A stretch of 64,000 bases of DNA from an uncultured Prochlorococcus sp. (lineage in GTDB: Bacteria > Cyanobacteriota > Cyanobacteriia > PCC-6307 > Cyanobiaceae). The notes under the pieces are model-generated. The model saw only the letters and a program-made list of their open reading frames with translations, was not told the DNA's origin and did not search any database. Numbering within the stretch: position 1 is the first letter of the stretch; each line of letters opens with the position of its first letter. Below are positions 1 through 64,000 of the stretch, piece after piece. The translations under genes and the position numbers were made by a program. The DNA lies in NCBI GenBank assembly GCA_902625845.1, contig CACOCT010000001.1, positions 62,001 through 126,000 of the forward strand, read 5' to 3'.

Positions 1-610
<610 letters not shown>

Positions 611-738
611 TTATAAATTTATTCAGATAATATATTAATTTTCTATGAAACTCTATAAGTTATTCAGTTAAGTTATGAACAGCTTGCAATTATTCAAGCA
701 AAATTAAAAATCATGTGTAATATAAAAAAAAATATCTT

Positions 739-1119
739 ATGGAAATTAACACAGTAAGTTTAGTTGGTCGAGCTGGTCGAGAGCCTGATGTCAGATATTT
801 TGAATCAGGAAGTACAGTCGCTAATTTTACTCTTGCAGTCAATAGGATGAGCAGAGATGAAGAACCAGATTGGTTTAATTTAGAGATTTGGGGTAAGCAG
901 GCTCAAATTGCGGCTGATTATGTTCGAAAAGGTTCATTAATTGGAATCACAGGAAGTCTCAAAATTGATTCTTGGAAAGATAAAAATACAGGTGAAAATA
1001 GATACAAGCCAGTTATAAGAGTTGATAAATTAAACTTATTGGGTTCAAAAAAAGATAGTGAAACCAATAATAACTATTCCACAAATGGGAATAATAATAT
1101 GAATAATATTCCATTTTAG
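739..1119 (+). CDS. ssb: Single-stranded DNA-binding protein
   Basis: SSB coats single-stranded DNA in replication, repair and recombination. The 126-aa product begins MEINTVSLVGRAGREP, the usual start of the OB fold, and the fold runs to about residue 103 (WFNLEIWGK in the middle). The tail is a short Asn-rich linker ending in IPF. The acidic residues that normally precede the terminal PF (DDDIPF-type tip that binds partner proteins) are missing here and replaced by Asn. The ATG at 739 fits the family start. The 3' end overlaps the convergent dedA gene by 4 bp. Confidence 0.95.
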   Translation: MEINTVSLVGRAGREPDVRYFESGSTVANFTLAVNRMSRDEEPDWFNLEIWGKQAQIAADYVRKGSLIGITGSLKIDSWKDKNTGENRYKPVIRVDKLNLLGSKKDSETNNNYSTNGNNNMNNIPF

Positions 1120-1769
1120 GAATTAACCTTGATATTTTTTAAGTATTTGAAAATAAAAAATATTATAAATATGATAAATATCGGTTTTATAAAAATTTTA
1201 AATTTATCTACATATGATTCTATGATTCTATAATTTTCACCAAAAATATAACCTGAAAAAGACAATAAAATTACCCATATCAAACTACCTAAAGTTGTCC
1301 ATATAAGAAATTTTTTTAGAGGCATCAATTTGATACCGGCAGGTACTGAGATTAAAGTCCTAATTCCTGGTATTAATCTTCCCCAAAAAACTAAAGAAAC
1401 ACCATATTTATCAAACCATAATTTGCTTTTATTAAAATCTTTAGAAGTAATGCCTAAGAACTTGCCTTTATTTTCAACAAAATTCGCAAGTTTCTTCTCG
1501 TTCAAAAATCTTCCTAAATAATACCAAGGTAATGCTCCAAATACTGTTCCAATCAAACCAAAAATGACTAAGATATAAAAATTTAAAATACCTTGATAAA
1601 CAAAAAACCCCCCTAAAGGCATTATTATTTCAGAGGGTATTGGAGGTATTATATTTTCTAAAAACATTGCAAAACAAATAACCAAATATGCAAAATTAGG
1701 ATTATTCTTCACTGAATCTGAGATTATTTCAGGGACAGAGCTGATAATGTTTAGAAATAAGATATCCAA
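1116..1769 (-). CDS. DedA family integral membrane protein
   Basis: The 217-aa membrane protein belongs to the DedA/SNARE-associated family, implicated in membrane-lipid (undecaprenyl phosphate or phospholipid) translocation and envelope homeostasis. Two family signatures are visible: ENIIPPIPSEIIMPLGG near residues 38-54 and the re-entrant-loop motif FWGRLIPGIR near residue 128, followed by GxxxxPLKKF. Several hydrophobic segments span the protein. It lies 2 bp downstream of ahcY on the same strand and is probably co-transcribed with it. The transported substrate cannot be told from sequence. Confidence 0.88.
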   Translation of the reverse strand: MDILFLNIISSVPEIISDSVKNNPNFAYLVICFAMFLENIIPPIPSEIIMPLGGFFVYQGILNFYILVIFGLIGTVFGALPWYYLGRFLNEKKLANFVENKGKFLGITSKDFNKSKLWFDKYGVSLVFWGRLIPGIRTLISVPAGIKLMPLKKFLIWTTLGSLIWVILLSFSGYIFGENYRIIESYVDKFKIFIKPIFIIFIIFFIFKYLKNIKVNS

Positions 1770-1771
1770 AT

Positions 1772-3190
1772 TTAATATCTATATAATTCAGATTTATAAG
1801 GGCCATTTACAGATACATTGATGTATTCTGCTTGTTCTTGAGTCAAAGTTGTTAATTTAGCACCAATTTTGTCTAAATGAAGTCTTGCTACCATTTCATC
1901 TAAATGCTTAGGTAATACATAAACTTCATTTAAATAGTCATCACCTTTACTGAAAAGCTCAATCTGGGCTAAAACTTGGTTTGTAAAAGAATTACTCATG
2001 ACAAAGCTAGGATGACCAGTCGCACATCCTAAATTAACCAACCTACCTTCTGCTAGAAGAATGATTTTATTACCACTTGGAAGAGAGATATGGTCAACTT
2101 GAGGTTTAATATTTTCCCATTCATAATTTTTAAGCGAAGCTACATCTATTTCATTATCAAAATGACCAATATTACATACTATTGCTTCATCCTTCATCTT
2201 AATTAAATGATCATGGGTGATAACTTTATAGTTCCCAGTTGCAGTGACAAATATATCTATATCTTCAACAACATCATCTAAAGTAACCACACTATAACCT
2301 TCCATTGAAGCTTGGAGAGCACAAATTGGATCGACTTCAGCGACCTTAACGATAGCTCCAAGGCCTCTTAAGGATTGAGCCGAACCTTTACCAACATCAC
2401 CAAAACCTATAACGAGTGCAACCTTACCAGCAATCATTACATCTGTTGCTCTTTTGATACTATCGACTAAAGATTCTCTACATCCATATAAATTATCAAA
2501 TTTACTCTTAGTAACTGAGTCATTTACATTAATTGCAGGGAACGGTAAATTACCCTCTTTTTGAAGTTGATATAACCTAGCAACCCCAGTTGTAGTTTCT
2601 TCAGTAACACCAATAATATTTGCTTTTATTCGTGAATAAAAAGTTGAATCTTCTTTTAATTTAGTTTTTATGGAATTGAATAACGCTATTTCTTCCTCAT
2701 TTTGTGGGTTATCGAGCACAGTATAATCTTTTTCAGCTTTACTACCTAAGATCAAAAGACCAGTAGCATCACCTCCATCGTCAAGGATCATATTAGGTGA
2801 ATCATCCCCCCAATCCAATATGTAATGTGTATACTTCCAATATTCATCTAATGTTTCACCTTTCTTAGCGTATACAGGAATGTTTCTCTTCGCGATAGCT
2901 GCTGCCGCATGATCTTGGGTAGAAAAAATATTGCATGAAGCCCATTTAACAGAGGCTCCCAATTCTACTAAAGTTTCTATTAATACTGCAGTTTGGATTG
3001 TCATATGTAAACTTCCAGCAATCTTTGCCCCTTCTAAAGGCTTTGAAGAATTATACTTTTCCCTTAGAGCCATAAGCCCAGGCATTTCAGTTTCTGCAAT
3101 ATTCAATTCTTTCCTCCCAAAGTCTGCCAATGAAATATCAGCAATAACATGATTCGGGATTGAAATTTTATTTGAATTAGCGATGGTCAT
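1772..3190 (-). CDS. ahcY: Adenosylhomocysteinase
   Basis: The enzyme hydrolyses S-adenosylhomocysteine to adenosine and homocysteine, relieving product inhibition of methyltransferases. I chose the ATG at 3188-3190, giving 472 aa starting MTIANSNKI. An upstream ATG at 3259 would add 23 non-family residues and run into the divergent tsaE. The NAD-binding loop [10 protein letters not shown], the substrate-binding stretch [13 protein letters not shown] and the conserved C-terminal KSELYRY are all present. dedA follows 2 bp downstream. Only about 50 bp separate it from tsaE, so the two share a very short divergent promoter region. Confidence 0.97.
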
Positions 3191-3240
3191 ATTTTGAATA
3201 GAACTAACAAGTAAACTATAAATGATTTTATGTTGTAATC

Positions 3241-3675
3241 GTGTTTCTTCAAAGTACATCTGAGACTATTTCTTTCGGAAAAAATTTTGTTAAAAATTTG
3301 AAACCGAAATCAATTATTATTCTAAAAGGACCTATAGGGGCTGGCAAAACATCGTTCGTTCAGGGTATTGGGCAAGGATTACGAATAAAAGAATCAATAA
3401 CAAGCCCTACATTTGCTCTCTCTCACCACTATGCATCAGGATCCATGCATCTAATCCATATGGATCTTTATAGAATAGAAAATAGCTTATCTGCTAGGGA
3501 ATTATTTATAGAAGAAGAAGAAGAACTTGAAATAAATAATGGACTTTTAATTATTGAGTGGCCTGAACTTATTGAACCAATTCTTGAAATATATTGGGAG
3601 ATCGAAATTAATTACGCTTATAAAAAAGGGAGAAACTTCAATGTCTACCAACCAAAATCATCCAAAAATTTATAA
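3241..3675 (+). CDS. tsaE: tRNA threonylcarbamoyladenosine biosynthesis ATPase TsaE
   Basis: TsaE is the ATPase partner of TsaD/TsaB in forming t6A at position 37 of ANN-decoding tRNAs. The 144-aa product starts at GTG 3241. It has the P-loop GPIGAGKTS at residues 30-38, [10 protein letters not shown] (the TsaE switch region), the DLYR motif and IIEWPE near the C-terminus, all typical of the family. The last 31 bp overlap the convergent carbohydrate kinase gene. The GTG start is chosen because it is the first start in frame and gives a family-length product. Confidence 0.92.
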
Positions 3676-4634
3676 ACAGATTTTTCATGAGGTTGTTGCT
3701 CAATTGCGCCTTCACCAAAACAAGTCAAAAGTCCGCAAACACTAGCAAATTCTATATATTCCTTAATTTTAGATAGATCATTTGGATTTGAATCAAAGTA
3801 ATACCTAGAAATTAAACCTGCTAAAAAAGCATCACCTGCCCCAGTCGTATCGATAACTTTAGATGAATGTCTAATGACCTCATTAGACCCTTTTTTATCA
3901 TTTATATACCAATTAATGGGATTCGCACCATTAGTAATAATTACATCTGGTTGTTTTGCAAGTACTTTCGAAATTTCAGATGGATCATTTGTATCAAAAA
4001 ATAAGAAGGCCTCTTCGCTTGCTAGCTTCAAGATATCTGCATAATGTAAAAAATTCTTTACTTTTTTAATATGTATACCCTTATTGATAGAGGAATTTTC
4101 CCAGAAAATTTCTCTCCAATTTACATCAATAATAACTTTTATTCTAAAATTTTTTGCAAAATCTAAAATAAAATATAAAGATTCAGCAGATTTAGTAAAA
4201 GCTAATAAATTTGTTCCTGTAACGATATATTTAGTATTTAAAAATTGCTTATTCAAATTTTTTATATTCTTAGTTATCAAAAATTTATCTAACATTTCAT
4301 CAGCAAAAGCATTAGATTTAGTTGATTCAAATCCAGAGAATGATCGATCGCCAGATTCATTTCTAATAACCTTTACAATTCTTGTAGGATATTGTTTAGC
4401 AATTTGCAAAAAATCAATATTTACATTTAATTGGTGAAATAGTTCAACAAATTCTCTCCCGAAATCATCATCTCCTAAACACCCTATAAAAGTTGCTGGT
4501 ACATGGAGTTTTCGCAATGCACATACTACATTTGCTGGCGCACCTCCTAAGTAATTTTTAGAGTTAGAATCTGATCTATTTATTATTTTGTCTATTAATG
4601 CTTCCCCTATACAAATAACTTGCAACTTAGACAT
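3645..4634 (-). CDS. PfkB family carbohydrate kinase (fructokinase-like)
   Basis: This is a ribokinase/PfkB-family sugar kinase, probably acting on fructose or a related sugar. Starting at the third possible ATG (4632-4634, MSKLQVICIGEALID) gives 329 aa; an upstream ATG at 4643 would add only MMV. The N-terminal GGAPANVVCALRKL motif and the C-terminal anion-hole/catalytic motif DTTGAGDAFLAG with the catalytic Asp are both present. The 3' end overlaps tsaE by 31 bp on the opposite strand. Substrate assignment is by family resemblance only. Confidence 0.85.
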   Translation of the reverse strand: MSKLQVICIGEALIDKIINRSDSNSKNYLGGAPANVVCALRKLHVPATFIGCLGDDDFGREFVELFHQLNVNIDFLQIAKQYPTRIVKVIRNESGDRSFSGFESTKSNAFADEMLDKFLITKNIKNLNKQFLNTKYIVTGTNLLAFTKSAESLYFILDFAKNFRIKVIIDVNWREIFWENSSINKGIHIKKVKNFLHYADILKLASEEAFLFFDTNDPSEISKVLAKQPDVIITNGANPINWYINDKKGSNEVIRHSSKVIDTTGAGDAFLAGLISRYYFDSNPNDLSKIKEYIEFASVCGLLTCFGEGAIEQQPHEKSVYKFLDDFGW

Positions 4635-4725
4635 AACCATCAAATTACTTTAATCAAACTACAAAAATCAACTATCTGCAATTATTTAATTTATCAATTA
4701 ATGTGGACAATAATGTAATGTTTTA

Positions 4726-5640
4726 ATGAATAGTAAAGTGAGCCATGTATGGAAGTGGAGGAATTGGGATATATCATGGTCCTTAGCAAATAATCAATTA
4801 CAAAATTCTAAAATAAATATACTATTGATTCATGGCTTTGGAGCTTCAAAAAATCATTGGAGAAATAACCAAAAATTTTTAGGAAATTATTTCAATTGCT
4901 ATGCAATAGATTTATTAGGCTTTGGAGAAAGTAGTCAGCCAACTGCAACTTTAGATTATGAATTTCCAAAAGATAATGAAGTAAAATATTGCTTTGATTT
5001 ATGGGCAAATCAAATTAAGGATTTTTGTGAAGAAATAATTAAAGGCCCAGTCTTTTTAATAGGGAACTCTATTGGTGGAATAGTTTCATTAAAATCAGGA
5101 GAAATCTTAAAAAAAAATTGCGAAGGATTAATTTTAATAGATTGTGCTCAAAGAACTATGGATGATAAAAGGCTCAAAAAAAGTGATATTTTAATGAGTT
5201 TTTTGAGGCCGTTAATTAAAACTTTTGTCAGAAATAGGTTAATAAGTCATAGCATTTTTAATAGAGCTGCAAATCCTAATACTATTAAAAAAATACTTGA
5301 TCAAGCTTATCCATCTGGTAAAAATGTGAATGATGAGTTGGTTCAAATTTTATATAAACCATCCCAAAGAAAGGGTTCTGCGGAAGCTTTTCGTGGTTTT
5401 ATCAATTTATTTGATGATTATTTAGCAACAGATCTTTTTAAAACAATTCAAACTGATATACATCTTATTTGGGGAGAAAAGGACCCATGGGAATCACTTG
5501 ATGAAGCGCAACAATGGCTAAATGAATATAAAGTAATTAAAAGTTTAAATGTTATAAAAGGTGCTGGTCATTGCCCTCATGATGAAAATCCAGAGGAAAC
5601 AAATAAATTGATTTTAAAAATTATTCAAGAGACGAAATAA
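4726..5640 (+). CDS. Alpha/beta hydrolase
   Basis: The 304-aa protein has a complete alpha/beta-hydrolase triad: nucleophile Ser115 in GNSIGG, Asp253 in GEKDPW and His282 in GAGHCPHDE. The oxyanion stretch HGFGASKNHW is at about residues 36-45. This layout matches cyanobacterial and plastid hydrolases annotated as pheophytinase-like or chlorophyll-breakdown related, but the substrate is not shown by the sequence. The gene stands alone; its last 16 bp overlap the convergent sigma factor gene. Confidence 0.8.
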   Translation: MNSKVSHVWKWRNWDISWSLANNQLQNSKINILLIHGFGASKNHWRNNQKFLGNYFNCYAIDLLGFGESSQPTATLDYEFPKDNEVKYCFDLWANQIKDFCEEIIKGPVFLIGNSIGGIVSLKSGEILKKNCEGLILIDCAQRTMDDKRLKKSDILMSFLRPLIKTFVRNRLISHSIFNRAANPNTIKKILDQAYPSGKNVNDELVQILYKPSQRKGSAEAFRGFINLFDDYLATDLFKTIQTDIHLIWGEKDPWESLDEAQQWLNEYKVIKSLNVIKGAGHCPHDENPEETNKLILKIIQETK

Positions 5641-6626
5641 GCTTCAACATTATCACTAAGCCTTCTTAAACCTCTAAGACCATCTCTTTCTAAATTTCTT
5701 ACCCTATCTCTACTTATACCTAATACCCTTCCAATACCAGTAAGAGACATGGGCTCATCTCCATCCATGCCATATCTCATTCTTAAAACTCTACATTGTA
5801 AATCAGGTAATTGATGTAATAACGAATGCAGATCTCCTCGCATACAATCCATTTCAATTTGTTCATCAGGCAAGTCTTCTCCACCAGCCAATAAATCTAA
5901 GAGTACAGTATCCTCACCATCACCAACTTTAGTTTCTAAACTAACTGGTTGACCAGCCTTACACATTAAATCTTTTACATCTTCTTCAGGAAGTTCAACA
6001 TATTTAGCAAGCTCACTAATAGTAGGAGTTCTTGACATCTCTTGACTTAATTCCCTTTGACCTTTTTTTAGCTTATTTAACATTTCAGTTATGTGAATAG
6101 GAAGTCGAATCGCTCTACTTTTTTCAGCGATAGCTCTCGTAATGCCCTGCCTAATCCACCAATATGCATATGTAGAGAATTTATAACCTCTCGCTGGGTC
6201 AAATTTCTCTACTCCTCTCACAAGACCAATCGTACCCTCCTGGATAAGATCTAGTAATTCCATATTTCTTTTTGTATATTTCTTTGCGACACTAACTACA
6301 AGTCTTAAATTAGCTGCAACCATTCTTTCTTTTGCTCTTTGGCCAGCTCTTAATCTCTTTTTGACTTGGGGAATTGTTAAATCTAATTTTTCTGAAATTA
6401 CTTCAAGAGATGGTTTTTCTCCTGTTAAATCAATTATTTCTAATTCAAGTCTTTCTACCTGCATCAGCTCTTGTACTTGTCTGCCAAGAGTTATTTCTTG
6501 CTCATGAGTTAATAAAGGAACCCTCCCAATATCTCTCAAATAAGATCTTACTAAATCAACTTCATTCCCAGTCTTAAGAGCTGAAATCGAACTTAATTTA
6601 TTTTCAACTAGAGTTTCCGTAGACAT
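5625..6626 (-). CDS. RNA polymerase sigma factor, group 2 sigma-70
   Basis: This is a non-essential type sigma-70 factor for alternative promoter recognition. The 333-aa protein lacks region 1.1. It has region 1.2 (DLVRSYLRDIGRVPLL, about residues 24-39), the core-binding and -10-recognition region 2 (RLVVSVAKKY to KFSTYAYWWIRQ), region 3, and the region-4 HTH that reads the -35 element (SLTGIGRVLGISRDRVR). Cyanobacteria carry several such factors; which one this is cannot be fixed from sequence alone. The 3' end overlaps the convergent hydrolase by 16 bp. Confidence 0.92.
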   Translation of the reverse strand: MSTETLVENKLSSISALKTGNEVDLVRSYLRDIGRVPLLTHEQEITLGRQVQELMQVERLELEIIDLTGEKPSLEVISEKLDLTIPQVKKRLRAGQRAKERMVAANLRLVVSVAKKYTKRNMELLDLIQEGTIGLVRGVEKFDPARGYKFSTYAYWWIRQGITRAIAEKSRAIRLPIHITEMLNKLKKGQRELSQEMSRTPTISELAKYVELPEEDVKDLMCKAGQPVSLETKVGDGEDTVLLDLLAGGEDLPDEQIEMDCMRGDLHSLLHQLPDLQCRVLRMRYGMDGDEPMSLTGIGRVLGISRDRVRNLERDGLRGLRRLSDNVEAYFVS

Positions 6627-6720
6627 AAATAAAATATACTTTTGTAAACAATACCATTAAGAATTGTAAAGTTAAACCTAAAAATCCACAATTTTACATA
6701 ATTGAGTATATTTACTCATT

Positions 6721-8130
6721 CTAAAATTTATAGTTATTCATTAGCCAAGCTGCTGTATTGAGATAAATAAAAACCCCGGCTATATCTGTTGCAGTTGTTA
6801 TGAAAGGCGAAGACATCAGTGCAGGATCCAGGCCCATTCTGTCAAAAAGGAGTGGAAGCATCGCTCCCGCAGTGGCAGCAAGTGTTGTAATAGAAAGCAA
6901 ACTAATACCAACTGCTAAACCGATTACTAACCCCTCTCCTTGCCACCATGCAAATGGTATTACAACAATTAACATTAATATTCCAAGAAGTGCACCTGTA
7001 ACAGCTTCTTTTGAAATAGCTTTTAAAGCTCCCAGAGATTTTATCTTTTGAGTACTTAAACCCCTAATGACCACAGTTGAACTTTGCGCTCCCACGTTTC
7101 CACCTGTTCCAATTAATAAAGGAATAAAAGCCGCTAAAATCACTACTTCGCTTAGAATTTGATCATTCATAGCAATAACTTTAGTTGTAATACCATTGGC
7201 AAGGACAAGAATTAATAACCAAACTATCCTCCTTCTGGCGATAGTAAACAATCCACTTTGGAAATAATCATCTTCATCTCCTGCCTGTACTGCTCCAGCA
7301 GCATATATATCTCTTGTTGCTTCTTGCTCTATAACATCTATCAAATCATCAACAGTAACTATTCCTACAAGCCTATTTTCTTTATCTACAACAGGAAGTG
7401 CCAAAAAATCATATCTTTGTATTGCCCTCGCTACATCTTCTTGATTGGTATCAGTTGTAGTATTAACTACTTCCCTTGTCATAACTTCGCCAATTTGCAT
7501 TTGAGGGTCAGCAGTAACAAGATCTCTTAAAGAAAGGATGCCAGTTAAATGCCTCTCTTTATCAATAACATACAGACTATAAATTGTTTCAGTAAAAGGA
7601 GCTCTTTTTCTAATAAGAGAAAGAGCTTCTTCTGCTGTTTGCATCTCTTTTAAATCTATAAACTCAGTAGTCATTAATCGCCCAGCGGTTTCTGGCTGAT
7701 AACCTAATAACTCCGCTGTAACTTTCCTTTCTCCAGGACTAAGTGCTGACAAAAACTTCCTGACAACTTTCGCAGGTAATTCATCAAATAACTGTACACG
7801 ATCATCAGGTGACATTTTCTCAACAATCTCTAACACTTCACCTGAACGAAGCCTATCTAATAAAGTTTGTTGAACTGTTGGATCTAAATATTCATAAACT
7901 TCAATAGCCTCATTCTTTTTAAGGAGCCTGAACGCTAGGGCTTGTAAAATTTGAGGTAAACTTCCAATAGCCTCTGCTATATCAACAGGCTGCGAGGGAT
8001 CCAAGATAAGCTTTGCAGTATCATAATTCCCAGCTACTAGTAGCTCTTGTAATTCTATCGCTATTTTCTCGCTTGAAGTTAGTTCCCCTGAAAATGAGGA
8101 ATAATTATAATTACTGATATCATCATTCAT
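6721..8130 (-). CDS. mgtE: Magnesium transporter MgtE
   Basis: The 469-aa protein is a Mg2+ channel/transporter. The N-terminal superhelical MgtE_N domain (to about residue 135, with DRVQLFDELPAKVVRK) is followed by a pair of CBS domains (about 140-270, with LPVVDKENRLVGIVTVDDL) that sense intracellular Mg2+. The membrane domain starts near residue 300. The pore-region stretch PLLIGTGGNVGAQSS is conserved. It is monocistronic on the minus strand, with a 248-bp AT-rich spacer upstream. Confidence 0.95.
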   Translation of the reverse strand: MNDDISNYNYSSFSGELTSSEKIAIELQELLVAGNYDTAKLILDPSQPVDIAEAIGSLPQILQALAFRLLKKNEAIEVYEYLDPTVQQTLLDRLRSGEVLEIVEKMSPDDRVQLFDELPAKVVRKFLSALSPGERKVTAELLGYQPETAGRLMTTEFIDLKEMQTAEEALSLIRKRAPFTETIYSLYVIDKERHLTGILSLRDLVTADPQMQIGEVMTREVVNTTTDTNQEDVARAIQRYDFLALPVVDKENRLVGIVTVDDLIDVIEQEATRDIYAAGAVQAGDEDDYFQSGLFTIARRRIVWLLILVLANGITTKVIAMNDQILSEVVILAAFIPLLIGTGGNVGAQSSTVVIRGLSTQKIKSLGALKAISKEAVTGALLGILMLIVVIPFAWWQGEGLVIGLAVGISLLSITTLAATAGAMLPLLFDRMGLDPALMSSPFITTATDIAGVFIYLNTAAWLMNNYKF

Positions 8131-8378
8131 AATTTTATTTTAAGAAATTATTTGAAAATATAAATATGATATTTATATTATTTCATTATTTTATTTTAAA
8201 TATCAGGGTCAAATTTTTAACAAAAAAATTACATAAACGTAAGAAAAATAAATCTAAAAATATTATTTAAGATGTAAATTATCAAATAATTATTTATTTT
8301 ATGAATTAAATAGTTATTATATTTATATACAAATTAATAATATAATTAAACATAATAAATATAATTTGAGAACTATAA

Positions 8379-10672
<2,294 letters not shown>

Positions 10673-10830
10673 TTAAACCAAAAATTAATAAATAAAACCT
10701 TTACAAAATTTTCATTTAGTAAGGTATCGATCTAAACTTACCACTGGTCAACAAGAAAGGCTTCAAATATAATGAATAATTTAATTACTTATTTACTATT
10801 ATTTAAACTCAAGAAGTAAATATTTCATTT

Positions 10831-11730
10831 ATGAATTCTTCAAAACCATTAGTAATAGTTCTTATAGGACCTACTGCTAGTGGCAAAACTGATTTAGCAA
10901 TTGAAATTGCAAAACATTTTAATATGAGAATACATAATGTTGATTCAAGACAAATTTATAGAGGAATGGATATTGGAACAGCTAAACCCACCATGATTCA
11001 ACAAAAAGTAATTAAACATTATTTAATAAACCTTGCTAACCCAGACCAAGCAATCAATGTAAAAGAATTTCAAAAAATTGCGACAAACTCAATTAATAAT
11101 CAGATATCCCTAGGTGTGCATCCTTTTCTTGTGGGAGGTAGCGGGCTTTATATGAATTCCATTATCAATGGATTTATCACTCCAGAAGTTCCTCCTCAAA
11201 AATTTTTCAGAAATAAATTATCTAAATTAGGTCAAAGAAAATGCTGGGAAATACTACAAATCTGCGACCCTGTCTCAGCTCAAAAAATAAATGCTGAAGA
11301 TAAAATCAGAACTATAAGAGCTCTCGAAGTTTTTTATACAACAGGCAAACCCATATCTATTCAACAGTCAATTAATCCGCCACCTTGGAAAGTTCTTGAA
11401 ATTGGACTTGATTCTGATGACCTCAATGAAAGGATTTTTAAAAGAACAGAAAAAATGTTTAAAAATGGCATTGTAGAAGAGACAAAAAATCTTATAAATA
11501 AATACGGAATAGATTTACCTTTACTCAAAACTATTGGCTATCAAGAGGCAATAAATGTAATTAAAAATAATCATAAAATAAATGATGCTATAGAAATTAC
11601 CTCTAAAAAAACAATTAATTTTGCCAAAAGGCAGAGAACTTGGTTTCGTAATAAAAATAATCCCTACTGGCTTGATAACAAAAACCCTCTAAAAGATGCA
11701 ATAATTAAAATAGAATCTACATTTTGCTAG
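10831..11730 (+). CDS. miaA: tRNA dimethylallyltransferase
   Basis: MiaA transfers a dimethylallyl group to A37 of tRNAs that read UNN codons. The 299-aa product has the P-loop GPTASGKT at residues 13-20 and the substrate motif [16 protein letters not shown] just after it. The C-terminal KRQRTWFRN motif also matches the family. infC follows on the same strand after 54 bp that contain two copies of AAAATTAAATTT. Confidence 0.96.
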
Positions 11731-11784
11731 ATTAAAATTAAATTTAAAATTAAATTTCAAAATTATTTTCCACAAACAAACTGA

Positions 11785-12360
11785 ATGCCACCACGTCCAC
11801 GCTTTGATCGCCGCGCTCCAGTAAGAGAGCTACCCAATATCAATGAAAGGATAAATTATCCTGAACTCAGAGTAGTTGATTCAGATGGGCAACAACTAGG
11901 TGTAATTGACAGATTGAAAGCTTTAGAAATTGCTTCCAAAAGAGAATTAGATTTAGTTTTAGTAAGTGAAAAGGCCACTCCACCAGTTTGCCGAATTATG
12001 GATTACGGAAAATATAAATTTGAACAAGAAAAAAAAGCAAAAGAGGCGAGAAAAAAATCACATCAAACAGAAGTTAAAGAAGTTAAGATGAGATATAAGA
12101 TCGATAAGCATGATTACGATGTTAGAATAGGGCAAGCATTAAGATTTCTCAAAGCAGGTGATAAAGTAAAATGTACTGTTATTTTCAGAGGTCGAGAGAT
12201 TCAGCATTCAAATTTAGCAGAAACACTTCTCCTGAAAATGGCTAATGACTTAGAAGAACAATCTGAAGTACAACAATCTCCTAAAAGAGAAGGAAGAAAT
12301 ATGATTATGTTCCTTAGCCCTAGGAAAACGCCTTTAATAAAAAAAGAAGAAGAAAACTAA
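11785..12360 (+). CDS. infC: Translation initiation factor IF-3
   Basis: IF-3 binds the 30S subunit and proofreads start-codon selection. The 191-aa protein has the N-terminal domain ([17 protein letters not shown]), a Lys-rich linker ([15 protein letters not shown]) and the C-terminal domain ([16 protein letters not shown], then [12 protein letters not shown]). The start is an ordinary ATG. The usual partners rpmI and rplT are separate, at about 52 kb in this window. A GntR-type regulator follows 93 bp downstream. Confidence 0.96.
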
Positions 12361-12453
12361 AATTTTTAAATTTTATAATATTTGTTTTATTAAGTCTATG
12401 ACAAATGTTAAAGTGGCACTATAAATCTTAATATTATAAGGTTAAAAAATAGC

Positions 12454-13437
12454 GTGAGATTCCATATTCAGTCAGAAAGCGATATTTCAGCATCAAGTCA
12501 GCTATATAATCAGATTTGCTTCGCAATAGCCTCAAGACATTATCCTCCTGGTCATAGATTACCAAGCACTAGGCAATTAGCCATGCAGACAGGCCTACAT
12601 AGAAATACCATAAGTAAAGTTTATAGGCAGCTAGAAACAGATGGTGTAGTTGAAGCTATTGCCGGCTCGGGTATTTACGTAAGAGATCAATTAAAAAAGA
12701 AAAACATTAAAGATTCAATTCAGTCAAAGAAAATAGTAGGAGACCCATCTCTTGAAGCCAAGAAAGCTATTGACCAATTAATTAATTTTGGATGTTCTTT
12801 ACAAGAGGCTAGAGAAATATTAACCAATGAAGTTGATTGGAGAATAAAATGTGGTGCAAGAGTATTAGTTAGCACGCCTAGAGAGGATATTGGTGCTTCA
12901 ATGTTAATCGCAGAAGATTTAGCACCACGAATCAATGTTCCAGTAGAAGTTATACCAATGGAAGAGTTGGAGAAAGTTCTATCTAATTCAAATAATGGCA
13001 CACTTGTAACTAGCCGATATTTTTTACAACCATTAGAGAAGATTGCTAAGAAATATGGAATTCGGGCTATAGCAGTAGATTTAAGTGATTTTCAAAAAGA
13101 ATTAAAAATGTTAACAGAATTAAAACCTGGAAGCTGCGTAGGCATTGTAAGTATTAGTCCAGGACTACTTCGAGCTGCCGAAGTAATCTTACATAGTATT
13201 AGAGGCAATGATATACTTCTTATGACAGCTAATCCTGAAAATAGTAGTAGACTCTTAGCACTATTAAGGACTACTAACCATGTACTATGTGATAGTCCCA
13301 GCTTATCAGCTGTTGAAGACACTCTTACAAAAAATCGTTCTCAGTTAATGAGGATGCCACATGTCCATTGTGCCGCAAATTATTTAACAAAAGAAACCAT
13401 TAATCAACTAAAAAAAGAAATTGGGATATCAAATTAA
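12454..13437 (+). CDS. GntR family transcriptional regulator
   Basis: The 327-aa protein starts at GTG 12454. It carries an N-terminal winged HTH of GntR type (about residues 10-75: YPPGHRLPSTRQLA then GLHRNTISKVYRQLETDGVVEA). The C-terminal 230 residues do not look like the aminotransferase or UTRA domains usual in GntR proteins. The stretch RINVPVEVIPMEEL to SCVGIVSISPGLL resembles a Rossmann-like ligand-sensing fold. cysE starts 5 bp after its stop, so the two are probably co-transcribed. The regulated genes are unknown. Confidence 0.82.
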   Translation: MRFHIQSESDISASSQLYNQICFAIASRHYPPGHRLPSTRQLAMQTGLHRNTISKVYRQLETDGVVEAIAGSGIYVRDQLKKKNIKDSIQSKKIVGDPSLEAKKAIDQLINFGCSLQEAREILTNEVDWRIKCGARVLVSTPREDIGASMLIAEDLAPRINVPVEVIPMEELEKVLSNSNNGTLVTSRYFLQPLEKIAKKYGIRAIAVDLSDFQKELKMLTELKPGSCVGIVSISPGLLRAAEVILHSIRGNDILLMTANPENSSRLLALLRTTNHVLCDSPSLSAVEDTLTKNRSQLMRMPHVHCAANYLTKETINQLKKEIGISN

Positions 13438-13442
13438 TTCAA

Positions 13443-14183
13443 ATGATTAATACAATAAAGTCAGATATAGAAATAATTAAAGAGAGAGATCCTGCCGCGA
13501 GGGGTATCCTAGAAATATTTCTGTGTTACCCAGGATTTCAAGCGATCTTCCTTCATAGATTCACTCATAAGTTATGGAAGCTAAAATTACCATTAATTCC
13601 TAGAGTCTTAAGTCAAATAAATAGAACTTTAACAGGAATTGAAATTCATCCAGGAGCTAAAATAGGTAGAAAAGTTTTTATTGATCATGGGATGGGAGTT
13701 GTAATAGGTGAAACAGCTGAGATAGGAGATAACTGCTTACTATATCAAGGTGTAACTTTAGGAGGCACTGGGAAAAATCATGGAAAAAGGCATCCAACAT
13801 TAAAAGAAAATGTAGTTGTAGGAGCAGGCGCAAAAGTATTAGGTTCAATAATTGTTGGAGCAAATACGAGAATTGGAGCAGGATCTGTTGTAGTGCGTAG
13901 CGTTCAAGGGAACAGCACAGTCGTAGGAATTCCTGGGAGAGTAGTGCATCAAAGTGGAGTGAAAATTAATCCCCTGGCTCATTCAGCTCTACCAGACGCA
14001 GAAGCAAATGTCATTAGAAATCTAATGGATAGAATAGATATCTTGGAAAATCAACTAAATAGATTACAAAAAGCTCTTCAAAATTTAGTCAATGATGAAG
14101 TAGTTGACACTTCAAAATTAGGAGAAGCTCAGAATCTAAAAGATAAAGAAATTATCGAGTTTTTAGGAGATGATAGAAACTAA
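13443..14183 (+). CDS. cysE: Serine O-acetyltransferase
   Basis: CysE makes O-acetylserine from serine and acetyl-CoA, the first step of cysteine synthesis. The 246-aa protein has the N-terminal helical domain followed by a left-handed beta-helix of hexapeptide repeats ([19 protein letters not shown], with the catalytic His in the DHG motif). [13 protein letters not shown] is the active-site loop. A C-terminal helical extension of about 50 residues follows. It is 5 bp downstream of the GntR gene and overlaps the convergent secA by 4 bp. Confidence 0.95.
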
Positions 14184-17032
14184 TTATTATTGTTCTCATC
14201 AACTTCTTTTTCTATCTTTGGTTGAAACATAAACATTGAATATATAACATTTCTCCTCATATTTGTCATCATTTCAAGGAACATGTCATAACCTTCATTT
14301 TTGTATTCAATTAGAGGATCTTTTTGCCCATACCCCCTTAAACCTACTGACTCTCTCAGAGAATCCATAGATTGTAAATGCTCTCTCCAAAGATTATCAA
14401 TTTGTTGAAGAATAAAAAATCTCTCTGCTTCTCTCATCAAACCAGGTCGATTATTTTCTATCTGAGATTCCTTCAAGTCATAAGCAGCTCTTAATTGTTC
14501 TTTAAGATAATTTTTTAATTCTTGAATGGATAATGAAAAAATATCTTTCACTTCTAAATCATTCAACAAATAAATAAATTCTTTTACTTTAGATACTAAT
14601 TGTTTCAAATCCCATTCTTCAGGAGGCAAGTCTTGATTGACATAAGCTTCAACTATTTCCTCCATGGTTATTTCTCCATATCCAATAACTTGTTTTTTTA
14701 AATCTACCCCTTTTAAGACTCTCAATCTTTCTGAATAAACAGCTTTTCTTTGATTATTCATTACTTCATCATATTCAAATACCTGTTTTCTAATATCATA
14801 ATAATAAGTTTCAACTTTTTTCTGCGCACTCTCTAGAGATCTAGTGAGCATTCCAGATTCAATAGGCATGTCTTCATCAACTCTGAATGCATTCATCAAG
14901 TTAGCGACTCTATCACCTCCAAATATTCTTAATAAATTATCTTCCAAAGACAAGAAAAATCTTGTACTTCCTAAATCGCCTTGTCTTCCGGCTCTTCCTC
15001 TTAGTTGATTATCTACCCTCCTAGACTCGTGCCTCTCTGTACCAATAACGTGTAACCCTCCAGCATTTCTAACATTTTCTTCCTCTAGGTTGAGGACTGT
15101 TTCATACTCAGCTTTAATTGATGCTAATACTTCTCTTAGTGACTTTATAAGAATATCTTTTGTAGGTGCCTTTTCTGCAGCAGTTGCTATTCTATCTTCT
15201 AATTCAATTAGAGTAAGTTTACCCTTACCCCAATTATCTACAAGTTTTTTTGACAAGGCATTAAGATCTTTTTCTATATTTTCCCCAAGCCTGCAAGGAA
15301 AAAGACTTTTGACATTATTTAATGAATTATCAGAAGATTGTTTTAATTTAATTTTTGATGATGATGAGAAACCACTTTTAGACTTCAAATCTCTTTGCTT
15401 TGGAATTGGTGGTTTATGTTCATTATCTGGTTTTACAAGAAGAGGTAGTAAAGTTTCTTTCAATTTTAGTCTCGCCATATAATCACTATTTCCACCTAAA
15501 ATAATATCTGTACCTCTTCCAGCCATATTTGTTGCTATGGTTACTGCTCCAGATCTTCCAGCCTGAGCAACAATTTCTGCCTCTCTCTCTACATTTTCTG
15601 GTTTAGCATTTAGTAAATTATGAGGTATTTGTTGTTCATGTAATAAGGAACTAAGGAGTTCACTCTTTTCGACACTTGTCGTTCCTACTAGTACTGGTCT
15701 ACCTTTTTTATGAATATCAGCTGTTTCATAAGCAACTGCCCTCCATTTTCCAATTTCTGTTTTAAAGACCTGATCTGGCCAATCCTGTCGTTGCCTAGTC
15801 ATATTTGTGGGGATAACGGTTGATTGTAATTTATATGTTTTCTCAAATTCAACTTCTTCTGTTTTCGCAGTTCCTGTCATTCCTGCAAGACCTGGATAAA
15901 GTAAAAAAAAGTTTTGATAAGTAATCGAAGCCAGTGTTTGAGTTTCAGGTTGAATTTTTAAACCTTCTTTAGCTTCTATAGCTTGGTGCTGTCCATCACT
16001 CCACCTTCGCCCAGGCATTACTCTCCCCGTAAATTCATCAACAATTACTGCTTCACCATTTTTTAAAATATAATTAACATCTTTAACAAATAATTCTTTA
16101 GCTTTCAAAGCATTTGTAATGTAATGAGCCCAAGGATCCTGGGGATCATATAAATCTTTTACCTTAAGAGATTCTTCACATTTTGCGAATCCTTGATCAG
16201 TTAGTATGCAACTCCTTTGTTTCTCATCCACTTCATAATCTCCCTCTGGATCAATCCCATCCTTACTCATTTCTTTTGCTCGCTCTAATTGCAAGGTCAG
16301 TGCAGCTGCTCTTTGATATTTCTCTTGTGGACGCTCAATTTGACCAGAAATTATTAGAGGAGTCCTAGCTTCATCGATTAATATTGAATCAACTTCATCA
16401 ATCACACAATAGTTAAATTCCCTTTGAACAACTTCTTCAATATCAGTTGCCATATTATCTCTTAAATAATCAAAACCTAATTCAGAATTTGTGGCGTAAG
16501 TAATATCACATGCATAATTTTTCTTTCTTTGTGCAGGGCTCATATCTTGTTGAATTAAACCTACACTTAAACCTAAAAACTTATGAACTTGTCCCATCCA
16601 CTCAGCATCTCTTCTGGCGAGATAATCATTAACCGTAACCACATGAACTCCTCTCCCCGATAGAGCGTTTAAATAACAGGGTAATGTAGCTACAAGGGTT
16701 TTACCCTCACCAGTTTTCATCTCAGCAATTTGACATTCATGTAAAACCATACCTCCAATTAATTGAACATCAAAATGTCTCATTCCTAAGACTCGTTTAC
16801 TCGCTTCCCTTACGATTGCAAAAGCTTTTGGAAGGTTATCGTTAATTAAATCTTTTTGTTTTATTAAGTTTTTTTCTTCAGTAATAATTGATTTAAGGTC
16901 ACTAGTTTCAACACGTAATTGTTCATCACTTAAATTATTTACTTCAGCCTCTAGCAGATTTATCTCTTCGACTAAGGGTTGATATCTCTTTAATTTTCGA
17001 GTATTTGGATCTCCAAACAATAGCTTGAACAT
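14180..17032 (-). CDS. secA: Preprotein translocase ATPase SecA
   Basis: SecA drives protein export through SecYEG in the plasma and thylakoid membranes. The 950-aa protein has Walker A KTGEGKTL at residues 106-113, Walker [16 protein letters not shown] and the second nucleotide-binding fold ([14 protein letters not shown]). A low-complexity insertion (about residues 530-575, Ser/Lys-rich) sits inside the second nucleotide-binding fold, as in other cyanobacteria. The C-terminal zinc-binding Cys cluster of E. coli SecA is absent; the protein ends in an Asn run. It overlaps cysE by 4 bp. Confidence 0.98.
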
Positions 17033-17167
17033 AATTTTTCTCTATCACAAAATATCATTATTCAATATTATAAATGTAATTAAGCAATAACTAGTGAGAA
17101 CAATAAAGTTTTCGACAAATAATCCAAAATAGCTTAAATTATTACTTGAATTTTCAAGAATTGAGTA

Positions 17168-17650
17168 TTGAATAAAACTTTTTTTTTAAATAGAGAAATA
17201 ATATTAATAAAACATTTTAAGGGGGCTCCTGGCTTAAGATCCTTTGGGATAGGTCCTTATTTTCTTCCTTGCAAGGGATTATATAAATTAAAAATCTTAT
17301 TAGATAACAATACTAGTTGGGCTAAAAATAGAAAAATTAAAGACTTAAAAGATTGCCTCGCTAATAGTGATGTCATAGTTAGTCTCTGGTCAAATAATAA
17401 AATCCTGGGTTTTGGAAGAGCCTTAAGTGATGGAACCTATAGGAGTGTTCTTTGGGATATTGTGATCGATCATAATCATCAAGGGAAAGGCTATGGTAAG
17501 TTAATTGTGAATGCAATTTTAGAGTCAAAAAGGATCAAACAATCTGAAAAAGTTTATTTAATGACATCAAATCAAAAAGATTTTTATTGTCAAATAGGTT
17601 TTCAAGAAGTTTTATCTCAAAATCTTCTAATTAAAAAATATTTAAATTAA
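17168..17650 (+). CDS. GNAT family N-acetyltransferase
   Basis: The 160-aa protein starts at TTG 17168; no ATG or GTG in frame gives a full domain. The acetyl-CoA-binding motif A is clear (VIDHNHQGKGYGKLIV, with the Q/RxxGxG signature) and follows the strand LSDGTYRSVLWD. YCQIGFQEV near the C-terminus is the usual GNAT end. The acceptor substrate is unknown. It is divergent from secA. Confidence 0.8.
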   Translation: MNKTFFLNREIILIKHFKGAPGLRSFGIGPYFLPCKGLYKLKILLDNNTSWAKNRKIKDLKDCLANSDVIVSLWSNNKILGFGRALSDGTYRSVLWDIVIDHNHQGKGYGKLIVNAILESKRIKQSEKVYLMTSNQKDFYCQIGFQEVLSQNLLIKKYLN

Positions 17651-17764
17651 TTATCAAATAATTAATATTTGTAGCGAAGATATTTATTCATTATGCTAAA
17701 CAATTCTCTTCATATTCATGAAAATTTATGATTTTGAATTAACTTATCAAATATTAAATATGCA

Positions 17765-18196
17765 TTAATTAACGAATCTGCTATATAGCCATCTAATAAA
17801 ATTCCCTAATACTGGCACTGGAGAAAAAGTTGGTCCACAAAAATCAAAATAATCTCTATGTTCTTTTATTTTCCCACTCTCGCCAAAAGTTATTCTTGTT
17901 GTGCCTGGATATATAAATTCCTTATTAAGTATTTTTAACACCAATGTCCACTCAATAAAACCAATATTTTGATTAATTGCAATTGCATGAGTTTCTAGAG
18001 AAACATCTTTGCATCGATTAATAAGATTTTCCTGAGCTTCAATATATGCATCTAATCCATATTTTTCTTGTGTAGGATCTATGAACAAGACATCATCTTC
18101 ATAGAAAGATGCCCATACATCCTTTGATGGTGCTTCCTCTCCAAAAGTTTTATTGAATAATTTTTGCAATTCTTCTTCAGTAATATTCCTATCCAT
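17765..18196 (-). CDS. NTF2/SnoaL-like fold protein
   Basis: The 143-aa protein looks like the NTF2/SnoaL-like superfamily: a helix-rich start, FYEDDVLFIDP, GLDAYIEAQENLINRC and a sheet ending in RITFGESGKIKEHRDYFDF. Members are diverse (isomerases, lyases, non-catalytic binding domains), so no activity is claimed. There is no signal peptide. It lies alone, convergent with the GNAT gene (114-bp gap). Confidence 0.65.
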   Translation of the reverse strand: MDRNITEEELQKLFNKTFGEEAPSKDVWASFYEDDVLFIDPTQEKYGLDAYIEAQENLINRCKDVSLETHAIAINQNIGFIEWTLVLKILNKEFIYPGTTRITFGESGKIKEHRDYFDFCGPTFSPVPVLGNFIRWLYSRFVN

Positions 18197-18404
18197 AATT
18201 GTAAAAATAATGATTGATTAAAACAAATAAACTAATTCAAAATTTTAGCAAAAGTTAGTTTAATAGGTGAATGTTAAGTTAGATATAAATCAAGAAAAAT
18301 CGTCATAATGCTAATGCTCATGAAAAAGAAATAAGTATAAGCAATATAAATAAAACGATAATTTCATAGATAAAGACTTTAATTGTTTTCTTTAAGTTAA
18401 TTTC

Positions 18405-18448
18405 AATGGTAATAGTTAGCTTCGAGACGAAATACTTTAATTACCATT
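18405..18448. other. Long inverted repeat, candidate structured RNA
   Basis: Nine-base perfect arms AATGGTAAT and ATTACCATT flank 26 nt whose centre can pair again (TTCG-AGA-CGAA). The structure lies in the middle of the gene-free spacer before the phoH-like gene. There is no T-run right after it, so it is not an obvious terminator. It could be part of a small RNA or a protein-binding site. Confidence 0.3.
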
Positions 18449-18802
18449 TAAAATCGATCTTATTGAGATTAGATAATCATTCTTAAATTAGATATCATTA
18501 CTACTTTCTTTCAAGGAGTTTTAAAAGATTAATATATGAGGAGAAAGACTTAAATTAAAATTAATTTTTAAAAATTAAATATAAATACTCAAGTATATCT
18601 ACTTATATATTATGAATAAATAAAATTGATAAATAAATGGTTCAGAATAATTACACAGAGAATTTAAACATTAAAATAAAAATTATATATTTTTTTATTA
18701 GATATTAATTTCTTAATATATGTAATATTTAATATCATTACATAATGATAAAAATTATATTTTTATTTAGCAAATTATAAAATCTGAGATATAGTTTTTC
18801 CA

Positions 18803-18817
18803 CCTTAATTAAGGAGG
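18803..18817 (+). promoter_or_regulatory. Strong Shine-Dalgarno inside a palindrome, phoH-like gene
   Basis: AAGGAGG at 18811-18817 lies 7 nt before the ATG at 18825, an unusually complete Shine-Dalgarno for this window. Its first four bases are the right arm of the perfect 12-bp palindrome CCTTAATTAAGG (18803-18814). In the mRNA this could mask the site or be a protein-binding palindrome. Confidence 0.55.
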
Positions 18818-18824
18818 ATTAGTT

Positions 18825-20216
18825 ATGAAAAAAAGAGTCATAGTTTTAGATACCAACGTTCTTTTACATGATCCAGAATCTCCTCTTCATTTTGCTAATG
18901 ATAATGTAGTTATTCCAATTCAAGTTGTTGAAGAGGTCGATAGGTTTAAGCGAGATCCAAGTGAAAAAGGAAGGAATGCTAGAAGAGTTTCTAGATTATT
19001 GGATAGCTTTAGAGAGAGGGGGAATTTATCTGCTGGTGTGAGAATAAATAATAAAGATGTAGGTCAAATAAAAGTTGCTTTCTGTAGAAAAGAAACTACT
19101 GATAGGCTACCTTCTGAGTTAAATGATAATAGTGGAGATAACAAGATTTTAGCTGTCGCTCTTGAACATAAAACTAATAAAGTATTGGCAAATTCTCCAG
19201 ATGTGATTCTCATCTCTAAGGATACTAATTTAAGGATAAAGGCTGATGCAATAGGATTAAAAGCAGCAGACTATAGCAACAACAAAGTTTCTTTAGATAA
19301 TTTAAATAGAGGATTTAGAGAAATTATTTCTGATCAACATGAAATTAATAAAATTCAAAAAGAAGGATTCATCTTTTTAAAAGATATTAAATTCAATTTA
19401 AAGACAAGCTTATATTCTAACGAAGGTGTAATTCTTCGAAATAATCTTAAAGAAAATCATACATATTTATGCAGATATGACCCTGTAGAAAAAAAATTGA
19501 TTTCTTTAAATTGGTTAAGAAGATCTAATTTGGGAAAAATAAAACCAAAAAATTTAGAGCAAAGTTTTGCCTTAGATTTACTTCTTGATCCAGATATTCA
19601 GTTGGTCACTCTTATAGGAAAAGCAGGAACGGGAAAAACTTTATTGGCATTAGCTGTGGGATTAAATCTAGTAGCAGATGAAAATATGTATGAAAGATTA
19701 TTAGTCTCAAGACCTCCAATTTCTTTGGGGAAAGAACTAGGATTTCTTCCCGGCAGTTTAGATGAGAAATTAGCTCCATGGATGAAACCTATTATTGATA
19801 ACTTGGATTATTTAACAGGCTCTAAATTTAATAAAAAAGGTGAAAAAGTCGCACTTAAAGAGAGAGACAATAATGCAAGAAATTCATGGGAAGATCTCAA
19901 AGGTATGGGACTTTTGGAGGTTGAAGCAATTAATTATATTCGCGGGAGGTCAATTTCTCATCAATTTATTCTTATTGATGAGGCTCAAAATTTAACGCCT
20001 TTAGAAGTCAAGACAATTGTTACCAGAGCTGGTGAAGGTACAAAAATTGTTTTCACTGGGGATCCAAATCAAATAGATCATCCTTATCTAGACTCTGATA
20101 GTAATGGTCTTACTTGGTTGGCTAAAAAACTTAAAGGTCAAAAAATAGTTGGCCATATTACCCTGTCACAAGGTGAAAGAAGTGATTTAGCTGAATTAGC
20201 GGCAAATCTCTTGTAA
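18825..20216 (+). CDS. PIN domain and PhoH ATPase fusion protein
   Basis: The 463-aa protein joins an N-terminal PIN-like RNase domain (VLDTNVLLHDP at residues 7-17, with acidic residues continuing to SKDTNLRIKADAIGL) to a C-terminal PhoH-type ATPase. The ATPase has Walker A GKAGTGKTLLALAVG, Walker B FILIDEAQNLTP and TGDPNQID. PIN-PhoH proteins are thought to act as RNA helicase/ribonucleases. A strong ribosome-binding site precedes the ATG. The LOG-family gene follows 37 bp downstream on the same strand. Confidence 0.92.
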   Translation: MKKRVIVLDTNVLLHDPESPLHFANDNVVIPIQVVEEVDRFKRDPSEKGRNARRVSRLLDSFRERGNLSAGVRINNKDVGQIKVAFCRKETTDRLPSELNDNSGDNKILAVALEHKTNKVLANSPDVILISKDTNLRIKADAIGLKAADYSNNKVSLDNLNRGFREIISDQHEINKIQKEGFIFLKDIKFNLKTSLYSNEGVILRNNLKENHTYLCRYDPVEKKLISLNWLRRSNLGKIKPKNLEQSFALDLLLDPDIQLVTLIGKAGTGKTLLALAVGLNLVADENMYERLLVSRPPISLGKELGFLPGSLDEKLAPWMKPIIDNLDYLTGSKFNKKGEKVALKERDNNARNSWEDLKGMGLLEVEAINYIRGRSISHQFILIDEAQNLTPLEVKTIVTRAGEGTKIVFTGDPNQIDHPYLDSDSNGLTWLAKKLKGQKIVGHITLSQGERSDLAELAANLL

Positions 20217-20253
20217 TTACAAACTTAAAACAGTAAAAAAATGGAGAAACTTC

Positions 20254-21138
20254 ATGAAAAAAAAATTAAATTGTGATTTTGCAAAAGAACGAAGTAATGA
20301 GGCTCAAGTCGTAGCTAGTAATTTAGAAGCAATTTTAAAATCTAACTCTTATAAACTTGCGCATGAAGATTTGGAATTACTAAATACTGATGAAATGCGC
20401 GGCGTTCGGATGCTTCTTGAGATAACGAAACCTGAACAAGCAATTGAGAAGGAAAATATTATTTCTACGGTTATTATTTTTGGTGGTGTTCACATATCAG
20501 AGGACATCACTTCAAAGAGAAAATTGGACGAGACTTTAAATCTTCTTGAAAAAGATCCAAAATCAACTTTGTTAAAGCAAAAAGTAGAAAGATACAAGAA
20601 TCTATATTCAATGTCTCACTATTATTCTTCAGCTCGAGAATTATCTAAGTTAATATCAATTGAAACTAAATTAGAACGTCCTCATGCTCATGTGATAGTA
20701 ACTGGTGGTGGACCTGGGATTATGGAAGCTGCTAATAGAGGGGCTTTTGACGCGGGTTGTAAATCTATTGGATTAAATATATCTTTACCGAATGAGCAGC
20801 ATCCAAATTCATTTATTACGCCCGGATTATGTTTTAAGTTTAACTATTTTGCTATGAGAAAATTTCATTTTGTTATGAGATCTGAGGCCGCAGTTTTTTT
20901 CCCTGGTGGATTCGGAACTTTAGATGAATTATTTGAATTATTAACTTTGAGACAAACTGGTATGAAGAAGAATATACCAATTATTTTATTTGGAAGAAAT
21001 TATTGGAACAAAGTAATTAATTTTGAATATCTATGCGATATGGGTTTAATAGAGGAAAAGCATTTATCAATTTTTAAATATGCTGATAGTGCTGATGAGG
21101 CTTGGTCTTTGATAAAGAAGTTTAATGATAGTAATTAA
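20254..21138 (+). CDS. LOG family protein (possible nucleoside 5'-monophosphate phosphoribohydrolase)
   Basis: The 294-aa protein has the LOG-family signature PGGFGTLDE (preceded by MRKFHFVMRSEAAVFF) and GGGPGIMEAANRGA. These form the nucleotide-binding and catalytic pocket of LONELY GUY-type enzymes, which cleave nucleoside monophosphates such as cytokinin ribotides or purine/pyrimidine nucleotides. The N-terminal 100 residues are longer than in minimal LOG proteins. It lies 37 bp after the PIN-PhoH gene. It is the last core gene before the island. Confidence 0.85.
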   Translation: MKKKLNCDFAKERSNEAQVVASNLEAILKSNSYKLAHEDLELLNTDEMRGVRMLLEITKPEQAIEKENIISTVIIFGGVHISEDITSKRKLDETLNLLEKDPKSTLLKQKVERYKNLYSMSHYYSSARELSKLISIETKLERPHAHVIVTGGGPGIMEAANRGAFDAGCKSIGLNISLPNEQHPNSFITPGLCFKFNYFAMRKFHFVMRSEAAVFFPGGFGTLDELFELLTLRQTGMKKNIPIILFGRNYWNKVINFEYLCDMGLIEEKHLSIFKYADSADEAWSLIKKFNDSN

Positions 21139-21180
21139 TTTTAAAGACATCATAATCTTTTGGCTCACGCAAATCACAAC

Positions 21181-21309
21181 TTCTTTGTCCGAATTAGGCC
21201 ACACTTTTTCTCTAAAATTACTGATAGCAAAATAAGTCTGACTTATAGCTTCGATCTTACAGGTGCTTTGGGAGCACTAGGTCGTAGGTTCGAATCCTGT
21301 CGCCCCGAT
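21181..21309 (+). repeat. Island repeat copy 1, leader plus tRNA-Pro 3' half
   Basis: Positions 21261-21309 match the 3' half of a tRNA-Pro(UGG): anticodon arm GGTGC-TTTGGGA-GCACT, variable loop, T arm with TTCGAAT and the acceptor strand CGCCCCG. There is no 5' half upstream, so it is not a tRNA gene. The 80 bp in front (TTCTTTGTCCGAATTAG onward) are a diverged copy of 22021-22105 before copy 2. The native terminator seen after copies 2 and 4 is missing. I read it as the left attachment site (attL) of mini-element 1. Confidence 0.85.
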
Positions 21310-21343
21310 CAGTTATAGCAATAAGTCTCAGCTAATAATATAT

Positions 21344-21380
21344 TTCCCTCAAAAATACCTTCCCTCAAAATTCCCTCAAA
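21344..21380 (+). repeat. Three TTCCCTCAAA repeats (candidate integrase arm sites, left)
   Basis: Perfect decamers start at 21344, 21360 and 21371, i.e. 16 and 11 bp apart. They lie 35 bp inside tRNA-Pro copy 1. The near one-turn spacing and the matching pair at the other end of the element suggest binding sites for a recombinase or accessory protein. Confidence 0.7.
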
Positions 21381-21518
21381 TGGGTTATTGATATCCCAAG
21401 AAGATAAATGTATCTTTTAAATATTAAGGGAATATTTGAGTTTTAAAAACTAAGAACTTGTGGTCAAGTTACTTAATTAAAAATTCAATTTATTTAAAAT
21501 AAGCATGAATTTATTGAT

Positions 21519-21956
21519 TTGATTTTTAATTTTTCAAAATTCTTATTCTTCGTCAAAGCACTATTAATATTCATTTTTTGTGAGTTGGTATTTTCTCAAG
21601 AAATAAAAGCATCTGAAAAAATATTGAATGAAAGCAAGGTTGATGTAGATTCATTTACAAGTTATGCACGTATAAGTCATACAGATAACTTTATTCTTGT
21701 AGATAAAAATGGAAAAGTATATAAGTCTTGCTTAACTAGAAACCCAGAAGGATGTCCCGATCCATATTTATTCTATGGTTATATAAATACTCCGATATCT
21801 GAAGAAGTGGTTCAGTTAAAAAAGGACGGATCTTATTGGTGTAAGACTTCTGTTATTTTGTCACTTCTTGAAGAAAATCATAATTGGAATGAACACAATC
21901 ATCGATATCATTTTTGGTGCGATAGAAATGGATGGATTAAAAGCAAGTCTCCATAA
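21519..21956 (+). CDS. Exported hypothetical protein, sole cargo of mini-element 1
   Basis: I do not recognise this 145-aa protein. It starts at TTG 21519 (an ATG at 21505 is out of frame and closes at once). A strong signal peptide covers residues 1-26 (FLFFVKALLIFIFCELVFS). The mature part is rich in aromatic and His residues and has four Cys (KSCLTRNPEGCPDPY, DGSYWCKTS, FWCDRNGW), suggesting disulfides in a periplasmic or surface protein. It is the only gene between tRNA-Pro copies 1 and 2. Confidence 0.6.
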   Translation: MIFNFSKFLFFVKALLIFIFCELVFSQEIKASEKILNESKVDVDSFTSYARISHTDNFILVDKNGKVYKSCLTRNPEGCPDPYLFYGYINTPISEEVVQLKKDGSYWCKTSVILSLLEENHNWNEHNHRYHFWCDRNGWIKSKSP

Positions 21957-21996
21957 AAAATACTAATCACGTAATTTTAATTAATACTTTTAAAAG

Positions 21997-22017
21997 TTCC
22001 CTCATATTTCCCTCAAA
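21997..22017 (+). repeat. Two TTCCCTCA repeats (candidate integrase arm sites, right)
   Basis: TTCCCTCATA at 21997 and TTCCCTCAAA at 22008 are 11 bp apart and in the same orientation as the three copies at 21344-21380. They close off mini-element 1 about 90 bp before tRNA-Pro copy 2. Confidence 0.65.
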
Positions 22018-22020
22018 TTA

Positions 22021-22200
22021 TTCTTTCTTAGTCCGAACTAGTCCACATTCTAAACTTAAAAAGTATTGGTATAGCTATAAGTCTCAATTATAGCCTTATT
22101 TTTGCGGGTTCTTTGGGAGCACTAGGTCGCAGATTCTAATCCTGTCGCCCCGACTCATAAAAACCAAGTCATCCTAGCGAGTCTCCCAACTCGCTTATTT
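22021..22200 (+). repeat. Island repeat copy 2, tRNA-Pro 3' half plus native terminator
   Basis: Positions 22106-22154 are a tRNA-Pro 3' half with a damaged anticodon stem and T loop (TTCTAAT for TTCGAAT) but an intact CGCCCCG end. Upstream 22021-22105 resembles 21181-21260. Downstream, 22159-22200 matches the region after copy 4, including the terminator hairpin. Retention of the native downstream sequence marks it as the right end (attR) of mini-element 1; it also serves as left boundary of mini-element 2. Confidence 0.85.
22177..22200 (+). terminator. Terminator copy downstream of tRNA-Pro fragment 2
   Basis: The stem GCGAGT/ACTCGC (22177-22182 with 22189-22194) has a 6-nt loop and is followed by a T-rich tract. 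The same hairpin follows tRNA fragment 4, so it is most likely the original terminator of the tRNA-Pro gene. Confidence 0.7.
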
Positions 22201-22239
22201 TATTTCTCATTTGTCTTAAAATCTCTACGAGCGAGGAAT

Positions 22240-22279
22240 GGGCAAGGGTTTGTATAGCTTTGGATAACTTTGGAGGGTG
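22240..22279 (+). repeat. Phased TTTG repeats, left end of mini-element 2
   Basis: TTTG recurs at 22249, 22259 and 22269, exactly 10 bp apart, within a 40-bp block that aligns with 22712-22751 on the other side of the lipoprotein gene (shared GG-rich start, TTTGTATA, TGGATA). Candidate protein-binding arm sites of mini-element 2. Confidence 0.55.
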
Positions 22280-22339
22280 TATCGCCCGCTATTTCTGTGG
22301 AAAAGAATTAAAGATTTATTGTTAAGAAAATTAATTCTA

Positions 22340-22600
22340 TTAGTATTTGAAATTTCTTTTTACTAGACCTTCCTTTTTTCTAGTGTTTTGAAGACCCAAA
22401 ATTTGTGACGTTTTTTCCTCTTCTATGCACCACCTTCTATTTATTGTCCAAGTATTTTGTCTTATAATTTGAATACGATCTTCTTCTGTCCATCTTTCAC
22501 AAGCTTGTTTTGCTTGTAAATATGAATTGTATTTTTTACCATTTACACAAGAAGAAACAAGAAATGAAGTAAAAAAAAGTATAAAGATTACTTTCTTCAT
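22340..22600 (-). CDS. Small lipoprotein, sole cargo of mini-element 2
   Basis: The 86-aa product has a clear lipoprotein signal peptide with lipobox LVSSC (Cys18 would carry the lipid), so it should sit on a membrane surface. The rest is short, charged and has two further Cys (QACERW and RRWCIEE) that could pair. I do not recognise a domain. It is the only gene in mini-element 2. An inverted repeat TATCCCTA/TAGGGATA (22633-22659) lies about 35 bp upstream of the start and may be regulatory. Confidence 0.6.
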   Translation of the reverse strand: MKKVIFILFFTSFLVSSCVNGKKYNSYLQAKQACERWTEEDRIQIIRQNTWTINRRWCIEEEKTSQILGLQNTRKKEGLVKRNFKY

Positions 22601-22632
22601 TTTTTATAAGAAAAATAAATTAATGGTCCGCC

Positions 22633-22659
22633 TATCCCTATAGGATACCACTAGGGATA
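22633..22659. promoter_or_regulatory. Inverted repeat upstream of the 86-aa lipoprotein
   Basis: TATCCCTA and TAGGGATA form an 8-bp perfect inverted repeat with an 11-nt centre, 33 bp upstream of the lipoprotein ATG. It could be an operator. No regulator can be named. Confidence 0.3.
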
Positions 22660-22711
22660 AATTGAGATAATCTAGTTTCTTAGCTTCATCAGATATTACA
22701 AGGGCGACAAA

Positions 22712-22766
22712 CGGACGAGGATTTGTATATTTATGGATATTTTTGTATGTCTTTGACATATTTTTG
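22712..22766 (+). repeat. Phased TTTG repeats, right end of mini-element 2
   Basis: TTTG occurs at 22722, 22742, 22752 and 22763, with a TATG at 22732, giving a run of near 10-bp phased motifs. The first 40 bp align with the block at 22240-22279. It lies about 85 bp before tRNA-Pro copy 3, mirroring the arm repeats of mini-element 1. Confidence 0.5.
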
Positions 22767-22848
22767 AGACTCACAACTCCTCAGATATTGCAACTAACTT
22801 GCCATAGCCAAACTTGTTTATTTGGGTTACTGTCTCAAATTGAAAGTC

Positions 22849-22895
22849 GGGTGCTTTGGGAGTACTTGGCCGAAGGTTAGAATCCTGTAGCCATG
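22849..22895 (+). repeat. Island repeat copy 3, degenerate tRNA-Pro 3' half
   Basis: GGTGCTTTGGGAG is intact, but the rest has drifted (AGTACTTGGCCGAAGG, then TTAGAATCCTGTAGCC). It is recognisable only by alignment to the other three copies. It is not followed by the native terminator. It forms the right edge of mini-element 2. Confidence 0.7.
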
Positions 22896-23140
22896 AGCAT
22901 TTAATAGAGAAATCCAATCTTTTGCTTTTTTATTTCTAAAGTGTCTCAGGCTCAGAAAGGAAGGTGTAAGAGGAAATGAAATGGAGTACCTTGATCTAAA
23001 GTGCTTACTTAACGAGATAGTTAATTGATAGAGATAAATAAAATTTCTTTTTCTTTTTTGATAATCTCTTATACCCAATAAAAGAACACAATATTAATTA
23101 AAGAAATAACGATAGAGTTAAGAGCGAAGAGGTAACTAAA

Positions 23141-23257
23141 TCAGCCTTGCCGCTGCTTGTTTCTAGGTTTTTTCTTATTGATTACATATAGCTTGCCCCT
23201 CCTTTTTACTATTTGATCATCTTGATCAATTTTTTTGATAGAGGATCTCACTTTCAT
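23141..23257 (-). CDS. rpmJ: Ribosomal protein L36, zinc-ligand-free paralogue
   Basis: The 38-aa protein begins [10 protein letters not shown] and ends NKQRQG, the hallmark start and end of bacterial L36. The four zinc ligands of ordinary L36 (Cys11, Cys14, Cys27, His32) are replaced by Asp11, Asp14, Asn27 and Asn33. This is the C-minus type, which in many bacteria replaces the zinc form under zinc limitation and is repressed by Zur. The ATG is at 23255-23257. It is divergent from the 72-aa gene with a Zur/Fur-type box between. It lies inside the island, so it is an accessory copy; the main rpmJ should be in the ribosomal operon elsewhere. Confidence 0.88.
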
Positions 23258-23290
23258 AATTTAAAGAAACTGACACTTAGACAAATTTTA

Positions 23291-23296
23291 TATAAT
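23291..23296 (+). promoter_or_regulatory. Candidate -10 element TATAAT
   Basis: A perfect TATAAT lies directly before the Zur/Fur-type box and 44 bp upstream of the 72-aa gene's ATG. A repressor on the box would cover the transcription start. No clear -35 is seen. Confidence 0.45.
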
Positions 23297-23297
23297 A

Positions 23298-23312
23298 TGA
23301 AAATGATTATCA
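23298..23312. promoter_or_regulatory. Zur/Fur-type operator between rpmJ paralogue and 72-aa gene
   Basis: TGAAAATGATTATCA is a 7-1-7 inverted repeat that fits the pattern TGANAATNATTNTCA with no mismatch. It lies in the 82-bp divergent spacer, next to a perfect TATAAT on the plus strand. Fur and Zur boxes look alike; the neighbouring C-minus L36 gene argues for Zur (zinc) over Fur (iron). The site would repress both genes when metal is sufficient. Confidence 0.6.
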
Positions 23313-23339
23313 TTTTTGTTTATTAATCTTAATAAATTT

Positions 23340-23558
23340 ATGAACTTTGAATTTTCCTGGTATGTTTCAAGCCAACTCCAAGATTGGATTGTAAGTAAAA
23401 AACCTTTGTATCCAAATTTAGAAGAATGCATTAGTTGGGTAAAAGATAAATTAAAAAGAGAGGGTTCAAGTTATGAGCTAACAAAAGAGGATCTTAAAGA
23501 TATTGAAATGGCTTATGAATTTCAAACAAGTGACATAAATGAGAGATCATACAATTAA
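23340..23558 (+). CDS. Hypothetical 72-aa protein under a Zur/Fur-type box
   Basis: I do not recognise this small soluble protein. The ATG at 23340 is preferred over a TTG at 23316 because the TTG lies just past the operator and TATAAT. The product is acidic with Trp and Tyr residues (FSWYVSSQLQDWI, ECISWVKDKL, KEDLKDIEMAYEF) and probably folds as a small helical domain. It has no signal peptide or membrane segment and a single Cys. Divergence from the L36 paralogue across the operator suggests a role in metal limitation. Confidence 0.6.
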   Translation: MNFEFSWYVSSQLQDWIVSKKPLYPNLEECISWVKDKLKREGSSYELTKEDLKDIEMAYEFQTSDINERSYN

Positions 23559-23612
23559 TATTTAGCTAATTATCAATTTTTAAATCTAATAAATTTTGTT
23601 ATAAATTGATTA

Positions 23613-24383
23613 TTATGGGTTTTTATTTTTAACCTCTATAATTCCTGATAAAGGGAAATATAGACACTTATCTTTTACTTTTTCTCCATTTCTCGTATAA
23701 GCAACATATAATTTTGATAGATTTAAAGTTTTTAAATCTGTAGCTAACCTAAAATCCAAGTCACTTATAAGAAAATAAGATATTTTTATTAAATTGCCTT
23801 TCTTCTCTGAATTTAATTTAGTATATTTTATCCCACCAGTATTCATTGATATCAATTCAATATCTTCATTTAACCTTTCTATAATATCAATAGGCGAAAT
23901 TGAGCCATTAGTTTTTACTAATAATTTATTCCCACTATTATCACTTAAAAAATAAGCCTGTTTATTTGGGGCAATATAGTAATTAGTAAGAGAAACAGCC
24001 CCATTAAGGTTAACGGAACTCAATTCCTCAAGAGAAATCCTCCTTACAACCATTAAATTTTTTTTGATATCTGAATAATTAGTAATAGGAACCATATAAG
24101 TAACATATTCATTTGAATAATCTTTTTTATACATATTTCCGTTTTTTATATCTATAAAGAATGAATAAAAATAATTTAAATAATCACTCTCAAATTCCTC
24201 TTTAATTTTATTTTGAGGTTTATCTGTAAAAATATCTTCTAAGCTAAAATTATTTTTCAAAACTTTCATGTATGTATCACTGCCACAAATAATACCTTTA
24301 ATATTGGGTTCATGTTTTTTTATAAATCCACAACCAAATATTGAAACTAAAATTAATAACGTAAGACCTGAAAAGCGTTTCAT
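23613..24383 (-). CDS. Exported lipoprotein of unknown function
   Basis: The 256-aa product starts at ATG 24381-24383 (MKRFSGLTLLILVSIFGC), which gives a lipoprotein signal with the lipid Cys at residue 18. The ATG at 24422 would bury this signal behind 13 residues. The mature protein is rich in Asn, Lys and Ser, with beta-like segments and no recognised domain. The end is 54 bp from the 3' end of the convergent 72-aa gene. It is an accessory gene of the island. Confidence 0.6.
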   Translation of the reverse strand: MKRFSGLTLLILVSIFGCGFIKKHEPNIKGIICGSDTYMKVLKNNFSLEDIFTDKPQNKIKEEFESDYLNYFYSFFIDIKNGNMYKKDYSNEYVTYMVPITNYSDIKKNLMVVRRISLEELSSVNLNGAVSLTNYYIAPNKQAYFLSDNSGNKLLVKTNGSISPIDIIERLNEDIELISMNTGGIKYTKLNSEKKGNLIKISYFLISDLDFRLATDLKTLNLSKLYVAYTRNGEKVKDKCLYFPLSGIIEVKNKNP

Positions 24384-24418
24384 TCCTCTAATCCAAGCAT
24401 CGTTTCTAAGTTTACAGC

Positions 24419-24454
24419 TCAAATTTTAAGAGGTGCAAGTAGTAAGCGTTTCAT
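24419..24454 (-). pseudogene. Remnant signal-peptide start, copy A
   Basis: ATGAAACGCTTACTACTTGC opens an 11-codon frame MKRLLLAPLKI then stops. The start looks like a cut-off secretion signal. The same start occurs at 26740-26775 and 27545-27568. It lies 5 nt after the stop of the 33-aa membrane ORF. Confidence 0.4.
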
Positions 24455-24459
24455 TTTTG

Positions 24460-24561
24460 CTATTTCTTAGAAGTCAGCTTAAAGGTTATATATGCAAAAC
24501 CACCAAGTAATAACAAACTAACTACACCATATGTAATTGCTATGCCAGACATATAAGTCAT
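24460..24561 (-). CDS. Very small membrane protein (33 aa)
   Basis: The frame reads MTYMSGIAITYGVV then a hydrophobic run and ends FKLTSKK, a single transmembrane helix with a positive C-terminus. Its ATG is 4 nt after the stop of the 89-aa membrane protein gene, so the pair is probably co-translated. It resembles in size the small subunits common in cyanobacterial membranes, but matches none I know. Confidence 0.5.
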   Translation of the reverse strand: MTYMSGIAITYGVVSLLLLGGFAYITFKLTSKK

Positions 24562-24565
24562 TTCT

Positions 24566-24835
24566 TTAATCTTTTGATCTCGTAATTCTTTGTCTAGGTT
24601 TTATTCTTCCAAACCAAATAGATCTAGATATTAAAAAACTTGGAATGAGAAATAGTATTAAATAAAGCAAAGACATTGTACCCGCATAATATTCACCCAA
24701 AAATGCAAAAAAAGATAAATTATTTATTGCATAATTATCTAAATTGCGCCATAAAATAGCTGATAGTAAAAACCAACAAACGATAATAAAAATATTTATT
24801 CCAAGCCGAACAAATTTATTTTTTGGTAACTGCAT
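24566..24835 (-). CDS. Hypothetical membrane protein (89 aa)
   Basis: Two hydrophobic helices are visible (about residues 10-30 and 45-68), followed by a basic tail (KPRQRITRSKD). No family is recognised. A 33-aa membrane ORF follows 4 nt downstream. It is an accessory gene of the island. Confidence 0.55.
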   Translation of the reverse strand: MQLPKNKFVRLGINIFIIVCWFLLSAILWRNLDNYAINNLSFFAFLGEYYAGTMSLLYLILFLIPSFLISRSIWFGRIKPRQRITRSKD

Positions 24836-24881
24836 ATAAAAAGAGTTTTGATACCTTTAATTTTAATCGGTTATCAAATAT

Positions 24882-25112
24882 TAAATCCAATCCATTCGAC
24901 TTAAAAAATCATTCCAATCAAAAGTTCTTCCATCTTTTTGGGCGAATTGATTTTCTTCCCTTATACATTTCGAGCTACTTATAATTCCTTAGGATATTTT
25001 TATCATTTGCCTCGCTTAGGTCAGAAGTATACTTAGTAATATTGTCTTTAGTCCAAATATTAATGTCCTTTTTTAGCCTTTTTGCACCAATACTTGCACT
25101 AATATGTGCCAA
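24882..25112 (-). pseudogene. Frameshifted small gene
   Basis: One frame gives AHISASIGAKRLKKDINIW and TKYTSDLSEAND, then stops at 24975. A neighbouring frame continues with CIREENQFAQKDGRTFDWND and ends RMDWI at 24882. Joined, they make a coherent protein of about 80 residues, rich in charged and aromatic residues, with no hydrophobic part. Only TTG or ATT starts are present. I read it as a gene broken by one frameshift near 24977. The function is unknown. Confidence 0.45.
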
Positions 25113-25144
25113 TCGAAAAAGTATTAAATTAATACATTAAAACT

Positions 25145-25168
25145 AAAAAAGTCTCCTAGGCCAGGAGA
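25145..25168 (-). terminator. Intrinsic terminator, minus strand
   Basis: On the minus strand TCTCCT-GGCCT-AGGAGA forms a 6-bp stem with a 5-nt loop, followed by C and six T. It lies about 55 bp beyond the stop of the 69-aa ORF and shows that the small unit at 25145-25434 is transcribed leftward. Confidence 0.6.
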
Positions 25169-25224
25169 GGGTTTACCATCCTGCCCATGTATTTACTCCA
25201 CTTTTGTAGATAATTTTACGTCCT

Positions 25225-25434
25225 TTATGCCTGCTCTATTGATCCGACCTTTATCGTGGTTTTTTTGAGGCTCTTATTAACATCACAACTAATATAGTCA
25301 GGAAGACTAACACCAAGGAAGTAATCTTCTCCTTGAATAAGAAAACCACCATGAGATTCTAGAAGAATCTTTAAAAAATCATTTGAAATACCAAGATATC
25401 GAACAGAGTTACTCGTGAGAAAAAGAGTAATCAT
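25225..25434 (-). CDS. Hypothetical 69-aa protein, possibly frameshifted at its end
   Basis: The frame reads NDFLKILLESHGGFLIQGEDYF then LGVSLPDYISCDVNKSLKK, which looks like real protein. It then crosses a run of seven A and ends TTIKVGSIEQA. A neighbouring frame across that A run continues HDKGRINRAGIKDVKLSTKVE to 25193, closer to the terminator at 25168. The true gene may therefore be longer and broken by one base in the A run. No domain is recognised. Confidence 0.4.
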   Translation of the reverse strand: MITLFLTSNSVRYLGISNDFLKILLESHGGFLIQGEDYFLGVSLPDYISCDVNKSLKKTTIKVGSIEQA

Positions 25435-25455
25435 TTGAAAACCTATGAAATATGA

Positions 25456-25536
25456 CTTAATGCTTCTTGAACAATTTTTCTAAATTAATCTCTTCGATTC
25501 CTTGAGAGTTAGTTCCTTCTAGATATTTTCTAACCA
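25456..25536 (-). CDS. Possible 26-aa ORF overlapping a truncated gene end
   Basis: MVRKYLEGTNSQ to NLEKLFKKH starts at an ATG that overlaps the stop of the preceding frame (TAATG). That preceding frame (25536-25605) reads LSKGTSQEEAKAVMEFFENL and has lost its beginning. The overlap is typical of translational coupling, so this may be the tail of a former two-gene unit. Too short to assign. Confidence 0.3.
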
Positions 25537-25612
25537 TTAAAGATTTTCAAAAAATTCCATAACAGCTTTAGCCTCTTCCTGAGAAGTTCCCTTGGATAAT
25601 TGAATCTAACGA

Positions 25613-25638
25613 TTTCCGACAATATAGATTTCCGACAA
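25613..25638 (+). repeat. Two TTCCGACAAT repeats, 16 bp apart
   Basis: Perfect decamers at 25613 and 25629. The core CCGACAA also occurs twice, 11 bp apart, just after tRNA-Pro copy 4 (27418, 27429). The 16- and 11-bp spacings are the same as for the TTCCCTCAAA repeats of mini-element 1. They border the truncated gene end at 25536-25605. Confidence 0.5.
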
Positions 25639-25929
25639 TACAATAGCTATGTAAAAATCACAATTGACGTTTTATATAAGCGTTGTTTCTTTAAACTAGG
25701 GATCAAGTCACCTACACCAGAAGCCAAAAGAATTTTAACTCTAAAGGTTAATGCAGGGAACAATGCTTGCTTATAAGAGTGGTAGCTCTAATTTGTAAAT
25801 AAACAACAACTATTTCTATCTCTTTTGAGTGGTTAACAACACTTACCCAGACTTAAAACTATTGAAATTTAATTTTCCACACTTTTCTCATTGATCCTCC
25901 ATAATAAGTTTACATAAAGTAACAATTAG
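25639..25929. other. Non-coding spacer upstream of the 64-aa exported protein
   Basis: No gene-like frame is seen. The last 50 bp, AT-rich, should hold the promoter of the 25930 gene. The rest is featureless. Confidence 0.4.
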
Positions 25930-26124
25930 ATGAAGAAAATCATCCCATTTATTGCGTTTGCCTGCTTAACTGGTTTAACAGCTTCTAGCGGACTACCAGT
26001 TATTGCAGGTGGTTGCAGCGGTAATTACAACAAATCAGCTAATATTGACTGTGCTGAAGGCGATACTGAATGCCAAAGACAAAAAGTTGATAAATTGAAT
26101 TTAAAAGAAACAATAAGGTCTTAA
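25930..26124 (+). CDS. Small exported Cys-containing protein (64 aa)
   Basis: A clean signal peptide (MKKIIPFIAFACLTGLTASSG, cleavage likely after VIA) is followed by a mature peptide of about 36 residues with three Cys (GGCSGNY, IDCAEGD, TECQRQK). This is a periplasmic or secreted mini-protein. The GG before the first Cys recalls peptide leaders, but the hydrophobic N-terminus is a Sec signal, so I do not call it a bacteriocin. Unknown function. Confidence 0.6.
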   Translation: MKKIIPFIAFACLTGLTASSGLPVIAGGCSGNYNKSANIDCAEGDTECQRQKVDKLNLKETIRS

Positions 26125-26480
26125 GAAACTTAATAATTAGTATTTATTTGTTAATCATATTTTTATTATAAATTAAATCTCAATATTAAAATCGCACCTT
26201 TATTTTTAGCATTAGCACCCTCAACTAATACTTAAATCATTCACTGCTTTGTGAGAATAATCATTTCTTTATTATATGACTTCGGTTTGAAGCTACATCC
26301 TGTTTGGAAATAAAACTTTTTTTGCCTTATTAGCAATAAAATCCCATATATGTCGCAAGCTATATGGAGCAAGTCATTTATTTCCTTAACTAATTACTTC
26401 CAAATAGTAGTTTTTTTTAATTGCTGCGAAAGTATATTTCCAACATCTGAAAATCTTCTCTGTTCTTTTACCATTTTTAT
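26125..26480. other. Gene-poor island stretch
   Basis: No convincing gene. A 26-codon minus-strand frame (26394-26474, MVKEQRRFSDVGNIL to TTIWK) directly follows the frameshifted 73-aa gene and may be a second small gene or debris. The rest has many stops in all frames. Confidence 0.35.
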
Positions 26481-26706
26481 TTAATTTCCGACTCTTTCTG
26501 CTAGCCCATATAAACCACTTGCATAATGAGTAACAAGCTCATTACCTAGCTCTTCTTTACCTTTTTCATTTATTTATAAATATATAGGCGGAATATAACC
26601 AGATTAACAAAACACCAATTGCAATTGTACTTCCATAAATAAGAAAATTCCAAATTTTACTTAGTTTGGGTTTTTTATAATCTTTTTCTTCTTCTTTAAT
26701 AACCAT
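26481..26706 (-). pseudogene. Small membrane protein gene frameshifted by a 4-bp duplication
   Basis: From ATG 26704-26706 a 46-codon frame gives a charged start (MVIKEEEKDYKKPKLSKIW) and one transmembrane helix, ending ...YIFINK at 26566. At that point the bases ATTT are tandemly repeated (26568-26571 and 26572-26575). Removing one copy continues the frame as INEKGKEELGNELVTHYA to ERVGN at 26481, giving a 73-aa protein. The break is so clean that it looks recent. The shorter 46-aa form may still be made. Confidence 0.6.
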
Positions 26707-26735
26707 TTAAAACAGAGGATTTTATCCCTCTAATT

Positions 26736-26750
26736 TAGATCAGCCGTCAA
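26736..26750 (-). repeat. 15-bp repeat TTGACGG-type, copy 1
   Basis: Minus strand TTGACGGCTGATCTA; a 14/15 match lies at 27777-27791. Each is 30-50 bp upstream of a small membrane ORF. TTGACG could be a -35 box with GATAAAAT about 18 bp on; alternatively the repeat is the end of a lost gene (both copies read Asp-Gly-stop). Confidence 0.4.
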
Positions 26751-26775
26751 CAAGCGGCGCAAGTAAGCTTTTCAT
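26740..26775 (-). pseudogene. Remnant signal-peptide start, copy B
   Basis: ATGAAAAGCTTACTTGCGCC opens MKSLLAPLVDG then stops inside the TTGACGG repeat. It looks like the first and last codons of an exported-protein gene joined by an internal deletion. Compare copies A (24419) and C (27545). Confidence 0.35.
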
Positions 26776-26779
26776 TTAC

Positions 26780-26885
26780 CTAATTAAAAAAAACTTTTAT
26801 GACGGATAAATAAACAATTAGTATTGCGGCTGAGATAGTAGTAGTTCTAATAAATGCAAACCTTCTAACTCTAGTTTTTATTCAT
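26780..26885 (-). pseudogene. Frameshifted mini membrane protein
   Basis: ATG at 26885 reads MNKN then stops. With one A fewer in the A5 run it would read MNKTRVRRFAFIRTTTI followed by a hydrophobic helix, ending VFFN at 26780. About 34 aa with a basic N-terminus and a single helix. It sits just upstream of remnant B, as the other two mini membrane ORFs sit upstream of remnants A and C. Confidence 0.35.
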
Positions 26886-26943
26886 TTTACATGTTAAAAA
26901 TGAATATTACTTTTCTTAAGTTAGTTAAAACCAATCAAAAAAA

Positions 26944-27276
26944 ATGTCTTATTTCGAAAACCTAGGTTCTCAATTTGATCGATTTATATCATCAATTAAA
27001 AAAGGAAAAAAAATTTATATTTTACCTCCTATTTCTTTTTTACTAAGCGTTTTGTTTATCTTTACTGGATTAACTAACCTTTTTTTAAGCATAATATATA
27101 TGCTAAATATATCATTCTTTGCTTATATTGTTAGAGATAGTTATTCGATAAGAAAAGAAAATATTTTACCTTTACTGATTATTTGTATAAGTATTATTCT
27201 TACATCAATTCAAATGCTTACTACACTTGATGCTCTAGCTCAACTGGCTAATCTTGGCGATATGTTTTCTTATTGA
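26944..27276 (+). CDS. Hypothetical membrane protein (110 aa)
   Basis: An amphipathic start (SQFDRFISSIKKGKK) is followed by three hydrophobic segments (about residues 28-45, 46-65 and 75-92). No family is recognised. The stop is 20 bp before tRNA-Pro copy 4, so this is the last plus-strand gene of the block bounded by copies 3 and 4. Confidence 0.6.
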   Translation: MSYFENLGSQFDRFISSIKKGKKIYILPPISFLLSVLFIFTGLTNLFLSIIYMLNISFFAYIVRDSYSIRKENILPLLIICISIILTSIQMLTTLDALAQLANLGDMFSY

Positions 27277-27296
27277 ATAAATAAAAAGTTAGAGCT

Positions 27297-27391
27297 GGTG
27301 CTTTGGGAGCACTAGGTCGCAGGTTCGAATCCTGTCGCCCAGACTTTTCAAAACCAAGTGATACCTGCGAGTTGCCCAAACTCGCTTTTTT
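27297..27391 (+). repeat. Island repeat copy 4, tRNA-Pro 3' half plus native terminator
   Basis: 27297-27344 is the best preserved anticodon and T arm (GCACTAGGTCGCAGG then TTCGAATCCTGTCG). The acceptor end reads CGCCCAGAC instead of CGCCCCGAC. The following 47 bp match those after copy 2 and include the terminator hairpin. There is no 5' half and so no tRNA gene. Its left neighbour copy 3 and this copy bound a 4.4-kb block holding the L36 paralogue and small genes. Confidence 0.85.
27367..27391 (+). terminator. Terminator copy downstream of tRNA-Pro fragment 4
   Basis: A 7-bp stem GCGAGTT/AACTCGC (27367-27373 with 27379-27385), 5-nt loop GCCCA and a T6 run make a textbook intrinsic terminator, presumably copied from the tRNA-Pro gene. 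Confidence 0.8.
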
Positions 27392-27417
27392 ATTAGAAAT
27401 TATGTCGGTTACTTCAG

Positions 27418-27437
27418 CCGACAAATTACCGACAATT
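27418..27437 (+). repeat. Two CCGACAA repeats, 11 bp apart, after tRNA-Pro copy 4
   Basis: CCGACAAATT at 27418 and CCGACAATT at 27429. The position (just right of an att-like repeat) and the 11-bp spacing match the TTCCCTCAAA sites right of copy 1. A GTCGG at 27404 gives an inverted partner. They suggest a third, partly lost element that extended to the right. Confidence 0.5.
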
Positions 27438-27544
27438 GCATGATTTTTCTTATTTGTTCTTAAATGTTTTCAGTTATTCAATACGGCAGTTATGAACTAA
27501 AAAAATATATTTTGAGGTTTTGGTGCAGTTTTAACACTCTTTTT

Positions 27545-27568
27545 TTATACAAGTAGTAAGCTTTTCAT
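27545..27568 (-). pseudogene. Remnant signal-peptide start, copy C
   Basis: ATGAAAAGCTTACTACTTGT opens MKSLLLV then stops. It lies 5 nt after the stop of the 50-aa membrane ORF. 18 of its first 20 bases match copy A. Confidence 0.35.
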
Positions 27569-27573
27569 TTGTT

Positions 27574-27726
27574 TTACTTTTTCCAAATATTTTTAATTAA
27601 TACTATTCCTCCGAAAAAAGGAAACATAATTCTCCAACTTATTGGGTAATAATTAAAAACAAAAATAAAAAACAGAATGAGTAATCCCGTAACTATTCCT
27701 TTTTCAAAATCATTTTCTAATTTCAT
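27574..27726 (-). CDS. Small membrane protein (50 aa)
   Basis: From ATG 27724-27726 the frame reads MKLENDFEKGIVTG, a hydrophobic helix, NYYPISWRIMFPFFGG, a second short hydrophobic part and a basic end (KNIWKK). It probably spans the membrane twice. No family is recognised. The TTGACGG repeat (27777-27791) lies 50 bp upstream. Confidence 0.5.
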   Translation of the reverse strand: MKLENDFEKGIVTGLLILFFIFVFNYYPISWRIMFPFFGGIVLIKNIWKK

Positions 27727-27776
27727 CTCATGTTCTACTTTGTAAAATGATAGGGATAGCTAACTACCACTTTTTG

Positions 27777-27791
27777 TAGATCAACCGTCAA
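27777..27791 (-). repeat. 15-bp repeat TTGACGG-type, copy 2
   Basis: Minus strand TTGACGGTTGATCTA, one mismatch from the copy at 26736-26750, upstream of the 50-aa membrane ORF. Confidence 0.4.
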
Positions 27792-27801
27792 TTACCAAAG
27801 A

Positions 27802-28371
27802 TCAGTAGTATTTTAAAAAATCTCCACCAATTTGTTCGCCGTTTACACAAATTTTTATTTTTGTTGCATAAATTACTATTACATAAACTTCTACAATTTC
27901 ATCTTCACTTAATTTTGTTGTAAGAATAGGGGAATTTTTATTAGTTTGAATAATTGTCGAGGAATTGCTTCAGTATCACTTCTATATTTTCTGCGGTCAT
28001 AATCATGCGTTCTAGATACAAAATCATTAAACGCTTGAATATCAGAAAATTTAATTAATCCATCTAATTCAGCTAATTCACAGCATCACATTCGTTCGAG
28101 TTTGGTTACATCATCAACCCCAAAACCTTTTTTGATACCTGAGCCGTAATAACCACCAAATAAAATTTTTCCTAATGCACTTTTACCTTTCCATTGCTCT
28201 CCAATTTCGACCAAAACCTGCACTAATTTGTTTTCTTAGTAACAGTCTCCATGAACCCCTTTTGCTGCATGCCATCTTAATAAGTGCAATAAGTGCAGAT
28301 TTTAGTGCAGGATCGATATTATGCTCCAACCAATACATACCAACACTTATTTTAGAATTATCCCAAGGCAT
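27802..28371 (-). pseudogene. Multiply frameshifted gene at the right end of the island
   Basis: Pieces in different frames line up as one former protein of about 190 aa: MPWDNSKISVGMYWLEHNID and PALKSALIALIKMA, then QKGFMETVTKK, then VEIGEQWKGKSALGKILFGG and GVDDVTKLERM, a TGA, then ELAELDGLIKFSDIQAF, SRTHDYDRRKYRSDTEAIPR, and after another shift ILTTKLSEDEIVEVYVIV to GGDFLKYY. At least three frameshifts and one stop are needed. The 62-codon frame at 28183-28371 is its broken N-terminus. I do not recognise the family. Confidence 0.65.
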
Positions 28372-28405
28372 TAAAAAAACCCTGTCAGAGAAAAGGTTTT
28401 AAGAG

Positions 28406-28477
28406 AGCGGATGAAGAGATTCGAACTCTCGACATTCTCCTTGGCAAGGAGATGCTCTACCACTGAGCTACATCCGC
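28406..28477 (-). tRNA. tRNA-Gly(GCC)
   Basis: The 72-nt cloverleaf is complete on the minus strand. The acceptor GCGGATG/CATCCGC pairs over 7 bp with discriminator T. The D arm GCTC..GAGC, the anticodon stem CTCCT/AGGAG around loop TGCCAAG (GCC), and the T arm GAGAG/CTCTC with TTCGAAT are all visible. CCA is not encoded. It marks the boundary between the island and the ribH core region, but the island repeats derive from tRNA-Pro, not from this gene. Confidence 0.95.
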
Positions 28478-28528
28478 ATACTATTTATTTTATCTTACTA
28501 AAGTAAAAAATTTAAAAAAATTACAAAT

Positions 28529-29005
28529 CTATTTTAGAGTTTTTATTAAAGATCCCATCTCAATAGCTTGCAATGCATAATTCCAACCTAGATTATTTTT
28601 TATTCCTGCCCGTTCTAATGCCTGCTGCATAGTATCAGTTGTTAAAACGCCAAAAATAATTGGAACATTATTCTCATATGCTATTTTTGCTATACCCTTA
28701 CTAGCTTCATTGACAACGACATCATAATGGGATGTTTCTCCTTTTATTACTGCACCAAGTGAAATAATAACATCATAGTTAGATTTCTGAATGAGAGCTT
28801 TTGCAGCTATTGGTAATTCAAATGAACCTGGGACCCAAACCAAGTCTAAATTATCACTATCATCCGAGATATCTAAACCATGCCTTTTAAGACAGTCAAG
28901 ACATCCAGCTAGAATTTTATTGGTAATTAGATCATTAAATCTAGCAATTACTATGCCAACTTTTAAAGATGAAGCATTAGTAAAAGAACCCTCATAAATT
29001 GTCAT
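28529..29005 (-). CDS. ribH: 6,7-dimethyl-8-ribityllumazine synthase
   Basis: RibH condenses 5-amino-6-ribitylaminouracil with dihydroxybutanone phosphate, the penultimate step of riboflavin synthesis. The 158-aa protein has the substrate motif PGSFELP (residues 59-65), the phosphate-binding GAVIKGET and the catalytic His93 in TSHYD. The length is typical. It is 46 bp downstream of psbZ on the same strand. Confidence 0.97.
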
Positions 29006-29051
29006 TTAAATTTTGCATATATATCTAGATTCTCACGTAAAGTGTATTAGA

Positions 29052-29249
29052 TCAAACTAAAGAGGAAACAATTCCAGTTATGAATACTAAAACAACCCAT
29101 ACAGCAGCAATTGAATAAATTTTTCGTCTGTTTTCTTTTTGACCTTCTTCAGTTGAAGGTTGAGTTACATACAACACAGGTACCCCAACTACTGCAATTA
29201 AAGATGAGAAAAGAAGAGCATTTACAAAAAAGAAATTTACAGCCTGCAT
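29052..29249 (-). CDS. psbZ: Photosystem II protein PsbZ
   Basis: PsbZ (Ycf9) is a small photosystem II core subunit that affects PSII-antenna interaction. The 65-aa protein has the conserved two-helix layout: N-terminal helix (NALLFSSLIAVVGVPVLY), loop VTQPSTEEGQKENRRKIY and a second helix ending TGIVSSLV. It is strong evidence for a cyanobacterial host. ribH follows 46 bp downstream. Confidence 0.95.
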   Translation of the reverse strand: MQAVNFFFVNALLFSSLIAVVGVPVLYVTQPSTEEGQKENRRKIYSIAAVWVVLVFITGIVSSLV

Positions 29250-29387
29250 GATTTAGTGATTAAAAGTTATAAGGATATTATATTCTCATAAAAAAGCATT
29301 TTTTGGGAAAAATTTACATAGTCTTAGTGAGTTGTAAAATGCAAAATTAAAATATGTCTCTAATATCTATTTAGCGTTCAAAAAAAG

Positions 29388-32150
29388 ATGACTCATGATA
29401 ATCTGATTCAACAAAGTTTATTTAGCGATGAAACTAAGATAATAACTACACGCAGTAACATTTCTGAGTACGAAAATTTAACTAATGAAGCTTTAGCTAA
29501 TGATGGAGAAAGCAGGCCAAGAACTAGAAAAAATCCCATAGTTAGTAATTGTAACAAAAGCAGTTTCTCAAACATAAATACTCAAGATTTAGTAAGCGAC
29601 AAGTCAAATAGTTTTAAAACTGTAGATAAAGAAAAATTAGCTCCTGTACTGAAGCATTACGTATCAATAAAAGAAGAGAATGATAATCATCTTTTGTTAT
29701 ATAGATTAGGAGATTTCTTTGAATGTTTTTTTGAAGATGCTATTTTAATTTCAGAGACACTGGAAATAACTCTTACAAGTAAAGATGGAGGTAAAGCTAT
29801 TGGTAGGGTCCCAATGGCAGGCATCCCACACCACGCATTAGAGAGATATAGTTCAGAATTAATCAAAAAAAATCACTCAATTGTAATTTGTGACCAAATA
29901 GAAAAAAATTTAGGGAAGAATGGTGGTCCCATCAAAAGAGCTATTACTAGAATTATTACTCCAGGAACAGTAATTGAAGAAGGAATGTTAGTAGCAAAAA
30001 AAAATAATTGGATAACAGCTATTTATATTGAAGAAGCAAATTTACCTGAAGACTCATGTTGGGGTATTTCTAGAGCTGATGTAAGTACTGGTGAATTAAT
30101 TTCTCTAGAAGGTAAATCTTTAAATAAACTTTGCGATGAAATAACAAAACTAGATGCCTCAGAAATTATTGTAGGTAGCGAAGAAGAAAAGAATCTTCTT
30201 TCAATTCAAGGTAAATTAATAAAATTTACTATTACTAAGAAAACACATTTCAGTATTAATGAATCTTCAAAAGCAATAAAATCATACTTTAAAGTTGAGA
30301 CATTAGAGGGACTAGGATTAAAATATTTGAATAATGCTACCAAATCTTTAGGTGGGTTAATAACTTACCTATTGACAATAAATCCATCAGAATATGAAAA
30401 AGAATCTTCAGTTAAAATTTCACTAGATTTTCCTCAGATAAATTTCCCCAGTGATCATCTAGTTATTGATTATCAAACCAAAAAAAATCTCGAAATTATT
30501 CAAACCCAAAGAGAAAATCAATATGTTGGCTCATTACTTTGGAGTATAGATAGAACTTACACATGCATGGGTGCAAGATGTTTAAGAAGTTGGATAGATT
30601 TTCCTTTAATAAGTACTAAAGAAATCTCAAAGAGACAAAATATTATACGAAATTTCATAGAGTCAAAAATAATTCGTAGTGATGCACAGAACCTCCTAAG
30701 AGCCATGGGAGACCTTGAAAGACTTGCAGGCAGAGCATGGGCAGGACAGGCTAGTCCGAGAGATCTTATAGCTATATCGGAGGGATTAAAAAGATTACCA
30801 AGACTAAAATCAACCATAGAATCTTTTAATTATGAATTACCAGATTGGGTTGAACAATTAACAAAACCTAATGATGAACTTATTAAATTAGCCGATACAA
30901 TTTCTGACACTCTTGTTAATTACCCTCCATTAAATATTAGTGAAGGGGGATTAATTCATGATGGTGTTGATAATATTCTTGATGGTTTAAGAAATGTCAT
31001 TGATGACTACGGTAACTGGCTAAACAATGAAGAAATAAAAGAAAGGAAATTAAGTAAAATTGCTAATTTAAAAATTCAATTTCACAGAAACTTTGGCTAC
31101 TATATTTCGATTAATAAATCAAAAGTCAATCTAGCTCCAAATCACTGGATTAAAAGACAAACATTAACCAATGAAGAGAGATATATCACCGCAGAAATAA
31201 AATCTCAAGAAAGTAAGATTTTTGAGATCAAAAACCGCGCAGCTTCAAAAGAATATGAGATTTTTTGTGATTTAAGAATTTCAGTAGCAGAAAAGACTAA
31301 AGAAATAAGATCAATAGCGAAATCGATTGCAAGCCTAGATGCATTATTAGGACTAGCATTAGCTGCAATCGAAAATGATTTTATCCAGCCCGAAATAATT
31401 CCGATAGAAGATAAAATTTTAAATTCAACTCAAGTCCAGGAGGGAAGAAATCCTATAGTTGAGCAACTATTAGATGAAAAGAAATTTATACCGAACGATA
31501 TTATCTTTAATGAAAAACAAAGTTTAATTATATTAACAGGACCCAATGCTAGTGGCAAAAGTTGCTTCATTAGACAAATAGGACTTATTCAAATATTAGC
31601 TCAAATAGGAAGTTTTGTTCCTGCAAAGAATGCAATCATAAAAGTAGTTGACAGAATCTTTACGAGAGTTGGAGCTGTTGATGATCAATCGACAGGACAG
31701 TCCACATTCATGGTGGAGATGGCTGAAACGGCTTCAATTTTAAATCAAGCCACAAGAAATTCACTTGTATTACTGGATGAGATAGGTAGAGGGACATCAA
31801 CTTTTGATGGATTATCAATAGCGTGGTCTGTAAGTGAATATATTGCCTCAGAAATTATTTGCAAATGTATTTTTGCTACACATTATCATGAATTGAATTA
31901 TTTAAAAAATACATTAAAAAATGTCGAAAATTTTCAAGTAATAGTAAAAAAGCTAAAAAATCAACTTTATTTTTGTCATAGGATTGAAAAAGGTGGATCA
32001 CATAAAAGTTATGGTATTGAAGCTGCCAGACTTGCAGGCGTCCCACATCAAGTCATAACAAAAGCTAATTTTATTTTAAATCACCTAGAAGAAAGTAATA
32101 AATTTAAAGACAAGTTAAATATCAAACTAATTAGAAATCAGGCTGCTTAG
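29388..32150 (+). CDS. mutS: DNA mismatch repair protein MutS
   Basis: MutS recognises mismatches and small loops. The 920-aa protein has an extra N-terminal region of about 90 residues, Ser/Asn-rich and probably disordered, before domain I. The mismatch-reading motif is FFECFFEDA (Phe and Glu of FxE kept). The ATPase has Walker [19 protein letters not shown] and Walker [17 protein letters not shown]. The stop is 4 bp from the convergent cobH end. Confidence 0.96.
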
Positions 32151-32154
32151 AAAT

Positions 32155-32781
32155 TTATAGGATTGATTCTCTTAAAAGGGCATTAATTGTTGCACCAGCC
32201 ATTGCTGCTCCTCCTCTTGTTGAGCCCATAACTATATAAGGGAAATCTGTAGTTAAAAGCCTTTTTTTGCTTTTTTCAACCCCAATAAAACCAACTGGCA
32301 TACCAACAATTAAACTTGGTTTATTATCACAATCTTCCAAAATATCTAATAATCTTTCTAAAGCTGTTGGAGAACTTCCAAAAACTACTATAGGTGATAT
32401 TTTACCATAATATTTTTTTGAGAGTTCCAACCAAGCATGCTCTATCCCATAAGCAGTTTTTGTACTCTTAATTTCTACATTATCTACTATCCAATTTTTA
32501 GCCGAAAAGACCCTATTATTATGACATTTATTTGCCATCGTTCTAATGGCAGCGGCAGCCATATCTGTATCTGTTAGTATTGGTGCGCCTAATTTTAGAG
32601 ACTCTAAAGTTCTTTCACATACATTTTTACTGAATTCTAAAAGCCCTTGAATTTGAAAATCACCAGAAGTGTGAATTAGTCTTTCTAAAACTTTTGATTC
32701 TAAGCAATTAAAATTATTCTTAGTTAATTTAGATTTAATAAATTTAATACTCTCTAAGAAAATAGGATGATCTTTAACCAT
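32155..32781 (-). CDS. cobH: Precorrin-8X methylmutase
   Basis: CobH/CbiC moves a methyl group from C-11 to C-12 of precorrin-8X in cobalamin synthesis. The 208-aa protein has the catalytic His37 in LIHTSGDF. GMPVGFIGVEKSK and the C-terminal TRGGAAMAGATINALL are family signatures. It is monocistronic, divergent from holA with 48 bp between. Confidence 0.93.
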   Translation of the reverse strand: MVKDHPIFLESIKFIKSKLTKNNFNCLESKVLERLIHTSGDFQIQGLLEFSKNVCERTLESLKLGAPILTDTDMAAAAIRTMANKCHNNRVFSAKNWIVDNVEIKSTKTAYGIEHAWLELSKKYYGKISPIVVFGSSPTALERLLDILEDCDNKPSLIVGMPVGFIGVEKSKKRLLTTDFPYIVMGSTRGGAAMAGATINALLRESIL

Positions 32782-32829
32782 TCAAATAAAAATTCATTAA
32801 CAAGAGAAGTTATATAAAAGGAAAATTAT

Positions 32830-33810
32830 ATGCCAATACAAATTATATGGGGTAATGACACAAAATCCTGTGAAAATGAAATAGAAAAAATTATTAATTC
32901 AAATATTTCAAAACAATGGGAATCTTGTAATCTAAGTAAATTAGATGGTAGTGATGAAAATCAAGTGTTTAAAGCATTAGAAGAGATGCAAAATGCCCCT
33001 TTTGGAGATGGATCAAGAGTCATATTATTAAAAAATAATCCAATATTTAACATTAAAAATGATAAATTTGCAGATAAGTTTGAATCTTCTACACAAAATA
33101 TCCCTGATACTACTTTTTTAATATTATTTTGCGCAAATAAGCCTGATGCAAGAATGAAAACAACTAAATTTTTAAAGAAGCTTATCAATTCAAACAAAGC
33201 ATTTGAATCGTCTTATATTCTTCCAGATATTTGGGATTATGAGAGTCAAGTCAGATATGTTGAAGAAATTTCAAGAAATTTAAATATCAATTTAGATAAA
33301 AATACAGCACAAGCAATCATAGAATCTATCGGAACTGAGAGTACCAAGTTAGATAATGAATTAAGGAAAGCTTTACTTTACTTATCCGCAAAAAAGAAAA
33401 ATTTACTAACAGTAAAAGATATTGAATTAATATTCTTTGAACAACAATCAAATATTTTTAAAATCATTGATTCTTTAATTGAAAAAAAAATCTCTCAAAG
33501 TCTTAATGACATTAATAATTTAATAAAGCAAGGAGAACCTCCACTAAGATTAATCGCCGGATTAATTAGTCAAATAAGAATTCATACAATAGTTTTATTG
33601 CTTGGAGATGAAAATGACTTATCTAAAATAAGTCAACTTGCAGGCATTACTAATCCAAAAAGAATATTTTTCATTAGAAAGAAAATTAAAAATTGTGATC
33701 CAAAGTTTTTAATTAATTTAATGATTAAATTACTTGATATTGAATTCTTTTTAAAGAGAGGAAACAAGCCTATAAATGTATTTACAGAAAATTTAGCTTC
33801 ACTGACTTAA
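32830..33810 (+). CDS. holA: DNA polymerase III subunit delta
   Basis: HolA is the wrench subunit of the clamp loader that opens the beta clamp. The 326-aa protein starts with IQIIWGNDT, where family members have a degenerate P-loop, and continues through NAPFGDGSRVILLKN. It has the usual helical C-terminal domain (GEPPLRLIAGLISQIR). It lies 36 bp upstream of lysC. dnaX, another clamp-loader gene, is at 47.3 kb in this window. Confidence 0.87.
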   Translation: MPIQIIWGNDTKSCENEIEKIINSNISKQWESCNLSKLDGSDENQVFKALEEMQNAPFGDGSRVILLKNNPIFNIKNDKFADKFESSTQNIPDTTFLILFCANKPDARMKTTKFLKKLINSNKAFESSYILPDIWDYESQVRYVEEISRNLNINLDKNTAQAIIESIGTESTKLDNELRKALLYLSAKKKNLLTVKDIELIFFEQQSNIFKIIDSLIEKKISQSLNDINNLIKQGEPPLRLIAGLISQIRIHTIVLLLGDENDLSKISQLAGITNPKRIFFIRKKIKNCDPKFLINLMIKLLDIEFFLKRGNKPINVFTENLASLT

Positions 33811-33846
33811 TGAAAGTTTGATTAAGTATTTTATTATTATTTAAAT

Positions 33847-35607
33847 ATGGCATTATTAGTAAAAAAATTTGGCGGAACTTCAGTTGGAAATATTAATAAA
33901 ATCATAAATATTGCAAAAAGTATAAGTAAAAGTAAAGAAGCTGGTAATGATGTTGTGGTAGTAGTTTCAGCGATGGGACATTCTACTGATGATTTAAATA
34001 ATTTAGCTTACTCATTAAGCAAAAATCCTCCCAGAAGAGAACTAGATATGCTTCTTTCTACTGGAGAACAAGTTACTATTGCTCTACTATCTATCGCTCT
34101 TAATGAAATCGGGATCCCAGCAATCTCTATGACTGGTAGTCAAGTTGGAATAATTACAGAATCAATTCATGGAAAAGCAAGAATTCTGGAAATCAAAACC
34201 AGTAGAATTGAAGATCATTTAGCTGAAGGCTACGTAGTAGTAGTTGCAGGATTTCAAGGTTCAAGTTTAAGTCATAACGGTTCAATGGAAATAACAACAT
34301 TAGGAAGAGGAGGATCAGATACTTCTGCTGTTGCTCTGTCTACAGCTTTAGGAGCAGAAACGTGCGAAATATATACAGATGTTCCAGGCGTATTAACAAC
34401 CGATCCAAGAATAGTCACTAATGCAAAACTTCTAGATGCTATTAGCTGTGAGGAAATGCTTGAATTAGCCAGCGTCGGTGCTTCTGTACTACATCCTAGA
34501 GCAGTTGAAATAGCAAGAAATTACGGAATAAAGTTGTATGTTAAATCTAGTGAAACAGATCAGAAAGGAACACTTTTAAAAAGTGAGATCGAGCCTCTAA
34601 AATTATCCAGAGGTAGCTTAGAATTAACAAAAACAGTTAATAGTCTTGAAATTCTAGAAAAACAAGTTGTTTTTGGCTTACATGAACTACCAGACAAACC
34701 AGGCATTGCTGCTCAAATTTTTGAAGAATTATCTAAAGCTAAAATAAATGTAGATCTAATAATTCAAGCTACGCGAGAAGAAAACCGTAACGATATTACT
34801 TTTACTATTTCAGAAAAGTTTTTAGAAAAGACCATAGAACAATGTGATTTAATCATCGCTCAAATAGGAGGGAAATATAGTATTACACAAAACATGACTA
34901 AATTAAGTATTCAAGGTGCAGGAATAATGGGGAGACCAAGTATTTCTGCAGAATTTTTTGATACTCTCTCAAAAGCAAATATTAATGTAAGACTTATAGC
35001 AACAAGTGAAATCAAAGTAAGTTGCGTAATAGATTTAAAAGATATCTCTAAAGCAATCAGATTTGTAGGGGAAAAATTTAAATTATGTACTAAACAAATT
35101 TTTATTAATCCTATTTCAGAAATAAAAGATAAACCTGAAGTCAGAGGAATCGCTTTAGATAAGAATCAAGTACAAGTTAGTTTTAGAAATTTACCAGATA
35201 AGCCAGGAGTTGCTGCTTCAATCTGCTTAGCGCTGGCTGAAGCAAATTTAATTTTTGATACTATAGTTCAATCCGAGAGAAATAGTGAATTAAATACAAA
35301 AGATATTAGTTTTACGATGAACAAAGAAGACAGACTGAATGCAGAAAATGTTTTAAGTTTATTAATAAAAAAATATCCTGAATCAAGACTGGAGGATGGT
35401 CAAGCTATTGCTAAAATTAGTGCCGTCGGTGCAGGAATGGCTTTTAAAGAGGGAACTGCAGCAAAAATATTTAGAGCGCTAGCAAATGAAAATATTAATA
35501 TTGAAATGATCGCAACAAGTGAAATTAGAACATCATGTATTGTTCTTGAAAAAAATTGTAATAAAGCCGTAAATTCTATTCATAATTATTTTAGATTAGG
35601 CGAATAA
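33847..35607 (+). CDS. lysC: Aspartate kinase
   Basis: LysC phosphorylates aspartate, the first step to lysine, threonine and methionine. The 586-aa protein has the kinase start KFGGTSVG, the LGRGGSDTSAVALS loop and YTDVPGVLTTDPR. About 300 C-terminal residues hold two pairs of ACT domains (each begins like LPDKPGIAAQIF or LPDKPGVAASIC), the four-ACT form typical of cyanobacteria. This suggests feedback control by end-product amino acids. asd and dapA of the same pathway are at 41.5-43.5 kb. The stop is 1 bp from uvrB. Confidence 0.96.
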   Translation: MALLVKKFGGTSVGNINKIINIAKSISKSKEAGNDVVVVVSAMGHSTDDLNNLAYSLSKNPPRRELDMLLSTGEQVTIALLSIALNEIGIPAISMTGSQVGIITESIHGKARILEIKTSRIEDHLAEGYVVVVAGFQGSSLSHNGSMEITTLGRGGSDTSAVALSTALGAETCEIYTDVPGVLTTDPRIVTNAKLLDAISCEEMLELASVGASVLHPRAVEIARNYGIKLYVKSSETDQKGTLLKSEIEPLKLSRGSLELTKTVNSLEILEKQVVFGLHELPDKPGIAAQIFEELSKAKINVDLIIQATREENRNDITFTISEKFLEKTIEQCDLIIAQIGGKYSITQNMTKLSIQGAGIMGRPSISAEFFDTLSKANINVRLIATSEIKVSCVIDLKDISKAIRFVGEKFKLCTKQIFINPISEIKDKPEVRGIALDKNQVQVSFRNLPDKPGVAASICLALAEANLIFDTIVQSERNSELNTKDISFTMNKEDRLNAENVLSLLIKKYPESRLEDGQAIAKISAVGAGMAFKEGTAAKIFRALANENINIEMIATSEIRTSCIVLEKNCNKAVNSIHNYFRLGE

Positions 35608-35608
35608 T

Positions 35609-37648
35609 TTAAGTATTTCTTGCTAACTTTTGTCTTAATTTTTTTATTCTATCTCTTAAATTTGCAGCCTCCTCAAAGTTTAAATCTGAAGCAGCATTTT
35701 TCATTTTCGATTCTAATTTCTCTATTAGATCAGGCATCTCCTCAAATAAACAAAAATCATCATTCGAGCTTAAAATATCATCTGTTTTATTATTGACTAG
35801 GTTTATAAAATCCTTTGAAAGTTTACCAGTTTCTAATTTTCTCGATAATTCTAAAAAAGATAATATGGAATTTTGAATTTTTTTACCTGCAGCTTGAGGA
35901 GTGATCCCATTAATTTGATTATATTCTTCTTGTATAGCTCTACGTCTATCAGTCTCAGAAATTGCCTTTTTCATAGAATCTGTAAAATTATCTGCATAGA
36001 GTAAAGCAACTCCCTCAACATGCCTAGCAGCCCTTCCAATCGTTTGAATTAATGAGCGTTCTGCCCTTAGAAAACCTTCTTTATCTGCATCTAATATTGC
36101 TACTAAAGATACTTCAGGTAAATCTAATCCTTCTCTCAATAAATTAACCCCAACTAACACATCATATTCACCTAACCTGAGATCTTGAATAATTTCAATT
36201 CGTTCAATCGAATGAATTTCTGAATGTAAATATCTAACTCTGACTTTATTATCTGACAAAAAATCAGTAAGATCTTCTGCCATCCTTTTTGTGAGGGTTG
36301 TCACAAGAACTCTTTGATTTTTTTCTGACCTAGCCCGAATTTCAGATAGAAGATCATCTATCTGTCCCTTACTTGGCCTGACATCAATTAAAGGATCTAG
36401 CACACCTGTAGGTCTGATAACTTGTTCAACAAAATCGCCATTCGATTGATCTAACTCCCATTGACCAGGAGTTGCACTTACAAAAAGAGTCTGTTTAGAT
36501 TTATGCCAAAACTCATCACACTTTAATGGCCTATTATCAGCAGCACTAGGTAATCTAAAACCATGCTCAATTAAAACTTTTTTTCTTGCTTGATCACCGT
36601 TATACATAGCATGAAGTTGTGGACACGTTACATGACTTTCATCTACAACTAATAACCAATCATCAGGAAAGTAGTCAATTAAACATTCTGGAGGAGTACC
36701 GGCGGCTCTCCCAGCTAGGTGTCTTGCATAATTTTCAACTCCATTACAGTATCCAACTTCTTTAAGCATTTCTAAATCATATTTAGTTCTTTGTTCCAAT
36801 CTTTGAGCTTCAAGTAATTGACCATTATTAACAAAAAAATCAATTTGTGATTTTAATTCTTGATTAATTTCATAAATTGCACTCTCGAGTCTTTCCTTAG
36901 GAGTAACAAAATGCTTTGCAGGATATACACTTACTTGATCTAAGCTTTCCAATATTTCACCTGTTAAGGGATCTACATATCTAATAGCCTCAATTTCATC
37001 ACCAAAAAATTCAATCCTGATAATTCTATCTTCATAAGCTGGACCGACTTCTAAAACATCACCTTTAATACGAAATCTACCTCGACTTATTTCAATATCG
37101 TTTCTAGAGTATTGGTTATTTACTAATTCTCTTAAGGAAGATCTTAAATTAATTATTTCACCAACTTTAAATTTTACAGCTGCTTTCAAATATTCACTAG
37201 GGATACCAAGACCATAAATACAACTGATAGAAGCAACAACGATAACATCTCTTCTCTCAAATAATGATCTCGTTGCAGAATGTCTCAACATATCAATCTC
37301 TTCATTAATTGATGCTGTTTTCGCAATATATGTATCGCTTACGGGAACATATGCTTCTGGCTGATAATAGTCGTAATAAGAAATAAAATATTCGACGGCA
37401 TTTTTTGGAAAGAACTGTCTTAACTCATTACATAATTGAGCGGCTAATGTTTTATTGTGAGCAAGAACTAATGCAGGTCTCCCTGTTTGAGCAATTACAT
37501 TTGCGATTGTAAAAGTTTTACCGGTTCCTGTCGCACCAAGAAGTGTTTGGAACTTCTCACCAAGATTTACTCCTTTTACCAAACTTTTAATTGCACTAGG
37601 TTGATCACCTTTTGGCTCATATGGTGAATTAAGTTGATAACTATTCAC
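35609..37648 (-). CDS. uvrB: Excinuclease ABC subunit B
   Basis: UvrB verifies damage in nucleotide excision repair. The 679-aa protein has Walker A GATGTGKT (38-45), the damage-probing beta-hairpin [12 protein letters not shown], helicase motifs ([19 protein letters not shown]) and the C-terminal UVR domain ([16 protein letters not shown]) that contacts UvrC. It is convergent with lysC with a 1-bp gap. Confidence 0.97.
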
Positions 37649-37672
37649 TTTCTAGTATCAGTTATGAATATA

Positions 37673-38449
37673 CTAAGAAATTTTTTGAGTGTTTAATGAA
37701 TTATCTAAAGATTCTTTTAAACCTCTTATCGCTGCAATCATTCCCACCATATTATCTAATTTATTGATTACACTGCCTACACCTACAGCTGAAGCACCGG
37801 AGGAAACAGCTAGAGGACAGGTAATTTGAGACAATCCAGAAGCGCTCATAATTGGAATATCTATTGCATTCTTTATAAATTCCTGTTTAATAGCAAATGT
37901 TGCAGCTAGTGTGGGAACAGATTTTTCAAATAATCCTTGTATCCCAGAACTATATGGCTTAGAACTTTTGCCTCCTTCTGTTTGAATAATATCAGCACCT
38001 TCTTTGATTAGTTGTAGAGCAAGATCAACTTGTTTATCCAAAGAAAGTGTATGCGGTACTGTTACTGAAAGAGGAATATTAGGCAATAAATCTTTAGTTT
38101 CTTTTGTTAAAGATAATACCTGATTAGCTGAAAAATTTATTCCTTTTTCGTAAAAAGAATCAAAGTTGCCAATCTCTACAAATGTTGCACCAGCTCTAAT
38201 AGAATCAATAAATAATCTAGGTTCTACTGCACTTACGCAAATTGGCAAGGAAGTTATATCTAAAACCTTTTCCACTAATAAAGGTTTACACGCTATGTCA
38301 ATAACATCTGCCCCACCTATGGAAGCAGCTTTCGCAATCATTTTGACAGATTCAATATCAAAATTATTCAGTCCTGATATTATTTTTAATAATGATTTAT
38401 TATGAAGTTCTTTTTGAACTTTTTGTGGCAATTGATTAATCAGAGTCAT
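37673..38449 (-). CDS. ycf23: Ycf23-like (DUF561) TIM-barrel protein
   Basis: The 258-aa protein matches the plastid/cyanobacterial Ycf23 family (DUF561). A TIM-barrel look is given by GADVIDIACKP, GATFVEIGNFDSF, ADIIQTEGGKSS and VGVGSVIN. The function is not established; a link to light responses has been discussed for homologues. It is 24 bp upstream of uvrB on the same strand in reading direction. Confidence 0.85.
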   Translation of the reverse strand: MTLINQLPQKVQKELHNKSLLKIISGLNNFDIESVKMIAKAASIGGADVIDIACKPLLVEKVLDITSLPICVSAVEPRLFIDSIRAGATFVEIGNFDSFYEKGINFSANQVLSLTKETKDLLPNIPLSVTVPHTLSLDKQVDLALQLIKEGADIIQTEGGKSSKPYSSGIQGLFEKSVPTLAATFAIKQEFIKNAIDIPIMSASGLSQITCPLAVSSGASAVGVGSVINKLDNMVGMIAAIRGLKESLDNSLNTQKIS

Positions 38450-38533
38450 TGACTAGATGTATTTACTCCCTGATTGTGACATTGTTTTATAAAAAAGCAT
38501 ATTTTTTTTTTAATATTATTTGACTTCAACAAT

Positions 38534-39535
38534 ATGACTAATAAATCAAAAAGTAACTGGACAAATTGGCATCATATATTTCATCGGTCGATTCTTAATA
38601 GTGAAAATTTTATGCCAAATGGAATTAATTTACTAATTAGTGTATCAGGTGGACAAGATTCAATGGCATTGATGACTTTAATAGATGATATTAAAGAACA
38701 ACATAATTGGTCTTTAAATGTTTGGCATGGAAATCATAAATGGCACAATGAGTCGGACAAATTTGCAAAGGAGTTACAAAATTATTGTTGTCGAAAAAAG
38801 ATTATTTTCTACAAAGATTCTGCAGATGGAATTGATATATCAACAGAAGAAAAAGCTAGAACATGGAGATATCAAAAATTATATGAAAAAGCTTCGAAAA
38901 TTTGCACCAAAAACAAAATTAATGGCAACTTATACATAGTTACTGGACACACAAGTACTGACAATGCCGAAACATTTCTTTTGAATCTTGCAAGAGGAAG
39001 CAACATTAGTGGATTAGGTGGTATTCCTAAAAAACGGTTACTAAATAAAGATTATTTTTTAGTGAGACCTTTTATGATTTTTAGTAGAAATGATACTACC
39101 TCTATATGTAAAAAATTAGAAATTCCTTTTTGGGTAGATCCTACAAATTCTGATACGCAATTAAAAAGAAATTTAATAAGGCACAAAGTCATCGGTGAAC
39201 TAGAAGAAATCTATCCTGGTTGTAGTAATAGAATCAACAAATTTATAGAAAAGATGAAAAGCTATAGCCAAGAGAGATCTGAATTATGCGAACTAGCTAT
39301 AAAATCATGCCTATGTGAAGATGGGATAAGAAGGATAACTTTAAATGATTTAGGTGAACAAGCTAGAGCAACAATTTTACATACTCTATTAAGTACAAAA
39401 TGCAAAAAGCAAATTAGTTCAAAAAATATTGATGAGCTATCTAAACAAATTTTTAACAAACATTCTGGACAGAAATATTTTTCAGATGGAGTAGAAGTAA
39501 TTTGGAATAAAAATTTTATTAGAATTATTTTCTAA
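38534..39535 (+). CDS. tilS: tRNA(Ile)-lysidine synthase
   Basis: TilS converts C34 to lysidine in the tRNA-Ile that reads AUA. The 333-aa protein has the N-type ATP-pyrophosphatase P-loop SGGQDS (38-43). The HTSTDNAETFLLNLARGS motif matches the family. The C-terminal domain is short. The end overlaps the convergent RNase J gene by 4 bp. Confidence 0.94.
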   Translation: MTNKSKSNWTNWHHIFHRSILNSENFMPNGINLLISVSGGQDSMALMTLIDDIKEQHNWSLNVWHGNHKWHNESDKFAKELQNYCCRKKIIFYKDSADGIDISTEEKARTWRYQKLYEKASKICTKNKINGNLYIVTGHTSTDNAETFLLNLARGSNISGLGGIPKKRLLNKDYFLVRPFMIFSRNDTTSICKKLEIPFWVDPTNSDTQLKRNLIRHKVIGELEEIYPGCSNRINKFIEKMKSYSQERSELCELAIKSCLCEDGIRRITLNDLGEQARATILHTLLSTKCKKQISSKNIDELSKQIFNKHSGQKYFSDGVEVIWNKNFIRIIF

Positions 39536-41475
39536 GTTGTTAAAGCAGATCTTCTTCTGCGAGTTCTACCAGTTAATTCCTCTTCTTGATTTTTAATATT
39601 CGGCTTAGTATTTTCTCTCCCATTATGAGCATTATTTTGATTTTTACTAACTTGAGGAGTATTACTTCTATTTTTCTTATTCTGATGATCGCTATTAGCT
39701 CTTGGCTTATATGTAGGCGTGCCACTTGGCGCCGGCTGAACAAGACATAGTACTAAAGGTTCAACCTGTAGTTCCCGTCGCATTCTTCTGCTTAACCCTG
39801 ACTCAATTTCTCTTTGTACACCTATCCAATCTACTTCAAAAGTTTTTGGACCAGTTTGTCTTGAGAGTTGCTTCCATCTATTTTCTAAAACCCAGCTAAT
39901 TTCTCTTTCAGTCCATAATGACATCTTTCTAGGATCTGCAGAAGTTACAACACCTCTCAAACTTACCCTTGGAGGGGCAACCATATAACCATCAGTACTT
40001 ATAGGTATCAAAACAGTAACTATTCCATCATTAGCTAATTGTTGCCTTTCCTTCAAGGAACGAGCATCAACTATGCCTGTTCTAGTATTATCAAGCATTT
40101 CAATCCCAGATTTAACAGGCTGACCTTGAATCATTGAATTAGCTCTGAGCTCAATAGAATCACCATTATCTAGTATTAAAATATTATTTGGAGATACCCC
40201 CATAGAGACTGCTGTCTTTCCATGCAAAACTTGCATTCTATACTCACCATGCACTGGTATAAAGAATTTTGGTTTTATTAATGCGAGCATCATCTTTTGA
40301 TCTTCTCTACAACCATGCCCAGAAACATGGATACCATGTTCTTTTCCATAAATTACCTTTGCTCCAAGATAAACAAGTTTATCAATTGTATGACTAACCG
40401 ATATCGTATTCCCAGGTATTGGACTAGATGAGAAGATAACAGTATCAGTAGTTTTTAATTGAACATTAGGATGTTCGCTCCTTGAGATACGACTTAGAGC
40501 AGCCATTGTCTCACCTTGACTACCTGTCATCAGAAGTAAGGTTTCTTTATCAGGTAAATCTCTTATAGTTCGTATTGGAAAAAATAAATCATCTGGGACT
40601 CGAATATAACCTAGTTCTCTACACTTCCCTACAACATTTAGCATTGACCTACCCAACAAGCCTATCTTTCGTCCATGTTTCATTGCCGTTTCAATAATCA
40701 TAGCAACTCTATGTGTAGAACTTGCAAAAGTTGTAATTAATACTCTTCCTTCCGCCTCGCTTATTAATCTATCTAAATTAGGAAGAACTGAACTCTCAGA
40801 TGGAACAAATCCAGGAACCTCTGAATTTGTTGAATCTGAAAGAAGACAAAGGACTCCCTGCTTTCCATAAAAAGCCATACGTTCAATATCGGCTAATTTT
40901 CCGTCAGGAGGAGAATGATCAAATTTAAAATCACCCGTAAAAAAGATTACTCCAACAGGAGTAGTTAATGCTAAAGCAAAACTATCAGATATTGAGTGAG
41001 TATTTCTTACAAATTCTATTGAAAAATGTTGACCAAGCTTTACTACTTGCCTGGGTTGCACAGGTTGGAGATTGGTTCTATCAGCCACACCGGCTTCTTC
41101 AATTTTTCCTTTCAACATTGAAATTGCCAAAGGAGGACCATAAATAATAGGGATATTAAATTTTTTTAAATGATGTGAAATTCCTCCTATATGATCTTCG
41201 TGACCATGTGTAACTATCATTCCTCTAAATCTTTTTAAATTCGCTTGCAAATATGTAGTGTCAGGCATCACAACATTCACTCCATGCATTCCTTCTGTAG
41301 GGAAAGCTAATCCACCATCGATAAGGATTAAATCATCACCATATTCAAACACACAAGTATTTTTTCCTATTTCATGTAAACCTCCTAAAGGAATTATTTT
41401 TACACAAGGTTCTTTAGGATTTTTCGAAGTGTTATTTGAACGACTATTTTGTGAATTTAATTTACTGGAATTCAT
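39532..41475 (-). CDS. rnj: Ribonuclease J
   Basis: RNase J is a 5'-3' exonuclease and endonuclease of mRNA turnover and rRNA maturation. The 647-aa protein has the metallo-beta-lactamase motif THGHEDHIGG, further metal ligands (DSTNSEVPG, HVSGHG) and the beta-CASP domain. A low-complexity C-terminal tail rich in Asn, Arg and Lys (about residues 595-647) is likely disordered and RNA-binding. It follows dapA by 71 bp on the same strand, so asd-dapA-rnj may be one unit. Confidence 0.95.
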   Translation of the reverse strand: MNSSKLNSQNSRSNNTSKNPKEPCVKIIPLGGLHEIGKNTCVFEYGDDLILIDGGLAFPTEGMHGVNVVMPDTTYLQANLKRFRGMIVTHGHEDHIGGISHHLKKFNIPIIYGPPLAISMLKGKIEEAGVADRTNLQPVQPRQVVKLGQHFSIEFVRNTHSISDSFALALTTPVGVIFFTGDFKFDHSPPDGKLADIERMAFYGKQGVLCLLSDSTNSEVPGFVPSESSVLPNLDRLISEAEGRVLITTFASSTHRVAMIIETAMKHGRKIGLLGRSMLNVVGKCRELGYIRVPDDLFFPIRTIRDLPDKETLLLMTGSQGETMAALSRISRSEHPNVQLKTTDTVIFSSSPIPGNTISVSHTIDKLVYLGAKVIYGKEHGIHVSGHGCREDQKMMLALIKPKFFIPVHGEYRMQVLHGKTAVSMGVSPNNILILDNGDSIELRANSMIQGQPVKSGIEMLDNTRTGIVDARSLKERQQLANDGIVTVLIPISTDGYMVAPPRVSLRGVVTSADPRKMSLWTEREISWVLENRWKQLSRQTGPKTFEVDWIGVQREIESGLSRRMRRELQVEPLVLCLVQPAPSGTPTYKPRANSDHQNKKNRSNTPQVSKNQNNAHNGRENTKPNIKNQEEELTGRTRRRRSALTT

Positions 41476-41546
41476 TTGTTAAGTATTAAAACGAACAATT
41501 TGATTTATTAACTAAAAAATAATTAAAAACAAAATTAAATTTTTCA

Positions 41547-42452
41547 TTATAAAGATAATTTGTTAATAATCTCTAAAAGATTTTTTGTTTTTTCATCATT
41601 TAATTTAGTTAACGGATACCTGGGTGAACCAACATTCCAACCCAATAAGGTTAAAGCTGCCTTAATTGGAATTGGATTAGTTGTTTCAAAAAGTGCATTA
41701 AAAAGGTCCTGAAGTTTTTCATGAATTGCAAGAGCTTTTGAGATGTGCCCATTTTGAAAAGATAAAATCATTTCTTTCAACTGCAAACCAACAATATGGC
41801 TTGCAACACTCACAACACCTACAGCTCCAACAGATAACATAGGTAGCAATAATGAATCATCGCCACTATATATTGCAAATTCAGAGCCGCATTTGGCTCT
41901 CAACTCGGTCACTTCTTCTATTCTACCGCTTGCTGCCTTAATACTTACAATATTTGAGCATTTCATAAGTTTCTTTACAGTATTAGGTAATAGATTGCAT
42001 CCTGTTCTCCCAGGAATGTTATAGAGCATTAAGGGGATATCAGGTGCTGCTTTAGCGACCATATTAAAATGTTCATACAACCCTTCTTGAGGTGGCTTAT
42101 TATAATAAGGGACAACTACCAACGCCCCATCCGCACCGGACTTACATGCTTGTTTTGTAGCCTCTATCGCTTCAGAGGTTGAGTTACTACCAGTTCCAAC
42201 AAGAATATATGCTTTTGTACTCAAGGAATTTTTTATTGCCAAAAATAAATCATGTTGCTCGTTCCAAGTCAAAGTGGGAGATTCTCCTGTTGTTCCACAT
42301 AAAACCAATCCATCAGAACCATTATCAATAATGTAGTTTGCAAGTTTTATAGCCAAATCATAATCAACCGCACCATCTTGATCAAAAGGTGTAACCATTG
42401 CAGTAAGAATCTTCCCAAAAGGTGGCTGATATTGTCCGAGAAGATTATTCAT
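41547..42452 (-). CDS. dapA: 4-hydroxy-tetrahydrodipicolinate synthase
   Basis: DapA condenses pyruvate with aspartate semialdehyde, the committed step to diaminopimelate and lysine. The 301-aa protein has GTTGESPT (53-60), Tyr144 in YNIPGRTG and Schiff-base Lys172 in SIKAASG. Its ATG overlaps the asd stop region by 8 bp, so it is translationally coupled to the gene that makes its substrate. Confidence 0.97.
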
Positions 42453-43482
42453 GATTGTTTTGAAGTAAAATTTCCGCTATTTGAATAGCATTAAGTGCTG
42501 CCCCTTTTCTAATCTGATCACCACACAACCATAATTCTAATGCATTAGGATTACTTAAATCTGATCTAATCCTTCCAACTGCAATATTATCTTTCTCTTT
42601 AACATCTTCAGGCATAGGGAATCTATTGTTTTTATAATCTTCAATTACATCTACACCTTTAGCAATTCTTAATTTAGAAATAGCTTCAAAAAGATCGATA
42701 CTTTGAAAGAATTCAACATTAACTGATTCTGAATGAGCTCTAAGGATTGGTACTCTGACGCACGTTGCAGATAATTTGAGTTCTGGAGTATTTAAAATTT
42801 TTCTTGTCTCATTAATCATCTTCATTTCTTCTTCACAATAATTATTTTCCTGCATAGGAGAATTGTGTAAAAACAAATTAAAAGCTAATGAATAAGGTAA
42901 TATTTGAGGTTTTTGTGGATTACCCTCTAAAAATCTTGTTGATAAAAATTTTAATTCCTCCATCGCCAGTTGACCTGCTCCACTTGCCGATTGATAAGTA
43001 GAAACAACAATTCTTTTAATCTTGGAAATATGATTTAAAGGGGCAAGAACCAAAGTAAGTAATATCGTCGTACAATTTGGATTTGCTATTACTCCATTAT
43101 GATGCTGTACAGCATTAGGATTTACCTCTGGAACAACTAGCGGAACATCTTTATCTAATCTAAAAGCACTTGAATTATCGATCAATATCGCACCTTGATT
43201 TTTTATTATGGGGAGCCATTTTTTAGAAACTGATCCACCTGCGGTAGCAAACACCAAATCAACATTTAAGAATGATTTTTCATGAACTTCTTGAGTAATA
43301 AGTTCTTGATTTTTCCATATTATTTTTTTACCAGCTGATCTAGAGGAAGAAAGTAAAATTAATTCAGAAATAGGGAAATTTCTTTCTTCTAAGATTTTCA
43401 GCAATTCAGATCCAACTGCTCCAGATGAACCTAAAATTGCTACTTTTAAAGATCTGTTAGGTAATAGTGAAGATTTAGCCAA
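42445..43482 (-). CDS. asd: Aspartate-semialdehyde dehydrogenase
   Basis: Asd reduces aspartyl phosphate (made by LysC) to the semialdehyde. The 345-aa protein has the NADP-binding loop [11 protein letters not shown] (18-28) and the nucleophile Cys137 in [22 protein letters not shown] matches the family. It is the first gene of the asd-dapA(-rnj) unit, with an 8-bp overlap with dapA. Confidence 0.97.
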
Positions 43483-43612
43483 AATTATAAAAAAATTATG
43501 GAATTAATAAAAAATATGTTTCTTAACTTTATCAAAAAAGATAACTTTCAAGTAAAACACTTAATGTGAAATAATTAAGTTTTTCTATTCGTAAGAATTT
43601 TAAGTTTTAAAA

Positions 43613-45034
43613 ATGAAAGAACAATCTTTAAAAGTAAAAACAAGTTCACTCCCTAAAAGTAGAATTTCTATTGAATTTGATATACCATCCTCATCATGTA
43701 ATTCTATTGTTGAAGATACAATTAAAACTATAAGCAGATCAGTGAAGCTACCTGGATTTAGATCTGGGAAAATTCCAAAACAAGTTTTAATACAAAGAAT
43801 TGGTTTGTCTCAGCTATATGCGTCTGCACTCGAAAAAATAATTGATAAATATTGGAAAGAAGCTTTACAAACTGAATCAATAGTCCCTCTTTGCGAACCT
43901 GAATTAGAAGATGGTTTTGAATCTCTTTTAGCGAGATTTAATCCTGAAGAAAATTTAAAATTTATTCTTAAAACTGATATTGAACCTAAATTAAAGCTTA
44001 AAAAGTCAAAAGGGCTAAAAGTTGAAATTCAGAAAAACAAATTTGATCCCAAAAGTGTTGATGAAGAACTAGAAAAATCAAGAAATCAACTAGCAAATAT
44101 TATACCTGTAGTTGATAGGCCTGCACAAATGGGAGATATTGCAGTAATCAGCTTCAATGGTGTATATAAAAATTCAAGGAAATCTATTGAGGGAGGATCT
44201 AGCGAATCAATGGATCTTGAGCTTGAAAAAAATAAAATGATTCCTGGATTTGTAGAAGGAATTATAGGCATGAATATTAATGAGAAAAAAGAACTTAATC
44301 TTGTATTTCCAAAAGACTATGCTCATGAAGAATCAAAAGGGAAAGAAGCAATTTTTGAAATTCACCTAAAAGATTTAAAAACTAAAGAGCTACCTGAATT
44401 AAATGATGAATTTGCAAAGCAATCAGGAAATAACAAAACATTAAAAGATTTAAAAAAAGATATTGAAATACAGCTGAAGGATAATTTTGAAAAAAATCAA
44501 CGAAATATAAAAATTGAAGCATTAATTGATGCTCTTTCTAAAGAACTTGAAGTAGAGATTCCAAAATCAATGATTGATTTAGAGGTGCAGAGTAATATCG
44601 AGCAAACTGCACAAAGATTTGCTCAACAAGGCTTGGATGTAAAATCTACTTTTACACCTGAGCTAATAAAATCACTTGCAGAGTCAAGTCGTCCCCAAGC
44701 AGAAAAAAATGTATTAACCTCATTAGCTTTAAAAGCTCTTGCCGAAAAAGAAAATATTGAGGTATCAGAGATTGAGATAGATCAAAAATATAAAGAATTT
44801 GAAAAAGAAATTGAAAAATCTAAAAACAAAATTGATATAGATAAACTAAGAGAAGCTATTAGAAATGATCTTATTAAAGATAAATTAATAGATTGGTTAG
44901 AAAATAATTCTGAAATTATTGAGAAAAAAGTAGCAAAAACAAAAACTAATCCTAAAAAAGTCACACAAGAAACTAAAGAGAGATCTTCAGTCAATACAAA
45001 AACATCAAAAAAAAAGACAAGAAAAGATAAATGA
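43613..45034 (+). CDS. tig: Trigger factor
   Basis: Trigger factor is the ribosome-bound chaperone at the exit tunnel. The 473-aa protein has the ribosome-docking motif GFRSGKIPKQ near residue 47, an FKBP-like prolyl isomerase domain (about 155-250) and a long helical C-terminal domain. It ends in a Lys/Thr-rich tail of about 35 residues. clpP and clpX follow on the same strand, the common tig-clpP-clpX order. Confidence 0.95.
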   Translation: MKEQSLKVKTSSLPKSRISIEFDIPSSSCNSIVEDTIKTISRSVKLPGFRSGKIPKQVLIQRIGLSQLYASALEKIIDKYWKEALQTESIVPLCEPELEDGFESLLARFNPEENLKFILKTDIEPKLKLKKSKGLKVEIQKNKFDPKSVDEELEKSRNQLANIIPVVDRPAQMGDIAVISFNGVYKNSRKSIEGGSSESMDLELEKNKMIPGFVEGIIGMNINEKKELNLVFPKDYAHEESKGKEAIFEIHLKDLKTKELPELNDEFAKQSGNNKTLKDLKKDIEIQLKDNFEKNQRNIKIEALIDALSKELEVEIPKSMIDLEVQSNIEQTAQRFAQQGLDVKSTFTPELIKSLAESSRPQAEKNVLTSLALKALAEKENIEVSEIEIDQKYKEFEKEIEKSKNKIDIDKLREAIRNDLIKDKLIDWLENNSEIIEKKVAKTKTNPKKVTQETKERSSVNTKTSKKKTRKDK

Positions 45035-45109
45035 GAAAAAAATAATTTGTGATAAAACTAACTAATCTTGAAAAAAACTTTTAGATTATAAAAAGTAATA
45101 CTTTTTGTT

Positions 45110-45763
45110 TTGATCCAATCAATAAAACATAATCAATTTCTCAATATTCCTGAATCAAAATTATATAAAAATAATTTCATGGGTGCATTACCAACAGTCA
45201 TTGAACAATCTGGAAGAGGAGAGAGGGCTTTCGATATTTATTCGAGATTATTAAGAGAGAGAATCATATTTTTAGGCACTGAAGTAAATGATCAAGTCTC
45301 TGATTCCTTAGTTGCACAATTATTATTTTTAGAAGCAGAAGATCCTACTAAAGATATACAGATTTACATAAATTCTCCAGGAGGATCTGTTACTGCAGGA
45401 TTAGCAATTTACGATACGATGCAACAAATATCTCCAGATATTGTTACTATTTGCTTCGGTGTTGCTGCTAGTATGGGTGCCTTTTTATTGTCGGGAGGGA
45501 CCAAAGGGAAAAGACTAGCTCTGCCAAACTCAAGGATCATGATTCATCAGCCACTTGGTGGTGCCCAAGGACAAGCAGTTGAGATAGAGATTCAAGCTAA
45601 AGAAATTTTATTTCTGAAACAAACTTTAAATAACCTACTTTCAGAGCACACTGGCCAACCCCTTGAAAAAATTATTGAGGATACAGAAAGAGATTACTTT
45701 TTATCTCCTGATGAAGCAGTTAATTATGGATTAATTGATAAAGTTATAAAAAATGACAACTAG
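45110..45763 (+). CDS. clpP: ATP-dependent Clp protease proteolytic subunit
   Basis: ClpP forms the proteolytic barrel used with ClpX. The 217-aa frame starts at TTG 45110; an ATG at 45179 ([18 protein letters not shown]) would give 194 aa and is equally possible because family homology begins there. Catalytic Ser121 is in GVAASMGA and His146 in MIHQPLGG. It is the first of a clpP-clpX pair, 75 bp after tig. Confidence 0.93.
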
Positions 45764-45863
45764 ATAATTTAGCTTAAGATTTTGATGACGAATTATAGTT
45801 TATAAGCAATCCTTGAAGAAGGGCACAAATACCCTTATAAATTAAAATAGGTTTTATTCTTCG

Positions 45864-47240
45864 ATGGCTAAATTCGACGCCCATCTTAAATGTTCTTTTT
45901 GTTCTAAATCACAAGACCAAGTAAGGAAACTAATAGCAGGTCCTGGGGTTTATATCTGTGATGAATGTATTGATCTTTGTAATGAAATTCTTGATGAAGA
46001 ATTATTGGAATCGCAAGCCAAAACAAATACAAACGTCCCTCAATCAAAGAAAAAGTTACCACATCCTCATAATGAAACCTATGACCCCTTAAAAATAAAT
46101 ACAATTCCCAAACCAATAGAAATAAAGGGATTTCTCGATAAACAAGTTGTAGGACAAGAAGCTGCCAAAAAAATACTCTCAGTAGCTGTATATAACCACT
46201 ACAAAAGACTTGCTTGGAAAAATACAGATAATAACAATGATTATGAAAGCAAGCAAAATAATTTACAATCCACTAAATTACAAAAATCTAATATTTTACT
46301 AATTGGGCCAACTGGAAGTGGAAAAACATTATTAGCACAAACACTTGCTGAATTCCTTGATGTGCCATTCGCAGTTGCTGATGCAACTACTCTTACAGAA
46401 GCTGGTTATGTAGGAGAAGATGTCGAAAATATTCTTTTAAGGCTTTTACAAAAATCTGAAATGAATGTTGAACTAGCACAAAGAGGTATCATTTACATAG
46501 ATGAGATAGATAAAATTGCTAGGAAAAGTGAAAACCCATCGATTACGAGAGATGTTTCGGGAGAAGGCGTACAACAAGCTTTATTAAAAATGCTTGAGGG
46601 AACAATCGCGAATGTTCCTCCTCAAGGGGGAAGAAAACACCCCTATCATGATTGTATCCAAATTGACACAAGTCAAATTCTATTTATTTGTGGTGGTGCA
46701 TTTATAGGGCTTGAAGATATTGTTCAAAAAAGATTAGGAAAACATAGTATTGGGTTTACAATGTCATCAGATCTTGAAAACGTCGAACCAAAAAAGACAT
46801 TGGACTCTAGAGACTCAATTAAGAATTTAGAACTTGATGACTTAGTTAAGTACGGATTAATACCTGAATTTATTGGAAGAATTCCAGTATGTGCTATTTT
46901 AGACCCACTTAATGAAGACACTTTAAAATCAATTCTGACTGAGCCCAGAGATGCTTTAGTCAAACAATTTAAAGCTTTATTAAGTATGGACAATGTTAAT
47001 TTAAAATTTGAACCTGAATCAGTTTCAGCAATAGCCAAAGAAGCATATTCCAGAAAAACAGGTGCGAGAGCTTTGAGATCTATTATTGAAGAACTTATGC
47101 TTGATTTAATGTATTCATTACCATCCCAAGAGGAAGTTAAAGAATTTACAGTTACAAGAAAAATGGTTGAAAATCTATTTTCATCAAAAATTGTGAAGCT
47201 CAGATCTAGCAAAAATAGAATAAGAAAAGAATCTGCTTAA
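45864..47240 (+). CDS. clpX: ATP-dependent Clp protease ATP-binding subunit ClpX
   Basis: ClpX unfolds substrates and feeds them to ClpP. The 458-aa protein has the N-terminal zinc-binding domain (Cys10, 13, 32, 35), Walker A GPTGSGKT, Walker B YIDEIDKI and the C-terminal AAA small domain ([12 protein letters not shown]). The stretch between the zinc domain and the AAA core holds a short Asn/Lys/Gln-rich insertion. It is 100 bp after clpP. Confidence 0.97.
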
Positions 47241-47290
47241 GATTATTTGGTTATGATTGAAAAAATCTTACGATATTCATATACTAATTA

Positions 47291-49033
47291 ATGGTAAATA
47301 TTCATCAACCTTTTCATCTCAAATATAGACCAATAAATTTTGATGAACTTATAGGACAAGAGGTAATTTCATTAACTTTAAAACAAGCTTTAATTACGAA
47401 TAAGATTGCTCCAGCTTATCTATTTTGTGGCCCTAGAGGTACGGGTAAAACATCTAGTGCAAGAATTTTTGCTAAATCATTAAATTGCCAAAAATATACC
47501 AAGCCAAGTCAATATCCATGTAACGTATGCGAATTATGTAAAAATATTAATATTGGAATTGCTTTAGACATAATCGAAATTGATGCTGCATCAAATACTG
47601 GAGTTGAGAATATAAGAGAAATTATAGAACGAGCAAATTTTGCACCCACTCAAGCCAGGTGGAAGGTTTATGTAATCGATGAATGTCATATGCTTTCTAC
47701 AGCGGCTTCTAACGCTTTATTAAAAACCATAGAAGAACCTCCTGAAAGAGTTGTTTTTATACTTGCAACCACAAATCCTGAAAGAGTACTAAAAACCATT
47801 CAAAGTAGATGTCAAAAATTTAACTTTAAAAGAATCAATTCAGAACATATTTATAAACATCTTTTGGAAATTTCAAATAAAGAATTAATCAATTTTGAAG
47901 ATGATGGTTTAAGACTTATTGCTAAAAGATCAAATGGTGGGATGAGAGATGCTCAGCGACTATTGGACCAATTAAGTTTACTTCCAAATGGTATTACTAA
48001 AAAAAATGTTGAAGAATTGCTTGGAGAAGTTTCTGAAACTGATCTTTTAGATTTAATTAACTCATTAATAAAAAATATTCCAGACTCTTTAATCAAATCT
48101 TGTATTAATTTATATGATTCAGGTAATGAACCCATTTCTATTTTGGAAGGTATTTTAAATATCACTAGAGATTTATTACTTAAAACCGTAGATAATAATT
48201 ATTCTGATCTATTCTATACCTCAAAAGAATTTCAACCTGAGTTAGAAAGGATTTCTAAATTAATAAACAAATCTAAAATAATTGAATGGCATCATTATCT
48301 TAAAAATCTTGAATATCAGATCAAAAATAGTAGCCAACCACGATTATGGCTCGAAATTCATTTAACGAGTCTACTAAAGATAAAGGATCAACCTTCAATA
48401 AAAAATACAAAAATTGTTCGTAATGAAAGCATCAATGAAGATAAAAACATTATTTCTAAAAAAGAAAATTTTAAACCTATTGTTCAAAAAGAAAAAATTG
48501 CTTTTCATGATCATGATCAAGAGATCAATAAAAATGATAAAAATCTCGACAATGAATCAATTAATTTAAAAGAAAAATGGTCCTTAATACTTTCAAAAAT
48601 AGAATTACCATCCACAAGGATGCTTCTATCTCAGCAAGCTGAACTTGTAGGCATTCAACCTAACATAGTAGAAATAGACTTAGCTCCAAATTGGGAAAAT
48701 ATGATTAAAAGCAGAGCAGCAGTTATTGAAGATTCAGTAAAAAAAATATTTGGTGAACATATGACTATAATTTTTAAATCAAAAACAAATAATATAAATT
48801 CAATTAATAATAAAAATCAAAAATTTGATCAAGAAAATGATACTCACAAAAAAATTATAAATTCTAGTCAGCTAAAAAATGTACAACAAAAAAATAATAA
48901 TTTAAAAGTGACAGATTCAAAAATAATAAGTCAAGAGGGATTACCTGAAAATACTTTAGATATAGAAAAAAACAGTTCAAAAAATTTAGCAGATTTTTTT
49001 AATGGACAAATTGTTGATACTGATAAAGATTAA
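47291..49033 (+). CDS. dnaX: DNA polymerase III subunit gamma/tau
   Basis: DnaX is the clamp-loader motor. The 580-aa protein has Walker A GPRGTGKTSSA, a four-Cys zinc module (Cys-Asn-Val-Cys-Glu-Leu-Cys after an upstream Cys), Walker B VIDECHMLS and sensor-1 ATTNPE. The last 200 residues are Asn/Lys-rich and low in conservation, as expected for the tau tail. It follows clpX by 50 bp. Its stop directly abuts the stop of the convergent glycosyltransferase gene. Confidence 0.95.
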   Translation: MVNIHQPFHLKYRPINFDELIGQEVISLTLKQALITNKIAPAYLFCGPRGTGKTSSARIFAKSLNCQKYTKPSQYPCNVCELCKNINIGIALDIIEIDAASNTGVENIREIIERANFAPTQARWKVYVIDECHMLSTAASNALLKTIEEPPERVVFILATTNPERVLKTIQSRCQKFNFKRINSEHIYKHLLEISNKELINFEDDGLRLIAKRSNGGMRDAQRLLDQLSLLPNGITKKNVEELLGEVSETDLLDLINSLIKNIPDSLIKSCINLYDSGNEPISILEGILNITRDLLLKTVDNNYSDLFYTSKEFQPELERISKLINKSKIIEWHHYLKNLEYQIKNSSQPRLWLEIHLTSLLKIKDQPSIKNTKIVRNESINEDKNIISKKENFKPIVQKEKIAFHDHDQEINKNDKNLDNESINLKEKWSLILSKIELPSTRMLLSQQAELVGIQPNIVEIDLAPNWENMIKSRAAVIEDSVKKIFGEHMTIIFKSKTNNINSINNKNQKFDQENDTHKKIINSSQLKNVQQKNNNLKVTDSKIISQEGLPENTLDIEKNSSKNLADFFNGQIVDTDKD

Positions 49034-50356
49034 TTAGCCTAAATGAGTTGTTTTTTTCCAAATTATTTTCTTAGGGAAAATCGACATTTTTAGAGTAACC
49101 AGAGGAATAATAATAAACCAATGTGATAAATAAAATAGATATAAAATTATTTTAATTAAGTTGTTTGGCAATACAGGTCCTTCATGTTTTTTATGGCATC
49201 CAAGCCAAGAGGCACTAGCTGAAAGAGTGAATGCTGTCATTGAGACAGGCCAATATATAGATGATTTAAAAAATAAGAGGCAAACAATTAAATCTACTAA
49301 AGCAATTATCGGTAATGCATATTGCAAAATAAAAAAATAAGTTAAATCAAACTTCTGAATAAATGTTAATTTACTAAATATTAAATTTCTTCCATAGTCA
49401 AAAAATCTTTGTAAGCCTCCCTCTGCCCATCTTTGCCTTTGCCTAAATAAGGCGAAAATATCTTCAACTGCCTCTTCCATTACTGGGGGATCCCAAAAAA
49501 TACCAATTTTAGATTGTGATAGTATTAATCTCAAACTTAGATCTAAATCATCTGTTACAGTATTCTCATTAAAGGAACCACAACTTAGTAAGATATCCTT
49601 TCTTACTAATTGTCCATTACCTCTTAATTCAGAAATACCTGCAGAATATAATCTGCCTACTTGAAAATAAGCATCCATAGCCATTTCAATACCTTGGCAA
49701 GAAGTTAAAAAATTTTTACTTGTATTAATTACTGATTTTCTTAATTGAACAGCAGACCAATCACCATTTTGAGCAAAACCTAGAACTCTATGGAGCGTAT
49801 CATTTTTTAATTGTGCATCTGCATCTAAGATAAATACCCATTCGCCAGAAATAAATTTCAAAGCATGATTTAATGCTCCTGATTTTCCTCCACCAGCATT
49901 TTTAGATCTACTTATAATATTTAATTTTTCATATTTTTGAGATAATTTTTTTAAAATAATTGGAGTATTATCTACACTCCCATCATCAATAATGTGTATT
50001 TTTAATTTTTCAGATGGATAATCCAAATTAAATAATCTTTCAACGAGCCGAGCAATAACGTTTTGCTCATCTCGTGCTGCTACAAGAATATCTAAAGTCG
50101 GAATATTTTTTATTAATTTTTGATTATAAATATTATTATCAGTAACTTTCATATTTTTTGACAGAACCCAAATCCCATAGACCAAAACGACTAATGATGT
50201 TGCGTAGATTATAAGAATAGGAGGTTTTTTACTAAAAAAATGAGGATATATCCCTATAGCAATACATGAAACTAAAAAGATGAAAGATTTTAATCTACGA
50301 TTTTTAGAAAAACTATTTTCAAAATTTTCTTGATTTAAGATACTTTTACTTTTCAT
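49034..50356 (-). CDS. Membrane-bound family 2 glycosyltransferase
   Basis: The 440-aa protein has two N-terminal hydrophobic helices, a GT-A domain (VAARDEQNVIARLV, DDGSVDNTP, DADAQ as the DxD, VTDDLDLSLRL) and the processive-type QRQRWAEGG motif. Three or more C-terminal helices follow. This layout fits polysaccharide synthases or glycolipid glycosyltransferases; the product is not known. It is 4 bp downstream of the SpoIID-type gene and likely in one operon with it, which points to an envelope role. Confidence 0.83.
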   Translation of the reverse strand: MKSKSILNQENFENSFSKNRRLKSFIFLVSCIAIGIYPHFFSKKPPILIIYATSLVVLVYGIWVLSKNMKVTDNNIYNQKLIKNIPTLDILVAARDEQNVIARLVERLFNLDYPSEKLKIHIIDDGSVDNTPIILKKLSQKYEKLNIISRSKNAGGGKSGALNHALKFISGEWVFILDADAQLKNDTLHRVLGFAQNGDWSAVQLRKSVINTSKNFLTSCQGIEMAMDAYFQVGRLYSAGISELRGNGQLVRKDILLSCGSFNENTVTDDLDLSLRLILSQSKIGIFWDPPVMEEAVEDIFALFRQRQRWAEGGLQRFFDYGRNLIFSKLTFIQKFDLTYFFILQYALPIIALVDLIVCLLFFKSSIYWPVSMTAFTLSASASWLGCHKKHEGPVLPNNLIKIILYLFYLSHWFIIIPLVTLKMSIFPKKIIWKKTTHLG

Positions 50357-50360
50357 AGTT

Positions 50361-51884
50361 TTATTTTACTAGATTCATAAAATCTAAAATTTTTGTTTTC
50401 TTATAGTATTGCTTTAAAATTTTTTTATAAGAGTAACCAATTTTAGCCATTTCAATTGCTCCAGATTGAGATAAACCTACACCATGGCCAAAACCACCAC
50501 CAGTAAAAACCCATAAATTATCATTTATTTTATCAATTATAAATAAATTACTTGGCAGAAAATTTAAAGATTTTCTTATATCATCCTTAACTAAAGTAAT
50601 TTTCTGAATTGGATTGCCATGACTAATTTCTAATTTGCTAACTCTTCCACTAGTTCCTCTGTTAATAATTTTTAAATCAAGAATTTCTGAATTTTTATTT
50701 ACCAAATCATTTTTTTGCAATAAATTAAAAATTTCTTTAGCAGAAACTTTTCGTTCCCATCTAAAAAGATGATGATCTTTACCAAAAAAAATATTTTTAT
50801 CACTTTGCAAAAAATTTTTTAATTCTTCTCTACTTTTGATTGAGGGATATAAATTTTTTCTTCCAAAATTTATCAAATCAAAGTCAGACGTTAAATACGG
50901 ATAATCACTAATTTTCCACGATTCGCTAGCAGATGCTGAGATTCCACCATTGGAGGCATGATAAAAAGCATTAATTGGTTTACCTTTAAAAACTAAAACT
51001 TTATTTTGGGTATCTAAAATTGCTTTTTCAATATTTTCGTTAGTAATTGAAGGTTTATAAACTTGACATTGAGTTGTCACACATAAGTGAAATTTATCTG
51101 CTTTAAATCTATTTGAATTATAAATTGCCCAAGTCCTAGCAATTACAGCTTGAGCTTTTAAAGCTTCCAATGGTGAATTAGCACCAATTTCATAAGGTAA
51201 AACTCCTTTTAAATATTCTTTAAATGATAGCTTTTGAACAAGAGTCCATGTCCCATAAGAGTCTTTAATCAAATAAAAATTTTTTCCATAATTGACATTA
51301 TTGATTTTAATTACATCATCAGATGTAACAGAAATTGGTCCATCAAGTTTCTGAAATGTATATTTATTTATGAGGAAAGGAATGATTTCATAATTAATAT
51401 TTCTTCGCCTAATTTTAAAATTTTGATTAACTTTATCTCTATTTTCAATAGGCAACCATATTTCCCAATGACTTGGCATTGTAATTAAAGGTTTTAATCC
51501 TTTTTTTAACAAAATTTCAGATTGTTTTTTTGCTGATTCAAAACTAGAAAAAGGTTGAGATACTAATTTTTTTATAGTATATGGTTTTTCTAAAGGTACT
51601 TTTTTAAATACAATTTTTACTTGTTTAGATTGATGTTGTAATCCATTTGCCGATTCCACTCTTAGAAATTGATCATCAGCTTGAAGAATTAAAGTGTCTT
51701 CATTAATTTTATTTTTTCCTAAATATTGTTTTAAGCCTATTAAAAAATTTCCTTTCTTAATTTCTTTTTCAAGATTAATATCAATAATCTGTTCAGCATA
51801 AATTGAATTATTTTTAAAGCTGAAGTTTAAAAAAAAAGTTAGGCTTATGAAAAATACATAAATAGGTTTGTAAAAATATTTCAT
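50361..51884 (-). CDS. Exported SpoIID/LytB domain protein
   Basis: SpoIID-type proteins are lytic transglycosylase-like enzymes acting on peptidoglycan. The 507-aa protein has a signal peptide (residues 8-30). Its C-terminal half carries SpoIID motifs: LKGVLPYEIGANSPLEALKAQAVIAR, NAFYHASNGG and GGGFGHGVGLSQSGA, with the catalytic Glu expected in YEIG. The N-terminal half has an SPOR-like look (SFESAKKQSEILLKKGLKP). It pairs with the glycosyltransferase downstream (4-bp gap). Confidence 0.85.
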   Translation of the reverse strand: MKYFYKPIYVFFISLTFFLNFSFKNNSIYAEQIIDINLEKEIKKGNFLIGLKQYLGKNKINEDTLILQADDQFLRVESANGLQHQSKQVKIVFKKVPLEKPYTIKKLVSQPFSSFESAKKQSEILLKKGLKPLITMPSHWEIWLPIENRDKVNQNFKIRRRNINYEIIPFLINKYTFQKLDGPISVTSDDVIKINNVNYGKNFYLIKDSYGTWTLVQKLSFKEYLKGVLPYEIGANSPLEALKAQAVIARTWAIYNSNRFKADKFHLCVTTQCQVYKPSITNENIEKAILDTQNKVLVFKGKPINAFYHASNGGISASASESWKISDYPYLTSDFDLINFGRKNLYPSIKSREELKNFLQSDKNIFFGKDHHLFRWERKVSAKEIFNLLQKNDLVNKNSEILDLKIINRGTSGRVSKLEISHGNPIQKITLVKDDIRKSLNFLPSNLFIIDKINDNLWVFTGGGFGHGVGLSQSGAIEMAKIGYSYKKILKQYYKKTKILDFMNLVK

Positions 51885-51925
51885 AGTTCTTTGCTTACTT
51901 TAAAAATTTATATTGTAATTTGGGG

Positions 51926-51952
51926 GCATTTGATTTGCATCAATGCATTTTT
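51926..51952 (+). promoter_or_regulatory. Terminator-like hairpin in the rpmI-rplT leader
   Basis: GCATT(T)GAT pairs with ATCAATGC around the loop TTGC, followed by A and five T, 39 bp before the rpmI ATG. The upstream gene is transcribed away, so on the plus strand this hairpin can only lie in the rpmI leader. It may be an attenuator or a binding site for L20, which controls its own operon in other bacteria. Confidence 0.45.
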
Positions 51953-51990
51953 AGGTTTAGATTAATAAACTAATAGTAAAAAGATTCCAA

Positions 51991-52188
51991 ATGTCAAAGT
52001 TGAAGACGCGTAAATCAGCAGCAAAAAGATTTAAAGCAACAGCTTCTGGTAAATTCATGAGAAGAAGAGCGTTTCATAATCATTTACTTGATCATAAAAG
52101 TTCAAAATTAAAAAGACATCTTTCTACAAAAGCAGTGGTTGATGAAAGAGACGCTGATAATGTAAAATTAATGATCCCTTACGCTTAA
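51991..52188 (+). CDS. rpmI: 50S ribosomal protein L35
   Basis: The 65-aa basic protein begins [20 protein letters not shown] and has the family stretch [15 protein letters not shown]. It is followed by rplT after 22 bp, the conserved L35-L20 pair. infC, the usual first gene of this operon in many bacteria, is elsewhere (11.8 kb). Confidence 0.97.
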
Positions 52189-52210
52189 TTTTAAATAAAA
52201 TAAGAAAATC

Positions 52211-52558
52211 ATGGCAAGAGTTAAAAGAGGAAATGTAGCAAGAAAAAGAAGAAATAAAATCCTACATCTTGCTAAAGGCTTTAGAGGGGGTAATAAAAAC
52301 CTCTTTAGAACAGCTAATCAAAGAGTAATGAAAGCTCTTTGCAATGCTTATCGTGATAGAAGAAGAAGAAAAAGAGATTTCAGAAGGTTATGGATTGCAA
52401 GAATAAATGCTTCAGCCAGAATTAATGGTACTAACTACAGTAAGCTAATTAATAATCTTAAATCTTCAAATATTCTTATAAATAGAAAAATGCTTGCTCA
52501 ACTAGCGCTAAACGAACCTCAATGTTTCGAAAAGATAGTCTCTTCAGCATCAGAATAA
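52211..52558 (+). CDS. rplT: 50S ribosomal protein L20
   Basis: L20 is needed early in 50S assembly. The 115-aa protein starts [18 protein letters not shown] and contains [13 protein letters not shown] and [19 protein letters not shown], all typical. It is 22 bp after rpmI. Confidence 0.98.
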
Positions 52559-52600
52559 AATATTTAATTACTATTATAAAAAAAGGATAATTAATAATTT

Positions 52601-53158
52601 ATGGTAATTTCTTCATTCCAATCATATTTATTAATATTATTTTTTTTATTAACGATAATCGCAATTTTCGTATTTCGACAATTTTTAAAAACAAGAAATG
52701 AGGAGATAAATCTGGTTAAATATGAACAGAAAGGAATTGCATCATTAGAGACAGCCACTGAACTTTATGAATTCGGATCTATTCAAATAAAAAAAAGACT
52801 ATATTCTCAAGCTACTCAAACTTTTTTAAAAGCAATGAAAAACTCGAAAGATGAGCCAGATGAAGGTAAGGCAATTATTGAAAATGCTTTAGGTTTTACA
52901 TATGCTGCTCAAAAGGATTTTAAAAAAGCAATCAAACATTATAAATCGGCATTATTAACATTACCGCAGTATACAGTAGCACTTAATAATCTTGCTGCGG
53001 CGCAACAAAGTTTATTGGATTATGAACAAGCATTATTAACCTATAAAAAAGTTTTAGAGATTGATCCAAAAAATAAAACAGCAATAAAAAAAACCAAAGA
53101 ATTGAATAAAAGGAATAAATATGAGCCATTTAAAGAAGTTAATAACAGAGGCTTCTAA
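52601..53158 (+). CDS. Membrane-anchored TPR protein
   Basis: The 185-aa protein has one N-terminal transmembrane helix (about residues 9-27) and then about three tetratricopeptide repeats ([56 protein letters not shown]). TPRs mediate protein contacts, so this is probably a membrane-tethered assembly or adaptor factor. It lies between rplT (42 bp) and thiG (5 bp) on the same strand. Conserved partners cannot be named. Confidence 0.75.
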
Positions 53159-53163
53159 AAATC

Positions 53164-53958
53164 ATGGAGCAAAAAGATAAGTTAAAAATTGGAAGAAAGA
53201 TCTTTAACAACAGATTAATGATAGGAACAGGCAAGTATCAATCGCACAAAATTATGATTAATAGTTTAGCAAGCTCTGGATCTGAAATTATTACAGTTGC
53301 TATTAGAAGAATTAAAAATATGGATAAAGATACAAATTTACTAAAACACATCAATTGGTCAAAATATTGGATGTTACCGAATACTGCTGGTTGTAAAAAT
53401 TCTGAGGAAGCAATCAGGATTGCACTTCTTGGAAGAGAACTTGCTAAATTATCAGGCCAAGAAGATAATAATTTCATAAAATTAGAAGTAATCCCTGATA
53501 TGAAATATCTTCTACCAGATCCAATAGAGACTTTAAAAGCAGCAGAAATTCTAATTAAAAAGGATTTCACTGTTTTACCTTATATAAATTCTGATCCAAT
53601 TCTTGCAAAAAGACTGGAGGAGATAGGTTGTGCAACTGTTATGCCATTAGGTTCACCAATAGGCTCTGGTCGAGGTCTTTTAAATTCTTCAAATATCTCA
53701 ATTATAATAGAAAACTCAAAAATACCAGTAATCATAGACGCAGGCATTGGAGTTCCCAGTGAAGCGTGTCAAGCTATGGAGATGGGGGCTGATGGAGTTC
53801 TGATTAATAGTGCAATTGCATTAGCTGATAATCCTGTAAAAATGGCACAAGCGATGAATTTAGGAGTTAATGCAGGGCGTATGTCTTTCTTATCAGGGAG
53901 AATACAAAAGGCTGTTTATGCTAATCCAAGTTCGCCTGAGGATAATATTTCAAAATAA
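53164..53958 (+). CDS. thiG: Thiazole synthase
   Basis: ThiG makes the thiazole phosphate of thiamine from deoxyxylulose phosphate, dehydroglycine and ThiS-thiocarboxylate. The 264-aa protein has the substrate stretch [14 protein letters not shown] containing the Schiff-base Lys region, [10 protein letters not shown] and the phosphate-binding [20 protein letters not shown]. It is 5 bp after the TPR gene. A terminator-like hairpin follows 75 bp downstream. Confidence 0.95.
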
Positions 53959-54032
53959 TTAATATATAAAATTTGATTCAAACCTTAAGGTCAATTGTAA
54001 GTAAGTTAATTTCATTTTAATTAGTGTTTTTT

Positions 54033-54054
54033 AAAAAAGTTTTGAAACTTTTTT
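54033..54054 (+). terminator. Terminator-like hairpin after thiG
   Basis: AAAAAAGTTT and AAACTTTTTT form a perfect 10-bp inverted repeat around TG, ending in T6. It is AU-rich, so weak as a stem, but well placed to end the rpmI-rplT-TPR-thiG transcript. Confidence 0.5.
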
Positions 54055-54131
54055 CAATATTTATACCCATAGTGATGGGTCACTGTAGTAGTTTAATAAT
54101 GATATTTGGAAAAATTAATCTGGAGTTTTGA

Positions 54132-55325
54132 GTGAAAGTTATTGTTCTTGGAGGAGATGGATTCTGCGGTTGGCCATGTGCAGTCAATTTATCCGAACAA
54201 AATCATGAAGTAATTATTGTTGATAATCTGAGCCGCAGGAAAATAGATATTGATCTTGAAGTAGAGTCTCTAACGCCAATCTCATCAATAAATGAGAGAT
54301 TAACAGCATGGGAAGAGACAGGAGGCAAACCAATAAAATTTATTAATATGGATATTTCTAAACAATATTTAAAGTTACTAAATATGTTAATTAATGAAAA
54401 GCCTGATTCAATTGTACATTTTGCCGAACAAAGAGCTGCTCCATATTCAATGAAATCAAGTTATACAAAGAGATATACAGTAGATAACAATGTTAATGGT
54501 ACTCATAACCTTTTAGCAGCTATTGTTGAAAGCAATCTGGATATACATATAGTCCATTTAGGGACAATGGGTGTTTATGGATATGGTTCTCATAGAGGAG
54601 CTACTATCCCAGAGGGATATTTAAAAGTTGAAGTCCCCCAACCTGATGGGACTAGATTTGAAGAAGAGATACTTCATCCTGCCAGCCCAGGTAGTGTTTA
54701 TCATATGACAAAAACTTTAGATCAATTATTATTTCTCTACTACAATAAAAACGATCTTATTAGAATTACAGATTTACACCAAGGAATTGTCTGGGGGACA
54801 AATACTAAGGCCACTTTAAAAGACCCAAGATTAACTAATAGATTCGACTATGACGGAGATTATGGAACAGTACTGAATAGATTCTTAATGCAAGCTGCTA
54901 TAGGTTATCCTCTAACAGTACATGGTACAGGAGGTCAGACGAGAGCTTTTATTCATATAAAAGATTCAGTAAAATGTGTACAGCTAGCTTTAGAAAATCC
55001 TCCTAATAAAGGAGATAGAGTAAAAATATTTAACCAAATGACAGAAAGTCATCAGGTAGGTGATTTAGCAAAAAAAGTTGCGGATCTAACTGGCGCTAAA
55101 ATTAATTATCTACCTAACCCAAGAAATGAGGCAGTAGAGAATGACTTAATTGTTGATAATAAATGTTTTATTGAATTGGGACTTAATCCAACGACACTTG
55201 ATAATGGATTACTTGAAGAAGTATTAGAGGTAGCTAAAAAATTTGCAAATAGATGCGATAGAAAAAGAATCCCTTGCGTTTCTGCTTGGACAAAAAATCA
55301 AGAAAAAGCTATAAAATCAGATTAA
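54132..55325 (+). CDS. sqdB: UDP-sulfoquinovose synthase
   Basis: SqdB turns UDP-glucose and sulfite into UDP-sulfoquinovose, the head-group donor for sulfolipid (SQDG). The 397-aa protein starts at GTG 54132. It has the NAD motif GGDGFCGW (7-14), catalytic Thr145, Tyr190 and Lys194 (TMGVYGYG, SVYHMTK) and the family stretch FAEQRAAPYSMK. sqdX follows 24 bp downstream. Sulfolipid lets these cells spare phosphorus in thylakoid membranes. Confidence 0.97.
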   Translation: MKVIVLGGDGFCGWPCAVNLSEQNHEVIIVDNLSRRKIDIDLEVESLTPISSINERLTAWEETGGKPIKFINMDISKQYLKLLNMLINEKPDSIVHFAEQRAAPYSMKSSYTKRYTVDNNVNGTHNLLAAIVESNLDIHIVHLGTMGVYGYGSHRGATIPEGYLKVEVPQPDGTRFEEEILHPASPGSVYHMTKTLDQLLFLYYNKNDLIRITDLHQGIVWGTNTKATLKDPRLTNRFDYDGDYGTVLNRFLMQAAIGYPLTVHGTGGQTRAFIHIKDSVKCVQLALENPPNKGDRVKIFNQMTESHQVGDLAKKVADLTGAKINYLPNPRNEAVENDLIVDNKCFIELGLNPTTLDNGLLEEVLEVAKKFANRCDRKRIPCVSAWTKNQEKAIKSD

Positions 55326-55349
55326 AGATTTTGAATATTTTTTAAGAAC

Positions 55350-56480
55350 GTGAAAATTGCATTTTTTACAGAGACTTTTCTTCCCAAGGTTGATGGCATA
55401 GTTACTAGATTGACAAAAACTATTGAATATCTTGTTAAGAATGGAGATGATGTAATAGTTTTTTGCCCTGAAGGATCGCCAAATAGCTACAAAGGAGCAA
55501 AAATTGTTGGTGTAGCAGCAGTTCCTCTCCCTTTATATCCAGAATTAAAGCTTGGACTGCCTGGAGCTACTGTATCAGAAGCACTTGAAGCCTTTCAACC
55601 TGATTTAATACATGTCGTAAATCCTGCCGTATTAGGACTAGGGGGTATATGGTTAGCTAAAACAAATAATATTCCACTAATTGCCAGTTATCATACACAC
55701 CTACCAAAATATCTTGAGCACTATGGGATGGGAATGCTAGAACCTCTCTTATGGGAATTATTAAAAGCTGCTCATAATCAAGCTTTACTAAATCTTTGCA
55801 CCTCAACAGCTATGGTAAATGAATTGGAAAGTAAAGGCATTCGAAGAACTGCCTTATGGCAAAGAGGCGTTGATACTAATAGCTTTAAGCCCGAGTATAG
55901 GAATCAAACTATGAGGAAAAAATTATTGGGGGACTATCCTGACACAGGTTCATTGCTTATTTATGTTGGAAGATTATCAGCAGAAAAACAAATTGAAAGA
56001 ATCAAACCTGTGTTAGAAAAAATACCTGAGGCTAGCTTAGCTCTTGTGGGAGATGGCCCATATAGAAATCAATTAGAAAAAATTTTTGAAAATACAAAAA
56101 CAAATTTTATTGGTTATTTAGCCGGAGAAGAATTAGCTAGTGCTTATGCCTCAGGTGATATTTTTTTATTTCCATCTAGTACTGAAACATTAGGCCTTGT
56201 CTTGTTAGAAGCTATGGCGGCAGGATGTCCTGTAATTGGAGCAAATAAAGGAGGTATTCCAGACATAATCAATGATGGTATTAACGGATGTCTATATGAT
56301 CCTGATGAAGAGGACAATGGCGAAGAAAGTTTAATAGCTGCAACAAAAAAAATATTACAAGATAGTGCGAAAAAAGAAAAGATGAGAATCGCTGCTCGAA
56401 CAGAAGCAGAAAAATGGGATTGGAATCAAGCAACTATTCAGCTACAGGAATTTTACAGTAAAACTTTAAATAAAAATTAA
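55350..56480 (+). CDS. sqdX: Sulfolipid synthase, family 4 glycosyltransferase
   Basis: SqdX transfers sulfoquinovose from UDP-sulfoquinovose to diacylglycerol. The 376-aa protein starts at GTG 55350. It has the N-terminal TETFLPKVDGIVTRL, the GT4 hinge RGVDTNSFKP, IYVGRLSAEKQIE and the donor-binding SSTETLGLVLLEAMAAG (EX7E). It is 24 bp after sqdB and the pair forms the SQDG operon. Confidence 0.95.
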   Translation: MKIAFFTETFLPKVDGIVTRLTKTIEYLVKNGDDVIVFCPEGSPNSYKGAKIVGVAAVPLPLYPELKLGLPGATVSEALEAFQPDLIHVVNPAVLGLGGIWLAKTNNIPLIASYHTHLPKYLEHYGMGMLEPLLWELLKAAHNQALLNLCTSTAMVNELESKGIRRTALWQRGVDTNSFKPEYRNQTMRKKLLGDYPDTGSLLIYVGRLSAEKQIERIKPVLEKIPEASLALVGDGPYRNQLEKIFENTKTNFIGYLAGEELASAYASGDIFLFPSSTETLGLVLLEAMAAGCPVIGANKGGIPDIINDGINGCLYDPDEEDNGEESLIAATKKILQDSAKKEKMRIAARTEAEKWDWNQATIQLQEFYSKTLNKN

Positions 56481-56487
56481 TTTGTTA

Positions 56488-56727
56488 TTAAGCAACATTT
56501 GGAGGTGGAGTAGGACTATTTATTGAAGTGATAGGAAGTATTAGGGTCGCAATATGTTGATTTTTTTCTGGCCTTTTCTTTTTAGATAATCTTCTTCCAA
56601 AAGGAACTCTAATAACATTTGTTTTTTGAAGAGGAATTAGTTCTATTTCTTCATGATTGTTAAATTCTGGTAATTTCACAGAATTAATAGATAAATATTT
56701 ACGATCCTTAGATGAATCCTTTTTCAT
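56488..56727 (-). CDS. Conserved-looking small protein (79 aa)
   Basis: I do not recognise a domain. The protein is soluble, starts with a charged stretch (MKKDSSKDRKYLSINS), has a basic middle (PFGRRLSKKKRPEK) and ends in a Pro-rich tail (SPTPPPNVA). It is placed between sqdX (convergent, 7 bp) and gcvP. Codon use looks like its neighbours, so it is probably a genuine gene of unknown function. Confidence 0.6.
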   Translation of the reverse strand: MKKDSSKDRKYLSINSVKLPEFNNHEEIELIPLQKTNVIRVPFGRRLSKKKRPEKNQHIATLILPITSINSPTPPPNVA

Positions 56728-56858
56728 AGCTTCAAATACCCCAAAAAAATTTGATGCTTGACAATAATAATAAAAAATAAAGAAAAATTAGTTTAAGAAA
56801 AAATTAATTTTTCTAATCTATTTTCAAGATATCGAAAATTAAGAAAGAAAGCCAGTCT

Positions 56859-59768
56859 TTAAGCACATTTCTTTTCTTCAATTAAATCTTCATCTTCAAA
56901 ACTGCAAGAACATATTAAATTTTTATCACCATACGCATTATTTATCCTTGAAACTGGAGACCAAAACTTTAAGTTCATTTGATTTTTATCAGGATATGCT
57001 GCCTTTTCTTTCGTATATGGCTTGTCCCATTCTCTCAAAATTAATTGGTTCAAAGTATGAGGCGCATTAATAATCACATTATTGTCCCTAGGGAATACAT
57101 TACTTTCTATTTCTGAAATCTCATTTGCGATAGATAACATTGCAGAACAAAATCTATCAATTTCTTTTAGACCCTCACTCTCTGTTGGTTCTATCATAAT
57201 AGTCTCAGCAACAGGCCAACTAATTGTCGGAGCATGAAAACTATAATCAATTAGTCTTTTAGCAATATCATTTACACTTAGTCCAATCTTTTGTTTTAAA
57301 TTTCTAAAATCTAAAATACACTCATGAGCGACGAAACCATTTTCTCCTTTATATAAAATTTTAAACTTATCTTTAAGAGAACTAGCAATATAATTAGCAG
57401 ATAAAATTGCGTGCGAACTTGCTTTACATAATCCCTTATAGCCAATCATATTAATGTACATCCAGCTTATGGGAAGGATGCTTGCACTTCCAAATTTTGC
57501 AGATGAAACTGAAAAATCTAAATTATCCAGATATACTTTTTTTGTTAGGCTATGGATTGGTAAAAATGGCTTTAATTTATTAGAAACAGCAATTGGACCC
57601 ACTCCTGGACCTCCTCCTCCATGAGGAATGCAAAAGGTTTTATGAAGATTTAAGTGGCAAACATCTACTCCATACTCTCCAGGCTTACATAAGCCAACTT
57701 GAGCATTAAGATTAGCTCCATCTAGATATACCAATCCTCCTATGCGATGAACTAAGTCGCAGATTTTTTTAATATTAATTTCAAAAACTCCATGAGTTGA
57801 TGGATAAGTTAACATTAAAGCTCCAATTTGGACACCAAAATCTTTAATCTTTTGCGATAAATCATCAAAGTCTATATTTCCCTCATCATCACAATCAATT
57901 GAGACAACTTCAAAGCCTGCCATGACTGCACTAGCAGGATTAGTTCCATGTGCACTTTTAGGTATTAGACATTTTTTACGATCAAAATCTTTTTTAGATA
58001 AAAAATAAGATTTTATCGCCAATAATCCAGCAAATTCTCCTTGAGAACCTGCATTAGGCTGAAAAGAGACTGCGTCTAAACCTACAATTTCACTTATCCA
58101 GTTTTCAAGATCACAAATAATTTCTTGATAACCAGTAATTTGTGATTGTGGAACAAAAGGATGAATAGAAGAGAAATTTTTCCAAGATATTGGATTTAAT
58201 TCAGCTGCAGCATTTAACTTCATAGTACAACTGCCTAAAGGAATCATTCCGTCTACAAGCGAAAAATCTTTTTCAGCCAAAGAAAATATATACCTCATTA
58301 AATCAGTTTCACTACGATAATCTTCAAATATATTTTGTTGAAGAAATTTTTCCTCCCTGAGTGGAATTCCATTTAAATTAAAAAGATTGTCTCTTGAAAT
58401 CTCTGAAAATTGAATATTTTTATCCATAACATCTGCTATGAAATTTAAGATCTTATATATTTCATTAATATCGCTGAGCTCATCAAGAGAGATCCCAAAT
58501 CCGGTAGCATTATCGATTTCTGCTCCCAAAGGTAAAATTCTTAAGTTATAGCCATTTTCAATTGCTGATTTATGTATAGCTACAGATTTTGGAGAATATA
58601 TATCAAAGCTATCAAACCTTATACCTTGATTTAATGTAAATCCAAGCTTTTGTAAACCTTGTTCTAGGTACCTTCTTAAAATTACAATCTTTCTAGCAAT
58701 ATTATTTAATCCTTCATAACCATGGTATAAAGCATAAAATGAGGAGATGATAGCAAGTAATGATTGAGCTGTACAAATATTACTAGTAGCCTTTTCTCTC
58801 CTAATATGTTGTTCTCTTGTTTGCAAAGCCAATCTCAAAGATTTTTCACCATCTTTAGATATTGTTTCACCTACAATTCTTCCAGGAATTAATCTACGAA
58901 ATCTATCATTACAAGCAAAAAATGCTGCGTGTGGACCACCAAAACCGACAGGAACTCCAAATCTTTGCATAGAGCCAATAGCTATATCTACACCAAAGTG
59001 CGCAATTGGTTTTATGAGAACTTGAGCAAGAGGATCAATTGAGGCACATACAGATATGTCTTGTTTATGTGCTTTAGAAATTAAAAATGATGGATTAAAT
59101 AAATCTCCATTTTGAGCAGGCAACTGTATTAATAATCCAAAAGCTAATTCATCAAAATCACAACTATTATTTTTACAAGTTTTTAAAGTAATTCCAAGAG
59201 GTTTTGCTCTTGTAGACAAAACATTAAAAGTATGATTATAAACGGATTCACTTACATAAAAAATATTTGAAGATTTATTTTTTCTAGCTGCATATGCAAC
59301 AGTCATTGCTTCCGCAGCGGCAGTTCCCTCATCTAGTAATGAGGCATTAGCGATTGAAAATCCTGTTAATTCACAAATTAAAGTTTGGAAATTAAATAAA
59401 GCCTCTAATCTCCCTTGAGATATTTCTGCTTGATATGGGGTATATGAGGTATACCAACGAGGGTTTTCTAAAACATGTCTCTTAATCACCTCCGGTGTAT
59501 GTGTAGAATAATATCCAAGCCCAATCAAAGATCTTTTCAATTCATTTTTGTTAGCAATTTTATTAATCTTCTCCGTGGCTTCTCTTTCAGAGCATCCTAT
59601 TGGAAAATCGGTTGTTGGTTGATCCTTTATCTGTATATCTTTAGGAACAACTTGATTTATAAAATCTTGAAGTGAATTAAAACCTAACTTATTAAGCATA
59701 ATTTTTTCTTCATTATTATTAAGTCCTAGATGCCTGCTTTCGAATAAATCAGAATTATAAAGATTCAT
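56859..59768 (-). CDS. gcvP: Glycine dehydrogenase (decarboxylating), P protein
   Basis: The P protein decarboxylates glycine and passes the aminomethyl group to lipoyl-H protein. In cyanobacteria this is central to photorespiration. The 969-aa protein is the fused two-domain form, with ESRHLGLN at the start, TSYTPYQAEISQGRLEAL, and the PLP Lys in HLNLHKTFCIPHGGGGPG. It is the last gene of an apparent operon, 47 bp after gcvH. Confidence 0.98.
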   Translation of the reverse strand: MNLYNSDLFESRHLGLNNNEEKIMLNKLGFNSLQDFINQVVPKDIQIKDQPTTDFPIGCSEREATEKINKIANKNELKRSLIGLGYYSTHTPEVIKRHVLENPRWYTSYTPYQAEISQGRLEALFNFQTLICELTGFSIANASLLDEGTAAAEAMTVAYAARKNKSSNIFYVSESVYNHTFNVLSTRAKPLGITLKTCKNNSCDFDELAFGLLIQLPAQNGDLFNPSFLISKAHKQDISVCASIDPLAQVLIKPIAHFGVDIAIGSMQRFGVPVGFGGPHAAFFACNDRFRRLIPGRIVGETISKDGEKSLRLALQTREQHIRREKATSNICTAQSLLAIISSFYALYHGYEGLNNIARKIVILRRYLEQGLQKLGFTLNQGIRFDSFDIYSPKSVAIHKSAIENGYNLRILPLGAEIDNATGFGISLDELSDINEIYKILNFIADVMDKNIQFSEISRDNLFNLNGIPLREEKFLQQNIFEDYRSETDLMRYIFSLAEKDFSLVDGMIPLGSCTMKLNAAAELNPISWKNFSSIHPFVPQSQITGYQEIICDLENWISEIVGLDAVSFQPNAGSQGEFAGLLAIKSYFLSKKDFDRKKCLIPKSAHGTNPASAVMAGFEVVSIDCDDEGNIDFDDLSQKIKDFGVQIGALMLTYPSTHGVFEINIKKICDLVHRIGGLVYLDGANLNAQVGLCKPGEYGVDVCHLNLHKTFCIPHGGGGPGVGPIAVSNKLKPFLPIHSLTKKVYLDNLDFSVSSAKFGSASILPISWMYINMIGYKGLCKASSHAILSANYIASSLKDKFKILYKGENGFVAHECILDFRNLKQKIGLSVNDIAKRLIDYSFHAPTISWPVAETIMIEPTESEGLKEIDRFCSAMLSIANEISEIESNVFPRDNNVIINAPHTLNQLILREWDKPYTKEKAAYPDKNQMNLKFWSPVSRINNAYGDKNLICSCSFEDEDLIEEKKCA

Positions 59769-59815
59769 GCTTTTAGTTTATTTTTTTTAAAATAGCCGAT
59801 TTTTTTAAAAATGTT

Positions 59816-60205
59816 TTAATTTGGAACAACCTTTGATTTATATTCATCTGAAGTCATCAAATCATTCAAGGAAAAATTATCGTTAGGTTTAAAAATTACT
59901 AACCAACCAGAGTTAATAGGATCATTCTGTAAAATTTCTGGATTATCAATTATTTGTTCATTTCTATCAATAATTTCCCCTGAAAAAGGTAAAAATACTT
60001 CTTCCACTGCTTTTACGGATTCAATTGTCCCAAAAGTCTGGCCTTTCTTTAAAACTTCCCCTTTCTCTGCTAATTCAACAAATACAATATCTCCAAGTTG
60101 GTCAACAGCGAATTCACTAATTCCAATCCTCAAAAGCTCTCCCTCTTGTTTGATATATTCGTGTGTATCAGCATATTTTAAATTTTCAGGAAATAAATAA
60201 GGCAT
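59816..60205 (-). CDS. gcvH: Glycine cleavage system H protein
   Basis: The H protein shuttles the aminomethyl group on a lipoyl arm. The 129-aa protein has the lipoylation Lys65 in IESVKAVEEV. The start (NLKYADTHEYI) and end (NDLMTSDEYKS) are typical. It lies between the PLP-enzyme gene (13 bp) and gcvP (47 bp). Confidence 0.97.
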   Translation of the reverse strand: MPYLFPENLKYADTHEYIKQEGELLRIGISEFAVDQLGDIVFVELAEKGEVLKKGQTFGTIESVKAVEEVFLPFSGEIIDRNEQIIDNPEILQNDPINSGWLVIFKPNDNFSLNDLMTSDEYKSKVVPN

Positions 60206-60218
60206 AAAATTTTAAACA

Positions 60219-61499
60219 CTAGATTAATGATGCTTTTTTAATTAGATTTTCTTCTAATAAGTTTGATATTAACTGAATCAAAGCAAATTTGACATGAGCA
60301 ATATGAGTACCTCCTTGTATAAAAATATTATAAGGTTCTCTTAAAGGTGCATCTGCCGAAAATTCGCTTGTACTACCTTCAATAAATGTTCCTCCAGCCA
60401 TCAACAAATTCGATTCATAACCATTCATACAAGATGGAATTACATTTAAGAAAGAATCTACAGGAGAAGAGAATTGAAATGACTGGCAAATCTTTTGTAT
60501 AAGTATGGGATTTTCCAACTGAATAGCTTGAATAATATCTGATCTATAATCACCCGGTTCAGGCAAGACTTTAAAACCAATTTTTTGAAATACAGCAGCT
60601 ATAAGATCCGCACAATTTAATGATTCATAAATCATTTGTGGAGAAAGAAATAAGCCTTGAAGTATAGTCCTACTCAATCCGAAATTTATACCTGCTTTAG
60701 AACCAATCCCAGGAGATGTTAGTCTACAACATGCAAGTTCAACTAATTCTTGATCACCCGCCACATAGCCACCACTTGGAACAATTGTACCTCCCAAATT
60801 TTTAATTAAAGATCCAGCGACTATATTTGCCCCATAAGAGGTAGGTTCTTTATCCTCTACTAACTCTCCATAACAGTTATCAACGAAACAAATACATTTT
60901 TTATCAATATTATGTACAATTTTACAAATATTGTGTATTTCTTTCATATTTAATGAACGCCTCCAGGTGTAGCCACAACTTTTCTGAATAAACACAAGTT
61001 TACAGTTAGTCTGCGAAATCATTTTTTTTAATTGATTCTCAAAAGCATTATTATTACTGAAATCTATTTGTTTATATTTTATACCAAAATCAATTAAAGA
61101 TCCCTGGCCTTTCTTTCTTAAACCTATGACCTCTTCGAGAGTATCATAGGGATTACCAGTAACAGAAAGCAATGTATCTCCTGGTCTAAGAATTCCGAAT
61201 AATACAGAACTTATCGCATGGGTACCACTAACAAATTGCATCCTCACAGCAGCTTTTTCTGCTTGAAACAATTTTGCATAAACATTATCAATTTTTTCTC
61301 TAGAAATATCATCAAGTCCCATACCTGTAGAGTTATTAAAATGTGTTGTTGATAATTTTTCATCATGAAAAATATTAAGAATATTTTGCAATTTGAGATA
61401 AAGATCGTTAGATCTACTTCTAAATAAAGTATTTAATTCGACTTCTGATTCAAAAACAAAGTTTTTAACCAGTTCGTAATCTTTTAAGTTCTTATTCAT
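60219..61499 (-). CDS. PLP-dependent lyase of the methionine gamma-lyase/aluminium-resistance family
   Basis: The 426-aa protein belongs to the COG4100 group of fold-type I PLP enzymes related to cystathionine and methionine lyases. Visible are SGTHAISSVLFGILRPGD, the Asp of FVDNCYGEL, the PLP Lys in GSLIKNLGGTIVPSGGYVAG, and a C-terminal GTFIEGSTSEFSADAP. The substrate is unknown; a sulfur amino acid is likely from the family. It overlaps the HTH-like gene by 8 bp and is 13 bp before gcvH. Confidence 0.85.
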   Translation of the reverse strand: MNKNLKDYELVKNFVFESEVELNTLFRSRSNDLYLKLQNILNIFHDEKLSTTHFNNSTGMGLDDISREKIDNVYAKLFQAEKAAVRMQFVSGTHAISSVLFGILRPGDTLLSVTGNPYDTLEEVIGLRKKGQGSLIDFGIKYKQIDFSNNNAFENQLKKMISQTNCKLVFIQKSCGYTWRRSLNMKEIHNICKIVHNIDKKCICFVDNCYGELVEDKEPTSYGANIVAGSLIKNLGGTIVPSGGYVAGDQELVELACCRLTSPGIGSKAGINFGLSRTILQGLFLSPQMIYESLNCADLIAAVFQKIGFKVLPEPGDYRSDIIQAIQLENPILIQKICQSFQFSSPVDSFLNVIPSCMNGYESNLLMAGGTFIEGSTSEFSADAPLREPYNIFIQGGTHIAHVKFALIQLISNLLEENLIKKASLI

Positions 61500-62214
61500 C
61501 CTTGAGAGTATTTCCTTCTTTTAATAAAACCATATTTCTCAATTCATTAAGAAACGAATTTGGCCCTCCACTAACAAATAATGATAATTTTCGGGATGCT
61601 TCATAAAGATCTAATAACTCACCATCTAATTCTTCAGCGGTATAATCTTTAAGTCCCGCAATAACCTCTGCAAATCTCTCTCTTCTAGAAACTTTTATAA
61701 CAGAATAAGCATTCATTATGTCATCCTTGCAATGTCGCCATGGACGATTCATACAGAAATGATCTGATAAAGCCTCACTTAGATGGGAAGCCTCTTCATC
61801 CTCAATAAACCAATCAAAAGTCGATGGTAATTGCCTTAAACCTGAAAAGATCTCAAATAATTCTCCAGCCGAAAGGGGATTGCCATCATCATTCTTAAGA
61901 GGAAAAGATGACTCTTGCAATATTTTCCACAGATCAGGGTAAGAGTCTTCTAACTGATCCCTTATCGATTCAACTCCCTGATATAAAATCGTATTAACTT
62001 GTGCTAGCGCCAAAAAAACCTCAGGCCCTGGAGAAGATAACTTCCCATTCCTTAGATTTGATATTTGAGAATTATGAACTCTACCTAAATCAAGTATTTC
62101 AGACAGAAGTGGTAAAACTTTATGTGACCAAGCATTCCTTTCATGCCAGACATGTATCAAATGAGCCATTGCTCTACGACCACTTGATAATTTATCGCGA
62201 TAACCTTGACTCAC
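61492..62214 (-). CDS. Conserved cyanobacterial protein with HTH-like segment
   Basis: I do not recognise a named family. The 240-aa protein has a segment at about residues 40-75 (LGRVHNSQISNLRNGK then SSPGPEVFLALAQVN) that looks like an XRE-type helix-turn-helix. The rest is helical and acidic with Trp-rich stretches. It heads the operon with the PLP enzyme, gcvH and gcvP and overlaps the next gene by 8 bp, so it may regulate them. Confidence 0.65.
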   Translation of the reverse strand: MSQGYRDKLSSGRRAMAHLIHVWHERNAWSHKVLPLLSEILDLGRVHNSQISNLRNGKLSSPGPEVFLALAQVNTILYQGVESIRDQLEDSYPDLWKILQESSFPLKNDDGNPLSAGELFEIFSGLRQLPSTFDWFIEDEEASHLSEALSDHFCMNRPWRHCKDDIMNAYSVIKVSRRERFAEVIAGLKDYTAEELDGELLDLYEASRKLSLFVSGGPNSFLNELRNMVLLKEGNTLKDE

Positions 62215-62286
62215 GGATAAGTAAACCGATCAATAGTATAGTATGATAATATTCCATATCGGCATATTTGAAAACAGCTTAATATT

Positions 62287-63225
62287 ATGAATAAACTTCT
62301 TTTCCAAGAAACCGCTAAACTTTCACGACCTGTTCCACCAGAAAAAGTAATTGATTTACATAAAAAATTTCTTGCTCCAAATAAGCAATCTTCCAAATAC
62401 CCACCAAAATTGCATAAAACTTGGGGAACAATCTTCTTCATGCTGGTTATTCATATATTGTCTGTAGTAGCATTACAACCAAAATTCTGGAGTACACCAT
62501 CTATTGTCACATTACTTTTTTTCTATTGGCTTACAGCGTGTCTAGGTGTAACTCTTGGGTATCATAGATTGTTGTCACATAGGGCATTTATTGTACCTCT
62601 CTGGCTAGAAAGATTTTTTGCCACCTGTGGTGCTATTAGTTGTCAGCATGGACCAATTGATTGGGTAGGTTTGCATAGACATCATCACTCATTCTCAGAT
62701 ACTGAAGTTGATCATCACAATAGCAAGAAGGGATTCTGGTATAGCCACATGGGTTGGATGTTTAAAGATGTGGAAGCCCTAAAAGCAGTACCAAAACTTA
62801 GTAGAGATCTTATTAAAGATCCATACTATAGATTTTTGAATAAATATTTTTTATTCCTTCAAATCCCTATTGGATTATCTTTATTTGCCATTGGAGAAAA
62901 GCTAGGAGTTGGAGGATGGTCACTTGTCCTTTGGGGTATACCACTAAGATTAGTAGTTGTATATCACATCACATGGTTAGTTAATTCTGCTACGCACTGC
63001 TGGGGAACTGTGGCATTTGACAGTGGTGATGAGTCCAGAAATAATGCATGGGTAGCAGCCCTAACTTTTGGGGAAGGATGGCATAATAATCATCATGCCT
63101 TCCCAAACTCTGCCAGACAAGGACTTTTTAAGGGACAAATTGATTTAACATGGGAGCATATAAAGTTTCTTGCTAGATTAGGTTTTGCAAAAAAAATAAA
63201 ATTACCCTCAAGGACTTATTATTAA
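62287..63225 (+). CDS. Acyl-lipid delta-9 type fatty acid desaturase
   Basis: This membrane di-iron desaturase introduces a double bond in acyl chains. The 312-aa protein has the three His boxes HRLLSH (93-98), HRHHH (130-134) and HNNHH (267-271), and hydrophobic helices around residues 48-90 and 190-240. HxxxxH, HxxHH and HxxHH spacing fits the DesC-like class. It is divergent from the HTH-like gene (72 bp) and followed by rplI after 21 bp. Confidence 0.9.
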   Translation: MNKLLFQETAKLSRPVPPEKVIDLHKKFLAPNKQSSKYPPKLHKTWGTIFFMLVIHILSVVALQPKFWSTPSIVTLLFFYWLTACLGVTLGYHRLLSHRAFIVPLWLERFFATCGAISCQHGPIDWVGLHRHHHSFSDTEVDHHNSKKGFWYSHMGWMFKDVEALKAVPKLSRDLIKDPYYRFLNKYFLFLQIPIGLSLFAIGEKLGVGGWSLVLWGIPLRLVVVYHITWLVNSATHCWGTVAFDSGDESRNNAWVAALTFGEGWHNNHHAFPNSARQGLFKGQIDLTWEHIKFLARLGFAKKIKLPSRTYY

Positions 63226-63246
63226 AAAATATTCATTATTAAAATT

Positions 63247-63702
63247 ATGGCGAAAAGAGTTCGTGTCGTATTAACTGAAAGTATTTCCAGCTTAGGAAAA
63301 GATGGAGATGTAGTTGAGGTAGCACCTGGTTATGCAAGAAATTTCTTATTTCCTACAGGTAAAGCAGTTAGTGTGACTCCATCAGTACTTAAACAAATAG
63401 AGAGGAAGAGAGAAAAAGAAAAAGTTGCCGCTGAAAAAATCAAACAAGAAGCTTTAGACTTTAAGACAGCTTTAAAAACTATTGGAAGATTTACAATTAA
63501 AAAACAAGTTGGGGAAGATGCCGTTCTATTTGGAACAGTTACGAATGGAGATGTAGCAGAAGCTATAAAAGCTTCAACCAAAAAAGATATAGACAGAAGG
63601 GATATACAAGTTCCTGATATTCATACACTTGGTTCCTACACAGTTCAAATAAAACTACATAAAGAAGTGAGTGCAGAAGTAAATATAGAAGTAACAAGTT
63701 AA
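63247..63702 (+). CDS. rplI: 50S ribosomal protein L9
   Basis: The 151-aa protein starts [21 protein letters not shown] and has the L9 signature [19 protein letters not shown], the connecting helix rich in Lys/Glu and the C-terminal domain. It is 59 bp upstream of dnaB, a frequent bacterial pairing. Confidence 0.97.
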
Positions 63703-63761
63703 AATATTTGTTGCATATTTTTAAAAATTAGTCAGAGTATATATCTAAGTAATTTAAAAAT

Positions 63762-64000
63762 ATGGTTTCAATCCCGTTTCAAAATAATGGATCTTATGAG
63801 GATAATAAGTTTAAAAAAAGAAATAGTAACGATGCCTCTGGATTAGTTCCTCCTCAGAATATTCAAGCTGAAGAGTCTGTGTTAGGAGGCATATTACTTG
63901 ACCCGGATGCTATCGGCAGAATTGCAGACTTACTAAGACCTGAAGCCTTTTACATAAATGCTCATAGAGAAATCTACAAAACCGCAATAACACTTCACTC
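63762..64000 (+). CDS. dnaB: Replicative DNA helicase DnaB (partial, N-terminus only)
   Basis: From ATG 63762 the frame is open to the right edge (79 codons). After a 25-residue charged leader it reads LVPPQNIQAEESVLGGILLD and RPEAFYINAHREIYKTA, the standard DnaB N-terminal domain. The helicase domain lies outside the window. Confidence 0.95.
   Translation, partial: MVSIPFQNNGSYEDNKFKKRNSNDASGLVPPQNIQAEESVLGGILLDPDAIGRIADLLRPEAFYINAHREIYKTAITLH

Follow-up and report, generated by a model that had tools for sequence, protein, structure and literature searches.

A Single-Gene, Integrase-Less Unit Between tRNA-Pro Fragments of Prochlorococcus: A Probable Passenger of Arm-Matched Integrases

Introduction

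Strain-to-strain variation in Prochlorococcus lies mostly in genomic islands. The tycheposons, which Hackl et al. reportedly described from this genus in 2023, are said to integrate at tRNA genes within these islands and to carry a tyrosine recombinase together with cargo and satellite genes; seven target tRNAs have reportedly been published. In the available text of one account, tycheposons measure 4–200 kb and carry a tyrosine recombinase (PMC10872708). CIMEs have lost their integration genes and kept attL and attR (PMC5704250). The additive flexible genomic islands of Alteromonas and Methylophilaceae are presented, in the available portions of two sources, as strings of cassettes beside a tRNA whose 3′ end is repeated (PMC4119200, PMC10872708). 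Tycheposons, CIMEs and additive islands are the known kinds of element closest to the unit described here, mini-element 1.

Like a tycheposon, mini-element 1 has the 3′ part of a tRNA gene (tRNA-Pro) as its core and tRNA fragments at its ends. It differs in encoding no tyrosine recombinase and in its size, 845 bp against 4–200 kb. An element of Prochlorococcus marinus MIT 9401 with the same arms, hereafter the candidate helper, does encode a tyrosine recombinase; with a length of 7.2 kb, a VapE-like helicase, a TerS-like protein and an integrase at one end, it resembles a small tycheposon, whereas mini-element 1 itself is not one by the published description. The operational features of CIMEs, absent integration genes and retained att sites, are both found in mini-element 1, and tandem arrays built by site-specific accretion at a tRNA 3′ end are a further likeness to CIMEs, ICEs and IMEs. 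CIMEs, however, are large relics mobilised together with a neighbour, whereas the present units are very small, have complete double-arm attP-type ends and unrelated cargo, and recur in many genomes. The additive islands differ in that the available portions of their sources mention neither arm repeats nor helper pairing nor single-gene cassettes this small. In the literature searched, which did not include the original tycheposon paper, no description was found of arm-matched integrase-less cassettes of this size or of the matching of integrase-bearing with integrase-less units by arm sequence.

Mini-element 1 and its array

The window, that is, the whole 64,000-nucleotide stretch of DNA analysed, belongs to a genome of 1.18 Mb that is 66% complete (G000); same-genus genomes are those of Prochlorococcus. 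Mini-element 1 spans 845 bp core to core and holds a single gene between two tRNA-Pro 3′ fragments with a 46-bp core (Table 1). These fragments start with TTTGGGAGC at 21267 and 22112, a degenerate copy follows at 22855, and a further copy lies at 27302. Because an ARAGORN run on the window called neither copy 1 nor copy 2 a tRNA, both are 3′ fragments; the core of copy 2 has 2 mismatches. The cargo gene, the only open reading frame of note, has a TTG start and encodes a protein with a hydrophobic N-terminus, for which searches returned no recombinase, Pfam or PHROGs match; relatives, at 28–29% identity, were found only in G086 and on contig C33 of the window's own genome. The preliminary description of this locus, with phased repeats at spacings of 16, 11 and 11 bp around one exported-protein gene and no integrase, proved accurate, every motif lying at its given position.

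Table 1. Features of the tRNA-Pro array around mini-element 1, and viral-collection contigs with an attP-like arrangement
Feature	Position	Strand	Remarks
Upstream phoH-LOG element	18248..21262	+	right arm CTCACGCAAA at 21164-21173; left breakpoint within left arm
tRNA-Pro 3′ fragment copy 1, att core GTGCTTTGGGAGCACTAGGTCG...GCCCCGA	21263..21308	+	attL-like left end of mini-element 1
Left-end spacer GATCAGTTATAGCAATAAGTCTCAGCTAATAATATA of mini-element 1	21309..21343	+	near-identical in the MIT 9401 candidate helper and other cassettes
Left arm repeats TTCCCTCAAA x3, mini-element 1	21344..21380 (21344, 21360, 21371; steps 16, 11)	+	
Cargo gene, 145-aa putative exported protein	21519..21956	+	without Pfam or PHROGs match
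Right arm repeats TTCCCTCA(T)/TTCCCTCAAA x2, mini-element 1	21997..22017 (21997, 22008; 11 bp apart)	+	
Right-end accessory region: AGTCCGAACTAG then TATAGCTATAAGTCTCAATTATAGCC	22030..22107	+	common to the MIT 9401 candidate helper and the C11 integrase element
tRNA-Pro 3′ fragment copy 2	22108..22153	+	shared by mini-element 1 (right end) and the following element (left end)
Element after mini-element 1, decayed, ~0.74 kb core to core	22154..22850	+	terminator-type left end
Degenerate tRNA-Pro fragment copy 3	22851..22896	+	7 mismatches / 39 bp
tRNA-Pro fragment copy 4	27298..27343	+	then terminator-type left end, AGCCGACAAAT/TACCGACAA repeats
attP-like IMG/VR contigs	L338-L340, L343-L345, L347, L348, L350-L355		arm words TGTAATCTAG, GCGCACAT, CTACACAAA, others

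A further argument, that copy 2 keeps the native tRNA terminator and therefore marks the chromosomal side, was retained only in part. Copy 2 is indeed followed by terminator-type sequence; however, that terminator also serves as the regular left end of a different cassette class and starts many cassettes, so it does not mark the chromosomal side by itself, and its use as proof was dropped. Since copy 2 is followed by GGGCGAGG-like repeats at 22229–22249, it closes mini-element 1 on the right and opens the next element on the left. That next element has GGGCGAGG-like arms at ~22229–22249 and ~22692–22712 and one minus-strand open reading frame at 22340–22600.

The array belongs to a segment of ~10.2 kb bounded by a gene that ends at 18196 and a tRNA-Gly at 28405; in G009, G012 and G019 these two neighbours are only ~60–80 bp apart. 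It is displaced, adjoining tRNA-Gly away from the intact tRNA-Pro. The cause could be rearrangement, or else an artefact or chimera of an assembly that is partial and possibly derived from a single cell. Given this position, the copy of mini-element 1 in the window may be inactive. The upstream phoH-LOG element is 91.7% identical to L180 11232–14311, and a complete version with CTCACGCAAA arms at both ends occurs in G023. A phoH gene and a LOG-family gene share a CTCACGCAAA-armed cassette in the window and in G023 (window 18248–21308; L180 11123–14311; G023:C1:1373856). At another place G023 retains a broken remnant of LOG, which looks as though housekeeping genes had relocated into the array.

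Other small genes of these arrays show recurring features. Those on the minus strand often share the start ATGAAACGCTTACTACT (MKRLL...), a common signal-peptide start (L009 300–7150; window 24440 and 27560), near which TTGACAG-TGATCTAAATTAGAGGG recurs. Elsewhere in the window's genome (L015 3340–3790), a TerS-like gene ends at a tRNA-Pro fragment, with TTAGTGCGAAA repeats 12–13 bp apart upstream.

Arm repeats across the genus

The preliminary description named two findings that would count against it, a random scatter of the repeats and their absence from every integrase-bearing element. The window's genome has 13 copies of TTCCCTCAAA vs 2 of the reversed pattern, and TTCCCTCAN{2,9}TTCCCTCAAA, which captures phased TTCCCTCA pairs, occurs in 40 of 266 same-genus genomes with steps of always 11 bp or 15/16 bp; the reversed pattern gave no match in the same 266. 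The repeats are therefore not random, and clusters beside tRNA-Pro, anticipated for other genomes, do exist. Scattered TTCCCTCAAA copies elsewhere in the window's genome (contigs C2, C3, C4 and C12, and C1 at 11368), having neither core nor phasing, were put down to chance. Among the matches listed in a GTDB scan, those with the core or the left-end motif were all Prochlorococcus records.

The geometry of these loci is nearly constant. Fragments of tRNA-Pro form tandem arrays with units of 0.4–7 kb between them; at nearly every locus the left arms lie at +77/+93/+104 from TTTGGGAGC and the second right arm ~104 bp ahead of the next core. Across 258 distinct core flanks, the shared core is exactly 46 bp with sharp edges, the block −4..+41 being 86–100% conserved vs ~50% outside. 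Among ends whose interiors are unrelated (22 left, 17 right), the arms carry 1.88–1.89 bits per base vs 0.3–0.5 just inside, and over these 39 cassette ends conservation stops at the outermost arm base. With arms near 1.9 bits and an interior at 0.3–0.4, the arms appear to be the outer functional limits of the ends, within which cargo is free to vary.

An integrase-bearing element with the same ends

The second finding that would have counted against the preliminary description did not arise either, since the TTCCCTCAAA repeats do lie beside a tyrosine recombinase gene. In MIT 9401 (G016, NZ_JNAR01000015.1), the candidate helper (contig C15, 18845 to 26062) has three TTCCCTCAAA arms on the left and two on the right, where the start of a 412-aa lambda-type integrase gene abuts them. 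Both of its ends can be aligned to the ends of mini-element 1; the cargo of mini-element 1 is unrelated to the genes of the candidate helper. The helicase matches PF05272 (2e-60), and a small protein without a Pfam match is read here as TerS-like. A further unit of this array, 1,247 bp long, has the same ends as the candidate helper and no integrase.

The predicted structure of the MIT 9401 integrase (mean pLDDT 82) aligns over residues 5–409 with full-length lambda Int, including the arm-binding domain (1z1g, Z 12.9), in a model whose pTM is only 0.49. Integrase A2 has invariant R246, K271, R355, H356, H378 and Y387. A Pfam FAS1-like match to the MIT 9401 integrase was judged to be chance, and no relative of this integrase was found in the phage collection.

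The window's genome contains a second integrase-less TTCCCTCAAA unit, carrying a DnaJ-domain gene (PF00226), on contig C11 (L009). It directly adjoins an element whose integrase is 65% identical to that of MIT 9401 and whose GCACCCAAA arms occupy the same positions. This sister was the only related find: the 66% complete genome yielded no TTCCCTCAAA-type integrase. A matching TTCCCTCAAA-arm integrase was found in just 1 of 266 genomes, which makes the co-occurrence of helper and cassette rare in this sample.

Signs of movement

Arrays in complete genomes begin with the intact tRNA-Pro, behind which the fragments are lined up, as insertion into the tRNA 3′ end would predict. A TTCCCTCAAA unit begins directly after an intact tRNA-Pro in G097, and such a unit lies directly at one in L074. 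In the close relative G023, the phoH-LOG unit, which precedes mini-element 1 in the window, is followed directly by a core and terminator-type sequence, and mini-element 1 is absent from that same junction. Integrase-less cassettes also recur in divergent surroundings: G023 and G022, with chromosomal flanks that agree at only ~65–78%, share one at 96.2% identity over 1,848 bp, and a second, its neighbours differing, matches at 99% over 2,021 bp.

Of 20 IMG/VR contigs with the exact core, 14 repeat a single arm word to the left and right of one core, and most of these junctions adjoin a related integrase. To judge from its layout, this is the attP arrangement of an unintegrated element, with arm words other than TTCCCTCAAA. 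For the TTCCCTCAAA unit, no excision product, circle or de novo insertion was seen among these data, the attP-like contigs carrying other words; the conserved left end had no match in viral contigs, and phage-record matches to window DNA were to tRNA-Pro genes only. Viral contigs with TTCCCTCA pairs were considered as evidence for packaging and set aside because they have neither tRNA core nor related integrase; they are mainly iteron-like repeats of unrelated marine phages. Marine phage contigs L319–L321, L323, L326–L328, L330 and L332–L335 carry CTTCCCTCAAACTTCCCTCAAACTTCCCT iterons, unrelated to the cassettes, between two genes, one often of ~630 aa; these iterons are possibly a replication origin.

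A family of arm sequences on one core

The TTCCCTCAAA units belong to a larger family. Some 65 integrases of this family adjoin the tRNA-Pro core, and their arms, where readable, differ from integrase to integrase; sorted by hand, ~30 arm words share this single core. Among 163 distinct inter-core units, phased repeats occupy 123 left and 117 right zones, vs 16 of 142 interior controls, and in 97 units a word of 10 nt or more is common to the left and right zones (permutation mean 10.9, maximum 16). An integrase was found in only 6 of the 163 closed units, a ratio that is a lower bound on integrase carriers because many integrase loci were taken with short flanks. None of the 21 closed units with TTCCCTCA at both ends has one. 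Variability among the 11 integrases whose arms could be aligned is greatest in the N-terminal 60 residues, and N-terminal similarity tracks arm similarity once that of the catalytic domain is corrected for (partial Mantel r = −0.53, p = 4e-4, n = 11, some of them close relatives).

The pattern is not confined to tRNA-Pro: an integrase-less unit of the window's genome (L358 938–2780, contig C33) lies at tRNA-Ser(GCT), holds the relative of the cargo protein at 28% identity, and carries AGGGGATATTTT repeats close to its two ends as well as a short piece of tRNA 3′ sequence.

Beyond tRNA-associated islands, the units resemble integron cassettes in being small, mostly single-gene, integrase-less and tandem, and probably in being moved by an integrase supplied elsewhere. 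They differ in having neither an attC hairpin nor IntI, the nearby integrases being lambda-like, and in using a double-stranded tRNA core, phased direct arm sites and a different integrase per arm sequence. Their likeness to lambda Int and attP lies in a core with arm-type sites on both sides, as in the 14 viral-collection contigs, albeit with other arm sequences, and in the arm-binding, core-binding and catalytic domains spanned by the MIT 9401 integrase model. Unlike lambda, one dominant core is combined here with ~30 arm sequences, and arms occur on elements without an integrase.

Discussion

The reading favoured here, with a probability of roughly three quarters, is that mini-element 1 is a non-autonomous integrative cassette moved by the integrase of an element with the same arms. 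It would consist of the 46-bp tRNA-Pro core, arm-type sites on both sides, an accessory right end and one cargo gene, and would thus be a minimal passenger mobilised in trans by another element's enzyme. The source of that enzyme would be a larger satellite-like element with a lambda-type tyrosine recombinase, such as the one in MIT 9401. Its N-terminal domain would bind the TTCCCTCAAA arms, and its core-binding and catalytic domains would recombine the tRNA-Pro core; the cassette could then leave as a small circle, or enter the tRNA-Pro 3′ end or whichever fragment is already resident. Repeated integration would yield tandem arrays, and the arm sequence would decide which integrase moves which cassette. 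We infer integrase–arm binding, action in trans, the circular intermediate and any present-day activity of the window copy.

Such a unit could also be a decayed, CIME-like remnant of a larger tRNA-Pro element in which deletion removed the integrase along with other genes and left the att ends passive. The window array does hold decayed units, with the degenerate copy 3 and broken arms; CIMEs by definition have lost integration genes and kept attL and attR (PMC5704250); and the rarity of the same-arm integrase (1/266) fits as well. This origin nonetheless seems unlikely to us, as most integrase-less TTCCCTCA units keep intact arms and phasing despite unrelated cargo, near-identical integrase-less cassettes occur in divergent genomes, and the cargo of mini-element 1 has no counterpart among the genes of the candidate helper. 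That arms and phasing persist also bears on a rather less probable alternative, in which RecA-dependent homologous recombination between the 46-bp repeats, or transfer of whole segments, is the main shuffler and the arms are relics. Arrays offer many near-identical cores, and both the displacement of the array in the window and the existence of inverted arrays show that rearrangement occurs; functionless arms, however, would not be expected to hold ~1.9 bits while the cargo side falls to background, or to match left to right within elements.

The repeats might be regulatory instead of recombinase sites, acting as promoters or operators of the cargo or in tRNA readthrough. In integrase-bearing elements the right arms abut the integrase start codon and so may serve there as operators too. 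As a general account this is highly improbable, since the repeats stand at both unit ends whatever the cargo, at fixed distance from the core and on either side of attP-like junctions, and left and right vary together.

Extended to the family, trans-mobilisation by arm-matched integrases leads to a broader proposal, to which we give even odds: a Prochlorococcus cassette economy on tRNA-Pro, in which hundreds of integrase-less cassettes, mostly of 0.6–4 kb, would share one core and ~30 arm codes, each code served by its own satellite integrase whose N-terminal domain would read it, and in which cassettes would hitchhike on phage satellites. If cassettes are moved in trans in this way, one integrase would serve a whole cassette pool, and the compatibility of cassette and helper would be readable from DNA. 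The ten or so natural integrase–arm pairs offer a ready data set on site recognition by the arm domains of recombinases. The cassette economy, if true, would amount to integron-like gene exchange with arm-coded compatibility groups, a tyrosine-recombinase counterpart of MITEs, and it touches the question of how single genes enter the islands of Prochlorococcus.
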